A stretch of 39,171 nt of DNA. It comes from Anaerocolumna aminovalerica (GTDB lineage Bacteria > Bacillota > Clostridia > Lachnospirales > Lachnospiraceae). The notes below the pieces were generated by a model. That model worked only from the letters and a program-made list of their open reading frames with translations. It had not been told where the DNA came from and did no database searches. Below are positions 1 through 39,171 of this stretch, piece after piece. Position 1 is the stretch's first letter. The number at the start of each line of letters is the position of its first letter. A program made the position numbers and the translations under genes. Location of the stretch: the NCBI RefSeq assembly GCF_900115365.1, contig NZ_FOWD01000037.1:1-39171 (forward strand), written 5' to 3'.

Positions 1-183
1 AGAAAGTGCTTTATTAAGCTTTATAATGACTCCATTTATATTGTTCAAGGATAACAGGGTGTATAGGATTAATTTTGCTACCTTACCCTGTCGGCCGGAT
101 TACGCAAAATTAATCCTATACACCCTGTTATCCTAATTTAAAGTTTTATGAAAGTCATTACGAAAGATTATTAAGCACTTTCT
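1..183. repeat. Long imperfect palindrome (MITE-like hairpin element)
   Basis: A perfect 31-bp inverted repeat has arms at 48-78 and 104-134 around a 25-bp centre containing CGGCCG. Further pairing continues outward: AATGAC at 25-30 pairs with GTCATT at 154-159, and the 11 bp at 1-11 (starting AGAAAGTGC) pair with 173-183. The whole segment can fold as one hairpin. It codes for nothing recognisable. The left end coincides with the window edge, so the element may extend further. It could be a miniature inverted-repeat element or a very strong transcriptional hairpin; no target-site duplication can be judged. Confidence 0.7.
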
Positions 184-568
184 GAGTTCAATTTATGTTG
201 TCAGCAAAGCTGTTACTACCGATTATTTTACAAACTAGTATATTTCTTAGGATAAATAAAATGTACATATTAATTCATGATATTAATTTTATGTTGTTAT
301 ATAATGGGTATACTAAATTAAATACAAGTTTCAATACACAACTTTACCTCAAATAAATTGAACTTTGGAGGTTTCGAAAAGGCTTTTAATTCTTTTTGAA
401 TAGATATTGAATACTTATGTAGATAGATAGAATTTTTTAAAGGTATTAAAACAGATAATATGAGATGAGAACCTATTGGTTTTATCTATAAAACTAGGTT
501 ATCAATATGAGAATTTGCTTGCGTATTTAGGAGATATACTTGTAAAGAAGATTATCTATTTAGACAAC
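184..568. other. AT-rich non-coding stretch upstream of cat
   Basis: No credible gene is seen. It holds one copy (333-368) of a segment repeated at 1858-1897, and a TATACT hexamer at 535-540 that could be a -10 box for the cat leader. The hexamer 17 bp upstream (AATTTG, 512-517) is a poor -35, so the promoter assignment is weak. Confidence 0.4.
333..368 (+). repeat. Direct repeat copy A bracketing the cat segment
   Basis: This stretch (beginning AATACACA and ending TAAATTGAACTTTG) closely matches 1858-1897, with a few substitutions and a small gap. The two copies are in direct orientation and enclose the cat gene and the 71-codon remnant. A diverged inverted copy lies around 2099-2140 in the right arm of the second palindrome. 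Confidence 0.5.
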
Positions 569-581
569 AGGAGGTTATGAA

Positions 582-611
582 ATGATTATGACAATTAAGG
601 CAGCCTTCTAA
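582..611 (+). CDS. Leader peptide of the cat gene
   Basis: A 9-codon open frame (MIMTIKAAF, stop TAA) begins 7 nt after an AGGAGG ribosome binding site at 569-574. Its last codons overlap the left arm of the stem that hides the cat ribosome binding site. In known Gram-positive cat genes, such as cat-86 and the pC194-type genes, a short leader is translated, the ribosome stalls in the presence of chloramphenicol, and the stem opens. The arrangement here matches that pattern; the stalling codons are not known. An alternative ATG at 577 would give only MK. Confidence 0.65.
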   Translation: MIMTIKAAF

Positions 612-640
612 AATGTGCTAATAAAACTTTTTAGGAGGCT
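602..640 (+). promoter_or_regulatory. Translational attenuator stem sequestering the cat RBS
   Basis: The 11 nt at 602-612 (AGCCTTCTAAA) pair with 630-640, with one G-U wobble, around a 17-nt loop. The right arm contains the AGGAGG used by cat (633-638 region), so the stem masks it. The left arm is the end of the leader peptide frame. This is the arrangement expected for chloramphenicol-inducible translation. Confidence 0.75.
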
Positions 641-646
641 AAGATT

Positions 647-1306
647 ATGAAATTTAATTTAATAGATATTGAAAATTGGAATAGGAAGCCATACTTTGAA
701 CACTATTTGAATTCTGTTAGATGTACTTACAGTATGACAGCAAATATAGAGATAACAAATTTATTGCATGAAATAAAACTTAAGGACCTTAAACTATATC
801 CAACACTAATTTATATACTTGCAACTGTGGTTAATAATCACAAGGAATTCCGTACTTGTTTTGATGAAAACGGTAATTTAGGATACTGGGATAGTATGAG
901 TCCCAGTTATACTATATTTCATAAGGAAAATGAAACATTTTCAAGTATATGGACAGAGTATGATGAAAGCTTTTCGCGTTTTTACACTGCTTATCTTGAT
1001 GATATAAAAAACCACGGAAACATCATGAAGTTTACTCCAAAATTAAATGAGCCAGCCAATACATTCCCTATATCCAGCATCCCCTGGGTGAGTTTTACAG
1101 GATTTAATCTGAATGTATACAATGATGGAAAATATTTACTTCCAATATTCACAACAGGTAAATATTTTGAGCAGAATAGTAAAATATTCATTCCTATGTC
1201 CGTACAAGTTCACCATGCAGTTTGTGATGGATACCATATCAGCAGATTTATTAATGAGGTACAAGAAGTAATTTTAAATTATCAAACATGGTTAGGAGAT
1301 AAATAG
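647..1306 (+). CDS. cat: Chloramphenicol acetyltransferase (type A, CatA family)
   Basis: This 219-residue protein has the full length of the classical trimeric chloramphenicol acetyltransferases, which transfer acetyl from acetyl-CoA to the 3-hydroxyl of the drug in the cytoplasm. The active-site block QVHHAVCDGYH lies near residues 187-197; in the family the second histidine (about 190) is the general base and the following Asp-Gly is structural. The N-terminus (MKFNLIDIENWNRKPYFEHY) is also typical of the family. The start is fixed by AGGAGG 8 nt upstream. No frameshift or missing motif is seen, so the gene should be functional. Its position between long palindromes and next to a gene remnant suggests acquisition. 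Which cat subgroup (for example catQ-like) it belongs to cannot be settled by eye. Confidence 0.95.
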   Translation: MKFNLIDIENWNRKPYFEHYLNSVRCTYSMTANIEITNLLHEIKLKDLKLYPTLIYILATVVNNHKEFRTCFDENGNLGYWDSMSPSYTIFHKENETFSSIWTEYDESFSRFYTAYLDDIKNHGNIMKFTPKLNEPANTFPISSIPWVSFTGFNLNVYNDGKYLLPIFTTGKYFEQNSKIFIPMSVQVHHAVCDGYHISRFINEVQEVILNYQTWLGDK

Positions 1307-1345
1307 GTTCATTACGTTAGATTATATTATTCTTATAAGCAAAAT

Positions 1346-1369
1346 AAGGGAAGTCAAAAGACTTCCCTT
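1346..1369 (+). terminator. Hairpin downstream of cat (possible terminator)
   Basis: A perfect 10-bp stem (AAGGGAAGTC) with an AAAA loop lies 39 bp after the cat stop codon. It lacks a clear T-run (CAGGCTGTC follows), so it may be a weak terminator or the scar of an element end. Confidence 0.5.
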
Positions 1370-1413
1370 CAGGCTGTCGACATTCTGTATGTTGATGGAT
1401 TTTTTAGATTAGA

Positions 1414-1629
1414 ATGGAATTGGCGAAAACCTCGTGGGTTTTAGAACCAAAAAACGCTGAGCTAAGGAATAAACTTCGTGAAGCATTTGCCAAATGGTAC
1501 GACCACGCAAACAATGAACAGAATGAAAACTGCATTATTTTGCCAATAAGTATCACAAGAGGTACGGTAATTAAAGACCACGATGCTGTGCGTTACAATA
1601 TAGACTTTGTGAATAAAGTAGAGAACTGA
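1414..1629 (+). pseudogene. Unrecognised 71-codon ORF, probable C-terminal remnant
   Basis: The frame encodes 71 residues (starting MELAKTSWVLEPKNAELRNK) with a soluble, helix-like first half and a hydrophobic strand-like CIILPISITRG segment near residues 40-50. The frame is closed upstream by a TAG at 1405-1407 and no Shine-Dalgarno sequence precedes the ATG. Abrupt entry into protein-like sequence without a start signal fits the tail of a longer decayed gene brought in with cat. I do not recognise the family. Confidence 0.35.
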
Positions 1630-1857
1630 AGAAGGAAAAATTAGGAAAGAAGTTAAGCCGTTTCTAATAAGTATTTTCTTTATTACATATTATAGCATTA
1701 ATATTCAGCACATAAGTTTTTCCTAAAATGTATGATGAAATTTACACGAATGTCGTATTCACACATAAATATACACAAAGAGCCTATACAAAGATATTTA
1801 CTATTATCTCTTAAAAGACACCTCTTACTTCTAACCATAATATACAGTTATATTTTT

Positions 1858-2143
1858 AATACACAGCTTTGCCCTCAAAAACTTAAATTGAACTTTGAGA
1901 ATAGGGAATATGGGTTTTTTGTGACTTTGGGAAATTCGTTATGGTTCTTATATTATAGGAACCGCGCCAATATTTAAAAATTGTGATGTTTGACGAGGCA
2001 AAGCCGAGGAGTTCGCAATTTTTAAATATGCTTTAAGCGATTGCTATAATATTAGAACCATCGAATTTCCCTATGGAACAAGAAACCCATATTCCCTATT
2101 CTTGAAGTTCTTCACCAACCTTAAGTGGGCAAAGTGTACTTAT
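1858..2143. repeat. Second long palindromic element with direct repeat copy B
   Basis: Several blocks pair in register. The 20 bp at 1898-1917 pair perfectly with 2083-2102. The 10 bp at 1929-1938 pair with 2062-2071. The 18 bp at 1941-1958 pair with 2044-2061 with one mismatch. The 14 bp at 1970-1983 pair perfectly with 2016-2029. The centre holds a small GCAAAGC-type inner hairpin. The outer flanks (1858-1897 against 2103-2143) are diverged inverted copies, and 1858-1897 also matches 333-368 directly. The element separates the cat patch from the ydjI-like gene and may serve as a terminator from both sides. Confidence 0.7.
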
Positions 2144-2151
2144 TCTAATTT

Positions 2152-3132
2152 TTAAGCAAGTTTCTGACCACAATTCGGACAGAAATTTGCTTCCCCCGTC
2201 TTTTGACCGCAGTTAGGGCAGAAGTTAGGTTTTGCTGTACCGGCTGGTGTACCAGGATTGAAATTACCGCTATTTGGATTAGCTGTATTATTGTTCATGT
2301 TCTGCATCATTTGGTTAGCCATATTCATTCCCATCATCATTCCTGCCATGTCAGAAGCAACACCGCCTCCCCGTACTTTACCAGAGGAAATGCCATCGAT
2401 CATAGAAGCTTGCTGATAACGATTCATATCACCAATCATGCTGTGGGAAGCGTTCTTGTTGATCATTTCCTGAATTTCTTCCGGATAGTTGAAACTCATA
2501 ATGTTAAAGCCGGTAATAGTAATTCCGGTATCAAAAATCTGCATATCCAAATCTGTTTTGATTCCCTTTGCAATGTCAAAGGAATTGGCTTGAAGATTGA
2601 ACATATCTTTGCCTTCTTTTACAATCCAATTCATAAGTAACTGGTCTAAGACAGCAGTGATACGAAGTTTCACATCGTCAACTAAGTAACTGTCTTTTAC
2701 TCCGGCAATTTTATCAATTAATTTAATATAATCATTTACTTTGAAAGTAAATGTTCCGTTAGAACGAATTGGCATACCTCCCGGCAATTGAGGTGTTGGA
2801 ATGTTAATGGCACTTTTAGTCCCCCATTTTACAGTAAATTCTTTGGTGTTTATAAAAAGAACTTCAGCTCTCATTCCGCTGTTAAAGCCGAACTTAAATC
2901 CTTTTAAGGTTGAAAGAAAAGGTACAATATCCGATTCGATATCATAATTACCTTCATCTTTGAAGATGCCCTCTATCTTTCCGTTAAACATAAATACAGC
3001 ATCCTGGCCCGGACGAATAATTAATTTACTGCCTCGTTTTATCTCGTTATTATGCCATTTGTAGAAGATCATGTCTTCTCTAAATTCATCCCATTCCACT
3101 ACATTGGAAAATTCTTTTGAAAAAAGTCCCAT
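2152..3132 (-). CDS. ydjI: SPFH-domain protein with C-terminal zinc ribbons (YdjI-like)
   Basis: This 326-residue soluble protein has an SPFH/virion-core-like domain over roughly residues 20-240, a Met/Asn-rich linker (about 265-300), and two tandem FCPNCGQK zinc-ribbon knuckles in the last 24 residues. This layout matches Bacillus subtilis YdjI. In that species ydjI is the last gene of the pspA(ydjF)-ydjG-ydjH-ydjI locus, tied to sigma-W and membrane stress. Here the same four genes occur in the same order. The start has AAAGGAAG upstream. A 155-bp gap separates it from the ydjH-like gene, so it could have its own promoter. Function beyond membrane-stress scaffolding is not established. Confidence 0.8.
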   Translation of the reverse strand: MGLFSKEFSNVVEWDEFREDMIFYKWHNNEIKRGSKLIIRPGQDAVFMFNGKIEGIFKDEGNYDIESDIVPFLSTLKGFKFGFNSGMRAEVLFINTKEFTVKWGTKSAINIPTPQLPGGMPIRSNGTFTFKVNDYIKLIDKIAGVKDSYLVDDVKLRITAVLDQLLMNWIVKEGKDMFNLQANSFDIAKGIKTDLDMQIFDTGITITGFNIMSFNYPEEIQEMINKNASHSMIGDMNRYQQASMIDGISSGKVRGGGVASDMAGMMMGMNMANQMMQNMNNNTANPNSGNFNPGTPAGTAKPNFCPNCGQKTGEANFCPNCGQKLA

Positions 3133-3287
3133 AATAATACTTCCTTTCGTTTATCCTTTTATATGTTAATGTTTTCATAAGTTTAATTGCAGTTATTTAA
3201 TGATATACTCTTTTATCGGAGATAGTAATAAAAAATACTTAAACTATAATATGTTCTTTTATATAAAGATGAGTTACCTTTAGTCAC

Positions 3288-4283
3288 TTAAAAACTTCTT
3301 CCTCCGCCACTGTGGGAATGGCCTCCGCTTGAGACACCGCCACCGCCGCTGCTGCGGATGCCACCACCGCCACCGCGGTTATTATTGTCGTTGGATGGTT
3401 TCCTAACTCGAGTGGTTGTTGTCCTTATATAATCATCCCGGCTTGCAATGACTCTGGAATTTTGTTCGTCTAAATAAGTTCTGCTTGTTACCGTTACTCT
3501 GCCGCTGGAGTGATAAGCCATAATACCAACCCCGATTACACCGATTACTACAGAAATGCCAAGTTGAGCCAATACATTATTAAGAATATTTTCTTCCTTT
3601 TCTTCGTAATAATTACTTGGGCCATCCACGGATGCTTCACCGTAATAATTACCGGAGCCTTTTTCTCCAACAACGGGAGAAGTATTCACACCCTTTTCCT
3701 CATTCATGTAATAGACAACTTGTTTCATATACGCTTCCATAGCTTTATAATATTCTTCATCCTTTAATAATGGAAATACATCATCAAGTATATGCTCTAT
3801 CCTGTCATTGTGTATATAATGTTCTGCATCACCATAACCTTGTATCTCAATACCACGGTCCCCAGGATCCATATTTAGAAGTAATAATACGGCTGTACCA
3901 AATTCCTTTTCATAACCAAACCCATATTCGTCATAACAGTCTTCTAAGTATTCCTGCCTGCTTCTTCCGGACAGGTCATCTGTTGTAATGACAACAATAT
4001 CAACTTTACCTTCTTCACTATATTTCTTACTTAGTTCTTCTAACTTATTAACTTCTTTTTCTGAAAATAGTCCATAATAATCAAAAACTTTCCGGTCTTC
4101 CGAGGCTGCCAATACAGTTCTATTACCAAAAGCCGCAATTAGAGTAAATAATAAAAGGAAGAGAAAGCTTCTTTTCATTAAGTTGCTTTTTCTATATGAT
4201 TCCTGATTCTCACTTTTATCTAAAGTATTAGAGGAAACTTTATGTTTTAAGGACATCATAATTAGCTTATTATTTATTCTCAT
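3288..4283 (-). CDS. ydjH: TPM-domain membrane protein (YdjH-like)
   Basis: This 331-residue protein has a hydrophobic signal/anchor at about 37-59 (after MKRSFLFLLLF). A TPM (YgcG/DUF477-type) domain follows at about 65-195, including FDYYGLFSE and GTAVLLLLNMDPGDRGIEIQGYGDAE. A second membrane segment lies near 235-258, and the tail is rich in Gly, Ser and His (GGGGGIRSSGGGG). The TPM domain would lie outside the membrane. The chosen ATG has GGGAGG 8 nt upstream and lies 1 bp after the ydjG-like stop codon, so the two are translationally coupled. This leaves an unusual 36-residue polar extension before the signal segment; Met36 is an alternative start. Gene order equals B. subtilis ydjG-ydjH. 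Confidence 0.8.
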   Translation of the reverse strand: MRINNKLIMMSLKHKVSSNTLDKSENQESYRKSNLMKRSFLFLLLFTLIAAFGNRTVLAASEDRKVFDYYGLFSEKEVNKLEELSKKYSEEGKVDIVVITTDDLSGRSRQEYLEDCYDEYGFGYEKEFGTAVLLLLNMDPGDRGIEIQGYGDAEHYIHNDRIEHILDDVFPLLKDEEYYKAMEAYMKQVVYYMNEEKGVNTSPVVGEKGSGNYYGEASVDGPSNYYEEKEENILNNVLAQLGISVVIGVIGVGIMAYHSSGRVTVTSRTYLDEQNSRVIASRDDYIRTTTTRVRKPSNDNNNRGGGGGIRSSGGGGVSSGGHSHSGGGRSF

Positions 4284-4284
4284 A

Positions 4285-5397
4285 TTAAAAGCCTCCCGAA
4301 ACTAAAGAAAGTATTTGCATTATAATAAATGCGGCACCACTGATTCCTCCGAACCAGGCAGCAATTTTACCTATGCTTAAAGGTGGTTTTCCAACAATTT
4401 TACCTGTCTGGCCATTCATTGCAAATATGTGATCTGACTTTTTATAATCATAACAGACCATCCATACCGGCAGGAGCACATAATCTGCATGGACTTCCCG
4501 TAAGTTTATATTCTTATTATGATAGGTAGTGGTGGCATAACCGCGGATAGTGGAATCTATAAAATTATTTACATAAGACTCCACTCTTTGACGTACTCTG
4601 GGAAATAACTGTCGATTATCATAATTATATTTTTCCGCAATATATCCTGCCAGATAAGGCATATTAAAATCTTTTAGATTGCCATAGTTATAGGGCTCTA
4701 ATTTATCCATCAATTCATCACTCATCTTTGAGGAAGCATCTGCGGGAACTTTAAGATAATTCAGATCTACATTTCGGTAAACATTATAATACTTTGTTTC
4801 TGTGTAGATATAATCACCCTGTTCATAAGTACGAACTCTGGTGCAGGTTGCGTTTACCTCTCCCCGGCCATTTAAATCATATAGCCAAAAAGGAACATAA
4901 AGACCGGTGATATTCTTAATACGGTCGGCGGTCATAAATCCCTTTGGAGTCAACAGGCCTTTCTTACACCATTTAACGAAAGCTTCTCTAGCTTGCTCTT
5001 TATTAATGGAAAATGGGATTACTTTTGCAGGTGCTAAATTGCCCGTAAGCCTATCCCCTAAAACAACACCTGCCCCGCAAAAGCTGCAGGTTGTTGCGGT
5101 GGTATCTTTATCTGTAATAAGAACTGCCCCACAATTCTTACAATGATATTCTTTTACATCCTCTTCTTCAAATTGATGAGAATAGGAAGTATCTTTTGTA
5201 TTCCATGAGGCATTTTCTTCCCTCCCGGAACTATGACTGTGTTGATGAGACTCATGATTATTTTGCCGGTCGTCATCTCGTTTTGGCATATTTTCTATAT
5301 TTTCATTTCTGCCACAGCTATCGCAATGCAACATGCCGGTTGTACTGTCGAATGCCATATCTGCCCCGCAATTAGGGCATTTATACTGTACTACCAT
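4285..5397 (-). CDS. ydjG: Zinc-ribbon membrane protein (YdjG-like)
   Basis: This 370-residue protein begins with a zinc ribbon (YKCPNCGADM, then CDSCG), followed by a His/Ser-rich spacer. A second ribbon comes next (YHCKNCGAVLI ... CSFCGAGVVL), then a central domain and one C-terminal transmembrane segment in the last 25 residues. It matches B. subtilis YdjG in layout, a membrane partner of PspA with YdjH. The ATG at 5397 is preferred because GGTGGAG precedes it and the protein begins directly at the zinc ribbon; the frame is open to 5436 but lacks a ribosome site there. It has its own promoter with a palindromic operator candidate. The sequence shows zinc ribbons; the stress role is inferred from the gene set. 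Confidence 0.82.
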   Translation of the reverse strand: MVVQYKCPNCGADMAFDSTTGMLHCDSCGRNENIENMPKRDDDRQNNHESHQHSHSSGREENASWNTKDTSYSHQFEEEDVKEYHCKNCGAVLITDKDTTATTCSFCGAGVVLGDRLTGNLAPAKVIPFSINKEQAREAFVKWCKKGLLTPKGFMTADRIKNITGLYVPFWLYDLNGRGEVNATCTRVRTYEQGDYIYTETKYYNVYRNVDLNYLKVPADASSKMSDELMDKLEPYNYGNLKDFNMPYLAGYIAEKYNYDNRQLFPRVRQRVESYVNNFIDSTIRGYATTTYHNKNINLREVHADYVLLPVWMVCYDYKKSDHIFAMNGQTGKIVGKPPLSIGKIAAWFGGISGAAFIIMQILSLVSGGF

Positions 5398-5464
5398 ATA
5401 AATTCTCCACCTTCTTAAAATAAACATATACTGCATAAATCTACAGCTATGAAAGTTTCCATTG

Positions 5465-5503
5465 CACAGTTTACATAGTAAACTGTGAATATAGACTATT
5501 ATA
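5465..5503 (-). promoter_or_regulatory. ydjG promoter -10 box with perfect palindromic operator candidate
   Basis: On the minus strand an extended -10 (TG-N-TATAAT) occupies 5498-5503, with a weak -35 18-19 bp upstream (TTACAC or TTTACA). Just downstream, over the expected start of transcription, lies a perfect 10-bp inverted repeat (CACAGTTTAC, 3-bp spacer, GTAAACTGTG) at 5465-5487. Such placement is typical of a dimeric repressor site. The regulator is not known. Confidence 0.65.
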
Positions 5504-5525
5504 GCATAAAAGTGTATTATTGTGT

Positions 5526-5563
5526 AAAAAAAAGCTGTCTTAAAAGATTTCTTCTAAGACAGC
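5526..5563 (-). terminator. Intrinsic terminator after pspA
   Basis: Reading the minus strand, the 9-bp stem GCTGTCTTA/TAAGACAGC (5555-5563 with 5534-5542) is followed by a run of eight T. It lies 13 bp after the pspA stop codon and separates pspA from the ydjG-like gene. Confidence 0.85.
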
Positions 5564-5575
5564 CCTTCATCATTC

Positions 5576-6256
5576 TTATTTATTTAAGCTGGCTTTTAAC
5601 GCTTCTAATTCAGCATCTACGGATGCATTAGATTCGGATGAATATTTCTTGGTTAAATCCTTAATTGAATTGTCGGCAGAAGATTTGTTTAATTCAGCCA
5701 TAGCGTTTGCTTTGTCGATGGCTTTATTCGCCATTTCTTCGTATTTATTAAAGCTAGCCATTGAATTATTTGCACTTGCAACAGAGGAGGTCATTTTATT
5801 GATACGGTCCTGAGTTTTTGCAACAGCTAATTTACCTTTTATCATATCTTTGCGGGATTCTAGTTCGTTTATGTCAGAGACCAATTTGTCATGCATTTCC
5901 CGCATATTCGTAGCATTGGTATGTGCTAAGTCATAAGCTTCCTGTAATCCGCTTTGTTTAGAGGTTAAAGAAGCTTTTTGTTCTAAAAACTTTCTGGCAT
6001 CCTCTTCGTTACCGGCTTGCAGAGCCTTTACTGCATATTCCTGCATTTTAGCAATTTCTTCGTTGCAGTCATCAAGAACTCTCTTTGAACGTTGCTCTTC
6101 TGCCATAATACTAGCGGTTTCTGCTTTTACTTTGCCTAAATCGCTGTTTAAATTTCTCAAACATTGATCTATCATCTTTTCCGGATCTTCTGCTTTATCA
6201 AGCAGCGCGTTAATGTTACTGGACATAATATCTTTGAATCTTGTTAATATTCCCAT
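5576..6256 (-). CDS. pspA: PspA/IM30 family phage-shock protein
   Basis: This 226-residue protein is almost entirely helical and charged. It starts MGILTRFKDIMSSNINALLD and continues with the LDKAEDPEKMIDQ motif typical of PspA/Vipp1, then a long heptad-rich coiled coil to about residue 200. Family members are ESCRT-III-like and assemble on the inner face of stressed membranes to limit proton leak. Length matches B. subtilis PspA (YdjF). The start has GGAGGG upstream. It heads a four-gene set with ydjG, ydjH and ydjI homologues but ends at its own terminator, so it can be transcribed alone from a TTGACG promoter. No membrane-spanning PspB/PspC partners are present; YdjG and YdjH probably fill that place. 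Confidence 0.92.
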   Translation of the reverse strand: MGILTRFKDIMSSNINALLDKAEDPEKMIDQCLRNLNSDLGKVKAETASIMAEEQRSKRVLDDCNEEIAKMQEYAVKALQAGNEEDARKFLEQKASLTSKQSGLQEAYDLAHTNATNMREMHDKLVSDINELESRKDMIKGKLAVAKTQDRINKMTSSVASANNSMASFNKYEEMANKAIDKANAMAELNKSSADNSIKDLTKKYSSESNASVDAELEALKASLNK

Positions 6257-6321
6257 ATGAATCCCTCCATCTTATATTATTATAGGCAGAAGCAGATACT
6301 ACTTGCTGCGCTTGTGTTAAT

Positions 6322-6368
6322 AATGCACGTTGCATTTTCAGTTTATTATTATTTACCGGTTACGTCAA
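6322..6368 (-). promoter_or_regulatory. pspA promoter candidate with small palindrome
   Basis: On the minus strand TTGACG (6363-6368) and TAAACT (6340-6345) are 17 bp apart. A 6-bp inverted repeat (AATGCA, 3-bp spacer, TGCATT) at 6322-6336 lies at the expected start of transcription. The -10 is only fair. No clear sigma-W-type (TGAAAC/CGTA) element is seen. Confidence 0.45.
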
Positions 6369-6389
6369 GTTAAAAAAGGGTTAAAATAA

Positions 6390-6674
6390 TAATAGAATGA
6401 TTAAAATAGGAAAAGCTTTATTAATAATTTATGAGTATGTTTGAAAGAATATGCAAGAGGTTCAACCGTTAATTTAGATGCCGCTAAGGCATCATATATG
6501 GAAGGTTGAAAGAAAATATACCTATAGAAAGGATGCCATGAAAGGATTCCTAATATGCAATGGGTGTAAATATGAAGAACAAGTTGACAAAAGAAAGATT
6601 GTCTTTATAATTAAAATACAGAAAACCCGAGGGAATAAATCAGGTAAATGTTTGACAAGAAAGAGAGATAAATT
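6390..6674. other. Non-coding gap between pspA and the methyltransferase gene
   Basis: The gap contains a small hairpin (ATGCC/GGCAT, 6478-6492). It also holds a stretch at about 6497-6540 that resembles the repeat units found at 29.1-29.3 kb (AAGGTTG..AAGAAAATATA..AGAAAGGATGCC). A 77-codon frame from 6478 runs into the next gene in another frame and is not believed. Confidence 0.4.
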
Positions 6675-7556
6675 ATGTGGATTGCAGATGGATGGAAGGA
6701 TTATGAAGTAATAGATGCGTCTCAAGGGGAGAAATTAGAACGTTGGGGAAAATATATATTGGTACGTCCGGACCCCCAGGTTATATGGGATACTCCTAAA
6801 ACAGAAAAGGGCTGGAAGCAAAGAAATGCACATTACCACAGAAGCAGTAAAGGCGGCGGAGAATGGGAATTCTTTGATTTACCGAAGCAGTGGAAGATAG
6901 AGTATAAAGACCTGACTTTTAATTTGCAGCCATTTAGTTTTAAACATACAGGATTATTTCCGGAGCAGGCAGCAAATTGGGAATGGTTTAGCCAAATCAT
7001 TAAAGAAGCAAAGAAAAAAGATCCAACCCGTGAAATAAAGGTATTAAACTTATTTGCCTATACCGGCGGTGCAACTGTTGCAGCTGCCAAAGCAGGAGCT
7101 GGGGTAACTCACGTAGATGCCTCCAAGGGTATGGTAACCTGGGCAAAAGAAAATGCAGCTCACTCCGGCTTAGAAGAAGCACCCATTCGCTATATTGTGG
7201 ATGACTGCGTAAAATTTGTAGAAAGAGAAATCCGCAGAGGTAACCGATACGATGCCGTAATCATGGATCCTCCTTCTTATGGAAGAGGCCCTAAGGGAGA
7301 AATCTGGAAGATAGAAGAAAGTATACATCCTTTCGTAAAGCTCTGTACCCAAGTGCTAAAGGATAAGCCATTATTCTTTTTAATTAATTCCTACACAACA
7401 GGTCTGCAACCAGCAGTATTATCTTATCTGCTTGGGGTAGAGATGGCTTCTAAATACGGAGGCAATGTAGAGTCAGACGAAATCGGCTTACCGGTAACAT
7501 CCAATGGCTTAGTATTACCTTGCGGAGCTTCAGGACGCTGGACCAGCGAAAAATAG
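6675..7556 (+). CDS. Class I SAM-dependent RNA methyltransferase (COG1092, RlmI/RlmK-like)
   Basis: This 293-residue cytoplasmic protein has a Rossmann-type SAM-binding motif VLNLFAYTGGATVAAAKAGA (about 123-142), an acidic strand-end VTHVDAS (about 144-150), and a catalytic-type motif MDPPSYGRGPKGE (about 197-209). These are the hallmarks of the RlmI/RlmL C-terminal family that methylates 23S rRNA. The PUA domain that precedes the methyltransferase in RlmI itself is absent, and the N-terminal 70 residues are shorter and different, so the exact rRNA target is open. The start has only a weak purine-rich ribosome site. It is monocistronic with a terminator at 7669-7704. Confidence 0.85.
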   Translation: MWIADGWKDYEVIDASQGEKLERWGKYILVRPDPQVIWDTPKTEKGWKQRNAHYHRSSKGGGEWEFFDLPKQWKIEYKDLTFNLQPFSFKHTGLFPEQAANWEWFSQIIKEAKKKDPTREIKVLNLFAYTGGATVAAAKAGAGVTHVDASKGMVTWAKENAAHSGLEEAPIRYIVDDCVKFVEREIRRGNRYDAVIMDPPSYGRGPKGEIWKIEESIHPFVKLCTQVLKDKPLFFLINSYTTGLQPAVLSYLLGVEMASKYGGNVESDEIGLPVTSNGLVLPCGASGRWTSEK

Positions 7557-7668
7557 AACGCTAATTCTCAGGAATGAGAGGCTTCTATCGGAACTTGAAA
7601 GTCAACTTCTGATTACCTATATTATAAGTTATTATTAAGATATATTAATATGTACTATATATAAGAAG

Positions 7669-7704
7669 AAACGGCAGATGATAGTTTATCAAACTGCCGT
7701 TTTG
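7669..7704 (+). terminator. Intrinsic terminator after the methyltransferase gene
   Basis: The stem AAACGGCAG/CTGCCGTTT (7669-7677 with 7694-7702), its TTTT tail and a 16-nt loop form a standard terminator about 110 bp after the stop codon. Confidence 0.8.
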
Positions 7705-8093
7705 TAATTATCACTTAACTTATTAGCGGCTTTTATGGAAATAGTATTATTATTAACACCTTCATCTGTCATTCAAATAATATTTATATGAGTTTTGAAT
7801 GCTCTGAGAAATAATTCTAACTATTATTTTTTTCAGAGAATGATTTGCCAGATAATTATAAATTCAGCTAGGTATAATCAATAACTATGAATAATAAAAT
7901 ATGAGAAATCTTTTAAGTCGATATATTATTCACTATACATTCTTTTGAAGCCACATAATTACATTAGATGCTATTATTAAGAACTCGCTTATTATATACT
8001 TGGAAATCCTAATGTTAACACAACCTAAATTAGAATGGATACCAAGCCTGCCCTCCTATGAACCCTGCCCTCCCCCTCAAACCGTCCCTCAAA
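7705..8093. other. Non-coding region upstream of the S10 operon, with a C-rich tract
   Basis: No gene is seen. A hairpin with arms 7802-7815 and 7823-7838 (CTCTGA..ATAAT) is present. At about 8045-8092 there is a pyrimidine-rich tract unusual for this AT-rich genome, containing CCTGCCCTCC twice and a CCTCCCCCTC-like run; the top strand is nearly free of G there. Confidence 0.5.
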
Positions 8094-8153
8094 CAAAAAA
8101 AGTAAAAAAATTTTAAAAAAGCTCTTGCAAAATGAAAATACCTGTAGTATACT
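8094..8153 (+). promoter_or_regulatory. S10 operon promoter with UP element
   Basis: TTGCAA (8125-8130) and TATACT (8148-8153) are separated by exactly 17 bp. Directly upstream, 8094-8121 is a run of A and T tracts fitting an UP element that binds the alpha C-terminal domains. This is the only good promoter between the 7.7-kb terminator and rpsJ, and should drive the long ribosomal protein operon. Confidence 0.85.
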
Positions 8154-8159
8154 GATTAA

Positions 8160-8427
8160 TGCTGTGACATTGATAGCGTAGAAGCGTGAGGTTGCTACAT
8201 ATAATTGTAGGTTATTCCGTGGAGCGAATGTCATGTTAGGAAACTGGCGACAAGTCACTGTACAAAACGATAATTTCTGCCTGGAGCAGATAAACGTATG
8301 TAGTTCATTACATGAAATTAAGTAAATCTAAGAATAGGTTTGCTTGTTGAGGTTTCAAGATAAGGACACACACGGTTGAGTGTACAGTCACCGCTTGTCG
8401 TACTGCTATTAAGTGCGAAAAGGAGGC
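8160..8427 (+). ncRNA. Structured 5' leader of the S10 operon
   Basis: About 275 nt lie between the promoter and rpsJ. Pairings visible by eye are TGACATT (8165-8171) with AATGTCA (8227-8233), closing a first domain. A long-range stem has CGACAAG (8248-8254) with CTTGTCG (8394-8400), continued by ACTGTAC (8257-8263) with GTACAGT (8382-8388), closing a second multi-branched domain that ends just before the rpsJ ribosome site. Leaders like this usually bind one of the operon's own proteins (L4 in E. coli). The ligand here is unknown and no terminator-like stem is obvious. Confidence 0.6.
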
Positions 8428-8437
8428 GACTTTTTTT

Positions 8438-8755
8438 ATGGCAAGTCAAGTAATGAGAATTACATTAAAAGCGTATGATCATCAATTAATCGATCAATCA
8501 GCTGCAAAAATCATCGAAACTGTAAAAAAGACAGGATCAAAGGTGAGTGGACCGGTACCCCTACCTACTAAGAAAGAAGTAATTACAATTCTTAGAGCGG
8601 TACACAAGTACAAGGACTCTAGAGAGCAGTTCGAACAAAGAACACATAAGAGATTAATCGATATCATCACACCAACACAAAAGACAGTTGATGCATTATC
8701 AAGATTAGAAATGCCGGCTGGTGTGTACATCGACATCAAGATGAAAGCAAAATAA
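8438..8755 (+). CDS. rpsJ: 30S ribosomal protein S10
   Basis: The 105-residue protein is close to the usual 102-105 residues. It carries the S10 signature around [20 protein letters not shown] (about 39-58) and the [15 protein letters not shown] segment. S10 assembles into the head of the small subunit and, as NusE, joins the NusB antitermination complex. The start has AAGGAGG 13 nt upstream across a T-run, a longer spacing than most neighbours. It is the first gene of the operon, following a long structured leader. A 138-bp gap to rplC contains a perfect small hairpin (GATTACA/TGTAATC, about 8840-8859). Confidence 0.98.
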
Positions 8756-8893
8756 GCATTAAAAATGAAAGAATCCTTTAGGGTTTATATATAGGGAAAG
8801 GCTTACGAAGGAGCCGCACTAGTTGTAGACCATCTAGGATGATTACATGTAAATGTAATCCGCTGTAGATTAAACAGGAGGTGCAATTAAGAA

Positions 8894-9526
8894 ATGAAGA
8901 AAGCATTATTAGCTACAAAAGTCGGAATGACTCAAATCTTCAATGAAAACGGAGCTTTAATTCCGGTAACTGTATTACAAGCAGGACCTTGTGCAGTAAC
9001 ACAAGTAAAAACTGTTGAAAATGATGGATACAGTGCAATACAGGTTGGTTATGGCGATATAAGAGAAGTATTAGTTAACAAACCTAGAAAAGGACACTTT
9101 GCAAAAGCAGGTGTTGCTAACAAAAAGTATCTTAAAGAATTTAAGTTTGAGAATGCCGCTGATTTCACAGTAGGACAAGAAATCAAAGTTGACATCTTTG
9201 CAGAAGGTGACAAAATTGATGCTACTGGAATATCAAAAGGTAAAGGTTTCCAAGGTGCAATTAAGAGACACGGACAGTCCAGAGGACCTATGGCTCATGG
9301 TTCTAAATTCCACAGACATGCAGGTTCCAGTGGTGCAGCTACAAGTCCTGGTAGAGTATTCAAGGGTAAAAAGATGCCTGGTCAAATGGGTAATGTAAAA
9401 GTAACTGTTCAAAACCTTGAAGTTGTTAAAATTGACACCGAAAACAATGTTATTTTAGTAAAAGGCTCTGTACCAGGACCTAAAAAAGCTATGATAATAT
9501 TGAAACAATCAGTTAAATCAAACTAG
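8894..9526 (+). CDS. rplC: 50S ribosomal protein L3
   Basis: The 210-residue protein has the L3 signature in the central loop ([20 protein letters not shown], about 115-134) and the later [20 protein letters not shown] stretch that reaches the peptidyl transferase centre. It begins [16 protein letters not shown], the classic L3 start. L3 is an early assembly protein binding near the 3' end of 23S rRNA. The ribosome site is AGGAGGTG, 9-10 nt before the ATG. It is followed 27 bp later by rplD. Confidence 0.98.
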
Positions 9527-9553
9527 AAGCTTTAAGAAAGGAGGAACACACAG

Positions 9554-10174
9554 ATGGCAAACGTATCTGTTTATAATATGGAAGGTAAAGCCGTTGGTTC
9601 TATTGAATTAAACGATGCTATCTTCGGAGTAGAAATAAATGAACATTTAGTTCACTTAGCAGTTGTTCAACAACTTGCAAATAAACGCCAGGGAACACAA
9701 AGTGCTAAAACCCGTTCTGAAGTAAGCGGTGGCGGAAGAAAACCATGGAGACAAAAAGGAACAGGTCATGCAAGACAAGGTTCAACAAGATCACCACAAT
9801 GGAAAGGTGGCGGCGTTGTATTTGCTCCAAAGCCAAGAGACTATTCCTTCAAATTAAATAAAAAGGAAAAGAGACTTGCATTAAAATCAGCTTTAACTTC
9901 AAGAGTAGCAGCTGAGAAAATTTATGTACTTGATGAGCTTAACTTTGATGAAATCAAAACAAAGAAAATGGCTGCAGTACTTGATAACTTAAAAGTAAGT
10001 AAGGCATTAGTTGTTCTTGGAGAAAAGAATGAAAACGTAATTCTTTCTGCAAGAAACATTCCTTCTGTAAGAACTGCATTACCTAACACTCTTAATGTTT
10101 ATGATATCTTAAAATATGATTCAATAGTGTTAACGAAAGATGCAGTTGCAAAAATTGAGGAGGTGTACGCATAA
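9554..10174 (+). CDS. rplD: 50S ribosomal protein L4
   Basis: The 206-residue protein has the conserved extended loop GGGRKPWRQKGTGHARQGST (about 59-78), which lines the exit tunnel and is where macrolide-resistance changes arise in other species. The sequence there looks wild type. In E. coli, L4 represses its own operon by binding the leader, so it is a natural candidate ligand for the leader here. Its stop codon overlaps the rplW start (TAATG), giving tight coupling. The start is preceded by AAAGGAGG. Confidence 0.98.
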   Translation: MANVSVYNMEGKAVGSIELNDAIFGVEINEHLVHLAVVQQLANKRQGTQSAKTRSEVSGGGRKPWRQKGTGHARQGSTRSPQWKGGGVVFAPKPRDYSFKLNKKEKRLALKSALTSRVAAEKIYVLDELNFDEIKTKKMAAVLDNLKVSKALVVLGEKNENVILSARNIPSVRTALPNTLNVYDILKYDSIVLTKDAVAKIEEVYA

Positions 10175-10473
10175 TGGCAGATTTAAAATATTATGATGTT
10201 ATACTTAAACCGATTATTACTGAAAAAAGTATGAACTCCATGAGTGAAAAGAAATATACATTTTCAGTTCATCCAGATGCAACAAAGAATCAAATCAGAG
10301 AAGCTGTTGAAAAAATGTTTGCTGGAACAAAAGTTGCTAGTGTTAACACTATGAATTTAGAAGGAAAAAACCGCAGACGTGGCAACACAGCTGGTAAAAC
10401 TTCTAAAACTAAGAAAGCAGTTGTTCAATTAACAGAAGACAGTGCAGAAATCGAAATATTCTCTGGCCTATAA
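10174..10473 (+). CDS. rplW: 50S ribosomal protein L23
   Basis: The 99-residue protein begins with the YYDVILKPIITEKSM motif typical of L23 and has the later VNTMNLEGKNRRRGN segment. L23 sits at the exit of the peptide tunnel and docks trigger factor and the signal recognition particle. Its ATG overlaps the rplD stop codon by one base, and GAGGTG lies just before it. The 131-bp gap that follows, before rplB, is one of the larger internal gaps of the operon and holds two hairpins. Confidence 0.98.
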   Translation: MADLKYYDVILKPIITEKSMNSMSEKKYTFSVHPDATKNQIREAVEKMFAGTKVASVNTMNLEGKNRRRGNTAGKTSKTKKAVVQLTEDSAEIEIFSGL

Positions 10474-10594
10474 TTTAAACTGGCTTAGATTATAATTTGA
10501 ATTAAACAATTATGGTTGTTTATTCGCCGATAAAAGAATAAAAATAATAACGTTTCAGTTGTAATATACAAGACGTTATTACAGCTACGAAAGG
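10474..10594 (+). other. Hairpin-containing gap between rplW and rplB
   Basis: A 9-bp perfect stem TAATAACGT/ACGTTATTA (10545-10553 with 10573-10581) lies about ten bases before the rplB ribosome site. A smaller AACAA/TTGTT hairpin lies near 10505-10520. Neither has a T-run. They may tune rplB translation or mRNA processing. Confidence 0.4.
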
Positions 10595-10604
10595 AGTGCA
10601 AAAA

Positions 10605-11447
10605 ATGGGAATTAAAACCTATAACCCATATACACCTTCCAGAAGAAATATGACCTCATCTGATTTTGCAGAAGTTACAAAATCAACTCCTGAGAAATCA
10701 TTACTTGTTTCTTTAAATAAAACAGCAGGTCGTAACAATCAAGGAAAGATTACAGTTAGACACCACGGTGGTGGTTCTAGAAGAAAATATAGAATTATTG
10801 ATTTTAAGAGAAGAAAAGACGATATCCCTGCAACTGTATTAGCAATCGAATACGATCCAAACAGAACAGCAAATATCGCATTAATCTGCTATGCAGATGG
10901 AGAAAAAGCTTATATCTTATCTCCTAACGGACTTACCGTTGGAACAAAGCTTATGAATGGTGCAAATGCAGAAATTAGAGTAGGTAACTGCTTACCACTT
11001 CAAAACATTCCAATCGGTACTCAGATACACAACATTGAATTATATCCTGGTAAAGGCGGACAATTAGTTCGTTCTGCTGGTAACTCAGCACAGTTAATGG
11101 CAAAAGAGGGAAAATATGCAACTCTAAGATTACCTTCAGGTGAAATGAGAATGGTTCCAATCATTTGCCGTGCTACAATTGGCCAGGTTGGTAATATTGA
11201 TCATGAATTAATTAACATTGGTAAAGCTGGTCGTAAACGTCACATGGGTATTAGACCTACAGTTCGTGGTTCTGTTATGAACCCTAATGACCATCCACAT
11301 GGTGGTGGTGAAGGTAAGACAGGTATTGGCCGTCCAAGCCCTGTTACTCCTTGGGGTAAACCTGCACTTGGTTTGAAGACAAGAAAGAAGAACAAGAAGT
11401 CTAACAAGTTGATCGTAAGAACAAGAGACGGTAAGAATGTTAAATAA
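10605..11447 (+). CDS. rplB: 50S ribosomal protein L2
   Basis: The 280-residue protein starts [15 protein letters not shown] and contains the near-invariant [19 protein letters not shown] block (about 225-243), whose histidine is needed for peptidyl transferase activity. L2 binds 23S domain IV and bridges the subunits. The ATG at 10605 is chosen because AAAGGAG lies 8 nt before it; an in-frame ATG 9 nt earlier sits inside that ribosome site. It is followed by rpsS after 17 bp. Confidence 0.98.
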
Positions 11448-11464
11448 TTAAGGAGGTTAAACCT

Positions 11465-11746
11465 ATGGCTCGTTCATTAAAAAAAGGACCATTTGCTGAC
11501 GAACATTTATTGAAAAAAATAGATGCTATGAATAAAGCAGGCGATAAGACAGTTATTAAAACATGGTCACGTCGTTCTACAATTTTCCCACAAATGGTTG
11601 GACATACAATTGCAGTTCATGATGGAAGAAGACATGTGCCTGTATATGTAACAGAAGATATGGTTGGTTATAAACTTGGTGAGTTTGTGGCAACCAGAAC
11701 ATTCAGAGGACATGGAAAAGACGAAAAGAAGACTGGAAAGAGATAG
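11465..11746 (+). CDS. rpsS: 30S ribosomal protein S19
   Basis: The 93-residue protein is of normal length, with the N-terminal [19 protein letters not shown] motif and the conserved [22 protein letters not shown] core. S19 pairs with S13 in the 30S head next to the A-site finger. AAGGAGG lies 8 nt before the ATG. It stands between rplB and rplV as in all bacteria with this operon. Confidence 0.98.
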
Positions 11747-11776
11747 TTAATGTGGAATTGAAAGGAGGTTTCATCC

Positions 11777-12163
11777 ATGGCGAAAGGACATAGATCCCAG
11801 ATAAAGAGAGAGAGAAATGAGAATAGAGATACGAGACCATCAGCTAAGATATCTTACGCTAGAGTTTCTGTTCAAAAAGCTTGTTTCGTATTAGACGCCA
11901 TTCGTGGAAAGGACGTTGAAACAGCTCTTGGTATTCTAGCTTATAATCCAAGATATGCTTCAAGTGTTATAGAGAAAGTATTAAAATCAGCTATTGCAAA
12001 CGCTGAGAATAATAATGGTATGGACGTAAGTAAGTTATATATTCAAGAGTGTTATGCTAACCAGGCACCAACAATGAAGAGAATCAGACCAAGAGCACAG
12101 GGTAGAGCTTATAGAATCTTAAAGAGAATGAGTCACATCACTGTTGTGCTTAATGAAAGATAA
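11777..12163 (+). CDS. rplV: 50S ribosomal protein L22
   Basis: The 128-residue protein includes the core [20 protein letters not shown] and the tunnel-lining beta-hairpin near [19 protein letters not shown]. It has about 15 extra N-terminal basic residues ([20 protein letters not shown]) relative to the 110-residue E. coli protein, an extension that other clostridial L22 proteins also carry. L22 and L4 form the narrowest part of the exit tunnel. AAAGGAGG precedes the start. Confidence 0.97.
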
Positions 12164-12174
12164 GGAGGGCAATA

Positions 12175-12834
12175 ATGGGACAGAAAGTTAATCCTCATGG
12201 CTTAAGAGTCGGTGTCATTAATGACTGGGACTCAAGATGGTATGCTGAAGCTGATTTTGCAGATAACTTAGTTGAGGACTACAACATCAGAACATATCTG
12301 AAAAAGAAATTATACAACGCTGGAATTTCAAAAATTGAAATTGAAAGAGCGTCTGACAGACTAAAAGTTATTATCTTTACTGCTAAACCTGGTGTGGTAA
12401 TCGGTAAAGGTGGAGCTGAAATTGAAAAATTAAAAGTTGAAATTCAAAAATTCACTTCTAAGAAGTTAATGGTAGATATTAAGGAAGTAAAAAGACCGGA
12501 TACAAATGCTCAATTAGTAGCAGAAAGTATTGCAGCTCAGCTTGAAAACCGTATTTCTTTCAGAAGAGCGATGAAATCTACAATGGGTAGAACCATGAAA
12601 GCAGGAGCTAAAGGTATCAAAACTGCTGTTGCTGGACGTCTTGGCGGAGCAGATATGGCTCGTACTGAATTCTATAGTGAAGGAACAATTCCTCTACAGA
12701 CATTACGTGCTGATATTGATTATGGTTTTGCAGAAGCAGATACAACTTATGGTAAATTAGGCGTAAAAGTTTGGGTTTACCATGGAGAAGTACTTCCGAC
12801 TAAAGGAGCAAAACAGGAAGGGAGCGATAAATAA
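12175..12834 (+). CDS. rpsC: 30S ribosomal protein S3
   Basis: The 219-residue protein begins [20 protein letters not shown] and carries a type II KH domain with the [14 protein letters not shown] loop (about 73-86). The C-terminal domain includes [24 protein letters not shown] in pieces typical of S3. S3 forms part of the mRNA entry tunnel and its helicase activity. The spacing to rplV is 11 bp with AAGGAGG, and its stop codon overlaps the rplP start by one base. Confidence 0.98.
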
Positions 12835-13271
12835 TGTTAATGCCTAAAAGAGTTAAACGCCGTAAGCAGTTCCGTGGAACTATGTCCGGAAAAGCTACAA
12901 GAGGTAATACAATCTCCAACGGCGAATATGGTATGGTTGCTTTAGAACCAGCTTGGATTAAATCAAACCAAATCGAAGCTGCCCGTGTTGCTATGACTCG
13001 TTACATTAAACGTGGTGGTAAAGTTTGGATCAAAATATTCCCTGATAAACCTGTAACAACAAAACCAGCAGAAACTCGTATGGGTTCCGGTAAGGGCTCA
13101 TTAGAATACTGGGTAGCAGTAGTAAAACCAGGACGTGTATTATTTGAAATCTCCGGTGTACCTGAAGAAGTAGCTAGAGAAGCATTACGTCTTGCTATGC
13201 ACAAATTACCAGTGAAGTGTAAAATAGTTTCTCGCGCAGACTTAGAAGGAGGTGCGGGCAGTGAAAACTAA
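12834..13271 (+). CDS. rplP: 50S ribosomal protein L16
   Basis: The 145-residue protein starts [15 protein letters not shown], the standard L16 start, and contains [20 protein letters not shown] typical of the family. L16 binds 5S and 23S rRNA and helps position A-site tRNA. The ATG overlaps the last base of the rpsC stop codon. Its 3' end overlaps the rpmC start by 11 bp, so the three genes are translationally coupled. Confidence 0.98.
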
Positions 13272-13470
13272 TAAATATGTAGAAGATTTAAAGAACAAAT
13301 CAGCTGCAGAATTGAACGAAGAATTAGTAGCTGCTAAGAAGGAACTTTTTAATTTAAGATTCCAGAACGCAACAAATCAATTAGATAATACAAGCAGAAT
13401 AAAAGAGGTTAGAAAGAATATCGCAAGAATTCAAACAGTGATTTCCGAGAAAGCTAAGGCTTCTAAATAA
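13261..13470 (+). CDS. rpmC: 50S ribosomal protein L29
   Basis: The 69-residue protein is two long helices with the L29 signature [21 protein letters not shown]29 lies by the exit tunnel beside L23. I place the start at the GTG at 13261, because AAGGAGG (13246-13252) is 8 nt upstream; an in-frame GTG at 13252 lies inside that ribosome site. The gene overlaps the end of rplP. Confidence 0.96.
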
Positions 13471-13505
13471 TCACATTTCAACGATTCGGGAAAGGAGAAA
13501 TTGTT

Positions 13506-13760
13506 GTGGAGAGAAATCTAAGAAAAACTCGTACTGGTAAAGTAGTTAGTGATAAGATGGACAAAACAATTGTAGTTGCAATTGAAGACCACGTAAAACA
13601 TCCATTATACAACAAGATTGTAAAGAGAACTTCTAAATTAAAGGTTCATGATGAAAATAATGAATGTAATATTGGTGATAGAGTAGAAGTTATGGAGACA
13701 AGACCTTTATCCAAGGATAAGAGATGGAGACTTGTTAAGATTATCGAAAGAGCGAAGTAA
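13506..13760 (+). CDS. rpsQ: 30S ribosomal protein S17
   Basis: This 84-residue OB-fold protein begins [20 protein letters not shown], with the conserved [19 protein letters not shown] segment. S17 is a primary 16S binder in the 5' domain. The start codon is GTG with AAAGGAG 8 nt upstream. A 35-bp gap separates it from rpmC and 23 bp from rplN. Confidence 0.97.
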
Positions 13761-13783
13761 TAAATGCTGAAAGGAGTAGAGTC

Positions 13784-14152
13784 ATGATACAACAAGAATC
13801 AAGACTTAAAGTTGCTGACAATACCGGTGCGAAAGAATTACTTTGCATTCGTGTATTAGGTGGTTCAACTAGAAGATATGCTAATATCGGCGATATCATC
13901 GTTGCTTCTGTCAAAGATGCAACACCAGGCGGTGTTGTTAAAAAAGGTGACGTGGTTAAAGCTGTCGTTGTTCGTAGTGTAAAAGGAGCTCGTCGTAAAG
14001 ACGGTTCATATATAAGATTCGATGAAAATGCTGCAGTTATCATAAAAGAAGATAAGAATCCAAAAGGTACACGTATCTTTGGACCAGTAGCAAGAGAATT
14101 GAGAGAAAAGCAATTCATGAAAATCGTTTCATTAGCACCAGAAGTATTATAA
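13784..14152 (+). CDS. rplN: 50S ribosomal protein L14
   Basis: The 122-residue protein is exactly the usual length and starts [21 protein letters not shown]14 forms bridge B8 with 16S rRNA and is the binding site for the silencing factor RsfS. AAAGGAG precedes the ATG. It is followed closely by rplX. Confidence 0.98.
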
Positions 14153-14165
14153 GGAGGTGTCGACT

Positions 14166-14483
14166 GTGTCAACTATTAAAATCAAAAAAGGTGATAACGT
14201 AAAAGTTATTACCGGTAAAGATAAAGGCAAAGAAGGCAAAGTAATAGCTGTATTAGATGGCAAGGTTTTAGTTGAAGGTATCAATATGATAACAAAGCAC
14301 TCTAAAGCAAGCCAGGCTGATCCAAAAGGTGGTATTGTTCACCAAGAAGCACCGATTGATATTTCCAATGTTATGTACGTGCATAAGGGTAAAGTTACTA
14401 GAATTGGTTTCACAACTCAAGAAGGTAAAAAAGGACCTAAAAAAGTTCGTATCGCAAAATCAACCGGCGAAGTAATCGACTAA
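14166..14483 (+). CDS. rplX: 50S ribosomal protein L24
   Basis: The 105-residue protein has an N-terminal KOW motif ([20 protein letters not shown], about 6-25) and the later HVHKG-type strand typical of L24. L24 starts 50S assembly. The preferred start is GTG at 14166, 8 nt after AAGGAGG (14151-14157). The frame is also open from a GTG at 14157 that lies on the ribosome site itself. Confidence 0.97.
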
Positions 14484-14507
14484 TTCTAAGAGAGGAGGTC
14501 TCATACG

Positions 14508-15047
14508 TTGACTAGATTAAAAGAAATGTACAATAATGAAATAGTAGATGGTATGATCAAGAAGTTCGGATATAAGAACGCTATGGAAGTACCAAAATTA
14601 AATAAAATCGTAATTAACATGGGTGTTGGCGAAGCAAAAGATAACTCTAAGCTTTTAGATGCTGCTGTTAAAGATCTTGAGATAATTGCTGGACAAAAGG
14701 CAGTTATCACAAAAGCAAAGAAGTCCGTAGCTAACTTCAAAATCAGAGAGGGTATGCCAATCGGATGTAAAGTAACTTTAAGAGGCGAAAAAATGTATGA
14801 ATTCGCAGATCGTCTGATCAATTTATCATTGCCTCGTGTACGTGACTTTAGAGGTGTTAATGACAATGCATTTGACGGAAGAGGAAATTACGCTCTTGGA
14901 ATTAAAGAACAATTAATTTTCCCTGAAATCGAATATGATAAGGTTGATAAGGTTAGAGGTATGGATATTATCTTCGTAACCACAGCTAAGACTGATGAAG
15001 AAGCTCGTGAATTATTGACATTATTCGGTATGCCATTCAAAAAATAG
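14508..15047 (+). CDS. rplE: 50S ribosomal protein L5
   Basis: The 179-residue protein has the usual length and the L5 signature [19 protein letters not shown] (about 24-42) and the [16 protein letters not shown] segment. L5 carries 5S rRNA into the central protuberance. The start codon is TTG with GAGGAGG 8-9 nt upstream, a rare codon for so abundant a protein, compensated by the strong ribosome site. Confidence 0.97.
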
Positions 15048-15062
15048 TTAGGAGGGAAATCC

Positions 15063-15248
15063 ATGGCTAAAACGTCAATGAAGATAAAACAACAACGTAC
15101 GCAAAAGTTTTCAACTAGAGAATATAACCGTTGTAGAATCTGTGGACGTCCACATGCATATTTAAGAAAATACGGAGTTTGCAGAATCTGCTTCCGTGAA
15201 TTAGCTTATAAAGGACAAATACCAGGTGTTAAGAAGGCAAGCTGGTAG
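15063..15248 (+). CDS. rpsZ: 30S ribosomal protein S14, zinc-binding type (type Z)
   Basis: The 61-residue short form has the zinc-binding CRICG ... CRICF cysteine pairs (CxxC at about 24-27 and 40-43). It begins [16 protein letters not shown]. This is the C-plus form common in Firmicutes; a longer zinc-free paralogue, used under zinc starvation in some species, is not in this window. AGGAGG precedes the ATG. The gene lies between rplE and rpsH as expected. Confidence 0.98.
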
Positions 15249-15272
15249 GAAACAAGGAAGGAGGCAAATGAA

Positions 15273-15674
15273 ATGACAATGAGCGATCCAATTGCAGATA
15301 TGCTTACAAGAATTCGTAATGCCAATACTGCGAAACATGATACAGTAGATATACCTGCTTCTAAGATGAAGATAGCAATTGCTGGAATTCTATTAAAAGA
15401 AGGTTATATTAAGAAATATGACATAGAAGAAGTTGATGGCTTCAAAACAATCCATATTACATTAAAATATGGTAAAGATAAAAATGTTAAAGTCATTACA
15501 GGACTTAAGAGAATCTCTAAACCAGGTCTTCGTGTTTATGCAAGCAAAGAAGAACTTCCAAAAGTACTTGGAGGACTTGGAACAGCTATTATTTCAACAA
15601 ATAAAGGTGTTATAACTGATAAAGAAGCAAGAGAATTAAATGTAGGTGGCGAGGTATTAGCATTCATCTGGTAA
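15273..15674 (+). CDS. rpsH: 30S ribosomal protein S8
   Basis: The 133-residue protein begins [18 protein letters not shown], typical of S8, and has the C-terminal [19 protein letters not shown] motif. S8 is a central 16S binder and in E. coli represses the spc operon. GGAAGGAGG is upstream. Uniquely for this operon, it is followed by a 285-bp non-coding block of nested palindromic repeats before rplF. Confidence 0.98.
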
Positions 15675-15681
15675 TATGGAA

Positions 15682-15900
15682 GTAAGCACATTGAATCAAA
15701 GATTCAATGTAGTGCTCGAAACTTCGAGCACGTATCGACGAAGTCGATGCTTACGTACAACGAGGAAAAACGGAGTTTTTTCGAGTCTGAGTGCTCGAAG
15801 TATTCGAGCACGTAACTGACGAAGTCGGTGGTCACGGACAACGAGGAAAAACGGAGTTTTTTCGAGTCTGGCCGTCTTGAATAATCAATCAAGGGCAGAC
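15682..15900 (+). repeat. Nested palindromic repeat block inside the spc operon (rpsH-rplF gap)
   Basis: Two tandem units, 15711-15789 and 15790-15870, share most of their sequence, including an identical 3' half that starts ACAACGAGG and ends TTCGAGTCTG. Unit 1 with its upstream flank folds like a cloverleaf. The outer stem is GTAAGCA/TGCTTAC (15682-15688 with 15748-15754), enclosing hairpins CATTGAATC/GATTCAATG (15689-15709), GTGCTCGA/TCGAGCAC (15712-15731) and TCGAC/GTCGA (15735-15747). Both units also contain GAAAAAC-GGA-GTTTTTT. A last hairpin (15866-15900) pairs GTCTG..CTTGA with TCAAG..CAGAC. It codes for nothing convincing. It looks like an inserted dispersed repeat or structured RNA. 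Confidence 0.8.
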
Positions 15901-15959
15901 TTATGAATAACCTACAAGAAACTATCTTCCCCCATTAAAAAATTACAGGAGGTGCGGGC

Positions 15960-16502
15960 ATGTCACGTATAGGAAGAATGCCTATCGCTATACCAGCTGG
16001 TGTAACTGTTGATATAGCAGAAAATAATAAAGTGACTGTAAAAGGTCCAAAAGGAACACTTGAAAGAGTATTACCTTCAGAAATGAATATTAAATTAGAA
16101 GGTTCAGAAGTTGTTGTAACAAGACCTAATGAATTAAAGAAAATGAAATCTTTACATGGTCTAACAAGAACATTAATCGCTAATATGGTAACCGGTGTAA
16201 CTGCTGGTTATGAAAAAGTGCTTGAAATCAACGGTGTTGGTTATAGAGCAGCAAAAGCAGGTAAAGAATTAACATTAACACTTGGATATTCACATCCAGT
16301 AGTTATGACTGATCCTGAAGGTGTTGAGTCTATATTAGATGGACAAAATAAAATCACAATAAAAGGTATTGATAAAGAAAAAGTTGGCCAATACGCTGCT
16401 GAAATCAGAGATAAGAGAAGACCTGAACCATACAAGGGCAAAGGTATTAAATATGCTGACGAAGTTATTAGACGTAAAGTTGGTAAGACTGGTAAGAAAT
16501 AA
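15960..16502 (+). CDS. rplF: 50S ribosomal protein L6
   Basis: The 180-residue protein begins [19 protein letters not shown] and ends with the L6 signature [20 protein letters not shown] (about 150-169). L6 sits near the factor-binding site. AGGAGG lies 8 nt upstream. Because a repeat block with strong hairpins precedes it, its expression may be partly uncoupled from rpsH. Confidence 0.98.
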
Positions 16503-16520
16503 TAGGAGGTGTGAAAACAA

Positions 16521-16889
16521 ATGGTTAGTAAAGAATCAAGATCTAAAGTTCGTTTAAATAAACATAGAAAATTACGTAATCGTTTCTCCGGTACTCCTGA
16601 AAGACCACGTTTAGCTGTGTTTAGAAGTAATAATCATATGTACGCTCAAATTATTGACGATACAGTTGGTAATACTTTAGTGTCAGCTTCTACTCTTCAA
16701 AAGGATGTTAAGGCTGAAATTGAAAAGACAAACGATGTAGCTGCAGCAGCATATTTAGGAACTGTTATTGCTAAGAAAGCATTGGAAAAAGGTATTACAA
16801 CTGTTGTCTTTGATAGAGGCGGATTTATATATCAAGGAAAGGTAAAAGCATTAGCAGAAGCAGCAAGAGAAGCTGGTCTGGAATTCTAA
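16521..16889 (+). CDS. rplR: 50S ribosomal protein L18
   Basis: The 122-residue protein starts with a basic N-terminus ([20 protein letters not shown]), then the conserved [22 protein letters not shown] core and [20 protein letters not shown] near the end. L18 binds 5S rRNA together with L5. AGGAGGTG precedes the ATG; it is 18 bp after rplF. Confidence 0.98.
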
Positions 16890-16905
16890 GCAAGGAGGAA
16901 AACAC

Positions 16906-17415
16906 ATGAAACGTACAATCGTTGATGCTAGTCAATTAGAATTAGAAGATAAAGTAGTATCAATTAAACGTGTAACTAAAGTAGTTAAAGGTGGACGTAA
17001 TTTCAGATTTACAGCTTTAGTTGTTGTTGGTGACAAGAACGGACACGTTGGTGCAGGTTTAGGAAAAGCTGCAGAAATTCCGGAAGCAATTCGTAAAGGA
17101 AAAGAAGATGCAATTAAGAAATTAATCAGCTTACCTATAGATGAAAATGGCAGTGTACCACATGACTTTATCGGTAAATTCGGCAGTGCTACAGTATTAT
17201 TAAAGCGTTCCCCTGAAGGTACTGGTGTTATCGCAGGAGGTCCGGCTCGTAACGTACTTGAGCTTGCAGGTTTTAAGAATATCCGTACAAAGTCACTTGG
17301 CTCAAACAATAAGCAAAATGTTGTTCTTGCAACTATTGAAGGCTTAAGTCAACTTAAGACTCCTGAGGAAGTAGCTAAGTTACGCGGTATTTCTGTTGAA
17401 GATATGTTAGGTTAG
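16906..17415 (+). CDS. rpsE: 30S ribosomal protein S5
   Basis: The 169-residue protein has the double-stranded RNA-binding N-terminal domain ([20 protein letters not shown], about 17-36) and the C-terminal [20 protein letters not shown] segment. S5 helps accuracy and mRNA helicase activity with S3 and S4; the spectinomycin-loop region around KVVKGGR looks wild type. AAGGAGG is upstream. Confidence 0.98.
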
Positions 17416-17427
17416 GAGGGGCTCAAG

Positions 17428-17610
17428 ATGGCAGAAAAATTAAAAATAACTTTAGTAAAATCTACAATTGGCTCAATCCCAAAGCATAAAAAGACAGTAG
17501 AAGCATTAGGACTTCGTAAATTACACAAATCTGTTGAGATGCCAGACAATGCTGCAGTAAGAGGCATGGTTGACCAAGTAAGACATTTAGTAAAGGTTGA
17601 AGAAATATAA
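17428..17610 (+). CDS. rpmD: 50S ribosomal protein L30
   Basis: The 60-residue protein is typical in length, with [20 protein letters not shown] and [20 protein letters not shown]. The 12-bp gap after rpsE holds GGAGGGG. L30 is a small late-assembling protein found in most but not all bacteria. Confidence 0.97.
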
Positions 17611-17637
17611 TTACAAAGAAGTAAGGAGGTGTAATCT

Positions 17638-18078
17638 ATGAATTTATCAGAATTAAGACCAGCTGACGGTGCAAAACAAAGTGCAAACTTTAGAAGAGGC
17701 CGTGGACATGGTTCAGGAAATGGTAAAACTGCAGGTAAAGGACACAAAGGACAAAAGGCACGTTCCGGAGCACCTAGAGTTGGTTTTGAAGGTGGTCAAA
17801 CTCCTTTTATTCGTACTCTACCTAAAAGAGGATTTACAAACAGAAATACAAAAGAAATCGTTTCTATTAACGTTGATAGACTAAATATATTTGAAGACGG
17901 TTCTGAAGTTACAGTTGCAACATTAATCGAGGCAGGTGTTATCAAGAACCCAAGAGATGGTGTTAAGATCCTAGGAAATGGAGAACTAACTAAGAAACTT
18001 GATGTCAAGGTAAATGCTTTCAGTGCCGGCGCAGCAGAAAAGATTCAAGCTCTTGGTGGAAATGCTGAGGTGATTTAG
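17638..18078 (+). CDS. rplO: 50S ribosomal protein L15
   Basis: The 146-residue protein begins [20 protein letters not shown], followed by the glycine- and basic-rich stretch [20 protein letters not shown] typical of L15 that threads into 23S rRNA. The strong AAGGAGGTG site is upstream. It ends 3 bp before secY, giving coupled translation into the membrane-protein gene. Confidence 0.98.
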
Positions 18079-18081
18079 GAT

Positions 18082-19410
18082 ATGTTTAAAACGTTCCGAA
18101 ATGCTTTAAAAATTAAGGATATAAGACGTAAGTTATTATACACTTTTGTAGCACTGATAATAATAAGATTAGGTTCCATACTTCCTGTACCAGGTATCAA
18201 TAGAGCTTACTTTGAGTTTTGGGTTGGATCCCAGACTGCGTTAGGGTTCTTTGATACCCTAACAGGCGGTTCTTTTACCCAGATGTCTATCTTTGCACTT
18301 AGTATTACGCCATATATTACTTCTTCCATCATTATGCAGCTATTAACCATAGCAATTCCTAAATTGGAAGAGATGCAAAAAGAAGGCGAAGACGGCAAGA
18401 AAAAGATCCAGGAATATACACGTTATGTAACTGTTGGATTAGCAGTAATCGAATCATTTGCAATGGCTATCGGCTTTGGTAGCTCAGGCTTATTAGAAGG
18501 CGGTGGAACCTTTGCAAATGTTGCTGTTATTGTTGCTTCTTTCTCAGCTGGTTCTGCATTCTTAATGTGGTTAGGTGAAAGAATTACAGAAAAAGGTGTT
18601 GGTAACGGTATTTCAATTATCTTGTTAATTAATATTGTTGCAGGAATGCCAAGAGATTTTGTGAACTTATATAAACAATTTATCGCAGGTGCACCTACTG
18701 TAGTAAATGCTATTATTGCTGCTGTAATAATTGTTGCAGTAATCGTAGCCATGGTATTATTCATTATTGTATTACAAGATGCAGAAAGAAAAATACCAGT
18801 ACAGTACGCTAAAAAAGTACAAGGCAGAAAAATGATTGGAGGACAATCCTCTCATATTCCTTTAAAGGTAAATACTGCCGGTGTTATACCAGTAATTTTT
18901 GCTAGTTCTTTTATGCAGTTTCCTATTGTTGTAGCTTCTTTCTTTGGCGTTGAGCCAGCAAGAGCCCACGTATTGCCTAAGATCTTATATTTATTGAATC
19001 AATCAAAATGGTTCAATATCTCAAGCTGGGGCGAGTTTAAATATACGCTGGGAGCATTAATTTATATCGCATTATTAGTATTCTTTGCTTATTTTTATAC
19101 TTCCATTACTTTCAATCCAATTGAAATAGCGAATAATATGAAAAAGCAGGGTGGTTTTATACCTGGTATTCGTCCGGGAAAACCAACTACAGAATACTTA
19201 ACCAAAGTACTGAATAATATCATATTTATCGGTGCTGTTGGACTTACCATTGTAGCTATTGTACCTCTTATTTTCTTGGGTGCTTTTGGCGCATACGTTA
19301 CATTTGGCGGAACATCTCTGATCATTGTTGTTGGTGTTGTTCTTGAGACAATGAAACAAATTGAATCACAGATGTTAGTACGTCATTACAAAGGATTTCT
19401 TAACGATTAG
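18082..19410 (+). CDS. secY: Protein translocase subunit SecY
   Basis: The 442-residue membrane protein has ten predicted transmembrane helices. Signature 1 is seen at about 70-90 (SIFALSITPYITSSIIMQLL), and a pore-lining region and cytoplasmic loops RKIPVQYAKK and IRPGKPTTEYL also match SecY. SecY forms the conducting channel of the SecYEG translocon. The start is 3 bp after rplO with a ribosome site (GAGGTGATTTAGG) inside the rplO end. A GC-rich hairpin follows 27 bp after its stop. Confidence 0.98.
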   Translation: MFKTFRNALKIKDIRRKLLYTFVALIIIRLGSILPVPGINRAYFEFWVGSQTALGFFDTLTGGSFTQMSIFALSITPYITSSIIMQLLTIAIPKLEEMQKEGEDGKKKIQEYTRYVTVGLAVIESFAMAIGFGSSGLLEGGGTFANVAVIVASFSAGSAFLMWLGERITEKGVGNGISIILLINIVAGMPRDFVNLYKQFIAGAPTVVNAIIAAVIIVAVIVAMVLFIIVLQDAERKIPVQYAKKVQGRKMIGGQSSHIPLKVNTAGVIPVIFASSFMQFPIVVASFFGVEPARAHVLPKILYLLNQSKWFNISSWGEFKYTLGALIYIALLVFFAYFYTSITFNPIEIANNMKKQGGFIPGIRPGKPTTEYLTKVLNNIIFIGAVGLTIVAIVPLIFLGAFGAYVTFGGTSLIIVVGVVLETMKQIESQMLVRHYKGFLND

Positions 19411-19437
19411 TAAACATAGAGTAAATTAGAATGTGAA

Positions 19438-19457
19438 GGCGGGGCTTCTGCCCCGCC
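19438..19457 (+). other. GC-rich hairpin between secY and adk
   Basis: GGCGGGG/CCCCGCC (7 bp, CTTCTG loop) is a very stable stem in an AT-rich genome. Only an interrupted T-rich stretch follows (ATTTGCAGATTTT), so it is a weak terminator at best. It may lower transcription or set mRNA stability between the spc genes and adk-map-infA. Confidence 0.6.
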
Positions 19458-19514
19458 ATTTGCAGATTTTACATTTTTAGATGTTTTAGATGATAAATGT
19501 GGGAGGAAATCGGT

Positions 19515-20159
19515 ATGAAGATTATTATGCTAGGAGCTCCGGGAGCAGGAAAAGGAACACAAGCTAAAAAAATTGCAGCTAAATATAAAATTCCGCATAT
19601 TTCAACCGGCGATATATTTAGAGCAAACATTAAAAATGGTACAGAGTTAGGAAACAAAGCAAAAACATTTATGGATCAGGGGTTACTGGTTCCTGATGAA
19701 TTAGTTGTAGATTTAGTAGTAGACCGTGTAGGCCAGGAGGATTGCAAAAACGGATACGTATTAGACGGTTTTCCAAGAACAATTCCTCAGGCAGAAGCAT
19801 TAGATTCAGCACTAATGAATATGAACCAAAAAATAGACTATGCTATTAATATAGAAATACCAGATCAAAATATTGTAGATAGAATGTCCGGGCGTAGAGC
19901 ATGTTTAACATGCGGAGCTACGTATCATATCGTTAATATACCTACAAAGATAGAAGGCATCTGCGATGTCTGCGGCGGAAACACTGTTTTACGTGATGAT
20001 GATAAGCCGGAAACCGTAATAAAACGTTTGCGTGTTTACCATGAACAAACACAACCATTAATTGAATACTACATAGACCAAGGTGTATTGGTTGAAGTTG
20101 ATGGCACAATGGAAATGACTGACGTATTTTCAGCTATTGAAAAGATACTGGAAAACTAG
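19515..20159 (+). CDS. adk: Adenylate kinase (zinc-binding)
   Basis: The 214-residue enzyme interconverts 2 ADP with ATP plus AMP. The P-loop GAPGAGKGT is at 7-15, the FPRT motif near 86-89, and the LID domain has four zinc ligands (C130-x2-C133, C150-x2-C153), the Gram-positive form. The ATG at 19515 is chosen because GGGAGG lies 8 nt upstream; an in-frame ATG at 19497 precedes that ribosome site. It sits between secY and map as in many Firmicutes. Confidence 0.97.
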   Translation: MKIIMLGAPGAGKGTQAKKIAAKYKIPHISTGDIFRANIKNGTELGNKAKTFMDQGLLVPDELVVDLVVDRVGQEDCKNGYVLDGFPRTIPQAEALDSALMNMNQKIDYAINIEIPDQNIVDRMSGRRACLTCGATYHIVNIPTKIEGICDVCGGNTVLRDDDKPETVIKRLRVYHEQTQPLIEYYIDQGVLVEVDGTMEMTDVFSAIEKILEN

Positions 20160-20185
20160 TATGGTTTATCGCAAGGGAGAACAAA

Positions 20186-20941
20186 ATGGCAGTAACAATT
20201 AAATCAGAAAGAGAAATAGAATTAATGCGTGAAGCAGGGCGTATCCTAGCCACTGTTCACGAAGAACTGAAAAATATTATACAACCAGGAATATCTACAT
20301 TAGACATTGATAAAAAGGCAGATGAATTAATACGAAGTTATGATTGCATTCCGTCCTTCTTAAACTACAACGGTTTTCCTGCCTCTGTTTGTGTATCCAT
20401 AAATGAGCAGGTGGTGCATGGAATCCCCAATAAGAAAACCTTCTTAAAAGAAGGTGACATTGTCAGTCTGGATGCCGGAGTTATTTACAAAGGTTATCAA
20501 TCAGATGCAGCAAGAACCTGGGCAGTTGGGGAAGTTAGTGAAGAAGCTAAGAAATTGATTAAAGTAACTCAGGAAAGCTTTTATGAAGGTATTAAATTTG
20601 CAAAAGCTGGCAATCATCTACATGAGATTTCCGCTGCCATACAAGATTATGTTGAATCTTTCGGATTTTCAGTTGTTAGAGATTTAGTAGGACATGGAAT
20701 TGGTACCGAGATGCACGAAGAACCTCAGATTCCGAATTTTAGACAGAAAAGAAGAGGTATCAAACTGGAACCTGGAATGACCTTAGCAATCGAACCTATG
20801 GTTAATGCAGGCCGTTATGATGTATATTGGGAAGATGATGATTGGACTGTTGTTACTGATGATGGCTCTTTATCTGCGCATTATGAAAATACTATCCTTA
20901 TTACGGATGGAGAACCGGAAATATTATCGATTCTAAAGTAA
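20186..20941 (+). CDS. map: Methionine aminopeptidase type I
   Basis: The 251-residue enzyme removes the initiator methionine from nascent proteins. The five dimetal ligands are visible: D96 (SLDAG), D107 (QSDAAR), H170 (GHGIG), E203 (IEPM) and E234 (HYENT). H78 and H177 are also conserved. There is no SH3-binding or zinc-finger extension, so this is the short bacterial form. AAGGGAG precedes the ATG, 26 bp after adk. Confidence 0.97.
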   Translation: MAVTIKSEREIELMREAGRILATVHEELKNIIQPGISTLDIDKKADELIRSYDCIPSFLNYNGFPASVCVSINEQVVHGIPNKKTFLKEGDIVSLDAGVIYKGYQSDAARTWAVGEVSEEAKKLIKVTQESFYEGIKFAKAGNHLHEISAAIQDYVESFGFSVVRDLVGHGIGTEMHEEPQIPNFRQKRRGIKLEPGMTLAIEPMVNAGRYDVYWEDDDWTVVTDDGSLSAHYENTILITDGEPEILSILK

Positions 20942-20979
20942 TAAAAAAATGATTTTGTTTCGGTAGAATGGAGATTTTT

Positions 20980-21252
20980 ATGATAGAGTATGAAGTTGGC
21001 GAAATAGTAATATCAAAGGCCGGCCATGATAAAGGTGAACACTTTGTCATAGTAAAATCAGATTCTGAATATGTATACTTAGTAGATGGCGTATTTCGAA
21101 CAGTTGACAGACCAAAGAAGAAAAACAAAAAGCATGTTCAGCTTGTTCATTTTAAAGACAGTAATTTAATAAAAAAATATGTCAATAATGAAAAGATAAC
21201 CAATGAAGAAATAAAAAGAGCAATAAAACTTTTTAAAGACCTAAAATCCTAA
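20980..21252 (+). CDS. KOW-domain RNA-binding protein (L14e-like, clostridial)
   Basis: The 90-residue protein has an N-terminal KOW-like beta domain ([20 protein letters not shown], about 3-22, then [20 protein letters not shown]) and a basic helical tail. Such small proteins between map and infA are characteristic of clostridia and resemble archaeal/eukaryotic L14e. They are thought to bind RNA, but no precise role is established. The ATG at 20980 is preferred, with GGAG 6-7 nt upstream; an in-frame ATG at 20968 lacks a ribosome site. Its place among translation genes suggests a ribosome-associated function. Confidence 0.85.
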
Positions 21253-21269
21253 ATCATGGAGGTGACAAT

Positions 21270-21488
21270 ATGTCAAAATCAGATGTTGTAGAAATTGAAG
21301 GAACTGTAGTTGAAAAATTACCAAATGCTATGTTTCAAGTGGAATTAGAGAACGGACATAGAGTTTTAGCACATATAAGTGGAAAACTTCGTATGAACTT
21401 CATCAAAATTGTACCAGGCGATAAAGTTACCTTAGAATTATCTCCATATGATTTAACAAAAGGAAGAATTATCTGGCGTGATAAATAA
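21270..21488 (+). CDS. infA: Translation initiation factor IF-1
   Basis: This 72-residue OB-fold protein has [20 protein letters not shown] and [16 protein letters not shown]-type core segments (here [16 protein letters not shown]). IF-1 blocks the A site during initiation. GGAGGTG lies upstream. After it comes a 180-bp gap that holds a 9-bp hairpin (21492-21515, GCTGCAAAG/CTTTGTAGC, no T-run) and an internal promoter for rpmJ. Confidence 0.98.
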
Positions 21489-21605
21489 CAGGCTGCAAAG
21501 ATTATACTTTGTAGCATCTGACAGCAACAAGGGTACCGTCATAATAAATAAGACAATTGGCTTAAAAGTGTTTTATTTATTTCATATAAAAATATTAGTT
21601 TTTAC

Positions 21606-21634
21606 TTGATTTTCAGCAAGTACAATGTTATAAT
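21606..21634 (+). promoter_or_regulatory. Internal promoter upstream of rpmJ
   Basis: TTGATT (21606-21611) and TATAAT (21629-21634) are exactly 17 bp apart, a strong sigma-A-like promoter. It lies between infA and rpmJ and could drive rpmJ and the alpha-operon genes independently of the S10 promoter. Confidence 0.75.
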
Positions 21635-21669
21635 GTAAGACGGACTTTTTTTGAAAGGAGTGAATTACT

Positions 21670-21783
21670 GTGAAAGTAAGGTCATCAGTAAAACCAATTT
21701 GCGAAAAGTGCAAGATTATTAAAAGAAAGGGAAGTATCAGAGTAATCTGTGAAAATCCTAGACACAAACAAAGACAAGGCTAA
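21670..21783 (+). CDS. rpmJ: 50S ribosomal protein L36 (zinc-ribbon form)
   Basis: The 37-residue protein begins [20 protein letters not shown] and ends NPRHKQRQG. It has the zinc ligands C11, C14, C27 and H32 of the C-plus type of L36. The start codon is GTG with AAAGGAG 9-10 nt upstream. L36 is the smallest large-subunit protein and stabilises 23S rRNA near L16. The position between infA and rpsM is standard. Confidence 0.97.
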
Positions 21784-22190
21784 TATTCAATAAAAGCTGG
21801 CTGTTCCTACAGCGGTTTTATTGTTTTATATATAGTAGTTCTTGCTTTCTGTGTTACAATCTGCATTTGGCAATTGTGATATTGTGAACAATTTTCAATA
21901 CTCTGTATTGAACCCTATTGTTCCTGGAGCATAATTTAATACGGAACTATTGATTATTGTTTTGAACATCATGTCATTATCATGATGTTCAGCAAGTAAA
22001 CATAGGGTTTTTGCTTGTCACAATTTAAAGCGGCTGCGCAATGAAACACTTGGAAGTGTTGGCATTGCAAAAGTTATTTTTAAAATGTTTAATGAAAAAA
22101 TATCAATCAAAGTGAGTGTGGACATAAGAGGTATGCATTTCACCGTATACAACAGTATATGATACTTATTATATTCACCCAAATAATTAA
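21784..22190 (+). ncRNA. Hairpin-rich leader upstream of rpsM (alpha operon)
   Basis: This gap of about 425 bp contains a series of stems. AATAAAAGCTG/CAGC..TTTTATT is near 21787-21822, terminator-like with a T-rich tail. TTCAATA/TATTGAA is at about 21893-21912. GTTCC/GGAAC is at about 21919-21946. A perfect 10-bp stem GAACATCATG/CATGATGTTC lies at 21964-21990. A two-part stem GCAATG..ACACTT/AAGTGT..CATTGC lies at 22038-22068. No gene is seen. It may be an autoregulatory leader (S4 or S13 are the usual suspects for this operon), but no known class is recognised. Confidence 0.5.
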
Positions 22191-22208
22191 CGGAGGTGTA
22201 TTACGCAC

Positions 22209-22577
22209 ATGGCTCGTATTAGTGGTGTAGATTTACCAAGAGAGAAACGTGTAGAAATCGGTCTTACTTATATTTTCGGTATCGGAAGAGTAAGCGCTAA
22301 TCGTATTCTTGCAGAGGCAAATGTTAATCCGGACACTCGTGTTAGAGATTTAACTGACGAAGAAGTGGGAAGAATTCGTGATGTTATTGATGCATCACAA
22401 CAGGTTGAAGGTGATTTACGTAGAGAAATCGCACTTAATATTAAGAGACTTCAAGAGATCGGATGCTATAGAGGAATCCGTCATAGAAAAGGCCTTCCAG
22501 TTCGTGGTCAAAAGACTAAAACTAATGCTAGAACTAGAAAAGGTCCTAAGCGTACAGTTGCAAACAAGAAGAAATAA
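22209..22577 (+). CDS. rpsM: 30S ribosomal protein S13
   Basis: The 122-residue protein starts [20 protein letters not shown] and ends in the basic tail [20 protein letters not shown] that contacts P-site tRNA. S13 forms bridges to the large subunit. GGAGGTG precedes the ATG. It opens the alpha operon, rpsM-rpsK-rpsD-rpoA-rplQ. Confidence 0.98.
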
Positions 22578-22609
22578 TGTAATAAAAATCCAATAGGAGG
22601 GTTTGTTAA

Positions 22610-23011
22610 ATGGCTAAAAAGTTAGCAACAGCAAAAAAAGTGACCAAGAAACGTGTTAAGAAAAACGTCGATCGTGGACAGGCACATATTCAGTCATCTT
22701 TTAATAATACAATTGTTACTCTTACAGATGCAGAAGGCAATGCTCTTTCATGGGCTAGCGCTGGTGGTTTAGGTTTTAGAGGTTCTAGAAAATCAACTCC
22801 TTATGCAGCACAAATGGCAGCAGAAACAGCAGCTAAAGCAGCATTAGTTCACGGTTTAAAATCTGTTGATGTTATGGTTAAAGGTCCTGGTTCAGGTAGA
22901 GAAGCTGCAATTCGTGCACTTCAAGCTTGTGGTATTGAAGTAACAAGTATCAAGGATGTTACTCCAGTTCCACATAACGGATGTAGACCACCAAAACGCA
23001 GAAGAGTCTAA
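22610..23011 (+). CDS. rpsK: 30S ribosomal protein S11
   Basis: The 133-residue protein has [20 protein letters not shown] and the C-terminal [20 protein letters not shown] signature. S11 lines the mRNA exit region of the platform. AGGAGGG lies upstream. The N-terminus has the extra Lys-rich stretch ([20 protein letters not shown]) common in clostridia. Confidence 0.98.
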
Positions 23012-23028
23012 TAGGAGGTAAGTAAACG

Positions 23029-23625
23029 ATGGCAAGAGACATGGGTCCTGTATTAAAAAAATGTAGAACACTTGGTCTAGAACCTGCATATTTAGGTATA
23101 GACAAGAAATCTAATAGAACATCATCCAGAGCTGGTAAAAAAATCAGCGAATACGGATTACAGTTAAGAGAAAAGCAAAAAGCTAAATTTATATATGGTG
23201 TTCTGGAAAAACCTTTCAGAAACAATTTTGATAAAGCTAAAAAAATGAAATACGGTACAACTGGTGAAAACTTAATGATTCTTCTTGAACTCAGACTGGA
23301 TAACGTAGTTTTCCGTTTAGGTTTCGGCAGAACAAGAGCAGAAGCTAGACAGATCGTAGATCACAAGCATGTACTTGTTAATGGAAGATGCATCAACATT
23401 CCATCTTATCAGGTAAAAGCTGGTGATGTTATTGAAATTAAAGAAAAATTCAAGAGTGCACAAAGATATAAAGATGTATTAGAAGTAACAGCTGGCAGAT
23501 TAGTACCAGCATGGCTTGAAGTAGATCATGAAGCTCTTTCCGGTAAGGTAAAAGAGATTCCTTCAAGAGACCAAATTGATGTTCCGGTAGATGAAATGCT
23601 TATCGTCGAGTTGTATTCTAAGTAA
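23029..23625 (+). CDS. rpsD: 30S ribosomal protein S4
   Basis: The 198-residue protein has an S4 RNA-binding domain at about 88-150 ([20 protein letters not shown], then [17 protein letters not shown]). S4 nucleates 30S assembly and in many bacteria represses its own operon. In B. subtilis rpsD is elsewhere; here it is inside the alpha operon as in clostridia and proteobacteria. AGGAGG precedes the ATG, 17 bp after rpsK. Confidence 0.98.
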
Positions 23626-23666
23626 TCATTAATCGTATCATAATAACCCAAAAGGAGGGTCCTATT

Positions 23667-24626
23667 GTGTTTGATTTTGAAAAACCAAAAATTGAAATTG
23701 CAGAAATTTCTGAAGATAAAAAATTTGGACGTTTTGTAGTAGAACCTTTGGAACGAGGATACGGTACAACACTAGGCAATTCTCTAAGAAGAATTATGCT
23801 TTCATCCTTACCCGGAGCCGCTGTCAGTCAAGTTAAGATTGACGGTGTTGTTCACGAGTTCAGTGCTATTTCTGGTGTAAAAGAAGATGTAACTGAAATC
23901 ATCATGAATATTAAAAGCTTAGCTATTAAAAATTCCAATGAAACAAATGAACCTAAGACTGCATACATTGAATTCGAAGGTGAAGGAGTTGTAACAGCTG
24001 CTGATATTCAGGCTGATCCGGATATAGAGATTCTTAATCCTGAACTACCAATAGCAACACTTAATGGCGGTGCTGATAGTAAATTATATATGGAACTTAC
24101 TATTACAAAGGGTAGAGGATATATTAGTGCAGATAAAAACAAGAATGAAGATTTACCAATTGGAGTTATACCAATTGATTCCATCTACACTCCTGTAGAA
24201 CGCGTTAATATATCTGTTGAAAACACTCGTGTTGGTCAGATAACAGATTTTGATAAGCTTACACTTGATGTTTATACCAACGGAACTTTAGGACCAGATG
24301 AAGCGGTTAGTTTAGCTGCTAAAGTATTAAGCGAACATCTGAATTCTTTTATTGATTTATCCGAAAATGCAAGAACTGCAGAAATTATGATTGAAAAAGA
24401 GGATAATGAAAAAGAGAAAGTTCTTGAAATGAATATTGACGAACTTGAATTATCTGTTCGTTCCTATAATTGCTTAAAGAGAGCAGGTATAAATACGGTT
24501 GAAGAATTAACTAACAAAACTTCTGAAGATATGATGAAGGTTAGAAACCTTGGTCGTAAATCCTTGGAAGAAGTACTTGCAAAGCTAAAAGAGCTTGGTT
24601 TATCACTTGCTAGTAGTGAAGACTAA
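23667..24626 (+). CDS. rpoA: DNA-directed RNA polymerase subunit alpha
   Basis: The 319-residue protein has an N-terminal assembly domain (about 1-230, with [20 protein letters not shown] at about 31-50). A charged linker follows, then the C-terminal domain (about 250-315, [20 protein letters not shown], then [15 protein letters not shown]) that contacts UP elements and activators. The start codon is GTG with AAAGGAGGG 8-9 nt upstream. Linked to rpsM-rpsK-rpsD and rplQ as in most bacteria. Confidence 0.98.
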
Positions 24627-24652
24627 AGACAGAGGTCAAAGGAGGGAAAGAA

Positions 24653-25189
24653 ATGGCAGGCTATAGAAAACTAGGAAGAACTTCCAGTCAGAGAAAAGCG
24701 TTGCTTAGAAATCAAGTAACGAATTTATTATATCATGGCAAAATCGTAACTACTGAAGCAAAAGCAAAAGAAATCCGCAAAATTGCTGAAGGTATGATTG
24801 CATTAGCTGTTAAAGAAAAAGATAATTATGATACTGTAACTGTAACTGCTAAGGTTGCACGTAAAGATAAAGACGGCAAAAGAGTAAAGGAAGTTGTAGA
24901 CGGTAAGAAAGTTACTGTATATGACAACGTTGAAAAAACAATTAAGAAAGACAAAGCATCCCGTCTTCATGCAAGAAGACAAATGCTTAAAACCCTTTAC
25001 ACTGTTACAGAAGTACCAGCAGAAGCTGCAGGTAAAAAGAAAAACACAAAAACTGTTGATGTAACAGATAAACTATTTGATGAAATCGCACCTAAGTATG
25101 TAAGCCGTAACGGTGGTTATACAAGAATCGTTAAGATTGGACCACGTAAAGGCGATGCTGCTATGGAAGTTTTAATCGAATTAGTGTAA
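24653..25189 (+). CDS. rplQ: 50S ribosomal protein L17, with internal insertions
   Basis: The protein begins [20 protein letters not shown] and ends EVLIELV as in normal L17, but is 178 residues against roughly 120-127 in B. subtilis and E. coli. The extra length comes mainly from a charged insertion at about 63-98 ([20 protein letters not shown] and following) and a second at about 122-139 ([14 protein letters not shown]). The rest of the fold is intact, including [23 protein letters not shown]17 lies near the tunnel exit, so the insertions should be surface loops there. AAAGGAGGG precedes the ATG; a strong terminator follows. Confidence 0.97.
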
Positions 25190-25245
25190 ATTATATTAAA
25201 TATAAATTATATAAAAGAGTGGCGGTTACAAACTGTCATTCTGCG

Positions 25246-25295
25246 CCAAAAAGGCGAAGAACCTCACATTTGGTTGAGTTTCTTCGCCTTTTTGG
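25246..25295. terminator. Bidirectional intrinsic terminator after rplQ
   Basis: A perfect 15-bp stem (25246-25260 with 25281-25295, CCAAAAAGGCGAAGA) with T-runs on both strands closes the ribosomal operon. It may also stop lepB transcription arriving on the minus strand. Confidence 0.9.
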
Positions 25296-25360
25296 TTAGA
25301 ACTATATAAAGCAGTCACTTTTTATAATTCATTTTTATACTTGGTACTTGGATATTTATC

Positions 25361-25885
25361 TTACTCGATAAAACCGATTTTTGGAGAATAGCGAAATACC
25401 GCTTTTCCAATAATTTTTTTCTTTTTCACAAAAGGATGTTCCCAGACTCTCGAATCCAAAGAAGAGTTTCGATTGTCTCCCATCATAAAATAGGAATCCT
25501 CCGGTACAGTATAAGGTCCATAAGAACCTTTGGGCTCTTCTTTTAAATAGTCTTCTTTTAAAGGCTCTGTATTGCCGTTTATGTACACTTTTCCATCAAT
25601 AATCTCAATCACTTCACCGGGAAGTCCGATGATTCTCTTTAAATAGTTCGTAGATTCATCATCGGGGAAAGGAAACATTATAATATCTCCCCGCTTTGGC
25701 GTTGAGAAAAGATAGGCCAGCCGATAACCAACAATTTGGTCATGAGTCATTACCGTATTCTCCATGGAGCCGGTTGGTACTTCTGCTTTTACAATAATGA
25801 AATTATTTATGACAAGTGCAACGACAAATGCTGAAACAACTATTTTTATCCAGCTTAAAATTTCAGATTTCTTATTTTTATCCAT
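25361..25885 (-). CDS. lepB: Signal peptidase I
   Basis: The 174-residue protein is the short Gram-positive type. It has a single N-terminal transmembrane helix (about 11-32), the catalytic serine S40 in VPTGSMENT, the general-base lysine K83 in YLKRIIGLPG, and the box GDNRNSSLDSR at about 136-146. It cleaves signal peptides from exported proteins on the outer face of the membrane. AAGGAGA precedes the ATG. It is convergent with rplQ and driven by a TTGACA/TATATT promoter at 26030-26058. Confidence 0.95.
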   Translation of the reverse strand: MDKNKKSEILSWIKIVVSAFVVALVINNFIIVKAEVPTGSMENTVMTHDQIVGYRLAYLFSTPKRGDIIMFPFPDDESTNYLKRIIGLPGEVIEIIDGKVYINGNTEPLKEDYLKEEPKGSYGPYTVPEDSYFMMGDNRNSSLDSRVWEHPFVKKKKIIGKAVFRYSPKIGFIE

Positions 25886-26003
25886 ATGGTATCTCCTTCA
25901 ACCCACTAAATTATATGTACATTAATGAATGCTTCTCTTTAGAAATAGAACTTAAATCATTTAAAAATCCTAAGGATTACAGATTTATAATTGCATGATT
26001 TAC

Positions 26004-26060
26004 TATTGACAAACATTAACATACTTAAAAATATATACTATTATTTAATGTATGTCAATA
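26004..26060. promoter_or_regulatory. lepB promoter within a 16-bp inverted repeat (facing TTGACA boxes)
   Basis: On the minus strand TTGACA (26053-26058) and TATATT (26030-26035) are 17 bp apart, a near-consensus promoter for lepB. The 16 bp at 26004-26019 are the inverted copy of 26045-26060 with one mismatch, so a second TTGACA (26006-26011) faces inward on the plus strand, with A/T-rich hexamers at loosely suitable distances. Confidence 0.7.
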
Positions 26061-26225
26061 AAACAGTTATTAAAGAAAATAATAAGCTATTAAGAGAATA
26101 AGAAGATAATTATGAAAAATTTATGGATTGTTAAAAATTACTTCTATATTTTGGCTGAAAAGTAAAATTAGATATATAATACCATTAGCAAGGCATCTAT
26201 GTAATAAAAGAATTGTAAAATGCCA
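26061..26225. other. AT-rich gap between lepB and ecfA1
   Basis: No gene or strong structure is seen in this stretch; it separates the divergent promoters of lepB and the ecf genes. Confidence 0.4.
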
Positions 26226-26254
26226 TTGCATTTAGTATAATAATAATTTACAAT
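26226..26254 (+). promoter_or_regulatory. Promoter of the ecfA1-ecfA2-ecfT genes
   Basis: TTGCAT (26226-26231) and TACAAT (26249-26254) are separated by 17 bp, about 50 bp before the ecfA1 start. Confidence 0.65.
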
Positions 26255-26305
26255 GTATAAAGTTGATGAAATTGGATTAAAAATACGAGAATTAAAGGAT
26301 GAGCC

Positions 26306-27154
26306 ATGGGAATTATTAGATCAGAAAACTTAACATTTGAATACATCAGACGAGATGAAGAAGGTAATGTAGAGTCTATTAATCGTGCCATTGATCATGT
26401 TAACATAGATGTACAAAAAGGTGACTTTGTTGCGATCTTAGGGCATAATGGATCTGGTAAGTCTACCTTAGCAAAACACATTAATTCTATTCTGGTGCCA
26501 ACAGAAGGTACTATGTGGTTTAAAGACATGAATACCAGCGATGAAGATAAACTTTGGGATATTCGTCAGTCGGCGGGAATGGTTTTTCAAAACCCCGATA
26601 ATCAGATTATAGCAACTGTAGTTGAAGAAGATGTGGGTTTTGGCCCTGAGAATCTGGGAGTTCCCACAGAAGATATCTGGAGACGGGTAGAAGAAAGTCT
26701 AAATGCTGTAGGTATGATGGAATACAGAACCCATTCCCCAAACAAGTTGTCCGGAGGACAAAAGCAAAGGGTTGCCATTGCAGGTATAATGGCAATGAAA
26801 CCGGAATGTATTGTTCTTGACGAACCAACTGCTATGTTAGACCCAAATGGACGTAAAGAAGTAATACGAACAGTAAAAGAACTAAATGAAAAAGAAAAGG
26901 TGACTGTTATACTGATTACCCATTACATGGAAGAAGTAATATCAGCAAATAAAGTATTTGTTATGGATGAGGGTAAAGTAGTAATGGAGGGAACTCCCAA
27001 AGAAATCTTTTCGAAAGTTGATATGCTGAAGAAATATAGATTAGACGTTCCCCAGGTAACAGAATTGGCTTTTGAGCTAAAGAGAAGCGGTCTAAGTATT
27101 CCGGAAGGAATATTGTCCATAAAAGAATTGGTGGACGCTATTTGTAAATTATAA
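26306..27154 (+). CDS. ecfA1: Energy-coupling factor transporter ATPase EcfA1
   Basis: The 282-residue ABC ATPase powers vitamin and metal uptake with interchangeable S components. Walker [10 protein letters not shown] is at about 45-53, the Q-loop FQNPDNQ near 94-100, the signature [13 protein letters not shown] near 148-160, Walker [12 protein letters not shown] near 171-181, and the switch histidine in LITHYMEE. The C-terminal extension ends in an EcfA-type dimer helix. It is the first of three genes ecfA1-ecfA2-ecfT, with a weak ribosome site (AAGGATGAGCC) before the ATG. A 153-bp gap to ecfA2 contains a GAAAAA/TTTTTC hairpin near 27217-27235. Confidence 0.95.
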
Positions 27155-27307
27155 CAATGAACGAATTATATAAAGCTTAGAAATAAACAGGCATAATACA
27201 CGAAAAAGGTTAGGCTGGAAAAACATTGCTTTTTCAAGGCAATTAGTTCATATGCATTAATTGCTCACGTTATTAAAAAGCGTAAAAGCGCTGGAATTGA
27301 GGTTAAT

Positions 27308-28183
27308 ATGTCAATCATAATAGATAAATTGAATTATATATATAGCACGGGTACAGCTTATGAGAAGCATGCACTTAAAAATATTAATCTCGTTATTAAT
27401 GACGGTGAATTCATAGGATTAATCGGACATACCGGTTCCGGAAAATCTACCCTGACACAGCATCTTAACGGGTTAATGAAAGGTACCAGCGGTGATATAT
27501 ATTATAATGGCGAAAATATTTATGATAAAAATTATAATATGAAGAGTCTGAGAAATAAAGTTGGCCTTGTGTTTCAATACCCGGAACACCAGTTGTTTGA
27601 AACTACAGTATTTAAAGATATATGTTTTGGCCCTAGAAATCAAGGATTGGATGAACTTCAGATAGAACTAAGAGCCTACGAAGCCATGAAAATGGTTGGT
27701 TTAGATAATGATTTATTGGATGCATCGCCATTTGAATTATCAGGAGGGCAAAAAAGAAGGGTAGCTATTGCAGGAGTTTTGGCAATGAAACCGGAGGTAT
27801 TAATCTTAGATGAACCCACCGCAGGGTTAGACCCCAAGGGTAGAGACGAGATATTAGATCAGATTGCATACCTTCATAAAGAAAGCAACATTACAGTAAT
27901 TCTGGTTTCCCATAGCATGGAAGATGTAGCCAGATATGTAGATAGATTAATAGTTATGAATAAAGGTGAGATAGCATTTAATGATACCCCCCAAAAGGTT
28001 TTCGCTAATTACAAAGAATTAGAGGCAATAGGACTTGCAGCACCGCAGGTTACCTATGTTATGAATGAACTAAAGATTCGAGGCATTCCGGTTAAGACAA
28101 CCCCTATTACAGTGGAAGAAGCCAAAGAAGAGATTTTACGGGTATTAAAAAAGGGAACCGGATTGGAGATTAGAAATGATTAG
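27308..28183 (+). CDS. ecfA2: Energy-coupling factor transporter ATPase EcfA2
   Basis: The 291-residue ABC ATPase has Walker A GHTGSGKST (about 39-47), Q-loop FQYPEHQLF, signature LSGGQKRRVAIAGVLAMKP, Walker B LILDEPTAGLDP and switch VSHSMED. It pairs with EcfA1 to form the heterodimeric motor. The ribosome site is weak (TTGAGGTTAAT). Its 3' end overlaps ecfT by 8 bp, so the two are coupled. Confidence 0.95.
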   Translation: MSIIIDKLNYIYSTGTAYEKHALKNINLVINDGEFIGLIGHTGSGKSTLTQHLNGLMKGTSGDIYYNGENIYDKNYNMKSLRNKVGLVFQYPEHQLFETTVFKDICFGPRNQGLDELQIELRAYEAMKMVGLDNDLLDASPFELSGGQKRRVAIAGVLAMKPEVLILDEPTAGLDPKGRDEILDQIAYLHKESNITVILVSHSMEDVARYVDRLIVMNKGEIAFNDTPQKVFANYKELEAIGLAAPQVTYVMNELKIRGIPVKTTPITVEEAKEEILRVLKKGTGLEIRND

Positions 28184-28976
28184 AGATATTACAATTGGAC
28201 AATATTATCCTTCTAATTCCATCCTTCATAAATTAGATCCAAGGGTAAAATTAGTTGGCACTATACTATATATCGTATTCCTGTTTTTTATTCAAAATTA
28301 TTATGGTTATATATTTGCTGCGGTATTTCTTGGGCTCATAATAACTCTCTCTAAAGTGCCTGTTAAGTTTATATTACGAGGATTAAAAGCAGTCCTGTTT
28401 CTGCTGCTTTTCATGGTGGCATTTAACTTATTTTTTACTCCCGGAAATGAGGCATTTAGCTTTGGATTTATAAGAGTAACCTGGGAAGGTATAGAATCAG
28501 CTATTCTTATGGGGTTAAGACTTATATTTTTACTGCTGGGTTCTTCCATTATGACATTTACGACAACTCCAAACCAATTAACAGACGGTTTAGAAAAGTT
28601 AATGGGACCTCTAAAGAAAATCAAAGTACCGGTCCATGAGATATCCATGATGATGTCCATAGCTCTTCGCTTTATTCCAATATTAATGGAAGAGACCGAT
28701 AAGATCATGAAGGCACAGATGGCAAGAGGTGCTGATTTTGAATCCGGAGGTTTGATAAAAAGAGCAAAGAGTTTAATTCCATTGTTAGTTCCTCTGTTTG
28801 TGTCTGCATTCCGCAGGGCAAATGATCTGGCAATGGCTATGGAAGCCAGATGTTACCGAGGCGGTGAAGGCAGAACAAAGATGAAGCCATTAAAGTATGC
28901 CGGTAAAGACATGTTAGCGTATTTAATACTCATTATGTATGTAGCAGGAATTATCGCGATTAATAAGTATTTATAG
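28176..28976 (+). CDS. ecfT: Energy-coupling factor transporter transmembrane protein EcfT
   Basis: This 266-residue membrane protein has an N-terminal LHKLDPRVKL motif, several transmembrane helices, and two coupling-helix motifs: QMARGADF (about 181-188) and EARCYRGG (about 223-230). In the family these Ala-Arg-Gly-type motifs bind the ATPase grooves. It completes the energizing module; no S component is encoded nearby, so it is probably shared by several S proteins elsewhere in the genome (group II ECF). Confidence 0.94.
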   Translation: MIRDITIGQYYPSNSILHKLDPRVKLVGTILYIVFLFFIQNYYGYIFAAVFLGLIITLSKVPVKFILRGLKAVLFLLLFMVAFNLFFTPGNEAFSFGFIRVTWEGIESAILMGLRLIFLLLGSSIMTFTTTPNQLTDGLEKLMGPLKKIKVPVHEISMMMSIALRFIPILMEETDKIMKAQMARGADFESGGLIKRAKSLIPLLVPLFVSAFRRANDLAMAMEARCYRGGEGRTKMKPLKYAGKDMLAYLILIMYVAGIIAINKYL

Positions 28977-29092
28977 GAAGAACTTAGTTGTGAACTCTAT
29001 TGTAATTTTATGCTGAACTTCTTCACCATTATTTGAAATTCTATACAGAGGTAAAATGTCAGTAAAGTTGAAAGAAAGATATAATATAGAGC

Positions 29093-29310
29093 CGCAAAAT
29101 CATTCTTCCAAAAGTTTAAGGAAAAATAATTGTAATGATAGAGCGCAAAATCATTTTTTAGAAAGTTGGAGGAATGATATGTGTAGGATGCCCAAAATCA
29201 TTCTTTCGAAATTTGGAAAATGGTATAAAGAAAGGATGCTACATCATTCTTTCAAAGGTTGGAAGAAAATATATTATTAAGAAAGGTTGCCACTAAATCA
29301 TTCTTTCAAC
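29093..29310 (+). repeat. Degenerate tandem repeat, five copies
   Basis: A unit of about 47-54 bp recurs. Each copy contains AAATCATTCTT or a close variant (starts near 29097, 29148, 29195, 29241, 29295), preceded by an AGAAAGGATG-like stretch that can pair with CATTCTTT to form a small hairpin. A related copy is seen at 6497-6540. A 74-codon frame crosses the array (29056-29280), but the repeats do not stay in one frame, which argues against coding. Confidence 0.6.
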
Positions 29311-29368
29311 TGGTTTGTTATGGCAGTATCATATTTGTAAGTGGATGTGATATGCAAAGGGTATAAGA

Positions 29369-30127
29369 ATGAAAAGAGTCATGCTGGAGATTGCATATGA
29401 CGGTACCAACTACTGTGGATGGCAAATACAACCCAATGGAATTACGGTTGAAGAAATAATAAATAAAACCCTTACAGAGCTGTTAAAGGAGCCAATCTTC
29501 GTTATTGGTGCAAGCAGAACAGATTCTGGCGTTCATGCCTTGGGCAATGTTGCCGTATTTGATACCAATACAAAAATCCCTGGTGAGAAAATTTCATTTG
29601 CACTAAATCAAAGATTACCTAAGGATATTGTGATTCAAAAATCAAGGGAAGTTCCCTTAGATTTTCACCCAAGGTATTGCAACAGCAGGAAAACATATGA
29701 ATATAGAATCTTAAATAGTAGATTCCCAATACCTACGGAACGGCTATATTCTTATTTTATATATTATCCCTTAGATACAGATGCTATGAAAAAAGCAGCG
29801 GAGTATTTGGTAGGGGAACATGATTTTAAAAGCTTTTGTTCCAATCGTACCCAGGTAGTGGATACCATTCGAAGGGTATATGATATAAATATCGAAAGAA
29901 ATAAAGATATGATTGACATTACCATATCTGGAAATGGCTTCTTATATAATATGGTGAGGATTATTGTTGGTACTTTGGTTAAGGTTGGTCTTGGAGTTTA
30001 TCCGCCGGAACATGTACATGAGATTTTGGAAAAGAAAGACCGGATGGCAGCAGGACCAAAGGCACCTGCCCAGGGATTGATGTTAAAATGTATTGAGTAT
30101 CCGGATTTAGTAGATGAAAATAAGTGA
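29369..30127 (+). CDS. truA: tRNA pseudouridine synthase A
   Basis: The 252-residue enzyme makes pseudouridine at positions 38-40 of tRNA anticodon stems. The catalytic aspartate D52 lies in ASRTDSGVHALGN; the N-terminus LEIAYDGTNYCGWQIQPNG is typical, and the FLYNMVRIIVGTL motif occurs near 191-203. Length is normal. The ribosome site is weak (AAAGGG). It follows the ecf genes and precedes rplM-rpsI, the usual Firmicutes order ecfT-truA-rplM-rpsI. Confidence 0.96.
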   Translation: MKRVMLEIAYDGTNYCGWQIQPNGITVEEIINKTLTELLKEPIFVIGASRTDSGVHALGNVAVFDTNTKIPGEKISFALNQRLPKDIVIQKSREVPLDFHPRYCNSRKTYEYRILNSRFPIPTERLYSYFIYYPLDTDAMKKAAEYLVGEHDFKSFCSNRTQVVDTIRRVYDINIERNKDMIDITISGNGFLYNMVRIIVGTLVKVGLGVYPPEHVHEILEKKDRMAAGPKAPAQGLMLKCIEYPDLVDENK

Positions 30128-30467
30128 TTGTATATAAAATGACTACAATAAATACAGTCTGGAAATTATTATAGTAATTCTTTGTTACGGATTAAGTATG
30201 TAACAGTTATATAAAAAATAGTATTATGACATATTGTAAATTATAAATAAATTTAAAGCTTAAATAATAAAAAATTATAATAAGTAAAAGTTAAAAAATC
30301 GAAATTGGTTAAAAGAAACCGATATAAAAGATGCATCGGTATAAAAAAGTTAAAATCTGTATAAAAACTTAGTAAATTATAAAAATTGAGATTATAAATA
30401 TATCATAAATTTTTTGCAGATTAATCTTGACAAATGCAAGAGCAAACGCAAGAAAAGAATAAAACTC
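30128..30467. other. Very AT-rich gap between truA and the rplM promoter
   Basis: No gene is seen. It contains many short A/T tracts and a lone TTGACA (30427-30432) without a good -10 at the right distance. Confidence 0.4.
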
Positions 30468-30496
30468 TTGACACACCAGGCGAGATGTTATATAAT
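30468..30496 (+). promoter_or_regulatory. Perfect-consensus promoter of rplM-rpsI
   Basis: TTGACA (30468-30473) and TATAAT (30491-30496) with a 17-bp spacer: both hexamers equal the sigma-A consensus. It drives rplM-rpsI separately from truA. Confidence 0.92.
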
Positions 30497-30502
30497 ATTA
30501 AG

Positions 30503-30590
30503 ACGTGACGTGAGAATACTTGAGCCAAGCCCCGGGTAGAGTATTTTAACATATAACTATGAATATAATTGAGATTTTAATTAATCCAAG
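30503..30590 (+). ncRNA. rplM leader RNA candidate (L13 leader)
   Basis: The roughly 100-nt leader between the promoter and rplM begins GACGTGACGTGAG and has a stem AATACT/AGTATT (30515-30520 with 30540-30545) around a conserved-looking GAGCCAAGCCCCGGGTAG loop region. In Firmicutes rplM is often preceded by an L13-binding autoregulatory leader. Position and size fit, but I cannot confirm a match to that RNA family by eye. Confidence 0.45.
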
Positions 30591-30601
30591 GAGGTTAAAC
30601 C

Positions 30602-31036
30602 ATGAAAAGCTTTATGGCTAGTCCAGCAACCATAGAAAGAAAATGGTATGTTATCGACGCTACCGGACACACATTAGGTCGTCTTTCATCTGAGATTGCA
30701 AAGATATTAAGAGGAAAAAATAAACCAACTTACACACCACATGTTGACACTGGTGATTATGTAATCGTTGTAAATGCTGATAAAATAAAAGTTACTGGTA
30801 AGAAATTAGATCAAAAGATTTACTACAATCACTCTGATTATGTAGGTGGTATGAGAGAAACTACATTAAGAGAATTAAATGCTAAGAAGCCTGGAGAAGC
30901 TGTTAAATTAGCTGTAAAAGGCATGCTTCCAAAGGGACCTTTAGGAAGACAAATGATTACAAAATTACATGTATACGCTGGCCCAGAGCACAATAATGCA
31001 GCTCAAAAACCAGAAGTATTAGAGATTAAATATTAA
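30602..31036 (+). CDS. rplM: 50S ribosomal protein L13
   Basis: The 144-residue protein has [20 protein letters not shown] (about 14-33), [20 protein letters not shown] and [16 protein letters not shown]13 is an early 50S assembly protein. It starts [15 protein letters not shown], typical of Firmicutes. AAGGAGG precedes the ATG. It is co-transcribed with rpsI, 28 bp downstream. Confidence 0.98.
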
Positions 31037-31064
31037 TCAGAAAGGTTGAAAGGAGGCAATAACA

Positions 31065-31457
31065 TTGGCTAAGGCAAGATATTACGGAACAGGAAGAAGA
31101 AAAAGCAGTATCGCGAGAGTATATTTAGTACCAGGAACTGGTAAAGTTGTTATAAATAAAAGAGATATGGATGAATATTTCGGTTTAGAAACATTGAAAT
31201 TAATCGTTCGTCAACCACTTGTATTAACTGATACAGTTGATAAGTTTGACGTTCTTGTTAATGTACATGGTGGCGGATTCACTGGTCAAGCTGGTGCAAT
31301 CAGACATGGTATCTCCAGAGCATTATTACATGCTGATGCAGATTATCGTCCTACTTTAAAGAAAGCAGGATTCTTAACAAGAGATCCAAGAATGAAGGAA
31401 AGAAAGAAGTACGGCTTAAAAGCAGCTCGTCGTGCTCCTCAGTTCTCCAAGAGATAA
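31065..31457 (+). CDS. rpsI: 30S ribosomal protein S9
   Basis: The 130-residue protein starts [20 protein letters not shown] and has [20 protein letters not shown] and the C-terminal [14 protein letters not shown] tail that touches P-site tRNA. The start codon is TTG with AAAGGAGG 7-8 nt upstream. Followed by a strong terminator. Confidence 0.98.
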
Positions 31458-31470
31458 TAAGAATAATTAT

Positions 31471-31506
31471 AAAAGCCTTGAAATTTCAACGTTTCAAGGC
31501 TTTTTT
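31471..31506 (+). terminator. Intrinsic terminator after rpsI
   Basis: Perfect stem AAAAGCCTTGAAA/TTTCAAGGCTTTT (31471-31483 with 31492-31504) plus a T-run, 13 bp after the rpsI stop codon. Confidence 0.95.
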
Positions 31507-31569
31507 GATGCTAAAAATATTATTGTTGTTGTGAATTTGTAGTGACTTTATATTTTGTTAATTTCAATT

Positions 31570-32323
31570 CTATAACCCAGCAGTTTTCTTTCTGGTAGAT
31601 GCAAGGACGTCAGTACATATATATGCTGCTACTCCTACGTCTGAATGGCCTAAGTGATCAAATACTATTTAATATCAACGCCACTGTTTAATAGGAGTGT
31701 AGCATTATAGTGGCGCAGGGAATGAAGTGTAAGGAAATTAAATCAGTTCCTTTGATGCGGTTACGGAAAGAAGTATTAAAGCTTCATCTGTCTTTATAGT
31801 TTCCGGTATCAGAATTAAAGAACATTTCCTGATGGATAAATGTATTCTATTTGAGTTATTTGCAGGTCCTAACTGGTGTTTCTTATGCTCTCTCAGGATT
31901 TTTTATTGAATCGATAATAGCTGCTTTTACTCCTTGAAGTGATAAGGAAGTGCTTACTGCTAACGTCTGATGTAGTGTTTTTATTGAAGCCTATGTCCTC
32001 CTATTGAAGCAACAAATATTTACCGAAGTGTATACCCGTAAACAGGAGCAGCTTTAAGATTGTATTGAGTATAGAATAATCCCGAAATAGATTAAAGGAT
32101 AGGAGTATCTCTATTTCAGTAGGTATTTATGTTTCACTTCTGTGGTAGCTTTCTTGGATGTGAGTATAACGTTTCTGGACAGGGGTTCTTTCATGTAGTC
32201 ATGAGTTGCTGTAAATGTGAATATACTTTGCATGATTGTGTATAACTTCTTTACATTGGCCTGTGACAGTGGAATTTCCTTCCTTTCTTTATTGAGGCTA
32301 GTATGGGTACTAGTTGTATGCAT
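31570..32323 (-). pseudogene. Decayed tyrosine recombinase (phage/ICE-type integrase)
   Basis: Reading the minus strand, pieces of an integrase are recognisable in different frames. At 32111-32323 there is a core-binding domain-like segment (PLSQANVKKLYTIMQSIFTF). At about 31668-31730 lies the catalytic box HSLRHYNATLLLNSGVDIK (HxLRH at 31710-31724). After a one-base frameshift and stop near 31665-31670, the segment HLGHSDVGVAAYI continues at about 31617-31656, then ASTRKKTAGL with a stop at 31570-31572. In the family, the LGH box and the nucleophile tyrosine follow. Several frameshifts and stops lie between the parts, so it is inactive. The upstream part, 32324-32796, shows no clear gene. 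It marks a former integration event beside the rplM-rpsI operon. Confidence 0.75.
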
Positions 32324-32796
32324 GAAAGGCTTTAACTTATTGAGACATAGATCTTAAAGTATTCCTCTGATACTCTTTTAACTTTTGCTCTCAGGCCGAC
32401 TAACCCTTACGTGACTTTTGAAGTCAACATATTTTCTTTAACAAATTTATATGATTTATCTTCTCTCATTCATTCTGGTAATGTAAATGTGGCAGTATAA
32501 ACAGACGTTTCATCAGAGCATTAATGAAACAGTAAACTCAATAAGGAATTTTAAAAGGTTTGTGGCTATTCTGTTTGTGATGATTTATTTCTTACTGCTG
32601 TAGCTACGAAGATTATAGGATTAGACAGTGATGACCCTGTCCCGCGCTTCCTTTTTACTTGTTTTGAATAAGGGATGCCGATTATAAGCTGTGAAGTGAT
32701 TTGAAGTATTCAGTAAGAAAGACTCTTGTATTTTTTAATACGTTGTTTCAATACTAGATCTAAGAACATACAGAGTAATTAAATAATGAAATATAT

Positions 32797-32825
32797 TTTA
32801 CTGTAAAAGTTATGTATGCTATAAT
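32797..32825 (+). promoter_or_regulatory. Promoter of the DUF262-HEPN pair
   Basis: An extended -10 (TG-C-TATAAT, hexamer at 32820-32825) has a fair -35 (TTTACT, 32797-32802) 17 bp upstream. The start site would be near 32832, which supports translation start at 32875 rather than at the ATG at 32812. Confidence 0.6.
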
Positions 32826-32874
32826 ATTATTAATAAATATATACGATCGAGTAAATAATACTATGGAGGATATT

Positions 32875-34086
32875 ATGTTATTTGAAAATGAAAAAATCGA
32901 GTTTGATGAAAAGAGTATAGGTATTATGAACATAGCAGATAATGAAATAAATGAGAAATATATTCTTGGTGAAGTACGAATAGTTACAGAACAAGCAAGA
33001 TATCCGCTAAACACAATAACAATGATGATTGATAGCAAAAATTATGAATTAAATCCGGATTTCCAAAGACGTAGGCGTTGGGATGATGTAAAGAAATCTA
33101 AGCTTATAGAATCATTTATAATGAATGTCCCCATACCTCCTGTTTTTTTATACGAAAATGAATTTTCTCATTACGAAGTAATGGATGGATTACAAAGATT
33201 GTCAACAATATATGATTTTTATAACGATTCTTTTAAACTTGTAGGTTTGCAATTATGGCCAGAATTAAATGGACGATATTATAGCAATTTACCTGAAAAA
33301 ATTAGAAAAGGAGTTGACCGTAGATATATATCATCTATTATTCTTTTACAAGAAAGCGCAAAGAGCAAGGAAGAAGCACAAGGTATGAAACAGCTTGTTT
33401 TTGAGAGAATTAATAGTGGTGGGGTTAAACTCGAGGGGCAGGAAACAAGAAATGCATTGTATAATGGTAAAATGAATCAGATGTGTCTCCAATTATCTCG
33501 TAATAAATATTTATGCGCAATGTTAGATATTCCGCACGAAGAACTAGAATTACAAATAAGTTTTATATACGATATAAATAGTCTATTACTACAAAATGAA
33601 CGGTATAAAAAAATGGAAGATGTAGAATATGTGTTGAGATTTTTTGCTATGCGCCAAATAGATGGTTACGCTAATAGAACTTTAAGTGAGTTTTTAGACA
33701 TGTATTTAAAAAAAACAAACTTTTACGATGATAGTACACTCAATTCACTGAGAGCATTATTTGAAGAAACAATTGAATTTGCTTTTGATTTATTTGGGAG
33801 CAGTGCTTTTTATATGTGGAGAAAAAGAAGTACAAATTATTCTGATGAGTCATGGAATTGGTTCTCTAGAGCCACTACTACAATATATGATCCATTAATG
33901 CATGTATTGTCAAAGATGATATATTCAAAAGATATACTCCTAAAGAATAAAGAGATAATACGAAACGAAGTAAAGAATTTTTATCAAGAAAATTATGATG
34001 CATTTGAAGGACGAAGTAGTAATAAGAATGATATTGAAAAGCGCATTGTATTATTTGAGAATTTCTTTAAATCTTATTTAGAGTAA
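32875..34086 (+). CDS. DUF262-domain protein (GmrS/ParB-like fold)
   Basis: The 403-residue protein has the hallmarks of the DUF262 family: PDFQRRRRWD (about 61-70), a KSKLIESFIMNVPIPPVFLY helix and strand, the DGLQRLSTI motif (about 104-112; the family usually has DGQQR), and the later FERINSGGVKLEGQETRNAL segment (about 177-196). DUF262 is the N-terminal nucleotide-hydrolysing, nuclease-linked half of GmrSD-type restriction enzymes and occurs in many defence operons. The DUF1524 HNH-nuclease half is absent. Start chosen at 32875 because TGGAGGA lies just before it. Only 20 bp separate it from a HEPN gene, so the two form one operon. More AT-rich than the ribosomal genes, and next to an integrase remnant. 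Confidence 0.85.
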   Translation: MLFENEKIEFDEKSIGIMNIADNEINEKYILGEVRIVTEQARYPLNTITMMIDSKNYELNPDFQRRRRWDDVKKSKLIESFIMNVPIPPVFLYENEFSHYEVMDGLQRLSTIYDFYNDSFKLVGLQLWPELNGRYYSNLPEKIRKGVDRRYISSIILLQESAKSKEEAQGMKQLVFERINSGGVKLEGQETRNALYNGKMNQMCLQLSRNKYLCAMLDIPHEELELQISFIYDINSLLLQNERYKKMEDVEYVLRFFAMRQIDGYANRTLSEFLDMYLKKTNFYDDSTLNSLRALFEETIEFAFDLFGSSAFYMWRKRSTNYSDESWNWFSRATTTIYDPLMHVLSKMIYSKDILLKNKEIIRNEVKNFYQENYDAFEGRSSNKNDIEKRIVLFENFFKSYLE

Positions 34087-34106
34087 ATTAGATAAAAGGA
34101 TTTAAT

Positions 34107-35153
34107 ATGAAAAGTACATTAGATGAATATTTAATAAAAATAGATAATCTTATAAATTATATTGATCAAACTCAGCACTTATATGAAGTGGTTAAAGAAA
34201 ATAGGGATTCTAAAATATCTTCTGAATTTGTAAAGTTTCATACTGATTTAAATAAAAGAACATATGATTACAATTTAGTTATAATAACACTGTATGGTAT
34301 TTGGGAAGGCTTTGTTGAGCAAATTGTTGCAGAGTATCTTAGCGAGCTAAATGACTGCGTAAATGAGTATAAAAATCTCCCAGAAGCCATAAAAGAAAAT
34401 CATGTAGGGATGTCAGCAGACTTACTTAAATATACAAATATATTAAGTAAATACGAGCATATTTTGATTAACGAAGTTATAGCAAATTTAAATAGTTGTT
34501 TGAATGGTAAGGAGAAGTATAAAATTAATGTTGATGCATTTACGTATCACAGTACTAATTTCAGAAAGGATGCAATAAGAGATTTTTTTAAAAACATTGG
34601 AGTTTTTAATATTACAAATACTATTACCAAGTCTAAAGCTATGGTAAACTTTTTTACTGAATATGACGGTGAATTGCTTAGTAATATGAAAAAATATCAA
34701 GAAAATAATTATTATGAATATTTAGAGGATTTAGTTGAAAGAAGAAATCAAATTGCACATGGGTCTGATATAGATGAATTGCTTTCGCTAGATATATTAA
34801 TAAATTATTCTCAATATGTAAAAGCTTTGATAATTTCTATTTATGAGATAATAGAATATGAATTATTTAAGAATAAATTTCATAATACCGAGAAGGTAGA
34901 ATTAGGTAAGCCAATTAAAGTTATTGACAGTAGTATTATTTGTATTAACAATAAACACTTAAATATAAAGACTAATGACTATATTTATGGATATAATATG
35001 GATTCAAAAGAGTTACGCTTTGGGCAAGTTTTATCTATTCAGATAAATAATGAAGCGGTAAATGAAACAAGTATTGAATGCGATGAAGCAGTGGGGTTAA
35101 AAGTGAATTTTAGTGCAAAAGATAAATATACTTATTTCTATTTATATAGTTAG
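34107..35153 (+). CDS. HEPN-family nuclease-like protein (MAE_28990/MAE_18760-like)
   Basis: This 348-residue, mostly helical protein contains the motif ERRNQIAHGS at about residues 211-220, i.e. an R-x4-H with Asn after Arg, the catalytic signature of HEPN ribonucleases. An N-terminal helical region (about 50-80, YNLVIITLYGIWEGFVEQIV) resembles the MAE_28990/MAE_18760 group of HEPN proteins, described as partners of DUF262 proteins. The last 80 residues form a beta-rich extra domain I do not recognise. It follows the DUF262 gene by 20 bp and shares its promoter. Likely role: RNA cleavage as effector of a defence or toxin-like module. The family call is from the motif and partner; activity is inferred. 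Confidence 0.75.
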   Translation: MKSTLDEYLIKIDNLINYIDQTQHLYEVVKENRDSKISSEFVKFHTDLNKRTYDYNLVIITLYGIWEGFVEQIVAEYLSELNDCVNEYKNLPEAIKENHVGMSADLLKYTNILSKYEHILINEVIANLNSCLNGKEKYKINVDAFTYHSTNFRKDAIRDFFKNIGVFNITNTITKSKAMVNFFTEYDGELLSNMKKYQENNYYEYLEDLVERRNQIAHGSDIDELLSLDILINYSQYVKALIISIYEIIEYELFKNKFHNTEKVELGKPIKVIDSSIICINNKHLNIKTNDYIYGYNMDSKELRFGQVLSIQINNEAVNETSIECDEAVGLKVNFSAKDKYTYFYLYS

Positions 35154-35370
35154 GTCATTTTATTGTTAAAAGATTGAATACATATATGTAATTCTAAAAC
35201 TCCATTATGCTTTAAAACTTTTCTTATACAATATAAAAATATTTGTATGTTGTGATGTTGCGTGAAAAGATACATAATATTTAAGATTTCAGTAAATAAA
35301 GAAAATATAAAAAGTTATAAGAATCAATATTATTACCCAAAGAGATAATTTGACAACTTTATATGGATTT

Positions 35371-35407
35371 AAAAGCCTTTGCAAATAATATATTTGCAAA
35401 GGCTTTT
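35371..35407. terminator. Intrinsic terminator after the HEPN gene
   Basis: Perfect 17-bp stem (35371-35387 with 35391-35407, AAAAGCCTTTGCAAATA) with a 3-nt loop and T/A ends on both strands. It ends the DUF262-HEPN operon; the 217 bp before it hold no gene. Confidence 0.85.
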
Positions 35408-35436
35408 AAGTTATCCTATTTTTGCTAAAAAACCTA

Positions 35437-35483
35437 TTGACAAATACACATAGCGATGCTATACTAATCATGTTTTAAACATG
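35437..35483 (+). promoter_or_regulatory. tetR-type promoter with palindromic operator
   Basis: TTGACA (35437-35442) and TATACT (35460-35465) lie 17 bp apart. At the expected start of transcription is a perfect 15-bp palindrome, CATGTTT-T-AAACATG (35469-35483), well placed for autorepression by the TetR-family product of the next gene. Confidence 0.8.
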
Positions 35484-35505
35484 TTTAATAGGGAGGGGAA
35501 TAACA

Positions 35506-36069
35506 TTGGGAAATAAAGAAACAAGAAATAGATTAATTGAAGTTACAAAACGATTGCTTACAGAGGGAAATAGCCTTGAAACACTTACAGCACGCCATAT
35601 TTCGTCTGAAGCAGGAGTAAATCTAGCAATGATAAACTATTGCTTTAAATCAAAAGATGAGTTACTTAAAATTGCCGTTGAAGAAATTGTCGCAACAGAA
35701 TTTTATAAATATGTAGATGTAAAGTCTGATAACAGTACTGCAAAAGAGCAGTTAAGAAATATACTCTATCATGTTTGTAAGGCAATGTTAAAGTATAGCA
35801 GTCTTACTAGGATGTCTATTCCGTATATTATGTTAAATGAGGAAATATCACTACCCTACGATATAATGCCATTTATCAAAAAGCACTATGAGGGTAAAAA
35901 AGACGAAACACAATGTAAGGTAATTGCCTTTCATATAGTTTATACCATGCAGCTGATTTTTTATCGGTCAAAGGATTTTTTTAAATATTCAGGCATTGAT
36001 GTTGATGACGAAGCAATGATGGAAGAGTTCCTTGATTCCCAGCTGGATCTGTTTTTAGGAAGGGAATAA
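35506..36069 (+). CDS. TetR/AcrR-family transcriptional regulator
   Basis: The 187-residue protein has an N-terminal helix-turn-helix (LTARHISSEAGVNLAMINYC, about 26-45, then FKSKDELL) typical of TetR proteins, and a helical C-terminal ligand/dimer domain. The start codon is TTG with GGGAGGGG 8 nt upstream. A palindrome over its promoter suggests autorepression. It is followed by a 59-residue two-helix membrane protein rather than an obvious efflux pump, so the regulated function may be that small protein or lie elsewhere. The ligand is unknown. Confidence 0.9.
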   Translation: MGNKETRNRLIEVTKRLLTEGNSLETLTARHISSEAGVNLAMINYCFKSKDELLKIAVEEIVATEFYKYVDVKSDNSTAKEQLRNILYHVCKAMLKYSSLTRMSIPYIMLNEEISLPYDIMPFIKKHYEGKKDETQCKVIAFHIVYTMQLIFYRSKDFFKYSGIDVDDEAMMEEFLDSQLDLFLGRE

Positions 36070-36210
36070 AATAAAACTACTTAAGAATATATTCTATTAC
36101 AGCTTTTAAATTTGAGATAACATCGCTGATAGAATTTGTAAAGAGTCCGGTATTATTTTGAATCATTAATAAATATATATTTTCAAATTAATTGAAAGGA
36201 GAGTAACTAC

Positions 36211-36390
36211 ATGGCAGTTTTATTAAAACTATTAGGTATTGTGTCAATTGTAATGTTAATATCTACAATTATTTGCGGACTATGGATAAAGTCCCATCCC
36301 CAAGAAGATATACAATTTCATTTTGTACTTTCACTTACAACAGTAATTATATCACTATTAACAATAGTGCTGTTTATGTTAAAAAAATAG
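36211..36390 (+). CDS. Small two-helix membrane protein
   Basis: The 59-residue protein has two hydrophobic helices: about 3-25 (LLKLLGIVSIVMLISTIICG) and about 39-57 (VLSLTTVIISLLTIVLFML), joined by a short polar loop WIKSHPQEDIQF. The start is supported by AAAGGAG 7-8 nt upstream. It lies 141 bp after the TetR gene in the same direction and before a terminator, so it is probably co-transcribed or co-regulated with it. I do not recognise the family; the size and topology resemble small membrane proteins that modulate transporters or envelope stress. Confidence 0.7.
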   Translation: MAVLLKLLGIVSIVMLISTIICGLWIKSHPQEDIQFHFVLSLTTVIISLLTIVLFMLKK

Positions 36391-36520
36391 GAAACAAACA
36401 CATATGTTGTATTTATTAGTCATTCTGTAGAATATGAAATAATAGCAGAGCATGTAGGGAACAAATGAGCCGGAAAGTGTTGAAATGGTGTGAATTTAAG
36501 CCGGAAATGAGTAAAAATAT

Positions 36521-36562
36521 AGGATGTTTTAATTGCTTCGGTAATTAGGAACATCCTTTTTT
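36521..36562 (+). terminator. Intrinsic terminator after the TetR/small protein genes
   Basis: The stem AGGATGTT..AATT/AATT..AACATCCT (36521-36553) with a GCTTCGGT loop and a TTTTTT tail forms a typical terminator. Confidence 0.85.
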
Positions 36563-36679
36563 GACTCTATAGATTTATCATTTCATGAAATTAATAATAT
36601 TATAAGGAAGTCAGAAATTGTGTAAGAGCACTATTATAAAATTAAAGATTATATGCTCAACATTTTGCCAGAAATGAGT
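36563..36679. other. Non-coding gap before the HTH-kinase gene
   Basis: No gene is seen between the terminator and the next promoter. A short CCGGAAA-containing stretch occurs twice just upstream (about 36470 and 36501). Confidence 0.35.
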
Positions 36680-36709
36680 TTGAGAATGTTAATATATAGT
36701 TGATATGAT
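36680..36709 (+). promoter_or_regulatory. Promoter of the HTH-kinase gene
   Basis: TTGAGA (36680-36685) and TATGAT (36704-36709) are 18 bp apart, shortly before the start codon; the leader would be short. Confidence 0.5.
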
Positions 36710-36733
36710 AAAATTGATAGGAATGAGGTGATT

Positions 36734-37924
36734 GTGCTGAAGTATGTGAATGGAAAAGAAATTTTACCAGAGGAATTATTAGATGAGATTAGAAAATATG
36801 TGGAGGGGGTATACATATATATTCCTAAAAGTGATTCAAAGAAAAGTAAATGGGGAGAAAGAACCAATTATCATCGTGAAATGGAATTACGAAATCAACA
36901 TATATATGATAAATACCTTGAAGGTATTAAAATATCAGTAATATCGGAGCGTTATCACCTGTCTTCCCAGAGCGTAAGAAGAATTATTTCAACACAAAAG
37001 AGAAAAATGGAGAGAATAGTAATTATGATAGAAGAACTATTGAAAGAATGGAATATAGAGTGTACTCCTGTTCAGATATATCATTCAGCATGGAATATTG
37101 ACAATTCCTATGTTTTGAAGGTATATGATAATCCTAACGCATTACAAAGAAATATTGTAATGATGAAAACACTTCATGAAGCGGGAATCCCAGTTCCAAA
37201 GATTATGAAATTGCCGGATGGACGGGACTATTTAACATATAACGGAATTATGTATGTGCTTACTACAAAATTGAATGGAAAGAATATTGTCAACCTGAAT
37301 GAATGTGATGATATATGGTTTTTCGAGTTTGGTAGAATATTGGGGAAACTTCATCTTGCATTTCAGGAATGTGCTAAGAGTATAAGTTATTGGAATAGTA
37401 GTATGATTGAGGAAATGCAAGGTTGGGTACGTAGCAATTTACTGGAATTTAAGCCGGAGTATTTGAAGCCGGAAGATATAAAGAATTCTATTGATGAGTT
37501 GTCAGAACTTTATGATGATTTGCCAAAACAGTTAATTCATAGAGATGTCCATTTAGGAAACTTTTTGTTTGACAACGGAGTGTTTTCCGGATATATAGAT
37601 TTTGATTTAAGTCAAAGTAATATACGTATATTTGATTTATGTTACTTTTTATTAGGAATTCTTTTGGAAGAAGATAATAATCGTGTTGAAGAAGAAAAGT
37701 GGTATAAAATTATTCAACAGGTAATAAGAGGTTATGATTCTATTACAACATTAAGTGATATTGAAAAGAATGCTATTGTTTGTGTGATGAAGAATATCGA
37801 ATTATTATTTGTAGCATATTTTTTAGGGATAGGAGATGAAAAATTAGCAAAAGACTCCGCTGATTTATTTTCTTTTGTTAAGAAAAATGAGGATAAAATA
37901 CAGGATGTGGTTAAATTAGAGTAG
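36734..37924 (+). CDS. HTH (CD3324/Mor-like) - aminoglycoside phosphotransferase-like kinase fusion
   Basis: The 396-residue protein joins two parts. Residues about 1-90 (VLKYVNGKEILPEELLDEIR, a KWGERTNYHREMELRNQ stretch, then a helix-turn-helix ISERYHLSSQSVRRII) match the small CD3324-type proteins of clostridia, related to the Mor activator HTH. Residues about 110-390 are an aminoglycoside/choline-kinase-like phosphotransferase, with VLKVYDN (possible ATP-binding Lys), catalytic HRDVHLGNF (about 269-277) and metal-binding IDFD (about 288-291). Start at the GTG 36734 gives a start right at the HTH domain with GAGG upstream; a GTG at 36728 is possible. The substrate is unknown; it could modify a small molecule and sense or regulate its own gene. 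Not a standard resistance enzyme by appearance. Confidence 0.75.
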   Translation: MLKYVNGKEILPEELLDEIRKYVEGVYIYIPKSDSKKSKWGERTNYHREMELRNQHIYDKYLEGIKISVISERYHLSSQSVRRIISTQKRKMERIVIMIEELLKEWNIECTPVQIYHSAWNIDNSYVLKVYDNPNALQRNIVMMKTLHEAGIPVPKIMKLPDGRDYLTYNGIMYVLTTKLNGKNIVNLNECDDIWFFEFGRILGKLHLAFQECAKSISYWNSSMIEEMQGWVRSNLLEFKPEYLKPEDIKNSIDELSELYDDLPKQLIHRDVHLGNFLFDNGVFSGYIDFDLSQSNIRIFDLCYFLLGILLEEDNNRVEEEKWYKIIQQVIRGYDSITTLSDIEKNAIVCVMKNIELLFVAYFLGIGDEKLAKDSADLFSFVKKNEDKIQDVVKLE

Positions 37925-38045
37925 CAATATGGAAAAATATATAATAATTTAAAGGACTATGTCCGAAGTATAGAATAATGTAGGCTGTATGAAGTAATCT
38001 GCCAAGTTTGACATGAAAATCACATTAAATCCATAATAAAAGGGA

Positions 38046-38074
38046 TTGAAGTTTGAAAAAAATTATGGTATAAA
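38046..38074 (+). promoter_or_regulatory. Promoter of the yitT-family gene
   Basis: TTGAAG (38046-38051) and TATAAA (38069-38074) are 17 bp apart, so transcription would begin near 38081 and pass through the terminator hairpin at 38104-38141. Confidence 0.55.
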
Positions 38075-38103
38075 TAATAAAGTATTAGGCAAGTGCCTTG
38101 ATC

Positions 38104-38141
38104 CACGTCTGTTAGGGAAAAAACTAGCAGACGTGTTTTTT
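38104..38141 (+). terminator. Intrinsic terminator/attenuator just before the yitT RBS
   Basis: A 12-bp stem (38104-38115 with 38124-38135, CACGTCTG.../CAGACGTG, one G-U pair) with an A-rich 8-nt loop is followed by TTTTTT (38136-38141). The gene's GGAGG begins only 3 bases later. It may end transcripts from the upstream kinase gene, and will also act on transcripts from the promoter at 38046. Confidence 0.8.
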
Positions 38142-38153
38142 ATGGAGGTCTTT

Positions 38154-39017
38154 ATGAAAAGAACAAAATTGTTATTAGATATACTAATAGTTATATTAGG
38201 TAATTTTCTTTATGCCGCAGGAGTAGCGTTCTTTATTCTGCCTTCAGGATTGATTACCGGAGGAACAACAGGTATTGCAATTAGTATTAATCATTTAATT
38301 GGTTTGCCCGTATCCTATCTTGTTTTTGGTTTTAATATAACCATGTTCGTATTGGGTTTCATTGTTCTGGGAAAGAATTTTGCCCTAACAACACTGGTTA
38401 GTACATTCTGTTATCCCTTTGCGTTGGAAGTGTTACAAAAGCTAGCCGGGGGATTTAGGGTGACAGATGATATTTTGTTATGCACCCTTTTTGGAGGTAT
38501 CTGTATCGGAACAGCAATTGCTATTGTGATCAGGGCCGGTGCAAGTACAGGAGGTATGGATATACCACCATTAATTATCAATAAATATACCCGTATATCG
38601 GTATCAGTAAGTTTATATGTTTTTGATTGCGTGATACTTGCATTACAAGCGGCTTTTAGTGATAAAGAGAAGATTCTCTATGGTATTGTTTTGGTGCTGG
38701 TTTATTCTATTGTTTTAGATAAACTTCTTATGTTTGGAACAAATAAAATGCAGTTAAAAATAGTAAGTGACAAATCGGAAGAGATAAAGGGAGTAATTAT
38801 TTCTGAGATTGACAGAGGAGTCACTCTTTTACATGGCAGGACAGGGTATTTGGAAAAAGAGACGGATATACTGTTAAGCGTGGTTTCAAACCGTGAACTT
38901 TACAAAGTAGAAAAACTTGTACATCAAATAGATAAAGATGCCTTCGTTATGATTAGCCGTGTCAGCGAAGTGAGGGGAAGAGGGTTTAGTGAAGGAAAGC
39001 AGTATTTGGTGAAATAG
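38154..39017 (+). CDS. YitT-family membrane protein (DUF161 plus DUF2179)
   Basis: The 287-residue protein has five or six transmembrane helices in the first 180 residues (LLLDILIVILGNFLYAAGVA, then LPSGLITGGTTGIAI, and RAGASTGGMDIPPLI typical of DUF161). A C-terminal cytoplasmic DUF2179 domain follows (about 200-287, with ISEIDRGVTLLHGRTGYLEK). Function of the family is not well defined; some members are linked to envelope or metabolite export. The start at 38154 is set by GGAGG 5-6 nt upstream; a longer in-frame ORF from 38046 would start inside the promoter and read through the terminator, so it is not used. Confidence 0.85.
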   Translation: MKRTKLLLDILIVILGNFLYAAGVAFFILPSGLITGGTTGIAISINHLIGLPVSYLVFGFNITMFVLGFIVLGKNFALTTLVSTFCYPFALEVLQKLAGGFRVTDDILLCTLFGGICIGTAIAIVIRAGASTGGMDIPPLIINKYTRISVSVSLYVFDCVILALQAAFSDKEKILYGIVLVLVYSIVLDKLLMFGTNKMQLKIVSDKSEEIKGVIISEIDRGVTLLHGRTGYLEKETDILLSVVSNRELYKVEKLVHQIDKDAFVMISRVSEVRGRGFSEGKQYLVK

Positions 39018-39046
39018 CCAGCGTAACAATAATATATGGAGTTTTT

Positions 39047-39082
39047 AAGCCTTGCGAATATTACATTTGCAGGGCTTTTTTT
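39047..39082 (+). terminator. Intrinsic terminator after the yitT-family gene
   Basis: The stem AAGCCTTGCGAAT/ATTTGCAGGGCTT (39047-39059 with 39065-39077, two non-Watson-Crick positions) is followed by a T-run. A TATAAT at 39119-39124 near the window end may belong to the next gene, with only a weak -35. Confidence 0.8.
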
Positions 39083-39171
39083 AATTATTAGGAAATTCCT
39101 CAAATCGAAAAAATAGTGTATAATAGAGTAGAAATAAAAAATGGAATAACAAAAGAGCGAAGGGTGCTACT

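Follow-up and report, generated by a model that had tools for sequence, protein, structure and literature searches.

A widespread DUF262–HEPN gene pair with a predicted EF-Tu-domain-II-like barrel is a candidate anti-phage module

The locus considered here raises the question of what a DUF262 protein without a nuclease half of its own might do in company with a HEPN protein encoded directly downstream. The window (the whole stretch of DNA analyzed, 39,171 nucleotides of Anaerocolumna aminovalerica contig NZ_FOWD01000037.1) carries such a pair, hereafter genes A and B (Table 1), which a first-pass annotation had put forward as a two-gene defense module. DUF262 systems without a DUF1524 nuclease (PD-T4-2, Menshen, and Dazbog) are known and little understood, as far as the relevant passages of PMC10952713 describe them. 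Our preferred reading, to which we give a probability of roughly one half, is that the pair is a mobile anti-phage module in which A would act as the gate and B as a translation-stopping RNase guided by its C-terminal barrel; a defense role as such is likely.

Table 1. Features of the A-B locus and its surroundings, in window coordinates.
Feature	Position	Strand	Remarks
rpsI-like gene (taken to be ribosomal protein S9)	31065..31457	+	left border of variable region
Tyrosine integrase remnant	31668..32066	-	PF00589 E = 7.4e-5, below Pfam cut-off; nine stops inside
Candidate promoter upstream of A	32797..32825	+	TTTACT-17-TATAAT, TG extended; 10 of 12; consensus scan
Gene A	32875..34086	+	DUF262/GmrSD_N protein, 403 aa; ParB/Srx-fold N-domain and BrxU-like helical part
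A residues 37-198, ParB/Srx-like domain	32983..33468	+	
A motif PDFQRRRRW (61-69)	33055..33081	+	P61, Q64, R65, R66, W69 invariant in 63/63 A proteins
A motif DGLQR (104-108)	33184..33198	+	D104, G105, Q107, R108 invariant in 63/63 A proteins
Gene B	34107..35153	+	HEPN ribonuclease-type protein, 348 aa, C-terminal barrel; Pfam HEPN_RiboL-PSP 1.1e-24
B residues 1-260, helical HEPN domain	34107..34886	+	secondary structure of predicted model; Pfam match 55-250
B active-site motif RNQIAH (213-218)	34743..34760	+	R213, H218 invariant in 61/61
B residues 262-348, predicted EF-Tu-domain-II-like beta barrel	34890..35150	+	
Hairpin, possible terminator after B	35366..35412	+	20-pair stem, tail ATCCTATTTT

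Gene A, whose start is preceded by GGAGG and whose homologues align from residue 1, matches GmrSD_N (DUF262) in Pfam at E = 3.7e-26 and has the ParB/Srx-like fold of that domain. Its initial description as a DUF262 protein with PDFQRRRRWD and DGLQRL motifs and without a DUF1524 HNH half held in each respect: open reading frame, family, and motif positions were confirmed, and Pfam found no DUF1524 nuclease half on A, B, or the three next genes to the right, so that the fused or adjacent half by which GmrSD type IV restriction enzymes are recognized is missing from the proteins scanned. The top match of A in PADLOC-DB is NsnA (E 2.8e-65, residues 22-402), which we take to be the Menshen gene, and PD-T4-2_A is matched at E 1.7e-33; NCBIfam gave no match for A and none for B. 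The run Q64-R65-R66 is invariant across the 63 aligned A proteins, and DGLQR is the counterpart of the DGQQR nucleotide motif of GmrSD, the role of which is described in the passages of PMC10952713 on that enzyme. The same source links the DUF262 domains of GmrSD, BrxU, and SspE to NTP binding and hydrolysis, and by analogy to DUF262 proteins of this kind A may be an NTP binder or hydrolyzer as well. That A itself cuts invading DNA, with B adding RNA cleavage, could be argued from a 2013 survey entry that calls the partner of MAE_28990 a ParB nuclease (Anantharaman et al. 2013) and from the REase_II model of PADLOC, which matches 60 of 60 A proteins, if far more weakly than NsnA does. We consider it a distinctly improbable alternative, as no DUF1524 half was found in A and as it is DUF1524 that serves as the nuclease in BrxU and SspE, where the DUF262 part hydrolyzes NTP (PMC10952713, in its account of these two systems).

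Gene B begins 20 bp behind A on the same plus strand, as had been read from the letters, and its RNQIAH motif, first recognized as an R-x4-H HEPN signature, lies within a helical domain that also matches HEPN profiles, which together place B in the HEPN superfamily (RiboL-PSP type). The suggestion that B is of the MAE_28990/MAE_18760 type was partly right: HEPN_MAE_28990 is matched at E = 2.6e-9, but RiboL-PSP is by profile the better match. Window B matches nothing in PADLOC-DB, even with hits allowed up to E 1. Only four residues (E67, N151, R213, and H218) are invariant among 61 aligned B proteins, none of which lacks the R-x4-H residues, and all 77 intact B proteins of the clade carry R-[N/H]-x-x-[A/S]-H. 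The predicted structure of B is confident overall (pLDDT 93.4, pTM 0.90) and helical over residues 1-260 (block-mean pLDDT about 93). When the whole protein was compared with known folds, no HEPN structure was among the matches listed, because these were filled by matches of the barrel; the HEPN fold therefore rests on the helical model and the Pfam matches. HEPN superfamily endoribonucleases act as dimers, as B would too. RNase activity of B likely follows from its conserved active site, by analogy to HEPN proteins with R-x4-H motifs, which are taken as metal-independent RNases in the pertinent part of PMC3710099.

The C-terminal domain of B had been called beta-rich and unrecognized, of which the first part stands and the second does not: the domain is confidently predicted to be a beta barrel like domain II of EF-Tu, and the fold matches listed for it are almost all translation GTPases, which handle RNA. 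This barrel is present in 77 of 77 intact B proteins of the clade and in 0 of 13 HEPN partners of other DUF262 proteins. Its sequence link to translation factors is weak, with a profile match at E 0.041 (to eIF5B) and an hhalign comparison with domain II that gave a probability of 4% over 43 columns; the score of 19.0 exceeded 100 of 100 column shuffles (shuffled maximum 14.4), and five of six single domain-II sequences scored 13.1 or less against the barrel. A common fold is no proof of tRNA binding, and the barrel might instead dock B to A or another protein, with no role in tRNA binding or translation. In favor of docking, the barrel was confined to partners of this A clade in the protein set compared, the distribution expected of a docking domain, and few of its residues are strongly conserved; against it, nearly all of the fold matches listed are the translation GTPases named above, and B is predicted to act on RNA. 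We regard docking as a serious contender, though one that falls short of even odds, and retain for the preferred reading a barrel that guides the RNase.

A pattern scan of 84,980 species genomes with the A alignment as query recovered 135 stretches encoding A relatives, of which the best 80 plus four viral (IMG/VR) contigs make up the 84 A-clade loci kept here; five of these run into a contig end (L045, L066, L067, L104, and L109), with the start of B visible in three. B or its remains lie directly 3' of A in all 79 uncut loci of this set, so that the proposal of a two-gene module is borne out by almost exceptionless co-inheritance: 73 have an intact B (300 aa or more), and in six (L064, L075, L080, L094, L095, and L103) B is broken or partly deleted, with remains present, next to an open A frame. 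Four of these six, all cyanobacterial (L064, L075, L080, and L095), have lost the middle or most of B, active site included, while A is open, and what is left of B at L075 and L095 is its two outer pieces, nearly joined end to end; the pattern suggests that the catalytic core of B was deleted repeatedly. Distance matrices of A and B agree closely over 77 pairs (r = 0.89, with at most 0.15 in 1000 permutations), and by sequence comparison the pair forms a clade of its own.

A cyanobacterial order sampled with 195 genomes confirmed the pairing, with both genes in 36 genomes, A only in three, B only in none, and neither in 156. Here, the best 45 A places were counted as clade members and 13 weaker full-length ones as paralogues, a line drawn by hand. 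B lies downstream at 41 of the 45 clade places; the other four comprise one close to a contig end, two partial ones, and an intact one (G425), with neither B nor B remains found downstream of the last. Conversely, A precedes B in 42 of 43 B matches (two of which are pieces of a single gene), and at the remaining one a shortened A lies directly before B, so that no B without an A-like sequence was found in these 195 genomes at E 1e-20.

Such tight linkage, the lack of B without A-like sequence at this threshold, and the recurrence of broken B beside an open A frame in six loci are also what one would expect of a type II toxin-antitoxin pair, with B as toxin, A as dedicated antitoxin, and maintenance of mobile elements as the main role. 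We nevertheless judge this unlikely. A is a 400-aa conserved protein with an NTP-binding fold and many invariant residues, unlike small antitoxins; its relatives adjoin ATPase-like genes or lack a HEPN partner, as do four of the five weaker paralogues opened in cyanobacteria; and some A genes are apparently broken beside an open B, namely in a Vibrio phage (read by eye) and in genome G365.

The clade is large, and ten phylum labels occur among the kept loci (nine rows of the A tree have none), some of which may be wrong because many come from metagenome bins; the sole Bdellovibrionota locus belongs to the five truncated at a contig end. The pair is also found on plasmids and on temperate-type phage genomes. 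Matches to A occur in 139 plasmid records, three of them at 46% identity or more among the 40 matches listed, and B is matched by the same three plasmid records and no others; in a Nostoc plasmid, B is split into two frames. Full-length B is present in three Vibrio phage records. In the one opened, B follows an A gene (52% identical) that has lost its C-terminus through an apparent frameshift, as read by eye, and the pair lies near a CI-type repressor gene and an integrase.

In the window, the dead integrase first noticed beside the pair has independent support besides the stop-ridden PF00589 remnant (Table 1): positions 31535-32312 are 72% identical to DNA of congener G505 that holds an intact 394-aa integrase-like ORF (named by this DNA match and by eye). 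In G505 this ORF is placed after the same rpsI-like gene, and G024, another congener, has a different one of 295 aa (by eye) at that place. The rpsI-like gene was found in most congeners searched, and the four congeners opened have other integrase-linked or unrelated DNA behind it. As differing integrase-like ORFs or their remains follow this gene, its 3' side (window 31458-36564; L147-L150) appears to have served repeatedly as an insertion site within the genus. Of 15 genus genomes searched at the DNA level (own included, several incomplete), 14 gave some match, but the A-B stretch matched the own genome only. At the level of the family, 299 genomes searched with B alone yielded one that contains it; distant copies may have been missed because B diverges quickly. 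The claim that one promoter and one terminator bracket exactly these two genes fared less well. Both sites exist, but promoter-like sites are no commoner than in shuffled sequence (22 found versus 27.0 expected), which makes the promoter claim weak, and the hairpin, strong and a fair candidate for a terminator, lies 213 bp beyond B. Further to the right, at 36728-37924, one ORF unusually fuses a Mor-like/HTH N-terminal part to an APH-family kinase part.

What A might respond to is suggested by the genes around the pair, which is linked in part to restriction-modification genes. In 16 of the 84 kept loci, a DNA methyltransferase of one of three families is encoded no more than 1 kb from the pair, at some loci with one gene between: N4/N6 methyltransferases in eight (two with identical A), seven of which also have a PD-(D/E)XK-like gene (by motif and eye); C5 methyltransferases in five, with a sixth member of the cluster 3.6 kb away; and a third methyltransferase-like family, recognized by motif, in three. 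For comparison, 86 neighbors within 300 bp (of 87 found; one that ran off its contig was excluded) were set against 86 drawn at random from 176 beyond 4.5 kb. By Pfam, the near set comprised nine N6_N4_Mtase and four C5 DNA_methylase members, one HaeIII-type endonuclease, and one RtcB, and neither methyltransferase family reached two members in the far set (among the 25 of 77 families listed), which gives 13 near versus an assumed 2 far (p = 0.0026). The methyltransferase label changes at least seven times on the A tree, so that the linkage, as read from this tree, arose by repeated gains or losses. It is not general, because 68 of the 84 loci lack all three families within 1 kb, and Pfam detected no methyltransferase in the three genes to the right of the window pair.

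Other neighbors are worth recording in their own right. RtcB-like genes (by motif) occur near the pair at L063:6365-7903, directly upstream on the same strand, and at L047:4028-5446; RtcB joins the kind of RNA ends that HEPN enzymes are thought to leave. Related proteins are encoded 17 and 56 bp downstream of B at L053:10293-11699 and L089:8041-9552, respectively, and are probably the two near neighbors that match Schlafen AlbA_2. At L039:7417-7911, a member of the PADLOC candidate defense family PDC-S70 lies 90 bp upstream of the A gene of the nearest relative, on the same strand.

The methyltransferase linkage invites comparison with PrrC, which acts when its restriction partner is defeated (PMC3710099, in the part concerned with this enzyme). 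A would then monitor DNA modification or a linked enzyme and free B once the first line of defense has fallen. This precedent, the 16 linked loci with their PD-(D/E)XK-like genes, the HaeIII-type endonuclease, and the repeated label changes all favor such a guard, but most loci, the window pair among them as far as scanned, lack the methyltransferase, and the related PD-T4-2 is described as protecting against T4 as a transferred two-gene system (relevant passages of PMC10952713 and PMC9519451). We therefore rate a dedicated guard of restriction-modification as somewhat unlikely and keep to the preferred reading of an anti-phage module, of which natural variants exist with and without a linked methyltransferase.

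Relatives of A outside the clade help to place the pair. In the same family as the window's genome, 29 weaker A homologues were retrieved; ten are followed by an R-x4-H protein, 16 by an ATPase-like protein, and three by neither, as judged by eye and by weak matches to B. Partner type agrees with A phylogeny on a tree of 52 rows, 19 of which belong to the clade: the barrel-HEPN rows, and likewise the ATPase rows, are set apart by a branch with SH-aLRT 100, and plain-HEPN partners are scattered. None of the 13 cyanobacterial paralogues of A has a clade-type B downstream, and of five opened one is followed by a 209-aa HEPN protein without barrel and four have no HEPN partner. DUF262 proteins thus go with exchangeable effectors, and the window pair belongs to one lineage that has an effector type of its own. 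Many DUF262 genes in the family of the window's genome have an ATPase-like gene directly behind them (judged by eye), an arrangement that resembles Menshen (L007, L009-L012, L014-L023, and L025). The DUF262 genes at L131, L132, and L139, in three cyanobacterial genomes, have no HEPN partner and share a similar chromosomal setting, with what is presumably a gyrA-like gene nearby, as if they had a housekeeping role.

Taken together, we infer the following course of events for the anti-phage module. A would be an NTP-binding regulator of ParB/Srx fold that holds B inactive and responds to invading DNA that is foreign or wrongly modified. Once released, B would act as a metal-independent HEPN endoribonuclease that cuts RNA and stops translation, with the barrel bringing it to tRNA or to RNA of the translation machinery; as B would halt translation, the infected cell would make no phage. 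The six loci with a broken B beside an open A fit a B that is costly to keep, but the cases of a broken A beside an open B sit badly with A as an essential restraint. A bolder version, which we think rather unlikely in full, is a widespread immune system in which a DUF262 NTPase that watches the modification state of DNA unleashes a HEPN RNase imitating a translation factor. The EF-Tu-like barrel would then grip the aminoacyl or acceptor end of tRNA or the factor site of the ribosome, so that DNA sensing would be converted into tRNA destruction. If the preferred reading is right, DNA sensing and translation shutdown would be connected by a further route, and the RNase target and the signal that wakes B would become testable with defined mutants; the clade offers a concrete handle in its predicted RNase and translation-factor-like barrel.

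Among known systems, PD-T4-2 is the closest in make-up, a DUF262 protein with a PF18735 HEPN protein (Vassallo et al. 2022; described in part of PMC10952713), the deletion of which in the native host raises T4 plaquing (PMC9519451, in the section on this system). The window pair shares this DUF262-plus-HEPN composition and its A matches PD-T4-2_A, but window B does not match PD-T4-2_B, and only 3 of 58 clade B proteins do so at E 0.01 (best 1.7e-4); that model is narrow, as it also fails to match the HEPN protein of two out of three pairs from Enterobacteriaceae plasmids, and with 168 positions is too short for the barrel. With Menshen, the pair shares NsnA as best PADLOC match of A, but the Menshen DUF262 gene pairs with a predicted OLD nuclease (PMC10952713, in its entry on Menshen) and window A with a HEPN protein; no OLD nuclease domain was found among the five window proteins scanned (the pair and the three genes that follow to its right), and DUF262 proteins with ATPase-like partners form a branch separate from the window clade. 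GmrSD, BrxU, and SspE differ in carrying a DUF1524 nuclease where the window pair has a separate HEPN protein. PrrC and RloC are likewise NTPase-gated HEPN nucleases, cutting tRNA, and PrrC sits with a restriction-modification system, but both have a fused ABC ATPase, with no barrel described in the pertinent part of PMC3710099, where the window has a separate DUF262 protein. The 2013 survey lists HEPN in operon with ParB for the RiboL-PSP-HEPN and MAE_28990 families, the latter also beside DNA methylases, as a table entry whose text gives no barrel, co-inheritance test, or mechanism, and notes a "novel beta rich domain" for MAE_18760 (Anantharaman et al. 2013). The first-pass annotation was thus right that DUF262 proteins were known to neighbor HEPN proteins, a pairing listed since 2013, but the view that a mechanism was out of sight needs the addition that the related PD-T4-2 is already a phage-tested defense, as far as these sources describe it. 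In the literature searched, we found no description of the barrel-bearing clade, its near-complete co-inheritance, or the identity of its barrel, nor any phage, RNase, or NTPase assay for it. The general pairing of DUF262 and HEPN is therefore established, and what is new is the barrel-bearing clade, its near-complete co-inheritance, the predicted fold of the barrel, and the repeated linkage to methyltransferases.
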